IMG/VR virus record: IMGVR_UViG_3300046009_009705 | Coordinates: 1 to 21,805 of that record | Reading direction: 5' to 3' (one strand) | From: a virus | DNA: 21,805 bases | In this document: positions 1-21,805 of the stretch, in pieces | Numbering within the stretch: position 1 is the first letter of the stretch | Layout: the number at the start of each line of letters is the position of its first letter | Notes under the pieces: generated by a model | What the model was told of the DNA's origin: nothing | Database searches by the model: none | The model's input: only the letters and a program-made list of their open reading frames with translations | Made by a program: the position numbers and the translations under genes

Positions 1-119
1 AGAGGCGCAACGCCGGCGCTTTCAACAAGAGATTTAAATGCGTTCTCACGACGAGTATCGTAAGCAGAAACAGCGGTTTCAACAGCAGCTTTGATAACAG
101 AAAAAGTTAATTTAGACAT
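1..119 (-). CDS. Small phage protein, 3' end outside window
   Basis: The first 39 codons of a minus-strand gene are present; the rest lies beyond base 1. It opens with MSKLTFSVIKAAVETA and reads as a helical, alanine-rich N-terminus (residues 8-39) with no recognised motif. The ATG at 117-119 is preceded by a clear Shine-Dalgarno GGAG (CGGAGTGTATATT-ATG), much like the leader of the gene starting at 2727. It is the first gene after the promoter at 166-194, so it probably belongs to the early class. The ORF is open throughout and codon use is like its neighbours. No function can be given. Confidence 0.75.
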   Translation of the reverse strand, partial: MSKLTFSVIKAAVETAVSAYDTRRENAFKSLVESAGVAP

Positions 120-165
120 AATATACACTCCGAAAATTAGGATTTAAGTTCAATTTATAGATTCT

Positions 166-194
166 ATTATACTATGTTTTTTGTAAAAGTAAAG
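166..194 (-). promoter_or_regulatory. Early-type promoter (-35 TTTACT, -10 TATAAT)
   Basis: Read on the minus strand, the -35 box TTTACT (188-193) lies within CTTTACTTTT and is separated by 16 bp from a perfect TATAAT (166-171). It drives the partial gene at 1-119. It is one of a family of near-identical minus-strand promoters in this window. The -35 region resembles T4 early promoters (GTTTACTTT). Confidence 0.75.
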
Positions 195-269
195 CTTTTT
201 TTTATCTTTTTTTAAAAATAATTTACATTGCGTCAAGGTGTAAATTCATACTCATTATAAAGTCTCCAA

Positions 270-458
270 TTAAATTAATTCAACAAGGTCTTCATCTGCT
301 TCTATTGTTGCTGTAATGCTATGTCCAGATTCCAGATAGGTATCGCCTACATTATTAACATCACCAAAAATATAATTGGTTCCATTTTGAACGCGCTTAA
401 CTGTAATGATATTTTTACCATCTCTGGTTCGATATGATTTATTTGTTTGCAGTTTCAT
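270..458 (-). CDS. Small hypothetical phage protein (62 aa)
   Basis: This 62-residue protein begins MKLQTNKSYRTRDGK and ends in an acidic tail. The alternating pattern suggests a small beta-rich fold, similar in style to short phage proteins that begin 'MKLxxGKxYRTRxG'; that resemblance is from memory and not a family assignment. Its start lies 20 nt inside the end of the upstream gene (439-672), which argues for translational coupling; its own ribosome-binding site (GAAAG) is weak. It is the last gene of the small-gene run that begins upstream of 2727. No catalytic residues are apparent. Confidence 0.7.
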   Translation of the reverse strand: MKLQTNKSYRTRDGKNIITVKRVQNGTNYIFGDVNNVGDTYLESGHSITATIEADEDLVELI

Positions 459-672
459 TATCTTTCAACCCGTAATGTTCTTTAATAGCAGCATCAACAT
501 TTTTTGCCACAGTTCTACCGGCTTCATAATTGACTTCATCTTCAATATAATATAGAACATCCTCTATAACCAGTTTTACAAGTTTAGCCATTTGTTCTCC
601 AAATTCTTCATTTTCATCAACTAAGGATTCGTCCCATCTTTTAATCAATTTTTCAATTTCAGTTTTCATCAT
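439..672 (-). CDS. Small hypothetical protein of the 'xxLIxEC...HFGV' type
   Basis: A 77-residue, mostly helical acidic protein. The core reads FGEQMAKLVKLVIEDV, and about 30 residues later comes AAIKEHYGLKD. The same plan (a helix with a [FY]A(K/E)xII segment, then a helix ending in HFG/HYG) recurs in the genes at 1674, 1916 and 2191, so these look like diverged relatives. Two ATGs are in tandem after GGAGTAA; the second (669) has better Shine-Dalgarno spacing, so the protein may be 76 aa. The leader GGAGTAAATGATGAAAACT is identical to that of the next upstream gene. Its 3' end overlaps the start of the 270-458 gene. Function unknown. Confidence 0.75.
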   Translation of the reverse strand: MMKTEIEKLIKRWDESLVDENEEFGEQMAKLVKLVIEDVLYYIEDEVNYEAGRTVAKNVDAAIKEHYGLKDNETANK

Positions 673-680
673 TTACTCCG

Positions 681-956
681 TTATAACCCTAACAATTTTC
701 GTTCTTCTAACGTTAATCTTGAAATTAATTCTTCTCGTTTTTGTTCTTTAAGTTTTGGGTCGTATTCATCAAATGATTCATAAACATTCCATAATTTTGA
801 AATTGTAACTGTCTTAACGTCTCGATAACCTTTTTGTAATGCGGCACACTTCATCGCATCCTCATAATTTACAAAATATGCTACATGATTGTTAGTATAT
901 CCATCAGTTTCAGTTACTTCATTTGCTGTAAATTGAACATTGTAAGTTTTCATCAT
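681..956 (-). CDS. Small hypothetical phage protein (90-91 aa)
   Basis: A small protein whose N-terminal half looks like a beta-alpha-beta domain (MKTYNVQFTANEV, then a segment around NYEDAMKCAAL) and whose C-terminal third is a charged helix ending in LTLEERKLLGL. The start is a tandem ATG-ATG behind GGAGTAA, the same arrangement and almost the same 19 bases as in the gene downstream, which points to a duplicated leader. It lies 8 nt before the 439-672 gene, clearly in one operon. No family is recognised. Confidence 0.75.
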   Translation of the reverse strand: MMKTYNVQFTANEVTETDGYTNNHVAYFVNYEDAMKCAALQKGYRDVKTVTISKLWNVYESFDEYDPKLKEQKREELISRLTLEERKLLGL

Positions 957-966
957 TTACTCCAAT

Positions 967-1293
967 TTATAATAGTTTCTCAACGCGACTAACTTCATAA
1001 ATTTCAATAGTTTCTATTGTATGGAAACCATATTCTGTTACAGGAAGAAAATCCCAAAATATATCAAGAACTTCTTCGTCTTCTTCAGCCGTTTCTTGGT
1101 TTACATATACATCATATGCATGTTCGCCATCATCGCAATTTTCGTTATAATTGAAATTATGATAGCTTGAATTAGATTTAATCTTTTGAATTAAAGGCAT
1201 TATAATCGCTAATGTTTCATCGCTGATTGCAGTAAACTTACTTGCATAATCACCATCATTCATATCTACTTTTACTAAAATATAATTTGCCAT
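967..1293 (-). CDS. Conserved-type phage hypothetical protein (108 aa)
   Basis: The start is placed at the ATG at 1291-1293 (MANYILVKVDMNDGDYASKF), although the frame is open for 19 more codons upstream. Those codons run antiparallel to the end of the neighbouring gene, and the chosen ATG lies one base after that gene's stop (TAA-A-ATG), the usual coupled junction here. The pattern 'DGDYxSxxTxI....L..I.PLI..I' followed by an acidic EEDEEV stretch and YGFHTIETIEIYEV resembles a small protein often seen in T4-like phages; the function is not known. It is probably expressed with the other early small genes. Confidence 0.75.
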   Translation of the reverse strand: MANYILVKVDMNDGDYASKFTAISDETLAIIMPLIQKIKSNSSYHNFNYNENCDDGEHAYDVYVNQETAEEDEEVLDIFWDFLPVTEYGFHTIETIEIYEVSRVEKLL

Positions 1294-1294
1294 T

Positions 1295-1657
1295 TTATTT
1301 CTCACATCCAGGATATTTACAAAATAGGTTATGTAATGGACAAACGCCATTTACTTTTTCAGCACACTGTTTTCGCGCATCAGGTTGTTTTCTGCGTCGC
1401 GGGTAATTAATTCCCCACGTGTTAATAAATTCTATTGCGTCTTCATCACTTTGGCAATATACATAACCCATATTGCCCCATTCTCTGGTAGCACTTTCCT
1501 CGCACCATAATTCTAATTCATCTCTTTGGTTGCCGCCATAATATGTCATTTCAAAACAATATTTGAATCTGTTTTTATCCGGATTATATGGAAGCATACA
1601 TTTGATTGTAGTTCTAGGTAATGGTTTGGCTATTTCACTATCATAATCAGTTATCAT
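1295..1657 (-). CDS. Small protein with cysteine-rich C-terminus
   Basis: A 120-residue protein with no recognised family. The body (residues 15-85) contains aromatic, beta-rich sequence (FKYCFEMTYYGG) and a segment resembling an acidic helix (SDEDAIEFINTWG). The last 23 residues hold C98, C106, H109, C113 and C118, a spacing that could bind one zinc ion. The upstream Shine-Dalgarno sequence is poor (AGAGC). It starts 16 nt after the stop of the gene at 1674-1919 and ends one base before the start of the gene at 967-1293. Zinc binding is inferred from spacing only. Confidence 0.7.
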   Translation of the reverse strand: MITDYDSEIAKPLPRTTIKCMLPYNPDKNRFKYCFEMTYYGGNQRDELELWCEESATREWGNMGYVYCQSDEDAIEFINTWGINYPRRRKQPDARKQCAEKVNGVCPLHNLFCKYPGCEK

Positions 1658-1673
1658 GTTGTTTAGCTCTAAT

Positions 1674-1919
1674 TTATTTTAAATCAAACCGGTTTCTAAT
1701 TCTTTTCGCGCATTCATCCACAATAAATCCATCCGCTGTACCGTAATGTTCAGTTTCTGTTGCAGACAAACATTGACTAATACATTCTTGAATAATCAAC
1801 TTGGCAAACCTATCTATTATCTCTTGCGGTATACATGGTGTAGAATCTTCTGATATATCCCAGTTTTGTTTATATTCAGTAACCGATTGCTGTAATAATT
1901 CCAATACTTTATTATTCAT
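1674..1919 (-). CDS. Small hypothetical protein of the 'xxLIxEC...HFGV' type
   Basis: An 81-residue helical protein. The core IDRFAKLIIQECISQC followed by KRIRNRFDLK has the same plan as the gene at 2191-2418 (KYAESIIQECCTVI ... VKEHFGVN). Small proteins with a 'FAxLIxxEC' helix and a terminal '(H/R)FGV' are common in T4-like aquatic phages; no function is known to me. The Shine-Dalgarno GGAG precedes the ATG at good spacing. It shares a 4-nt ATGA overlap with the upstream gene (1916-2191), so the two are coupled. Confidence 0.75.
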   Translation of the reverse strand: MNNKVLELLQQSVTEYKQNWDISEDSTPCIPQEIIDRFAKLIIQECISQCLSATETEHYGTADGFIVDECAKRIRNRFDLK

Positions 1920-2191
1920 CGTTCAACTCCAAAATGTTTAGATATAATTTCACTGCTGATTTTTAATGCTGTATCATCGAGAAAACGATCGTAATAATCT
2001 AAGTCGTCATATGAGTCAAAGGAATCGCTTGCGCTCATTGTTTTATCGCCCTCATTACAATTTTCTTTTTTAAGTTTGTATATTTGACATTCCAGCTGTT
2101 TAACATAAACATATATTGAATGCGGCACTTTAAAATGCTCTGATAATTTAGTTTCTATATTCGTACAACATATAAAATATGAGAATGCCAT
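1916..2191 (-). CDS. Small hypothetical protein ending in HFGVER
   Basis: A 91-residue protein with a cysteine-containing N-terminal third (ICC at residues 8-10), a short serine/aspartate-rich linker around residues 52-70, and a C-terminal helix ending in SEIISKHFGVER. That tail is shared with the neighbouring small proteins at 1674 and 2191, suggesting a duplicated domain joined to a new N-terminus. An internal methionine at residue 52 could give a shorter product, but a good Shine-Dalgarno (GGAGTAAACTG) precedes the first ATG. It overlaps the upstream stop by one base (TAATG) and the downstream start by four. Confidence 0.7.
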   Translation of the reverse strand: MAFSYFICCTNIETKLSEHFKVPHSIYVYVKQLECQIYKLKKENCNEGDKTMSASDSFDSYDDLDYYDRFLDDTALKISSEIISKHFGVER

Positions 2192-2418
2192 CAGTTTACT
2201 CCAAAGTGTTCTTTAACGTACCTAATAATCTCCGTTGGTTCTTCTGGATGAATTCTGTAGATGGGATTTTTCCATCCATTTTGTAATATAACCGTACAGC
2301 ATTCTTGGATAATCGATTCAGCATACTTTTCAACGTCCCGAGTCAAGTTAGAAGTATTCCATCCGTCATCATCAAGTAATTTAACTTGGTATGCAATTTC
2401 TTTAATTTTATCTTTCAT
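2191..2418 (-). CDS. Small hypothetical protein of the 'xxLIxEC...HFGV' type
   Basis: A 75-residue helical protein with KYAESIIQECCTVILQNGW in the middle and IIRYVKEHFGVN at the end. It is the clearest example in this window of the 'A.xIIxEC ... HFGV' plan shared with the genes at 439, 1674 and 1916. The start follows GGGAGAAAGAATT-ATG, a strong ribosome-binding site. It is the first gene of the run 2418 to 1674 and lies 12 nt downstream of the gene ending at 2431. Molecular role unknown. Confidence 0.75.
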   Translation of the reverse strand: MKDKIKEIAYQVKLLDDDGWNTSNLTRDVEKYAESIIQECCTVILQNGWKNPIYRIHPEEPTEIIRYVKEHFGVN

Positions 2419-2430
2419 AATTCTTTCTCC

Positions 2431-2727
2431 CTATAGTTTAGCAAGAGCATTTAATACTCTTTTTGAACCACCAGATTTATTCATAACAAATAAACCTTTA
2501 GACATCGCAGATACGGCACCAATACCGCCGCCGTCAGTTCCCCAAATGCTACCAGGAGAGGTTTGTGGCAATAAACCAAGAATAGAGTAGTATTCCATAT
2601 CAGCGGTTACAAATTCTTCTCTGCCGCTAATAGGTTTTTTGATGGTCAAAATAGAACCGCGAACTTCAACAGTCCAGCCTAAACGAACAGCGGTTTCTTT
2701 AATAGAAAGGGCAACTTCTTTACTCAT
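2431..2727 (-). CDS. Small hypothetical protein (98 aa)
   Basis: The start is placed at the ATG at 2725-2727 (MSKEVALSIKETAVRLGW) because GGAG lies 9 nt upstream; a GTG nine bases earlier also keeps the frame open but has no Shine-Dalgarno. Residues 1-45 look like an alpha-beta domain (TVEVRGSILTIKK), followed by a glycine-rich stretch (GSIWGTDGGGIGAVSAM, about residues 62-78) and a basic tail ending in LNALAKL. It is the first gene after the promoter at 2776-2804 and probably leads the transcript through to 270. Its first codons (ATG AGT AAA) and leader resemble the partial gene at 1-119. No family is recognised. Confidence 0.75.
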   Translation of the reverse strand: MSKEVALSIKETAVRLGWTVEVRGSILTIKKPISGREEFVTADMEYYSILGLLPQTSPGSIWGTDGGGIGAVSAMSKGLFVMNKSGGSKRVLNALAKL

Positions 2728-2754
2728 CTTACACACTCCAAATAATTTAATTAC

Positions 2755-2785
2755 GGTTTAACTTCATTACGATCTATTATACTAT
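2755..2785 (-). repeat. 31-bp promoter/leader direct repeat, copy 1
   Basis: Bases 2755-2785 are identical to 3196-3226. On the minus strand the repeat runs from the end of the -10 region (ATAGTATAATAG) through the start of the transcript (ATCGTAATGAAGTTAAACC). Both copies stand before a small gene. Identity over the untranslated leader as well as the -10 box suggests a recent duplication of a promoter cassette or a shared leader element. Confidence 0.85.
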
Positions 2786-2804
2786 GTTTTTAACAAAAGT
2801 AAAG
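2776..2804 (-). promoter_or_regulatory. Early-type promoter
   Basis: On the minus strand, TTTACT (2798-2803, within GCTTTACTTTTG) and TATAAT (2776-2781) are separated by 16 bp. It reads into the gene starting at 2727 and lies inside the space after the gene ending at 2807. Confidence 0.75.
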
Positions 2805-2806
2805 CT

Positions 2807-2998
2807 TTATTTTAAATTATTTTTGCTTAGACTGTTATAAACAATTGTCGCTTCTTTTTTAGATTCAGCAAAAGATTTTATTCCTCTAGTATCAGAGTAG
2901 CACCAAATTTCAAACTCTTTTTTAGACCAGCCATATTGACGCATTTTGTATTTTTCTAATGCTAGCGCCGCACGTTCAATTACATCATCCTTTTCCAT
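2807..2998 (-). CDS. Small hypothetical protein (63 aa)
   Basis: A 63-residue, strongly charged protein starting MEKDDVIERAALALEKYKM, which looks like an amphipathic helix, followed by a segment with W23, W32 and C33 and a lysine-rich end. The GGAG ribosome-binding site overlaps the last codons of the upstream gene (GTGGAGTAA), so the pair is coupled. It is the last gene before the promoter at 2776-2804; its stop lies 3 bases from the -35 region of that promoter. No function is recognised. Confidence 0.65.
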   Translation of the reverse strand: MEKDDVIERAALALEKYKMRQYGWSKKEFEIWCYSDTRGIKSFAESKKEATIVYNSLSKNNLK

Positions 2999-3003
2999 TA
3001 GGC

Positions 3004-3171
3004 TTACTCCACTTCTTTAGTAACAGCGATTACATATTCATGGTCGCGACTAGAAGAGTTAATTGCCACGCTCACGCTACCCACTAACTTCCACCCATCG
3101 TTTAAGTGTCTGGTGACCGCGAGGTCAAACATTTCGAGATCATATTTAGTGATAGTTTTAAATTTAATCAT
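3004..3171 (-). CDS. DUF1737-like small protein (55 aa)
   Basis: A 55-residue protein: MIKFKTITKYDLEMFDL at the start, then a segment reading LNDGWKLVGSVSV (residues 23-35) and HEYVIAVTK at the end. The 'xxLxxGWxxxGxVxV ... YxxAxxK' plan matches the DUF1737/'double-psi-like small phage protein' pattern as I remember it; this is a recognition by eye. The ATG at 3169-3171 has GGAG 8 nt upstream (CCGGAGATGAAAA). It is the first gene after the promoter at 3217-3245 and is followed directly by the gene at 2807-2998. Biochemical role unknown. Confidence 0.75.
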   Translation of the reverse strand: MIKFKTITKYDLEMFDLAVTRHLNDGWKLVGSVSVAINSSSRDHEYVIAVTKEVE

Positions 3172-3195
3172 TTTTCATCTCCGGTTTATCATTAA

Positions 3196-3226
3196 GGTTT
3201 AACTTCATTACGATCTATTATACTAT
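3196..3226 (-). repeat. 31-bp promoter/leader direct repeat, copy 2
   Basis: Identical to 2755-2785 over all 31 bases, and placed the same way relative to a -10 box. It covers the -10 region and the first bases of the leader of the DUF1737-like gene. Confidence 0.85.
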
Positions 3227-3245
3227 AATTTATAAAAAAGTAAAG
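3217..3245 (-). promoter_or_regulatory. Early-type promoter
   Basis: On the minus strand, TTTACT (3239-3244) and TATAAT (3217-3222) are separated by 16 bp. It reads into the DUF1737-like gene at 3171. It lies about 40 bp beyond the terminator at 3281-3320, so transcription units are cleanly separated here. Confidence 0.75.
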
Positions 3246-3280
3246 CTTTTTTTAATTATTTTTAAATTTATTTTAGGCAC

Positions 3281-3320
3281 AAAAAAGCCGCTCTACCAAT
3301 TAAGATAGAGCGGCTTTTTG
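3281..3320 (-). terminator. Rho-independent terminator, copy 1 of a duplicated hairpin
   Basis: A 9-bp stem, GCCGCTCTA (3287-3295) with TAGAGCGGC (3306-3314), encloses a 10-nt loop and is extended by five A-T pairs. On the minus strand a T-run follows. It ends the transcript of the gene at 3335-3793. The A-rich left side and T-rich right side would let it act on either strand. It is the same as the hairpin at 3822-3860, loop included. Confidence 0.85.
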
Positions 3321-3334
3321 TTGTATGATTTGTG

Positions 3335-3793
3335 TTATTTATTATTGAATTTATCAGCTAAATTTTTCAATCTAAGTTCACCATCTTCTTTGCTGATTTT
3401 GCCTGTATTTACGGCATTTTTTATGCCCCAAGATTTAACTATAGCGCCGGTTGCTGAATTTTGAAATTCTTTATGTGCTTTTTCTTTAGCCAATGTTTCT
3501 TTTTCTTTTCTTTGTTCATCTGCAGTTTTTCCAAATTTATCACCTACAGTTTCAACTCCAAGTTGTTTAGCCAACGTTTCCGTCATACCTACAACCATAC
3601 CATTTTTGATGGTAATTTTATTAGCATCAACTCTTGATTCCTTAGGGAATTTTGGGTGGTCAATAGAATAATCACCCCAATCTGGGTCTTTTGTTGCTTT
3701 TAACGGCGTTACTATTTGTACATTTCCCTGTTTCAATTTAACGGGTTTGACTTGTTCATTTAAATGTCCAGTGAATTCTTTATAACTTAACAT
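3335..3793 (-). CDS. Probable capsid-internal protein with capsid-targeting-like N-terminus
   Basis: The start is set at the ATG at 3791-3793 because a strong ribosome-binding site (GGAGG) lies 6 nt upstream; the earlier in-frame ATG would contain that site. The 152-residue protein then begins MLSYKEFTGHLNEQ. This resembles the T4 capsid-targeting sequence of internal proteins (an aromatic-x-E-F helix) and carries LNE, which fits the (L/I)-x-E cleavage rule of the T4 prohead protease gp21. The rest is polar and lysine-rich, with a helical segment near residues 95-115 and no recognised domain. It is bracketed by two copies of one terminator, so it forms its own unit downstream of gp32. A TTTAAATA box (3813-3820) may be a late promoter. 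Confidence 0.7.
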   Translation of the reverse strand: MLSYKEFTGHLNEQVKPVKLKQGNVQIVTPLKATKDPDWGDYSIDHPKFPKESRVDANKITIKNGMVVGMTETLAKQLGVETVGDKFGKTADEQRKEKETLAKEKAHKEFQNSATGAIVKSWGIKNAVNTGKISKEDGELRLKNLADKFNNK

Positions 3794-3812
3794 ATATTCC
3801 TCCATAAAATAT

Positions 3813-3820
3813 TATTTAAA
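3813..3820 (-). promoter_or_regulatory. Candidate T4-type late promoter box
   Basis: TTTAAATA on the minus strand differs at one position from the T4 late box TATAAATA. It lies between the gp32 terminator and the start of the gene at 3793, where a separate promoter is needed, and a gp33 gene for late transcription is in the same window. In such AT-rich DNA a 7/8 match can arise by chance. Confidence 0.35.
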
Positions 3821-3821
3821 A

Positions 3822-3860
3822 CAAAAAAAGCCGCTCTACCAATTAAGATAGAGCGGCTTA
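3822..3860 (-). terminator. Rho-independent terminator of gp32, copy 2 of a duplicated hairpin
   Basis: The same stem and loop as at 3281-3320: GCCGCTCTA (3830-3838), a 10-nt loop, TAGAGCGGC (3849-3857), with a minus-strand T-run formed by the A-run at 3823-3829. It lies 18 bp beyond the gp32 stop. The identity of the loop, which should be free to drift, indicates recent duplication or gene conversion. Confidence 0.85.
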
Positions 3861-3877
3861 ACTAATCTTTAAAAGGA

Positions 3878-4807
3878 TTATCCGGCGGCGGCAATTCTAG
3901 CAAAATATGCCATTACGTCTTCATCGTCATCGTCAGACTTTGAAGCCGCAACAGGCGCTGGAGCTGACGCAGTCATATAAGATGAAGCAGATTCAACCTT
4001 AACCGGCGCTTCAGCGTAAGAATTAGTCATAGAGTTCGCGTTAGGTACAGCTGGCGAATCAGGATTAATAACTGAATTTAATTTTCTAGATAATTCTTCA
4101 TAAGTTTTAAAGTTAGAAGGCGCTAAAAAGTCATTCAGCTGATATTGTGCATTTACAGCAGCAACAAGTTTGGCTTCGTCACCACCGAATAATTCGGATG
4201 GTTCAGCAAAAACTGATTGGTCATAATTAGGATAACCTTCAACGGTACGGATACGCAATTTAAAATTAGCGCCTTCCCATAAATCAAACACATTCACTGG
4301 TTTATCATCAGCAAAGGTTGGTTTTGCTTTATCCATAATTTTGTCAAAAATCTTTTTACCAAATTTAAAGATAAACACTTTGCCGTTATTAGCAGGATTC
4401 GCTGGATCGTCAAGAACTACGATATTTGCAAAGTATTGTAGGCGGCGTTTTCTAGCACGCGCCAAATCTTTATCCTTTTCATTACCGGTATTCCATAATG
4501 CAGAATTAGCAATAGAAACGGGATCTTCCTGACCAATAGTGGTTAATGAATTTTCAATAAACCATTTACCGGTTGGTCCTTGAAAACCATGATTATAGAT
4601 TTTCACCCAAGGTAAATCATCACCCTCTTTTTTAGGTAAAAAACGAATAACAGCTGAACCGTTGCCAGCTTTATCACGAGTCAACTTCCAGTAACGTTCA
4701 TCATCACTATTGTTAGTTTGTGGATTAACGATTTTTTCCATTTCAGCGGTAATAGCGCCGAAGTCAGCATTACGCATTTTTCTTAAAGATTCGATATTGA
4801 TTGTCAT
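3878..4807 (-). CDS. 32: Single-stranded DNA-binding protein, T4 gp32 homologue
   Basis: gp32 coats ssDNA in replication and recombination and links the replisome parts. The 309-residue protein (T4: 301) aligns by eye with T4 gp32: a basic N-terminal cooperativity region (SLRKMR, residues 7-12), the core motif YWKLTRDKAGNGSAVIRFLP (39-58), NHGF (72-75), GKVFIFKFGKKIFDKI (142-157) and WEGANFKLR (177-185), ending with an acidic tail (SDDDDEDV) that in T4 recruits partners. The T4 zinc ligands are mostly missing: H73 remains, but the three cysteines are replaced, and the protein has no cysteine at all. That loss is, as I recall, usual in marine T4-like relatives. It lies downstream of gp59 and gp33, as in T4, and has its own promoter and terminator. 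The leader carries three TTACGAT repeats that may be an autoregulatory site. Confidence 0.95.
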   Translation of the reverse strand: MTINIESLRKMRNADFGAITAEMEKIVNPQTNNSDDERYWKLTRDKAGNGSAVIRFLPKKEGDDLPWVKIYNHGFQGPTGKWFIENSLTTIGQEDPVSIANSALWNTGNEKDKDLARARKRRLQYFANIVVLDDPANPANNGKVFIFKFGKKIFDKIMDKAKPTFADDKPVNVFDLWEGANFKLRIRTVEGYPNYDQSVFAEPSELFGGDEAKLVAAVNAQYQLNDFLAPSNFKTYEELSRKLNSVINPDSPAVPNANSMTNSYAEAPVKVESASSYMTASAPAPVAASKSDDDDEDVMAYFARIAAAG

Positions 4808-4821
4808 ATTATTTCCTTTAT

Positions 4822-4849
4822 TTACGATAGATTACGATGTATTTACGAT
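4822..4849 (-). promoter_or_regulatory. Triple ATCGTAA repeat in the gp32 leader (possible autogenous operator)
   Basis: The plus-strand 7-mer TTACGAT (ATCGTAA in the mRNA) occurs at 4822-4828, 4832-4838 and 4843-4849, spaced 10 and 11 bases, directly upstream of the gp32 Shine-Dalgarno. T4 gp32 represses its own translation by binding an unstructured, repeat-bearing leader next to a pseudoknot; this could be the counterpart. The element also occurs once in the duplicated leader at 2755-2785 and 3196-3226. Confidence 0.5.
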
Positions 4850-4872
4850 TAGTCAACTGCCCTAACTTTCAT

Positions 4873-4901
4873 ATTATACGTTAATACACTATGAAAGTAA
4901 A
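4873..4901 (-). promoter_or_regulatory. Early-type promoter of gp32
   Basis: On the minus strand, TTTACT (4896-4901, in GTTTACTTTC, the exact T4 early -35 form) and TATAAT (4873-4878) are separated by 17 bp. The -35 box overlaps the last codons of gp59, so gp32 can be transcribed apart from the gp33-gp59 unit. Confidence 0.7.
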
Positions 4902-5470
4902 CTTGATTGTCGATAAACATTTTTCAGTTTATCTAAATCATATTCAACGAATCCGGACAGTTTTTTGATTCGAAGAAATTCTTTTTGAAACATTGGATAT
5001 TCGATATCCAAAAACCCAAACATTTTATTTAATATGTTCATGGTTTCAATAGTAATAAAGCCGCCCATAAACATTCTGAACGTTAATGGTATTTCACCAT
5101 CTTTAAATTCAAACAGGTTTGTTTCACCTTTATCTAGTTCCCATTCAATTTTAGCAAGATCGTCTTTAAAGACGTTAGTCAAGCTTTGTTTACGTTTTAG
5201 AAAAAGTAGGTAATTATCAACGCACCCATCATCAATAGCATAAATAAAATTAGGATACCCATAAGCAATATTAGCCGCCGTGAACTGGATAACTTCCATG
5301 TCAGATTTAAAGTATTTGCTAACAGCTTCAAACAATTTATAATCCTTTCTGCTCAAATATGCCGAATAGCTTGTTTTTGTTTTACCCTTATTAGCAAACA
5401 CATCATAATTATTTGACGTGAAATGTAGCTTTATAGAACTGTAATATTGATAAATCTGATACCCGTTCAT
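4889..5470 (-). CDS. 59: Helicase loader, T4 gp59 homologue
   Basis: gp59 loads the replicative helicase gp41 onto forks coated with gp32. This 193-residue protein (T4: 217) is all-helical, basic and aromatic-rich like gp59, beginning MNGYQIYQYYSSIKLHF, close in pattern to 'DGKSVYKLYLMIKQHMNGKYDV' of T4. The FITIETMNILNKMFGFLD segment (about residues 137-154) parallels the T4 'IISFETFILLDSFLNIID' region. Sequence identity is low, so position matters: it sits between gp33 and gp32 in T4 order, and its ATG overlaps the gp33 stop by one base (TAATG). Recruitment of the helicase by its partner gp32, encoded next door, is the expected role. Confidence 0.8.
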   Translation of the reverse strand: MNGYQIYQYYSSIKLHFTSNNYDVFANKGKTKTSYSAYLSRKDYKLFEAVSKYFKSDMEVIQFTAANIAYGYPNFIYAIDDGCVDNYLLFLKRKQSLTNVFKDDLAKIEWELDKGETNLFEFKDGEIPLTFRMFMGGFITIETMNILNKMFGFLDIEYPMFQKEFLRIKKLSGFVEYDLDKLKNVYRQSSLLS

Positions 5471-5685
5471 TATACGTCCAGAGTAGCAACTTTAGGCAAC
5501 ATACCGTTTGCGACAAATTCGTTTTCTAGTTTACCCCGAATAGAGCGATTAAGCATAGGCACAACATCTACTACATCAAGATAATGCTCTTCGCAATATT
5601 CGAGGATAATATCTAGCACAGGTTTTTTAGTTACAGCTGATTCAGTTTCAATAAAAATTGAGAATTCATTAGATGTTTTAAACAT
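5470..5685 (-). CDS. 33: Late transcription coactivator, T4 gp33 homologue
   Basis: gp33 bridges the sliding clamp and host RNA polymerase to activate late promoters with gp55. The protein is 71 residues (T4: 112), so it is short. It holds the features I associate with gp33 of marine T4-like phages: VLDIILEYCEEHYLDVVDVVPML (residues 23-45, reading as two helices), followed by NRSIRGKLENEF and a C-terminal LPKVATLDV hydrophobic tail of the kind that contacts the clamp. A GGAG lies before the ATG and the promoter at 5710-5739 reads directly into it. The gp33-gp59-gp32 order is that of T4. The call rests on both pattern and synteny; sequence alone would be moderate. Confidence 0.75.
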   Translation of the reverse strand: MFKTSNEFSIFIETESAVTKKPVLDIILEYCEEHYLDVVDVVPMLNRSIRGKLENEFVANGMLPKVATLDV

Positions 5686-5709
5686 AAGTTCTCCATTACA
5701 AAAAATACA

Positions 5710-5739
5710 ATTATAACTTATTTTAGTCTAAAAGTAAAG
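5710..5739 (-). promoter_or_regulatory. Early-type promoter of gp33-gp59
   Basis: On the minus strand, TTTACT (5733-5738) and TATAAT (5710-5715) are separated by 17 bp. The -35 region begins 2 bases after the stop codon of the cell-wall hydrolase gene, and the promoter reads into gp33. Confidence 0.75.
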
Positions 5740-5741
5740 CG

Positions 5742-6227
5742 TCACGCCCGTTCTCTATAAAACCCATGTTGCCCGACTTTAGTCACTAAGGCAATTCTCA
5801 TTTGTTTGACGTATTTAAGTTCGTTATCTTTAAAGAAAAACAACGAGCCTTTTGATACATCTCTAAGTTCATGATTATAAATCATTCTGGCTAGGTAATA
5901 ACTGTCAAATCTTTCTTTTCCCGTTTTAGGGATAGGCGGTAAATTCATACATGCCCATGAGAATTGACAAATTAGCCTTCCATGTTTATGTCCCTTTTGG
6001 TGAACCACTTCACATACAGTTTTTGGAAAGGATTTATGACGTAACCGGTTCATTACCACTTGACCGACTAGGACTTTACCTACCAATGGTTCGGAACGAG
6101 ATTCTCTAAAGATCGCGTCCCCCAAGCAATTGATTTCTGATTCAAGAAATTTACTTTCTTCATGTTTAGCGTAGACTGCTGTAGTTGACGATAACACAAT
6201 TGCTGCTGATAATATTAGTTTTAACAC
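5742..6227 (-). CDS. Secreted SleB-type cell-wall hydrolase (probable endolysin)
   Basis: Cell_wall_hydro (SleB/CwlJ) enzymes cut peptidoglycan glycan strands. The 161-residue protein starts with a signal peptide (residues 1-20: LILSAAIVLSSTTAVYA with a likely cut after A20), so it should reach the periplasm through Sec. The catalytic domain follows: GDAIFRESRSEP (36-47) matches the 'EARGEP' site, with E42 the probable catalytic glutamate, then VLVGQVVMNRL (52-62), FPKTVCEVV (67-75) and CQFSW (87-91). The start is GTG at 6225-6227 with AGGA upstream; no ATG fits. A 9-bp hairpin lies in the leader. No holin is seen beside it; the one-pass membrane protein at 14616-14828 is distant. Codon use is like the neighbours. 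Confidence 0.85.
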   Translation of the reverse strand: MLKLILSAAIVLSSTTAVYAKHEESKFLESEINCLGDAIFRESRSEPLVGKVLVGQVVMNRLRHKSFPKTVCEVVHQKGHKHGRLICQFSWACMNLPPIPKTGKERFDSYYLARMIYNHELRDVSKGSLFFFKDNELKYVKQMRIALVTKVGQHGFYRERA

Positions 6228-6248
6228 AATTATTTTTCCTATTAGTTC

Positions 6249-6280
6249 AGAGTAAGCCGTACAACAATTAAGCTTACTCT
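6249..6280 (-). promoter_or_regulatory. Leader hairpin upstream of the cell-wall hydrolase
   Basis: AGAGTAAGC (6249-6257) pairs perfectly with GCTTACTCT (6272-6280) around a 14-nt loop. It starts 21 nt before the GTG start codon. No T-run follows on the minus strand, so it is not a normal intrinsic terminator. It may be an RNA stability or translation-control element, or attenuate read-through from the exonuclease gene. Confidence 0.5.
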
Positions 6281-6334
6281 TTACCCAAATCAGTATATAA
6301 TGTTCTTACTGGTAATTTGGATTTGGTTATTTTC

Positions 6335-6988
6335 TCATTGACCAGTTGCTTTCCTAAAATCATCCCGACATTGTTTAGCGGATAACAACCAATTTTTAAC
6401 AGGTTCCACGAATACTTGTGGATTCTCATCATCAACCGATATTAAAATAACAATTTGGTTTGCCGATAAGCCTGTTCTTTCTCTAAATGCTAAACTGTAA
6501 AAAGCCGCTTGTTGAAAATAGTTTGTGATCCATTCTTTACGTTTCAATTTCCCTGACGTTTTAAAATCAATTACTGATAAGACGCCATTATAGTCTGCTA
6601 TACAATCAGCAGTACCCGCTACCTCTAACAAATCAGAATATAATCTGAGTTCATTACCGTGAATATTATCAATAGAATCTAGTAGAGGTTTCATAGATCT
6701 CCATGAATCTAAATCAAAATCTGACGGCGTTATCTCTTTATTGTTGAGATAGTCCTCACATAAAGAATGGATTCGTGTGCCCCGATTAGAAGCACGTGCG
6801 GATATTTTATCAGCTTCAGCATGTCCTACCTTATTCCTCCATTCGTTAATAGCACCCTTGGAAGCATGAGATGTCACCGAAGTCACTGAAGGATAACGTT
6901 TACCCTCCGGTGTTTGGTACCATCTTGAGCCGTTAACGTTAACCCGTGTCAACTGCGTTATTTCAGGATGTGCTATATGTGTTTTCAA
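6335..6988 (-). CDS. PD-(D/E)XK exonuclease (Cas4/MGME1-like)
   Basis: Proteins of this group are ssDNA or recombination exonucleases used in phage DNA processing. The 217-residue protein shows GTRIHSLCEDYL (residues 70-81, conserved histidine 74), then LLEVAGTADCIADYNG (120-135) with D128, the metal site IDFKTS (140-145; D141, K143) and a glutamine motif NYFQQAAFY (156-164), in the usual order for the PD-(D/E)XK fold. The N-terminal RWYQTPEGKRYPSVTSV is typical of phage copies. Translation most likely begins at a TTG (6986-6988) that overlaps the upstream stop (ATTGA); no ATG occurs before the conserved region. It may work with gp32 and gp59 in recombination. No iron-sulfur cysteine cluster is seen, so it is not a classical Cas4. 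Confidence 0.85.
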   Translation of the reverse strand: MKTHIAHPEITQLTRVNVNGSRWYQTPEGKRYPSVTSVTSHASKGAINEWRNKVGHAEADKISARASNRGTRIHSLCEDYLNNKEITPSDFDLDSWRSMKPLLDSIDNIHGNELRLYSDLLEVAGTADCIADYNGVLSVIDFKTSGKLKRKEWITNYFQQAAFYSLAFRERTGLSANQIVILISVDDENPQVFVEPVKNWLLSAKQCRDDFRKATGQ

Positions 6989-7272
6989 TTTAACCTACTT
7001 TTGTCAAAAACTGCTTCAAAATTAACTGTCTTAATATCAATGACAGAATAAATAACGATTTCAGTTGCGATATCTTTAATATGAGAAAATGTCAAATAAA
7101 GTTTTCGTAAGGCGTTAATCAATGCGTCTTCATCTTCAGATAAAAACTCTTCATTGCCTTGATACGTTATCTTATCATTTTTCATAATTTCTTGAATAAC
7201 AAAATCCTTATCACAACCAGGAATATCATTATTATAATATATTGACATGACAAAGTAAAGCGGTTTTTCCAT
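6985..7272 (-). CDS. Hypothetical protein (95 aa) with an embedded promoter
   Basis: A 95-residue acidic protein of unknown function with beta-like edges (KPLYFVMSIYYNND) and a central helix (EDEDALINALRKLYLTF). Its stop overlaps the TTG start of the exonuclease, so the two are coupled. Codons 5-14 contain a complete copy of the early promoter motif (see 7231-7260). If that promoter is used, its transcript lacks the first ATG and could start only at Met30 or serve just the exonuclease. The start at 7272 has a weak Shine-Dalgarno (AAAGGGAT). The full-length reading is preferred because the frame is open and protein-like throughout. Confidence 0.65.
   Translation of the reverse strand: MEKPLYFVMSIYYNNDIPGCDKDFVIQEIMKNDKITYQGNEEFLSEDEDALINALRKLYLTFSHIKDIATEIVIYSVIDIKTVNFEAVFDKSRLN
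7231..7260 (-). promoter_or_regulatory. Early-type promoter inside a coding region
   Basis: On the minus strand, TTTACT (7254-7259, in GCTTTACTTTG) and TATAAT (7231-7236) are separated by exactly 17 bp, matching the family consensus at every key base. It lies within the first codons of the 95-aa gene and would read into the exonuclease gene. Confidence 0.55.
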
Positions 7273-7288
7273 AATATATAATCCCTTT

Positions 7289-7534
7289 TTATAGTTTAGC
7301 TGTTCTGTCTAAACATGAACCTGCGGTTCTGGAATGAATCTTATTCAATACTTCTTTGAATCCACCATCTACCTTTCGAGTAGCATCAAGTCGGGTTGGA
7401 TCAATAACTTTTGGCGTTCCAATAACAACATCCAGTTCAGGGTGCTCAAGTTTGTATGCGTCTAATTTGCTGATAGACATAAACACTTCAATTGTTTCAG
7501 CAGTTTCTTTGTTCTTAAAAGTATAGAACGGCAT
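7289..7534 (-). CDS. FmdB-like small phage protein without zinc cysteines
   Basis: An 81-residue protein beginning MPFYTFKNKETAETIEVFM, in the manner of FmdB/zinc-ribbon small proteins ('MPxYxFxCxxxGxxxExFMSIS'), but the cysteines that would bind zinc are absent at the expected places. The C-terminal half KVDGGFKEVLNKIHSRTAG is a signature seen in many T4-like marine phage proteins of this type. It starts 1 nt after the stop of the repeat-bearing gene upstream and has little Shine-Dalgarno, so it is probably coupled to it. Function unknown. Confidence 0.75.
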   Translation of the reverse strand: MPFYTFKNKETAETIEVFMSISKLDAYKLEHPELDVVIGTPKVIDPTRLDATRKVDGGFKEVLNKIHSRTAGSCLDRTAKL

Positions 7535-7535
7535 A

Positions 7536-8123
7536 TTAAATTTCAGTTAAGTAAAAAGCAAACGCGCCGTCTTTAACACGTTTTGCCGACCGATTTTTCT
7601 TCACGAAATCAATGACCCATGCTTTATCATCATCTACTCTAGAAGCAGACCACCATTCACCAATACCGAATGAATCTTTAGCCTGCATATAAACCTTTGA
7701 AATAATATTTTTATCAGGTAACACGTTACCGGTAGAATCTGCCCAGTCATAAGCCGTTTGCCAATTTAGTAAGCCGTTAGAAACGGTCACACCAAATAGT
7801 TTATCGTCTAATCTGATTTGAAATTTATGGCTTGGAATTTCAACGACTTCAGGCGTTTCAGATACAACTGGTTCTTCAATAACAACAACTTCTTCTACAA
7901 CAATTTGTTCCGGTTCAATAGTTTCAACTTGAACCTCTTCAACAACAACTTCTTCTACAACAATTTGTTCCGGTTCAATAGTTTCAACTTGAACCTCTTC
8001 AACAACAACTTCTTCAACCGGTGCTACCGTTTCTGTTGCTGGTGTTGTAATTTCAACTGCATCATCAACAGTAGTAATATCAACGATTGCGTTTTGTACA
8101 CTTTTTTTAGATGGTCTTTTCAT
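7536..8123 (-). CDS. Lcl/DUF1566-like protein with acidic tandem repeats
   Basis: A 195-residue protein in three parts: a short N-terminus with basic start (MKRPSKKS), a valine/glutamate-rich segment (residues 34-95) with two identical 20-residue repeats (EEVVVEEVQVETIEPEQIVV, 37-56 and 57-76) plus a partial third, and a C-terminal globular domain (about 98-195) with GEWWSASRVDDDKAWVIDF. The last part matches the Lcl C-terminal/DUF1566 pattern (WxSS ... AWxxxF), a C-type-lectin-related fold found in secreted and phage surface proteins. No signal peptide is seen, so it may be part of the virion or an internal protein. The repeat is encoded by a perfect 60-bp DNA repeat. The ATG has AAGGA upstream, and the promoter at 8163-8192 serves it. 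Confidence 0.75.
   Translation of the reverse strand: MKRPSKKSVQNAIVDITTVDDAVEITTPATETVAPVEEVVVEEVQVETIEPEQIVVEEVVVEEVQVETIEPEQIVVEEVVVIEEPVVSETPEVVEIPSHKFQIRLDDKLFGVTVSNGLLNWQTAYDWADSTGNVLPDKNIISKVYMQAKDSFGIGEWWSASRVDDDKAWVIDFVKKNRSAKRVKDGAFAFYLTEI
7881..8015. repeat. Perfect 60-bp tandem repeat (2.25 copies)
   Basis: Units 7881-7940 and 7941-8000 are identical, and 8001-8015 repeats the first 15 bases again. The period is a multiple of three and encodes the 20-residue acidic repeat. Base identity with no silent changes indicates recent expansion. Confidence 0.95.
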
Positions 8124-8162
8124 TTTGTTTCCTTTTTAACGTAATTCAATTTTATATAGGCA

Positions 8163-8192
8163 ATTATAAACTATAATATGTCAAAAGTAAAG
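8163..8192 (-). promoter_or_regulatory. Early-type promoter
   Basis: On the minus strand, TTTACT (8186-8191) and TATAAT (8163-8168) are separated by 17 bp. It reads into the Lcl-domain gene at 8123. The T-run of the small hairpin at 8194-8210 runs straight into the -35 region. Confidence 0.75.
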
Positions 8193-8193
8193 T

Positions 8194-8210
8194 AAAAAAG
8201 CGCTGGCTTT
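8194..8210 (-). terminator. Short hairpin with T-run after the acetyltransferase gene
   Basis: AAAGC (8197-8201) and GCTTT (8206-8210) form a 5-bp stem with a 4-nt loop, followed on the minus strand by six Ts. It begins 6 bases beyond the stop at 8216. The stem is weak, so termination may be partial. Confidence 0.45.
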
Positions 8211-8215
8211 ATCAA

Positions 8216-8722
8216 TTAAATGGATTTGTACACCCTGTAATTTATTTCATTAAGACTTGCCATATGCGAGAAGTTGAGTTTTAATTTTTCAGCCACCCTA
8301 ACAGATGCTATATTTTTCTCATCAACATGGTAAAATATTTTCGGATAAAGTTTAAGAAACTCTCTACAAGCTTTATAGCCTATTCCTTTATTTCGATATT
8401 CATCTAGTATAACAATAGAACCTATCTTATACCAATTATCCCCGTCTAGTTTAAAGGTTTCTTTTTCAGAATCAATAAATGATTTTTTGGGAAAACTTAA
8501 CCCTACAGGAATTCCATCTTGATAAATAACCATCATTTTCATTTCATGCGAATTAATTCTTCTATTTAATAATGTAGATTGTAATTTGTATTCCAATACA
8601 TTATCTGGAATATATCTTATTCTATCGAACCAATCCCTACCGGTAAACTCTGACTCAAACATACTTCTATAAATCGGTAAAAATCGTGAATCATAATCAT
8701 ATGTAAACTCAATTGTTACCAT
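8216..8722 (-). CDS. GNAT-family N-acetyltransferase
   Basis: GNAT enzymes move an acetyl group from acetyl-CoA to an amine; the substrate here is unknown. The 168-residue protein has the acetyl-CoA motif A in SIVILDEYRNKGIGYKAC (residues 102-119, with R-x-x-G-x-G at 110-115) and the motif B-like IFYHVDEKNIASVRVAEKLKLNF (129-151). The start is the ATG at 8720-8722, which has GAGGTG 5 nt upstream. The frame is open for 43 codons further, but those would overlap the GIY-YIG gene by about 100 nt and have no ribosome-binding site. It follows the GIY-YIG gene and ends before a weak terminator. Phage GNATs of this kind may modify host proteins or small molecules. Confidence 0.8.
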   Translation of the reverse strand: MVTIEFTYDYDSRFLPIYRSMFESEFTGRDWFDRIRYIPDNVLEYKLQSTLLNRRINSHEMKMMVIYQDGIPVGLSFPKKSFIDSEKETFKLDGDNWYKIGSIVILDEYRNKGIGYKACREFLKLYPKIFYHVDEKNIASVRVAEKLKLNFSHMASLNEINYRVYKSI

Positions 8723-8747
8723 ATACACCTCGTGTAGATTATGAATC

Positions 8748-9173
8748 CTACAATTTGATATGTGATTTAGATATTCGACATTGAATTTGCCCGTTATACC
8801 ATAAATCAGGATGCTCAAGTACCTCATGTTGAAATTGCAACTTTGCTTCAAGGTAACTCATCATTCCTTTTGTTTTAATCAAATGTAGGATTTCCCTTTT
8901 AAAATTATCTTTCCCTAACAGTTCAACATCATTTTTCAATTCTATAGAACTGGAATAATAATCTTTCCAATCTGATTCACTGGTTTTTTTGACTCTTTTC
9001 TTTTTCTTTTCGCCACTTTTTAGGGTGACAGTTTTCATAGATGAAGTAAAAGAGTAAAATTGTTTTTTCCCGATATAGCGCCGCCCGTTAGTCAAGTTCG
9101 TTATCAAATATACGAATCCAATTGCATCGCCGATGTTTTCAGAAATGAATTCCTTTTCATTGTAATGCCACAT
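8748..9173 (-). CDS. GIY-YIG nuclease-like protein (Seg-like family)
   Basis: A 141-residue protein with a GIY-YIG nuclease plan: GFVYLITNLTNG (residues 19-30, standing for GIY), RRYIGKKQF (31-39, YIG), a lysine-rich inserted loop (46-64), then SDWKDYYSSS (67-76) and LEAKLQFQHEVL (108-119) with E109 as the probable metal-binding glutamate. The end, YNGQIQCRISKSHI, is like that of stand-alone GIY-YIG proteins common in aquatic T4-like phages. No DNA-recognition repeat (NUMOD) is present, unlike the gene at 14979-15701. Whether it is a homing enzyme or a resident nuclease is unknown. Its ribosome-binding site lies in the loop of a perfect 10-bp hairpin. Confidence 0.8.
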   Translation of the reverse strand: MWHYNEKEFISENIGDAIGFVYLITNLTNGRRYIGKKQFYSFTSSMKTVTLKSGEKKKKRVKKTSESDWKDYYSSSIELKNDVELLGKDNFKREILHLIKTKGMMSYLEAKLQFQHEVLEHPDLWYNGQIQCRISKSHIKL

Positions 9174-9201
9174 AATATATTATCTCCTCAAATAATATAT
9201 T
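9174..9201 (-). promoter_or_regulatory. A/T-only hairpin presenting the Shine-Dalgarno in its loop
   Basis: AATATATTAT (9174-9183) and ATAATATATT (9192-9201) are perfect inverted repeats, and the 8-nt loop reads TTGAGGAG on the mRNA. The stem ends exactly at the AUG of the GIY-YIG gene. Such a weak A-U hairpin could tune translation by temperature or by a bound factor; the effect is inferred. Confidence 0.55.
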
Positions 9202-9224
9202 TAGTGGTGCTGAATTTTTGGTGT

Positions 9225-9250
9225 AAAAAAGCCGGCAATTACGCCGGCTT
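9225..9250 (-). terminator. Rho-independent terminator
   Basis: GCCGGC (9231-9236) and GCCGGC (9243-9248) pair around AATTAC, with A-T extension and a minus-strand T-run (9225-9230). It ends the transcript from the gene at 9263-9604. Confidence 0.85.
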
Positions 9251-9262
9251 CAAATTAACCCT

Positions 9263-9604
9263 TTATTGCGCGAACGAATAATTTTCGTTTAAAGCTGATT
9301 CCATAACAGACATTTTAAAGTCTTCAAACCCTAATCTTTCGTAACCTTCTTCAAGAGCTTTTTTATCTTTAGCTTTCATGTCCCAATAATAGTCAACTTG
9401 TTTAGAATTAAATTTTGCGTATATTAATCTAGTTATAATAGCTTCTTTTCCGCCGGCTTCACCCATAGTTTTTGCTGTGGCTTGTACTCTGCTCATAGAG
9501 TTATTATTACGCAATAAAGTTTCAGTATCAGCCTTTTTCCAAGACTTATATGCTTTATGGATTTGTTTCAATTCTCTCATATCTGGTGTAAATTCTTTAG
9601 TCAT
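9263..9604 (-). CDS. Hypothetical protein (113 aa) with a possible C-terminal capsid tag
   Basis: A 113-residue basic, helical protein of unknown family. It has SRVQATAKTMGEAGGKEA in the middle and ends GFEDFKMSVMESALNENYSFAQ. This end has an aromatic-x-D-F-K helix followed by LNE, which is like the capsid-targeting and prohead-protease segments seen elsewhere in the window (compare YKDFKVLNE at the end of the gene at 18296). The similarity is weaker here and may be chance. It stands alone between its own promoter (9653-9682) and terminator (9225-9250), with AAGGA before the ATG. Confidence 0.7.
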   Translation of the reverse strand: MTKEFTPDMRELKQIHKAYKSWKKADTETLLRNNNSMSRVQATAKTMGEAGGKEAIITRLIYAKFNSKQVDYYWDMKAKDKKALEEGYERLGFEDFKMSVMESALNENYSFAQ

Positions 9605-9652
9605 TTTGTGTTCCTTTTTTTAAAATATAGTAATAACTATTTAGTTAAAATC

Positions 9653-9682
9653 ATTATACTATAAATTGTACCAAAAGTAAAG
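9653..9682 (-). promoter_or_regulatory. Early-type promoter overlapping an upstream terminator
   Basis: On the minus strand, TTTACT (9676-9681) and TATAAT (9653-9658) are separated by 17 bp. The -35 box is formed by the T-rich tail of the terminator hairpin at 9682-9707. Confidence 0.75.
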
Positions 9683-9714
9683 GGGCAAACTAATAAAAGT
9701 TCACCCCTTTTTTG
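9682..9714 (-). terminator. Terminator hairpin after the 57-aa gene
   Basis: GGGGCAAACT (9682-9691) and AGTTCACCCC (9698-9707) pair around a 6-nt loop, with two mismatches in the middle. A T-rich tail follows on both strands. It begins 9 bases beyond the stop of the gene at 9716. Confidence 0.65.
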
Positions 9715-9715
9715 A

Positions 9716-9889
9716 TTATGGCTTAGTCATATGCGCAACCCTATTTCGAATTTTATTCTTATCTTTAGGTCGTTGGCTCTTATCATATAGAGCGGCAAGT
9801 TGTGTTAGATTTAATAACTTAAGACGAGGTTTCCCGTTTTTAGTTAATAATGGATTCGCTTTTCTGCTACCTTTGCTTACTGCTGCCAT
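9716..9889 (-). CDS. Small basic phage protein (57 aa)
   Basis: A 57-residue, strongly basic protein beginning MAAVSKGSRKANPLLTKNGK, with the end KNKIRNRVAHMTKP. The ATG at 9887-9889 has GGAG at good spacing (TAGGAGTACATT). It lies in the run of small genes between the terminator at 9682-9714 and the nrd genes. The basic charge and 'LTQLAALYDKSQRPKDKNK' helix suggest nucleic-acid or ribosome contact, but no family is recognised. Its codons and reading frame are clean. Confidence 0.75.
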   Translation of the reverse strand: MAAVSKGSRKANPLLTKNGKPRLKLLNLTQLAALYDKSQRPKDKNKIRNRVAHMTKP

Positions 9890-9908
9890 AATGTACTCCT
9901 AATGTTAA

Positions 9909-10061
9909 TTAATCTTCAAATTCAAAATCATCATCGTCTTGTAATAACGGTGACCCGCAAACGGGACAAATCGCTATGTCGTTTAACGTTATTTCTTTTG
10001 TTTTAATACTTATTTTTCCGCTTGACTCGCAATGGTCACAGTCGAACTGTTTTGTTGTCAT
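9909..10061 (-). CDS. Zinc-ribbon mini-protein (50 aa)
   Basis: A 50-residue protein with two CxxC knuckles, CDHC (C8, C11) and CPVC (C32, C35), followed by an acidic tail (DDDDFEFED). This is a standard zinc-ribbon layout and probably binds one zinc ion. The acidic end recalls the tails of proteins that contact RNA polymerase or basic partners, but this is not evidence of function. It starts 26 nt downstream of NrdA and lies 19 nt upstream of the 57-aa gene, so it may be cotranscribed with nrdBA. Confidence 0.8.
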   Translation of the reverse strand: MTTKQFDCDHCESSGKISIKTKEITLNDIAICPVCGSPLLQDDDDFEFED

Positions 10062-10087
10062 CTAAATTCCTTTTTGTTTATTTACTA

Positions 10088-11797
10088 TTAACCATGGCAA
10101 GCCAAACAAGAATCTTTACTTGCAGAATTTACGCCGGTTTCACTTCTGATATAATATAAAGATTTAATGTATGGATCTTTGAACGCTAATTTGTGGACTT
10201 CACTAATATAACGTTCGTCTTCATCAGCCGAAAAGAATAAATTGATACTTTGTGCTTGGTCAATATACCGCTGACGCGCTGATGCCAATCTAATAATTTG
10301 TGTTTGATTAATCTCAAATGCTGTTTTAAACACTTCTTTTTCTTCAGCGCTTAACCAATCAACTTGCTGAACTGAGCCGCTATGTGCGATAATATCTTTT
10401 ACAGTTTCTTCAGAATACACATTGCGTTCTTTCATCACCCGTAATAATGAAGGATTAACTCTATCAATTTTACCCGCCGCCGTGTTTTGAACATAAGCGT
10501 TTTTGTATATAGGCTCGATGCCCTGAGATACAGCACCACAAATTAATGCCGAACTCAAATTAGGCGCTACCGCTAATCTATGGGTGTTTCGTACACCATA
10601 CCCTACGCACCATTCTGGTTCACCAAATACTTTAGCCATCCATTGTGTTGCGGCTAAGGATTCTTCGTCAAGATGTTTAAAGATTTCTATATTTTTATAA
10701 TAAGCATCCATAGATTCAAATGCAATCATATTATCTTGTAGATAAGTATGGAACCCTAATAAGCCTAAACCAAGTGCCCGACTTTTTTCAGCAAAAGCCA
10801 CTACCTTTTCCATTCCCTGTATGGTTTTACCGATTCTAATTAAATCTTGGTTAACGCAGTCAAGGAAAACAGTTGCGTCAAATACAGCCGATGTGTTTTT
10901 CCACTCATCGTATTTAGCCGCATTCATCGATGATAAAACACAAGAATATGTAATATCTTTATCTGAGAATAATGTAATTTCAGTACAAAGTTGAGATGCC
11001 TTTACGGTTAACCCCTTATCTTTATACATCTGAGGATTTTGTCTATTCGTCTTATCAACAAAAAAGAAATAACCCTTACCAGAAATCATTTTAAGTTTAA
11101 GCGCCTTTTGATAGCGGTCAAGCGCATCTTTATCGCCAGCATCTAGTCTTTCAATAAAGGCATCAGAAACTATCCAACCAATATTTGCATCATCTGGGTT
11201 TTTGCTAATGTAGTTGACTAATTCGAAAAAATCATCATGATCAATCTCAATATATCCTGCCCACGCGCCACGGCGCTGGCTACCTTGGGATATATCTCGT
11301 GAAACTTGAACGAAATCTTTAAAAACAGGCAATACACCAGATGCGCTCCCTTTCATTCCATTAATCTTTGACCCTCTCGGGCGAATATCACCAAGATAAC
11401 TTGATGTTCCAAATCCATTTTTGGATAATATGGCAACTTCTTTTTGTGAATTGTAAAAGTCGTAAACAGAATCTTGCACATAGTTACCGCTACAACTCAC
11501 AGGGCAACCAAAATCCATACCCATATTAGATAAAACCGGCGTTGACGCTGCTAACCAACCTTTCCAAAATAAGTTAAAGAATTTTGTTTCCCACTCATCA
11601 GGAGATGAAGTATATTTAGCCGCGTGTTTTGCTATTCTGGTATAAACACTTTGTAAATCAGGGTAATCTTTAGAAAGATAATTTTCTTTAAGCATCTGCC
11701 AAGAAGCAGTTGTTACCCAATCTGGTAATTTACCTTGTTCTTGTAACAGTTTGCGTTCTTCGCCTAATTGTTCATAAATTGAAATATCTTTTACCAT
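10088..11797 (-). CDS. nrdA: Ribonucleotide reductase large subunit, short form without ATP cone
   Basis: NrdA with NrdB reduces ribonucleotides to deoxyribonucleotides for phage DNA. The protein has 569 residues; E. coli and T4 forms have about 750. It starts near the catalytic domain and lacks the N-terminal ATP cone, so dATP feedback through that domain cannot operate. Redox cysteines are visible: PVSCSG (C102, E. coli C225 equivalent), SQLCTEI (C271 for the radical C439, E273 for E441), SCVLSS (C286, C462) and a C-terminal CLAC pair (C564, C567). YY at 548-549 match the radical-transfer tyrosines. The position of E. coli N437 holds Q269, a change worth testing. The ATG overlaps the nrdB stop by 7 nt, so synthesis is coupled. 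Confidence 0.92.
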   Translation of the reverse strand: MVKDISIYEQLGEERKLLQEQGKLPDWVTTASWQMLKENYLSKDYPDLQSVYTRIAKHAAKYTSSPDEWETKFFNLFWKGWLAASTPVLSNMGMDFGCPVSCSGNYVQDSVYDFYNSQKEVAILSKNGFGTSSYLGDIRPRGSKINGMKGSASGVLPVFKDFVQVSRDISQGSQRRGAWAGYIEIDHDDFFELVNYISKNPDDANIGWIVSDAFIERLDAGDKDALDRYQKALKLKMISGKGYFFFVDKTNRQNPQMYKDKGLTVKASQLCTEITLFSDKDITYSCVLSSMNAAKYDEWKNTSAVFDATVFLDCVNQDLIRIGKTIQGMEKVVAFAEKSRALGLGLLGFHTYLQDNMIAFESMDAYYKNIEIFKHLDEESLAATQWMAKVFGEPEWCVGYGVRNTHRLAVAPNLSSALICGAVSQGIEPIYKNAYVQNTAAGKIDRVNPSLLRVMKERNVYSEETVKDIIAHSGSVQQVDWLSAEEKEVFKTAFEINQTQIIRLASARQRYIDQAQSINLFFSADEDERYISEVHKLAFKDPYIKSLYYIRSETGVNSASKDSCLACHG

Positions 11798-12783
11798 TCA
11801 AATCTCCCTTCTACCCAATTTCTGTTATAGTCATTACCTTGTGACGAGAAGAAGTCATGTAACACAGATGACTTCAAATCTTTGTAAAACCATTTTTCGA
11901 TTGGGTTATAACTTGGCTTGAAAATAGCCTTATACCCTAAATTCACCAAACAAATATCTAGTCTTGACTCAACAAAATGTTTTAATTGATTATCAGTAAT
12001 GCCTTTTATGTTGCCCTTTTCAAAAATCTTATCGATAATGATAGATTCATGCTCAAAAATAACTTTAGTTGTTTCTTCAAGTTCAGAATGTAAACGTTCT
12101 AATTCTGATTCAGACATTTGACCATCATCAATAGCTTCTTTTAGTAGAGTTCTAAATAACCACGCGCCGGCTTCAGAATGCATCGTTTCATCATTTACTG
12201 AAAAATTAATACCGGCGTTAACATTCACCAACTTGTTTTTTCCTACACTATTAAAATGTTTTAGAAAGGCAAATGACGAATAAAGTATAGCGCCCTCTAT
12301 CATAGAAAACACACCAATAGATTTTAGCACATTATAAACAGAATCTTTTTTCTCAGTTCTTGCCCCAATCCAAGCCATTCTACTTGCTAGTGTAGGATCT
12401 TCTTTATATGAAGAATAAAATTCATCAGTATCTAACCCTAATACGTCATTCAATTTTGAATAAAAGGGAGCATGTACGCCTATCTCAAAAAAGCTGAATG
12501 TTGTTGCCATTCTTTGAATATCTGGTCTAGGAAATAGCTTACACACATAATTTTGCCAATAATCATTTCCGACAGATAACTCATAAATTGTAAACAGTTT
12601 AAGCGTAGAAATAACACCATGATATTCCGCTTCAGTAAATTCTGTTTTTAAACTGTGTAAATCTTTCTCTACTTCAACTTCGTCTGGTAACCAAAATATT
12701 TCAGCCTGTTGTTTAGCAAATTCAATCGCAGTAGGATAATCCACTGTGTATGTTGATTTTGGTGTTAATAATCTTATTGCCAT
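11791..12783 (-). CDS. nrdB: Ribonucleotide reductase small subunit (radical-generating)
   Basis: NrdB carries the di-metal/tyrosyl radical centre. In the 330-residue protein, the likely ligands are E69 (IYELSVGND), E100 and H104 (SFFEIGVHAPFY), E163 (MIEGAILYSSF), and E199 and H202 (NDETMHSEAG). Y108, four residues after H104, fits the radical tyrosine. The first glutamate-histidine pair is spaced by one more residue than in E. coli (E115-H118), so this belongs to a variant group; I recall 'VHAPFY' forms in other phages. Promoter TTTACT-N17-TAAAAT lies in the end of thyX. The C-terminus WVEGRFEW is probably the NrdA-docking tail. Confidence 0.9.
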   Translation of the reverse strand: MAIRLLTPKSTYTVDYPTAIEFAKQQAEIFWLPDEVEVEKDLHSLKTEFTEAEYHGVISTLKLFTIYELSVGNDYWQNYVCKLFPRPDIQRMATTFSFFEIGVHAPFYSKLNDVLGLDTDEFYSSYKEDPTLASRMAWIGARTEKKDSVYNVLKSIGVFSMIEGAILYSSFAFLKHFNSVGKNKLVNVNAGINFSVNDETMHSEAGAWLFRTLLKEAIDDGQMSESELERLHSELEETTKVIFEHESIIIDKIFEKGNIKGITDNQLKHFVESRLDICLVNLGYKAIFKPSYNPIEKWFYKDLKSSVLHDFFSSQGNDYNRNWVEGRFEW

Positions 12784-12818
12784 ATCAATCCTATTGTGTT
12801 ATAATTTCCATATTCATA

Positions 12819-12854
12819 CGGTATATTCACCGCATATGTCATTTATATATACCG
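12819..12854 (-). promoter_or_regulatory. Leader inverted repeat upstream of nrdB
   Basis: CGGTATAT (12819-12826) and ATATACCG (12847-12854) are perfect 8-bp inverted repeats separated by 20 nt, in the nrdBA leader. It could be an operator, an RNA stem, or chance. No NrdR box of the usual form is seen. Confidence 0.35.
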
Positions 12855-12859
12855 CCATA

Positions 12860-12888
12860 ATTTTACCAGAATTTTAATTTTGAGTAAA
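12860..12888 (-). promoter_or_regulatory. Probable nrdBA promoter, overlapping the thyX stop
   Basis: On the minus strand, TTTACT (12883-12888) and TAAAAT (12860-12865) are separated by 17 bp. The -10 box includes the thyX stop codon. The spacing and -35 agree with the window's other promoters, while the -10 has one mismatch. Confidence 0.5.
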
Positions 12889-13573
12889 AAGAACGTTTCG
12901 GTTGCTCAACCGTTAAAACATTTTTAGATAATTCACGCCATGATACTGGGAATAACTTTTCACATTCAGCGCTAATTAACTCAGCAATTTCTTTACATTC
13001 TTGTTGAGCATGTTGGTCTACTCGGAAATACCTTACTCTATCAAAAAATAACAAACTGCCTGTCCAATAAAACTCTGTCATCATATTTTGAGGAAGAACC
13101 ATTCTAGCTAATTCAGGGGCAACTCCATCTTTTAATGCATCTTCATATGTAGACAAAGCATATGCAACTGAAGTTTTAATATGTGAGTCGTCAAAAGGTA
13201 TTACGCCGCCTGAACCCTGTTTAATTGATTTTTTTGGTCTAGCACGCCATTCAGCAGGAATATAAAACTCTGGTGTTGAATCAACGTATCGGCGGCTAAT
13301 TTCGTTTACAACACCGCCTACCTGATGTTTCAGAAGTTGTCTAGCAACAAAAATTGGCACTTTTAATTTAAAAGTTATGGCAGTATGAGCGAAAGGTGTC
13401 CAATGTTTATGTGCCGCTAAGTATCTAATCAATCCTTCATCTTTAGAATCTATATTCGTTTTAAATCTATCATCTTTTGCAGTTGATACCCTAGCAGCAT
13501 TAACAACAGAAGAATCTGTTCCCATGCTAGTAATTAATTCAACCGCCATACCAACATATTTCACATCACTCAT
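12863..13573 (-). CDS. thyX: Flavin-dependent thymidylate synthase
   Basis: ThyX makes dTMP from dUMP using methylene-tetrahydrofolate and reduced FAD. The 236-residue protein has VNAARVSTAK (about 24-33), LAAHKHWTPFAH (52-63), RQLLKHQVGGVVNEISRRY (78-96) and the C-terminal FFDRVRYFRVDQHAQQECKEIA (175-196). The ThyX signature is usually RHRxxSxNExSxRY; here KHQ replaces RHR and an extra residue lies before NEIS. From memory this variation is typical of phage ThyX, so activity is expected. It stands between the primase and nrdBA, giving a compact dNTP-supply unit. The ATG at 13573 is preceded by AAGGATAAGTA. Confidence 0.93.
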   Translation of the reverse strand: MSDVKYVGMAVELITSMGTDSSVVNAARVSTAKDDRFKTNIDSKDEGLIRYLAAHKHWTPFAHTAITFKLKVPIFVARQLLKHQVGGVVNEISRRYVDSTPEFYIPAEWRARPKKSIKQGSGGVIPFDDSHIKTSVAYALSTYEDALKDGVAPELARMVLPQNMMTEFYWTGSLLFFDRVRYFRVDQHAQQECKEIAELISAECEKLFPVSWRELSKNVLTVEQPKRSFYSKLKFW

Positions 13574-13611
13574 TACTTATCCTTTTCAAAATTGGTTCTA
13601 ATTTAATTTAG

Positions 13612-14610
13612 TTAACATTTTTTCCACGAAATAAACCGCATTAATGCTTCAGCGCCGGTAAACGTATTATCAGAAATGACTTGCTGAACATTTACTCCGT
13701 TTAACACCATCTCGTTAATATCTTTTCCAATCACCTTGTCGTCCCACAAACAAATATCAAAACCGGCTTTAATACTTTTCTCAATTAATTTAGTCATCTC
13801 AGGACTTCTAGGTTCATTATCATAAACCAACGTGATATTATCTTTATTATCACGGGTGAATTTAGTATCGAACGCAGAGCTACCCATCGCAACACAATTA
13901 TCAATAAACAACGAATCAATTTGACCTTCTACAGCAAATATACGTTTTGAAAAATCTAACCGCTCTATGCCAAAGGTTTTAGGCTCATCAACTAACGAAA
14001 TATGCGCATACCTCATCTTATTATCGTCAATCGCCCTACCGGTTAACTGGACAAGTTGTTTATCACGATTGTAACACGGTATGACTAATCTAGGAGAATC
14101 ACCCTTAGACATTTTGAACTTATTAGGGATAATTGTATTTACAAACTGAAAGAATGAATCGGAATAATATAGCAAAGGTATCTTATCATCTGGAATTTTG
14201 CGTTTCAAACAATAAGATAACGCCGCCCGTGATTCAGTTACAGGTAGCAGTTTATCCAATAGCGATACAGGTTTAGGTTCAAACTTTGGAGATTCATAAA
14301 CGAACTCTGGTTTAGCATGTGCAGCAAATTTATTCGTGTTAGATTTGTATCGTTCAACAACATAATCATCATAATCTAATGGGGAAACCTGCTTTATTAG
14401 GTTTCCCAAAGTGGTAGAATGATTACAGTTAAAACAGTTAAAAAATAGAGCATTTTCTTTTCTGTATATAAAGCCGCGCGATTTCAATTTATTTCGTTTA
14501 GAGTCGCCACAAAAAGGACATCTGAATTGATATTTTGAATCAGCTAACTGTTTAAAATTCTCCAATCTAGATGAGATAAGATTGATGAATTTAACATCTA
14601 TATGCAACAT
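13612..14610 (-). CDS. 61: DNA primase, T4 gp61 homologue
   Basis: Primase makes the RNA primers for lagging-strand synthesis with the gp41 helicase. The 332-residue protein (T4: 342) has a zinc-binding domain with CPFC (C31, C34) and CFNC (C59, C62), GFIYRKEN between them, then the TOPRIM catalytic core: RLVIPCYNRDKQLVQLTGRA (174-193), FAVEGQIDSLFI (225-236, E228) and LVYDNEPRSP (261-270, D264 and E266). These match the T4 gp61 segments 'VLEGPIDSLFIENG' and 'VWVLDNEPRHP'. The ATG follows AGGTG. It forms a replication unit with the gp32/gp59/gp33 group, although a helicase gp41 gene is not in this window. Confidence 0.93.
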   Translation of the reverse strand: MLHIDVKFINLISSRLENFKQLADSKYQFRCPFCGDSKRNKLKSRGFIYRKENALFFNCFNCNHSTTLGNLIKQVSPLDYDDYVVERYKSNTNKFAAHAKPEFVYESPKFEPKPVSLLDKLLPVTESRAALSYCLKRKIPDDKIPLLYYSDSFFQFVNTIIPNKFKMSKGDSPRLVIPCYNRDKQLVQLTGRAIDDNKMRYAHISLVDEPKTFGIERLDFSKRIFAVEGQIDSLFIDNCVAMGSSAFDTKFTRDNKDNITLVYDNEPRSPEMTKLIEKSIKAGFDICLWDDKVIGKDINEMVLNGVNVQQVISDNTFTGAEALMRFISWKKC

Positions 14611-14615
14611 AGCAC

Positions 14616-14828
14616 CTACCCTTTAGATTTTGCGAATTCTCTGATTTTTGAAGCTGGTAAATCGTGAATATCATATACACACTTAGGATCTGCTTGGCAA
14701 GCTTCAAACCTTTGCATATAGTAATTTCCTGGAACATCATCGGTTAATATTACGATAGACAAAATTACGCTAAAGAATAGCAAAATACTTGTGAAAATAA
14801 ACCATGGACTAGCAAAATAATTATACAT
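14616..14828 (-). CDS. Small one-pass membrane protein (70 aa)
   Basis: A 70-residue protein with one hydrophobic segment (about residues 8-29, WFIFTSILLFFSVILSIVIL) and a polar C-terminal half with two cysteines (C43, C50) that could form a disulfide. The topology cannot be fixed from sequence; a short N-terminal tail and disulfide-capable C-terminus suggest the latter lies in the periplasm. AAAGGA precedes the ATG. It is the first gene after the promoter at 14853-14882 and leads directly into primase. A holin, antiholin or superinfection-exclusion role would be a guess. Confidence 0.75.
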   Translation of the reverse strand: MYNYFASPWFIFTSILLFFSVILSIVILTDDVPGNYYMQRFEACQADPKCVYDIHDLPASKIREFAKSKG

Positions 14829-14852
14829 AATGTTTCCTTTTAAAGAGAGTTA

Positions 14853-14882
14853 ATTATACGGCGAATTGAACCTAAAGTAAAG
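14853..14882 (-). promoter_or_regulatory. Early-type promoter
   Basis: On the minus strand, TTTACT (14876-14881) and TATAAT (14853-14858) are separated by 17 bp. It reads into the membrane protein and primase genes. Confidence 0.75.
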
Positions 14883-14894
14883 CTTTATTTTTAC
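14853..14894 (-). repeat. 42-bp direct repeat, left copy beside the endonuclease gene
   Basis: Compared base by base with 15726-15767, the outer 30 positions agree at 29 (ATTATACG, TAAAGTAAAG and [C/T]TTTATTTTTAC); the central 12 bases differ. Each copy holds one promoter. The pair brackets the only plus-strand gene in the window. Confidence 0.75.
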
Positions 14895-14908
14895 TAAATA
14901 TTTTGTAC

Positions 14909-14945
14909 AAAAAAAGCCACTCGCGGGATTGCAGTCCCCAGTGGC
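14909..14945 (-). terminator. Terminator hairpin facing the minus strand
   Basis: GCCACT (14916-14921) pairs with AGTGGC (14940-14945), and an inner GGGA/TCCC stem (14925-14928 with 14935-14938) lies within. Seven minus-strand Ts follow (14909-14915). No minus-strand gene ends here, so it would stop RNA that starts at 15726-15755 and runs antisense through the endonuclease gene, or it is a relic of a lost gene. Confidence 0.65.
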
Positions 14946-14978
14946 ACTAATCATTCCAACGATAAAAAGGATTCTATC

Positions 14979-15701
14979 ATGACCAGCACAAGTATTTATA
15001 CTCCTATCACACCCACCTATCTCTACATCAAACAGCATTCCATAACCAAAAAGAAATATTTCGGTAAGACTTCAAATTTAGACCCATACACATACAATGG
15101 CTCAGGTGTCTATTGGACCAATCACATTAAAGTCCACGGTATAGAACACATCGTTACTCTTTGGGTTTCAGAAGTCTACACAGACACATCTATCGTGGAG
15201 GTTGCCTTAAAATTTTCTATAGAAAACGATATAGTCAATTCTGATGAGTGGGCAAATCTAATTCCAGAAAACGGGTTAGATGGGTGTCCTTTTGGACAGA
15301 AACATACAGAAGAATCTAAGGCTAAACAATCTGCCGCTAAAAAGGGTAAACCATGTTCAGAAGAAACTAAAGCCAAAATATCTGCCGCTAAAAAGGGTAA
15401 ACCTCAATCAGAAGAAACTAAAGCCAAAATATCTGCCGCTAAAAAGGGTAAAACTCATACAGAAGAAGCTAAACCCAGAACGCGCAAACCATGTTCAGAA
15501 GAAACAAAGGCTAAAATGTCTGCTACCAACAAAGGTAAAATGCACACAGAAGAATCTAAAGTCAAAATGCGCAAACCTAAGTCAGATGAGCATAAAGCCA
15601 AAATATCTGCCGCTAATAAGGGTAAACCTTGTTCAGAAGAAACTAAAGCAAAAAGACAAGGTAAAAAACGTGGTCCATACAAAAAAACTTTACCCGCTTA
15701 A
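14979..15701 (+). CDS. GIY-YIG homing-type endonuclease with NUMOD3 repeats
   Basis: A selfish-type nuclease that cuts DNA lacking its gene. The 240-residue protein has an N-terminal GIY-YIG domain: TYLYIKQHSITKKKYFGKT (residues 13-31), then DPYTYNGSGVYWTNHIKVHG (35-54), a typical Seg-like layout. The C-terminal half (from about 106) is a row of NUMOD3 DNA-binding repeats (HTEESKAKQSAAKKGK, CSEETKAKISAAKKGK and others; at least six units), ending in a lysine-rich tail. It is the only plus-strand gene. AAGGA lies before the ATG. It is flanked by a 42-bp direct repeat, each with a minus-strand promoter, and a terminator faces the wrong way for it. No plus-strand promoter is evident. It is probably a mobile insertion. 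Confidence 0.9.
   Translation: MTSTSIYTPITPTYLYIKQHSITKKKYFGKTSNLDPYTYNGSGVYWTNHIKVHGIEHIVTLWVSEVYTDTSIVEVALKFSIENDIVNSDEWANLIPENGLDGCPFGQKHTEESKAKQSAAKKGKPCSEETKAKISAAKKGKPQSEETKAKISAAKKGKTHTEEAKPRTRKPCSEETKAKMSATNKGKMHTEESKVKMRKPKSDEHKAKISAANKGKPCSEETKAKRQGKKRGPYKKTLPA
15309..15652. repeat. Imperfect tandem repeats encoding the NUMOD3 units
   Basis: The stretch repeats a module of about 51 bp around TCTGCCGCTAAAAAGGGTAAA and TCAGAAGAAACTAAAGCCAAA, with some copies shortened. It reflects the protein repeats of the endonuclease and is a likely place for slippage or unequal crossing over. Confidence 0.8.
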
Positions 15702-15725
15702 CCTCAATTCACGCCCGACTAGGCT

Positions 15726-15755
15726 ATTATACGTGTTTGAGGACATAAAGTAAAG
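15726..15755 (-). promoter_or_regulatory. Early-type promoter reading antisense into the endonuclease gene
   Basis: On the minus strand, TTTACT (15749-15754) and TATAAT (15726-15731) are separated by 17 bp. Downstream on that strand lies only the antisense of the endonuclease gene, then the terminator at 14909-14945. Confidence 0.7.
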
Positions 15756-15767
15756 TTTTATTTTTAC
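15726..15767 (-). repeat. 42-bp direct repeat, right copy beside the endonuclease gene
   Basis: It pairs with 14853-14894 (29 of 30 outer positions identical). Confidence 0.75.
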
Positions 15768-15832
15768 GTCAAATCGCGTTCTATATTTTTGACCCCTTAC
15801 CCTTTACCCGTTTTTCATCCCTTAATTTTGTT

Positions 15833-15914
15833 ATTTTGTAAGTCATTGATTTATAACGGGTTTATATTTTAAGCATTTTTAATAAAAGCTAATAAAATCA
15901 ATAACTTACAAAAT
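15833..15914. repeat. 20-bp inverted repeat, one mismatch, 42-nt spacer
   Basis: The arm ATTTTGTAAGTCATTGATTT (15833-15852) and the arm AAATCAATAACTTACAAAAT (15895-15914) are complementary at 19 of 20 positions. The spacer is very AT-rich and can pair weakly. It lies in a gene-free stretch and could form a cruciform or RNA stem. No gene uses it. Confidence 0.7.
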
Positions 15915-15954
15915 TTTATGTTAAAAATTATATCTTTTATGAAGTATTAGGCAC

Positions 15955-15981
15955 AAAAAACCCAGCGGATTAGGCTGGGTT
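15955..15981 (-). terminator. Rho-independent terminator
   Basis: CCCAGC (15961-15966) pairs with GCTGGG (15974-15979) around a 7-nt loop, followed by a minus-strand T-run (15955-15960). It ends the transcript of the virion gene block whose last gene stops at 16005. Confidence 0.85.
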
Positions 15982-16004
15982 GGAGTGTAAACTGCCGTAG
16001 CGGT

Positions 16005-16454
16005 TTAGATTATTTTATTTTTATTCATAAATTCTATTACAGCAAGTTCTTCAATGATTAGCTGTTCAGATTGTAAAACAGAGAAGAATTTATCTTCAAG
16101 TAAGGCTAAATCCATTTCTGGGTTATCGTAAGATTCTTTAACCAAAAATAGAGAGGTAGCAAGGTGTCGCATATACCAATCACCCATAGGCAGTTTAGCA
16201 ATTAATTTTTTAATGTTAATCACAATTCTATAGAGGTAATTAGTAGCCGCCTTTTCTTCTGCTTTGTTCAATGTATTATAATGTTTCAGGACGTTGCCTT
16301 CGCCATCAATAATACCTAATTTATATGCATCATATTCTGTAAAGGGTTGAATCAAAAGAGTCAAAACCTTTAGTGCCAGCAAGTTATCTACCAGCGGATT
16401 AAGCGTAATATGCTTTTTATTTATATTTACATCAGAATGTGTAATCGGTGTCAT
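16005..16454 (-). CDS. Conserved T4-like phage protein of unknown function (149 aa)
   Basis: A helical 149-residue protein. The core reads DNLLALKVLTLLIQPFTEYDAYKLGIIDGEGN (about residues 23-54, seen in two parts) followed by helices with NYLYRIVINIKKLIAKLP (72-89). The 'PFTxxxAYKxGIID' pattern and the pairing with the gene upstream are familiar from marine T4-like phages, where both are uncharacterised. It is the last gene of the block from 21805 to 16005, and its start overlaps the upstream stop by one base. The ribosome-binding site AAGGATTATTATA lies within the end of the previous gene. Confidence 0.75.
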   Translation of the reverse strand: MTPITHSDVNINKKHITLNPLVDNLLALKVLTLLIQPFTEYDAYKLGIIDGEGNVLKHYNTLNKAEEKAATNYLYRIVINIKKLIAKLPMGDWYMRHLATSLFLVKESYDNPEMDLALLEDKFFSVLQSEQLIIEELAVIEFMNKNKII

Positions 16455-16801
16455 TATAATAATCCTTTAAGTTTTTCAACAGTCAGTTTATCCATATTGG
16501 ATTCGTTATAATTAACTTTGCCAAGATACGCCAGAACTGTAAATACAATAGAATGATATTTTTTATCTAGTTTGAAAAGCAACAATTCCTGTGTTGCGTC
16601 ACCAAATAAATTGTATAGAGTTGTTATGTTATTAACGATTAGTCGTATACAATCATCATCTTTGTATACGAATCTGAATAACAACTTTTTCAACATAACA
16701 AATAATGCCAAATCTTTTTTAAATTCATCAAAAGAATGACACTGCACATTATCGTAATGTGTTATACAAAACAACATAAAATTGTCGTTATTCAGACCCA
16801 T
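16454..16801 (-). CDS. Conserved T4-like phage protein of unknown function (115 aa)
   Basis: A 115-residue protein starting MGLNNDNFMLFCITHYDN, with CHSFDEFKKDLALFVMLKKLLFRF (residues 21-44, in part), then ITTLYNLFGDATQELLLFKL and a C-terminal leucine-rich tail. It resembles a small conserved protein ('ah.YDNP.C.s..EF..Dl.rfkylkrl..ry') seen next to the previous type in T4-like phages; the role is unknown to me. It follows the Ig-like virion gene by 11 nt (AAGGTAATTT before the ATG), in one operon with it. Confidence 0.75.
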   Translation of the reverse strand: MGLNNDNFMLFCITHYDNVQCHSFDEFKKDLALFVMLKKLLFRFVYKDDDCIRLIVNNITTLYNLFGDATQELLLFKLDKKYHSIVFTVLAYLGKVNYNESNMDKLTVEKLKGLL

Positions 16802-16812
16802 AAATTACCTTG

Positions 16813-17397
16813 TTATGCGACAGTTAATGTAGCAAAACTTGAAGTAACAGCTACAGCATTTGTAGCAGTAATAATAACACGATATTTTTTACCGGTTAAA
16901 CCAGTTGTGTTAGAAATATTCAATGTTGCAGTTGTTGCCGTAGTATAAACTCCACCATTAGTGATTGAAGTAAACGATTTAGAACCTGCGTTAGCAACTT
17001 GCCATTGATAACTAATAGAGCCGCCGCCTGAAGAGATAGCAGCAGTGACACCAAACGTAGTAGCCGCTGGAGCTGTGACTGAACGGTTAACCGGTGCAGT
17101 TGTTACAGATAATACATAAGTATCAGCAACTTCGATATTGGTATCGCCGATACGGTCATCAACACTAACACCAGCTACAGCTCTCATTGGGACTAATTTT
17201 TCAGCATAATGACGAAGAGTGCCAGATGAATCTTTACGACTTTCGTATAACCACCATCCTGGTCCGGTAATACCCTTTGCTTTAGTATCTGCGTCAGCTG
17301 CTTCAGTATCATCTACAAAAATAGCTTTTTTACGATCTTCTTCTGACAAATAAGCTGGAACGCCAGCTTCAGTATCTTCTTTTTTCCATAAACTCAT
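16813..17397 (-). CDS. Virion protein with Ig-like domain
   Basis: A 194-residue structural-type protein. Residues 1-95 form a tail- or head-associated domain opening MSLWKKEDTEAGVPAYLSEE and containing KGITGPGWWLYE; this opening is known to me from marine T4-like structural proteins. Residues 100-194 form an Ig-like beta-sandwich with YQWQVANAGSKSF (130-142) and TTATLNISNTTGLTGKKYRV (155-174), typical of displayed phage Ig domains. Small, threonine/serine-rich and cysteine-free, it fits a decoration role on the particle surface. AAGGA lies before the ATG. It follows the gene at 17410 by 12 nt. Confidence 0.8.
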   Translation of the reverse strand: MSLWKKEDTEAGVPAYLSEEDRKKAIFVDDTEAADADTKAKGITGPGWWLYESRKDSSGTLRHYAEKLVPMRAVAGVSVDDRIGDTNIEVADTYVLSVTTAPVNRSVTAPAATTFGVTAAISSGGGSISYQWQVANAGSKSFTSITNGGVYTTATTATLNISNTTGLTGKKYRVIITATNAVAVTSSFATLTVA

Positions 17398-17409
17398 TGT
17401 TGTTTCCTT

Positions 17410-18309
17410 TTAGTGTGGGCGATGCTTAAATCTAGAGATAGCAATTTGTTTCACTTTGCTAGTTAATTTTGCCGCCATTTTGGCTAGCAGAGGTCCTTTC
17501 TTGGCAATGATTCTTTCCATTCTTTGCTTTTCAGGTAAAGTCAATTCCGCATCAGACTTACCATTAGAAAGTTTTCTTTTTAACAAACCGACCGCAGTTC
17601 TACGTGCGCGGTCTTCAATTCTTTGAGGAGAAGGCATAGTGTGTAAAGCCAATTTCATGCCGCGTTGACGTTTAACCGCGCTTTTGGCAAATACTTGTCT
17701 GCGTTTAATTCTATCCGCTACGGTTAACCCTTTCCAAGCTTCATCAACAGTAGACAATTCTCCCTCTAATGGGTCTTGTTTTGATTTTTTAAGTTTACCC
17801 GCAGATTCGCCTGCTTCGTCATCATCGTCATCAACAACATCAGCAACAGAATCGCCTGTATCACTCACAACATGCAATTCGTGTGAATCTACGCCACCTA
17901 AGTCAACTAGATCTTCAAGATCGTTAACATCGCCTAGCATATTATCGATTTCTTCATCAGACATATGTTCCATGCCATCTTCAATATCCATATTCACGTC
18001 TGCGAATTTACCGGTTTCATCGCCTTGTTTTCCTGCCGCTTTGCGGTCATTGTCTACCGGCTTAGTTACATCAGAAGATGTAGACATAGAAACAGAGCCA
18101 TGTTCCATTAATTTTTGTCTAAATTCTTTAAAATTCATAACACTCTCAGATGTCGTTGGCATAAGAATATTCATAGCCGATTGTTTTAATTCTGCCGGCA
18201 CATTAGCCGTTTTTAACTTCTTTAATATCTTAGCATTAGCGTCTTTATCTTTAAGGTCAACACCAAAGATATCTGCTAAAATTTTGATTACATCTTTATT
18301 CTGTTTCAT
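17410..18309 (-). CDS. Acidic/basic virion-associated protein with internal capsid-targeting-like segment
   Basis: A 299-residue protein with a helical N-terminal domain (1-50), the segment MNFKEFRQKLMEHG (58-71), an acidic low-complexity middle (about 95-170) and a highly basic C-terminal domain (190-299) with IKRRQVFAKSAVKRQRGMK and LLKRKLSNGKS. The 58-71 segment resembles the T4 capsid-targeting sequence with LME as the prohead-protease site. Met58 has GAGAG just upstream and could be a second start, giving a 242-residue form that begins with the tag. The basic part is of a kind I recall beside the cytidylyltransferase gene in marine T4-like phages. Its start overlaps that gene by 14 nt. 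DNA binding inside the capsid is inferred from charge. Confidence 0.75.
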   Translation of the reverse strand: MKQNKDVIKILADIFGVDLKDKDANAKILKKLKTANVPAELKQSAMNILMPTTSESVMNFKEFRQKLMEHGSVSMSTSSDVTKPVDNDRKAAGKQGDETGKFADVNMDIEDGMEHMSDEEIDNMLGDVNDLEDLVDLGGVDSHELHVVSDTGDSVADVVDDDDDEAGESAGKLKKSKQDPLEGELSTVDEAWKGLTVADRIKRRQVFAKSAVKRQRGMKLALHTMPSPQRIEDRARRTAVGLLKRKLSNGKSDAELTLPEKQRMERIIAKKGPLLAKMAAKLTSKVKQIAISRFKHRPH

Positions 18310-18919
18310 TAAGCACCTTGAAGTCTTTATAAGATAATATTGATTCAGTCAAGCCTTTAACGCCTAACCCCTTTTGCGCTAACTTCCAAACGATTTTAGC
18401 TTCAGCATCAGTACAAGGATCTGGTAAAGATTTTCTAAAAGAATCAAAATCGCCCTCAGTAACATATTTGCGCATAGCTGTGCCAGACATACTAGCAGCA
18501 TCGCTTTCATCTGCATCTGGATCGCGTTGAAGCGCCATTACCTTTACACTTTTGAATTTGAAATAATCTCGGCTTTCAGCAAAAGCCGGCAAAGATTTAC
18601 TGTATTCAGGATATCTATCCGAACCACATACAATAATTATATTCTCATAATTATGTTCATTTGCATAATGTAATAAGTTACCTATGATTTTGACTTTAGT
18701 ATCTGGGTCAAGTTTGACCGTACCACGAGTCCATTTGTTCATCAGTTTAGCTTTTACATCATATGGAAGTGGGTTCTTTTTATTTTCTGTATGAGATAAA
18801 AATACAGCTGGGTCTGCATCATGTTGTTTGGCAATTCTTTCAATTTCAGTAACCAACGCCATATGACCTTTATGAAAAATGTTTGCTCTGCCGAACGCGC
18901 ATACTAATGTCTTTTTCAT
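18296..18919 (-). CDS. Cytidylyltransferase-like (NMNAT/HIGH superfamily) enzyme with C-terminal tag
   Basis: A 207-residue nucleotidyltransferase of the HxGH superfamily, which transfers a nucleotide from ATP or CTP (NMN adenylyltransferase, cholinephosphate cytidylyltransferase and others). AFGRANIFHKGHM (8-20) holds H16 and H19; IIIVCGSDRYPEY (94-106) and MSGTAMRKYV (144-153, the ISSTxxR-like site) follow in order. The substrate is not decided by sequence. The end SILSYKDFKVLNETE has the aromatic-x-D-F helix and LNE, matching the capsid-targeting and protease pattern but at the C-terminus. It is coupled by ATGA to the ligase-like gene and overlaps the gene downstream by 14 nt. Confidence 0.85.
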   Translation of the reverse strand: MKKTLVCAFGRANIFHKGHMALVTEIERIAKQHDADPAVFLSHTENKKNPLPYDVKAKLMNKWTRGTVKLDPDTKVKIIGNLLHYANEHNYENIIIVCGSDRYPEYSKSLPAFAESRDYFKFKSVKVMALQRDPDADESDAASMSGTAMRKYVTEGDFDSFRKSLPDPCTDAEAKIVWKLAQKGLGVKGLTESILSYKDFKVLNETE

Positions 18920-19821
18920 AATTTAGCTCTGTTTTTAAATTCAGTTGTAGTAATTTTAACTAATTTATCAGATATCTTCATAACGATACCCTCTAAATTT
19001 TTACCAATCATATCTTTGCCTTGTATGTTTTGATGAGATATAATGTACTCAGCCAACTCATCTTTAAGTTTTTGAAGCATAGCCTTTACCGCTAACTTTT
19101 CTTCTTTATCTGCGGCTTTTCTGCTGTTGATAATTTCAATCGTTCTGTCTGTGATTGAATCAAGAGGACTAATAAATCCAGAAATATCAATCTCTTTCAT
19201 TTTTAATGTTGGATCAAGAACCTTAATTGAATCGCTTGAAGTAGCATAAAGCGCCTTGAGTATTTCTGCTTCATCAGGATGAGTTTCACCGGTTGATGAT
19301 ACTAAAACTTTCAAAGGAAATAATGTCATTAAAGAACCCAGTTTAGATTTGTCATATTTGACAGACACAAACTGAATCCAATCATTTTCTTGTTTACCCA
19401 ATGGATTATATAGCGTTTCTACGACAACCTTTGAATCGGTAGGTAAAACGGCGGCAAATTTACTTGATTTAAAATGCTCAAGAACGTCATCATAATGTGC
19501 CGAGCGTTCAAGCACAATAGGATCGGTAACGCCTTTAGATTTATTGAATGAAGTGAACGCGCCTGAATCAAAAATTGGACCAGAACGTGAAGACTCAACG
19601 TATATTTTACCGGCGTCATTTTTACCTACTCTGAAACCAAATCCATCCACTTTAAGCGCTACCGGTATGTTCTTAAGTTTACCTTTGAGTTCAGATTTAA
19701 CTGAACGCATAAAATTGATAAACTCAACATCCTTCATTCCTTGAAGATGGATAATAGATTCACGACTGGTAGCAACAACTGCTTCGTCTAATTTTGCTCT
19801 AAGTTGACTAAATGTAATCAT
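18916..19821 (-). CDS. Ligase-type nucleotidyltransferase (DNA/RNA ligase superfamily) with N-terminal tag
   Basis: The start is at 19819-19821 (MITFSQLRAKLDEA): AAGGTG lies at proper spacing and the upstream stop is one base away; the frame could extend 11 codons further without support. The 301-residue protein shows ligase motifs in order: VALKVDGFGFRVG (54-66) with K57 as the candidate adenylated lysine and R64, VVVETLYNP (132-140, motif III-like E135), LEGIVMKI (277-284, motif IV, E278) and LVKI (287-290, motif V). No OB domain or zinc finger is evident, so it is a minimal form. The N-terminal tag carries LDE. Whether it seals DNA, seals RNA or caps nucleic acid is open. Confidence 0.75.
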   Translation of the reverse strand: MITFSQLRAKLDEAVVATSRESIIHLQGMKDVEFINFMRSVKSELKGKLKNIPVALKVDGFGFRVGKNDAGKIYVESSRSGPIFDSGAFTSFNKSKGVTDPIVLERSAHYDDVLEHFKSSKFAAVLPTDSKVVVETLYNPLGKQENDWIQFVSVKYDKSKLGSLMTLFPLKVLVSSTGETHPDEAEILKALYATSSDSIKVLDPTLKMKEIDISGFISPLDSITDRTIEIINSRKAADKEEKLAVKAMLQKLKDELAEYIISHQNIQGKDMIGKNLEGIVMKISDKLVKITTTEFKNRAKL

Positions 19822-19822
19822 A

Positions 19823-20911
19823 TTACACCTTGTAATTTTTATAGTAATCAGCAATCATCTGTTTGTATTTGTCTAGATTGATATTAGCTTGTTGAGAGAA
19901 ATAATAAACTCCAGGGAACTTCTCATCATAATCGCCTAAAGGATTTCCTTTAACGATTCCTTGAGCACCTTTGCCAAACAATCTTTCAACATAATCGTCA
20001 AAAATTTCAGCAATTTGTGCATGTGATTTATATTGTTTAACCAGTTTCACTAAGCCTATAAACGATTTCATACTTTCGATATCGGCTTTAGTAGCCTTTC
20101 TTTCAAAATAGATATCAAAAATTGTTTCAAGTTCGGTATGGATTACAGAATCTTTAGCATCAATTTCATCATACACAGGTTTACCGTTTTGCATAACGAT
20201 ATTCCCAGCATCATCTAAATGCGGAACGTAACGGAGTCTCAAGCCTTTTTGAACAGAGAATGCTAACTTAGTCTTATCAGTTTCTTTAGGCTTTCTGGTT
20301 TTACCTGTAAGAATAATGATTGGCTCTTTTTTATCTGCGGCTAAACTTTGCATCAAGAATTTATGATGTAAGCCTTTAATTCCTTCAACGATATCTGTCC
20401 AAGATGATGAATGAGAGAAATTACTCCATTCTGTTGGTTTACCGTTTTTAAAGTCAACCAATTCAAAATCAATCTGAATATTAATATCAAACTGTTTAGA
20501 GTACCATAATGAAATAAATTGACCAGCAGAATTTTTATGGCCGATTAAGGTAAGGTCGCCGTATGTTTGATTGACAGATTTGATTAACCAATCTTCAATC
20601 ATAGGTGTTAATAGAACGTCTGCTTGGGTATCAATATCACCAACAGATTTCTTTTTAGAAGAGAACATGTTTGAATCGATATGTTTTAAATCGAAAAAGT
20701 GGAACGCTGAACCAGATAAAAATTCTTTTGATTTAAGTAACTTTGCGTCCCATAAAGGTAAGCCGTTCATTTTAGTGAATGCTGCAGACATTTTATGGAG
20801 TGCGTCATCAAGGACAGGTACAATGTCGTCACGTTTTATTTTTGAGAGGTCGATACGTTCTGCGGAAATGTCACCAATAGATACATTTCCGCCTTCGAAT
20901 AAATAATCCAT
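19823..20911 (-). CDS. Pol-beta-type nucleotidyltransferase
   Basis: A 362-residue enzyme of the Pol-beta-like superfamily, which includes CCA-adding enzymes, poly(A) polymerases and toxin nucleotidyltransferases. EFLSGSAFHFF (63-73) matches the hG[GS] helix; VGDIDTQADV (90-99) gives the DxD metal ligands D92 and D94; INIQIDFELVDF (143-154) supplies the third acid (D148). The later WTDIVEGIKGLHHKFLMQSL (171-190) is helical. N-terminal MDYLFEGG contains LFE, a possible protease site, in a T4 Alt-like short form; this is weak evidence. The ligase-like gene starts 1 nt after the stop. The acceptor (RNA 3' end, protein or small molecule) is unknown. Confidence 0.8.
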   Translation of the reverse strand: MDYLFEGGNVSIGDISAERIDLSKIKRDDIVPVLDDALHKMSAAFTKMNGLPLWDAKLLKSKEFLSGSAFHFFDLKHIDSNMFSSKKKSVGDIDTQADVLLTPMIEDWLIKSVNQTYGDLTLIGHKNSAGQFISLWYSKQFDINIQIDFELVDFKNGKPTEWSNFSHSSSWTDIVEGIKGLHHKFLMQSLAADKKEPIIILTGKTRKPKETDKTKLAFSVQKGLRLRYVPHLDDAGNIVMQNGKPVYDEIDAKDSVIHTELETIFDIYFERKATKADIESMKSFIGLVKLVKQYKSHAQIAEIFDDYVERLFGKGAQGIVKGNPLGDYDEKFPGVYYFSQQANINLDKYKQMIADYYKNYKV

Positions 20912-20941
20912 TTTAATTCTCTTATGTTAAGTGTGTAGGAG

Positions 20942-20976
20942 ACGATATATTCATTATCGTGTTTATTATATTTAGC
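20942..20976 (-). promoter_or_regulatory. Leader hairpin and weak late-promoter-like box
   Basis: ACGATA (20942-20947) and TATCGT (20955-20960) form a perfect 6-bp stem with a 7-nt loop. Next to it the minus strand reads GCTAAATA (20969-20976), matching 6 of 8 positions of the T4 late box. They lie between the partial gene and the Pol-beta-type gene, where a promoter for the cassette might be. Confidence 0.3.
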
Positions 20977-20979
20977 GTG

Positions 20980-21805
20980 TTATGATACTTTAAAATGGAT
21001 AGATGAAAAATCATTCATCTTAGTTGAACTTAAGAACATTTTTCTAAATATATCTGGAATGTTTAACTGTTCTAACTCATATACGAAATTCAATAAGCAT
21101 AACGCCCGTTTAATTGTATATGTATCCTTTAACTCATCATCTATTCCTGTAATAGAACTAAGGAATACTGAACTTCCTTTATTTACCCAATTGGTAAAGT
21201 TTTCATCACCTAGTGCCACTAATCCTTGTTGAACGGTATTACCTACCTCTAATGCTTCAGCAGTTTGTTTAAAATTAGCAATTTTATTTTCGGTTGATGT
21301 GTTAAGTAATATTTTAGATACAGACCCATCCCATTTACCCTTTTGTGGAAAAATAGCGCCCTGTATGTAAAGATTCAAATCACCAGAAGAAGCTCTTGGT
21401 GCAATTCTAAACTGATAATTGATAGAATCATTTAACACGTTGAATTCGCAGTTCAAATCAATGTAACTCAATGTTGTGTCATATTTGAATTTTGATTCTG
21501 AAATAGGATTAACGAATTTAACAGAACTGACATAATGTTCTGTTACCTTTACCGGTTTAATTGAACCCGCGCCTTTTTCAATTTTCTTTAAAGAAATTCC
21601 AATCAATAATTTTTCTATGAACAGGTTTTCAAGTTCAAGGTTCAAATCATAAATGGTAGCTTGTTTTTTATCGAATAATGATAGCACTTCTTGAATTCGC
21701 GCAGTCACTTCTTGTTCTTTGCCATTATGTATAGCCCAAACGTCAGAAGGATTCCAGTTATCTTTTGAGTCTGGCAGATATTTGGACGTCATCATTTTGT
21801 TAAGA
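20980..21805 (-). CDS. Virion-associated-type hypothetical protein, 5' end outside window
   Basis: The frame is open up to the window edge (21805). An ATG-ATG at 21790-21795 exists, but no Shine-Dalgarno precedes it, and the sequence just after it (KDNWNPSDVWAIH) looks like the interior of a protein; I recall '(D/K)xWNPxDIW' inside larger phage proteins. The gene is therefore taken as truncated. What remains (at least 274 codons) is mixed alpha/beta, with SLKKIEKGAGSIKPVKV, NYQFRIAPRASSGDLNLYIQGA and an ending FSSIHFKVS. It is the first gene of the block that leads into the Pol-beta-type enzyme. No domain is recognised. Confidence 0.65.
   Translation of the reverse strand, partial: LNKMMTSKYLPDSKDNWNPSDVWAIHNGKEQEVTARIQEVLSLFDKKQATIYDLNLELENLFIEKLLIGISLKKIEKGAGSIKPVKVTEHYVSSVKFVNPISESKFKYDTTLSYIDLNCEFNVLNDSINYQFRIAPRASSGDLNLYIQGAIFPQKGKWDGSVSKILLNTSTENKIANFKQTAEALEVGNTVQQGLVALGDENFTNWVNKGSSVFLSSITGIDDELKDTYTIKRALCLLNFVYELEQLNIPDIFRKMFLSSTKMNDFSSIHFKVS

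Follow-up and report, generated by a model that had tools for sequence, protein, structure and literature searches.

A conserved hairpin leader in front of unrelated homing endonuclease genes in T4-like environmental phages

Introduction

How a newly landed selfish endonuclease gene comes to be expressed at the right time without harm to the host phage is an old question in T4, where each endonuclease seemed to solve expression timing in its own way. Mobile regulatory cassettes combining an early promoter with a stem-loop terminator (PeSLs) have reportedly been described at gene-gain sites of phages RB49 and phi1.

The leaders of I-TevI, mobE and segB, which sequester the ribosome-binding site (RBS), are related in purpose to the leader presented here (PMC2988022, PMC3014915). 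I-TevI, I-TevII, I-TevIII, segB and Aeh1 mobE likewise have a late or middle promoter near the gene and a structured leader RNA, with late-restricted expression as the apparent purpose, but their RBS sequestration is gene-specific, whereas here the RBS is open and one leader serves both GIY-YIG and HNH endonucleases. Among known systems the closest is seg43(25) from Aeromonas phage 25, a free-standing endonuclease gene which, like the one studied here, has a very stable, non-sequestering hairpin just upstream of its RBS (PMC2988022). It is a single case in that paper, which describes no bulged hairpin, CTAATCATTC sequence or start block shared across families, and our comparison is by description only. 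In the open-access papers searched, no report was found of one leader common to unrelated endonuclease families. An antisense RNA over a homing endonuclease gene has a counterpart in CfrI of the T4-like cyanophage S-PM2 (PMC2984593), although CfrI is expressed and links psbA, while the antisense RNA considered here is only predicted, as a by-product of the insertion site.

Results and discussion

The endonuclease gene and its surroundings

The window (the whole stretch of DNA analysed, 21,805 nt or 21.8 kb, from IMG/VR record IMGVR_UViG_3300046009_009705) is, judging from its coding content, a piece of a T4-like phage genome. It encodes gp32-, gp59- and primase-like proteins according to profile matches, as well as proteins which we take from their ORF translations to be NrdA, NrdB and ThyX. 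Its primase comes closest, among named phages, to those of Methylophilales phage Melnitz and of cyanophages (approximately 39% identity). The ORF at 14979-15701 matches Pfam NUMOD3 (E=2e-21) and the PHROG homing endonuclease family phrog_314 (E=4e-26). NUMOD3 homology is found together with an insertion polymorphism relative to a related empty site, as for a homing endonuclease. A SegE-type GIY-YIG protein (Pfam SegE_GIY-YIG, 1e-38) is also encoded in the window, at 8748-9173 on the minus strand, in the prevailing gene orientation. The features of the locus are the following:

14853-14894, minus strand: left (downstream) early promoter P2, with TTTACT-17-TATAAT at 14881-14853
14893-14900, plus strand: late-promoter-like box ACTAAATA, a variant, where most relatives carry TATAAATA
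14909-14945, minus strand: hairpin and U-tract read antisense, a probable intrinsic terminator for RNA from P1
14916-14945, plus strand: leader hairpin supported by covariation, with a 6-bp stem, a C / G:C / C bulge, an upper stem and a loop
14947-14956, plus strand: conserved leader sequence CTAATCATTC, one base past the hairpin
14964-14971, plus strand: Shine-Dalgarno region AAAAAGGA, outside the hairpin
14979-15001, plus strand: start-proximal block ATGACCAGCA-N4-TATTTATAC, covering codons 1-8, at which unrelated endonucleases cease to be homologous
14979-15701, plus strand: free-standing homing endonuclease gene, GIY-YIG-like with NUMOD3 repeats by profile matches, 240 aa
15687-15694, no strand: approximate right insertion junction, from comparison with L004 and L005
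15726-15767, minus strand: right (upstream) early promoter P1, with TTTACT-17-TATAAT at 15754-15726, facing the 3' end of the endonuclease gene

The first-pass annotation of this DNA had described a plus-strand GIY-YIG/NUMOD3 gene set as a mobile insertion between two direct repeats, each a minus-strand promoter, with the right one reading antisense through the gene. This description holds. The repeats 14853-14894 and 15726-15767 share 29 of their 30 outer bases (32 of 42 overall), both carry early-type TTTACT-17-TATAAT, relatives have empty sites, and by the arrangement of the sequence P1 reads through the endonuclease gene as far as the hairpin. No credible minus-strand gene is present in the window ORF list between the right promoter and the hairpin terminator. 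The two repeats are not private to this locus and appear from the sequence to be members of the early-promoter family of the phage, eight more perfect minus-strand TTTACT-16/17-TATAAT sites being found in the window (193, 2803, 3244, 4901, 5738, 7259, 8191 and 9681), though neither P1 nor P2 matches any of these at more than 27 of 42 positions.

Empty sites in relatives

Two relatives, L004 (85-90% DNA identity to the window) and L005 (approximately 77%), have no endonuclease gene and keep both tandem promoters, 89 and 88 bp apart, respectively, with no ORF between them and no terminator at this place. Since both retain the pair without the gene, the promoters are ancestral and were not duplicated by the insertion; nor was an ancestral early gene replaced by the mobile one. 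Comparison with gene-less relatives had been proposed as a check on the earlier reading; in L004 and L005 no gene stands at this place, and both promoter copies are present. The comparison thus provides a clean empty-site case, in which the flanking promoters are older than the insertion.

The alignment of L004 to the window runs up to 14881 and resumes from 15689, and this sequence comparison shows that the gene, hairpin and left arm arrived together and took the place of approximately 30-50 nt. On the left, the junction falls in or beside the P2 -35, which forms it together with the AT tract upstream. With the right junction at about 15687-15694, the last four residues of the protein (TLPA-stop) derive from recipient DNA, and the sequence of these codons is also present in L004 and L005. 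A C-terminal Cys/His motif, CPHCGKTGG..MKRWHFDNC, is carried by the related endonucleases of L016 and L018 and is absent from the window protein. Because its 3' end is truncated relative to these two, the window gene may be decaying.

The age of the promoters also bears on the proposal that the P1 antisense RNA, ended by the hairpin, has the function of keeping the endonuclease off during early infection. The window does contain the layout that this would require, and S-PM2 offers a precedent in CfrI, which is antisense to a homing endonuclease gene (PMC2984593). However, P1 is older than the endonuclease insertion, and just 3 of 87 leader-bearing endonuclease genes have an antisense-pointing early promoter at the 3' end (sense-pointing ones are equally many), so silencing is not general. 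The antisense RNA, if it exists, is therefore a by-product of the site, and we regard a silencing role as unlikely.

One leader architecture across environmental phages

Where homologues of the endonuclease lie among other genes, they come with the same left arm and with the same hairpin just before the start codon. A first pattern scan (TATAAATA..CRCG..CTAATCAT) returned many more loci, whose ORFs are not all homologous and mostly start with MTSxxIY. A second scan, CTAATCATTC-N8-30-ATGAYCAGC, which assumes neither promoter nor hairpin, found at least 108 stretches, and 72 distinct sequences were read out of the collected loci. In 68 of these 72 there is a near-perfect (5-6 bp) stem with the bulge motif, in one rigid architecture: 6-bp stem, C, purine, C, upper stem, loop, return strand, one base, CTAATCATTC. 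The purine between the bulged Cs usually pairs with a pyrimidine on the opposite strand of the stem. The order of the module as a whole is (late promoter) - 6-bp stem - C-bulge/R:Y/C-bulge - short stem - N-CTAATCATTC - SD - ATGACCAGCAN4TATTTAT, and it stands before some 100 different endonuclease ORFs of viral contigs, which represent at least two unrelated families (GIY-YIG and HNH). All leader copies come from environmental contigs; with exact scan patterns their counts are lower bounds, and the copies are not phylogenetically independent, though stems and ORFs differ widely.

Covariation was assessed over 60 distinct sequences. All 11 pairs show changes on both sides, 94.8% of paired cells are complementary against 68.9% when shuffled, and the covariation score is 0.765 against 0.270, the signal being lost when the partner is slid. 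The stems are nearly free of G-U pairs, which is unusual for RNA and may point to use of both strands or to a role of the element as DNA. A covariance model matches the window at 14916-14956 with 57.1 bits, and turned up further leader variants in the collected loci. In the matches of at least 25 bits that were examined, the hairpin reads in the sense direction and an endonuclease-like ORF follows closely, the exceptions being a few short or truncated ORFs.

The start-proximal block has the consensus CAGCA-N4-TA(T/C)(T/A)TAT across the class. One leader subtype has its ATG four codons later with the CAGC-N5-TAT position unchanged, and the constraint is therefore on the nucleic acid more than on the peptide. 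A leader base and a base of codon 2 are associated (CTAAT/ATGA 67, CTAAA/ATGT 25, CTAAA/ATGC 6, CTAAC/ATGA 1), which hints at UCAU-AUGA pairing, or may reflect block inheritance.

No Rfam family matched above its gathering threshold at the hairpin of the window or of seven other leader loci, eight named phage relatives of the endonuclease gave no covariance-model match, and blastn of the leader consensus against 50,697 phage records returned one weak, chance-level match, in a region without such a leader. In 257 Gb of cellular contigs, the CTAATCATTC..ATGAYCAGC scan gave 25 matches, 24 without a stem and one with the hairpin. A leader with an HNH endonuclease is carried by L213 (JAHFUM010000005.1), a 104 kb contig binned as Nitrosarchaeum, which is probably a misbinned phage contig.

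Unrelated genes behind the same leader

Behind the leader, 93 distinct N-terminal domains were found: 61 GIY-YIG-like, 13 HNH, 12 of a second GIY-YIG-like kind, and 7 singletons. The hairpin, CTAATCATTC and the start-proximal block are thus shown by sequence comparison to be a conserved module common to unrelated endonuclease families. At one and the same phage locus, L249 and L343 (GIY-YIG) are about 92% identical to L327 (HNH) over 679 nt ending at codon 8, while L257 and L327 have only the 102-nt leader in common (95%). With the leader constant and the ORF different, the module is separable from the coding sequence, and these alignments show that it can persist at a site where one downstream coding sequence is exchanged for another. 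Such pairs of the same leader with different nucleases are natural swap experiments.

Swaps directly beside the hairpin, together with near-perfect Watson-Crick stems that have scarcely any G-U pairs, would also fit a DNA element, that is a single-strand or cruciform recombination site for the exchange of endonuclease genes. Against this, the position of the hairpin is fixed between promoter and start codon, with the Shine-Dalgarno region and the start block downstream, and the 3' ends of the endonuclease genes yielded no partner motif; we give this explanation little credence. A transposon-type 3' element shared by the endonucleases was likewise considered and rejected, as the leader-bearing genes showed no shared 3'-end element, whether transposon-like or a recombination partner.

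Promoters and neighbouring genes

The late promoter is TATAAATA in T4 and KVP40, and NATAAATA in S-PM2 (PMC2984593). Of 97 leader copies, chosen regardless of promoter, 72 have TATAAATA no more than 60 nt from the stem, compared with 0.8% of control windows. ATAAATA is present in 80 of the 97, and CTAAATA in 12 of the 17 remaining, the window among them. In compact copies the stem begins 3-9 nt past TATAAATA, so that, if transcription starts as in T4, the late mRNA would begin with the hairpin or close to it. Such a position suggests protection of the mRNA or recognition by a factor.

A late promoter just upstream in most of the class (ACTAAATA as a variant in the window) is also what would be expected if the leader acted like those of I-TevI, mobE and segB, with the RBS sequestered in read-through RNA so that only late transcripts could be translated. 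One predicted fold of the longer window transcript does pair the late-promoter region with codons 4-7, and the association between leader base and codon 2 points in the same direction. However, the energy of duplexes formed by the promoter and start regions shows no gain over permuted pairs (-8.1 versus -7.8, sd 0.19), and the predicted accessibility of the start site is nearly equal in long (0.55) and late (0.58) transcripts. Leaders without TATAAATA retain the start block, the hairpin ends approximately 20 nt before the Shine-Dalgarno region and encloses neither this nor the start codon, and the arms show no coevolution. The permutation test did not support sequestration through base pairing between the late-promoter region and codons 4-8, and an RBS-sequestering leader appears improbable.

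Of the 97 copies, 30 have an outward-directed early promoter within 150 nt on the 5' side, against 1.5% of controls, and a single copy has one directed toward the gene. By a simple ORF rule, the flanking gene is antisense to the endonuclease in 77 of 101 cases upstream and 65 of 87 downstream. In T4, all endonuclease genes except segD are co-oriented with their neighbours (PMC2988022), unlike the leader-class endonucleases, which are mostly antisense to theirs.

The hairpin read from the other strand

On the minus strand, 14945-14909 forms a GC-rich hairpin followed by TTTTTTT (-15.8 kcal/mol), which a simple terminator scan missed because the stem is bulged. The first-pass annotation was right in placing a terminator-like element here, and overlooked what it is: from the sequence comparisons above, the conserved 5' leader of the endonuclease. 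It could be argued that the hairpin is a mere intrinsic terminator in a PeSL-like cassette, its place before the endonuclease being incidental. The resemblance is real, in that an early sigma-70-like promoter adjoins a stem-loop at a gene-gain site, with the terminator (14909-14945) beside the early promoter (14881-14853) on the minus strand; the U-tract (an A-tract before the stem on the plus strand) is present in the window and in 47 of 105 hairpin copies. It is, however, missing in over half of the copies, so the terminator is not conserved as in a PeSL, whereas copies with and without it alike keep the bulge pattern, the single base before CTAATCATTC and the block at the start codon. The examined hairpins of at least 25 bits are in sense orientation directly before endonuclease-like ORFs, a few truncated ones excepted, the empty sites have no terminator here, and in the searched loci no bulged hairpin was seen ending an early operon without an endonuclease nearby. 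The conserved unit is thus the sense leader of the endonuclease with its late promoter, terminator function being optional in contrast to PeSLs, and an incidental terminator seems very unlikely to account for it.

A dependence of terminator ability on the orientation of the neighbours was rejected, presence of the A-tract showing no association with it (p=0.64 and 0.32). As the A-tract does not follow neighbour orientation, a role in antisense insulation is weakly supported.

A perfect TATAAATA is present on the minus strand at 14993-15000, inside codons 5-8 of the endonuclease gene, and with the terminator hairpin it could give an antisense RNA of approximately 75 nt over the start codon. As a feature of the class, a minus-strand late promoter in codons 5-8 (TATTTATA, the reverse complement of TATAAATA) was rejected because many copies have TATATAT, TACTTAT or TATGTAT there, and not TATTTAT.

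A probable portable unit for late expression

With the endonuclease gene inserted antisense between pre-existing tandem early promoters, the explanation that we consider probable is that the leader is a portable late-expression unit. A gp55-type late promoter would start an mRNA with the bulged hairpin as its first or nearly first element, and the hairpin would protect or regulate this late mRNA, so that late expression would remain available to endonucleases of any family, even after antisense insertion into an early region. Where the A-tract is present, as in the window, the hairpin may in addition halt early antisense RNA before it reaches the divergent early promoter and the next gene. In the window it would cut P1 off from the gene at 14616-14828, which P2 alone would then drive. 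That the late promoter of the window is itself the variant ACTAAATA counts against the portable late-expression reading.

We give even chances to the wider proposal that unrelated endonuclease families in T4-like environmental phages share and trade this leader, with the hairpin as a cis-acting RNA signal that one common factor, of the phage or of the host, would recognise, and with the expression module itself mobile, independently of the endonuclease that it serves. The solution to expression timing looks standardised and exchangeable, as unrelated nucleases use the same leader of roughly 100 nt, in most cases lying antisense to the adjacent genes, and often with an outward-facing early promoter immediately before them. 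The leader can serve as a signature for finding such endonuclease genes, and is a small RNA motif with strong covariation that is directly testable.

Other elements near the upstream promoter

One class of early promoter has a conserved transcribed start, TATAATAGCCTAGTCGGGCGTGAATTRAGGWTAAGCG, found at about 20 loci with differing downstream genes (window 15694-15731 on the minus strand, L004, L005, L016 and L053-L075). These promoters often have a second early promoter 75-90 nt further on, and in L016 TATAATAGCCTAGTCGGGCGTGAATTRAGGWTAAGCG also adjoins the 3' end of an endonuclease gene. It is possibly a leader RNA element or a homing target. Upstream of P1, a 250-bp non-coding gap contains a 20-nt inverted repeat (15833-15914, 95%, 42-nt spacer), which is kept in part in L004.
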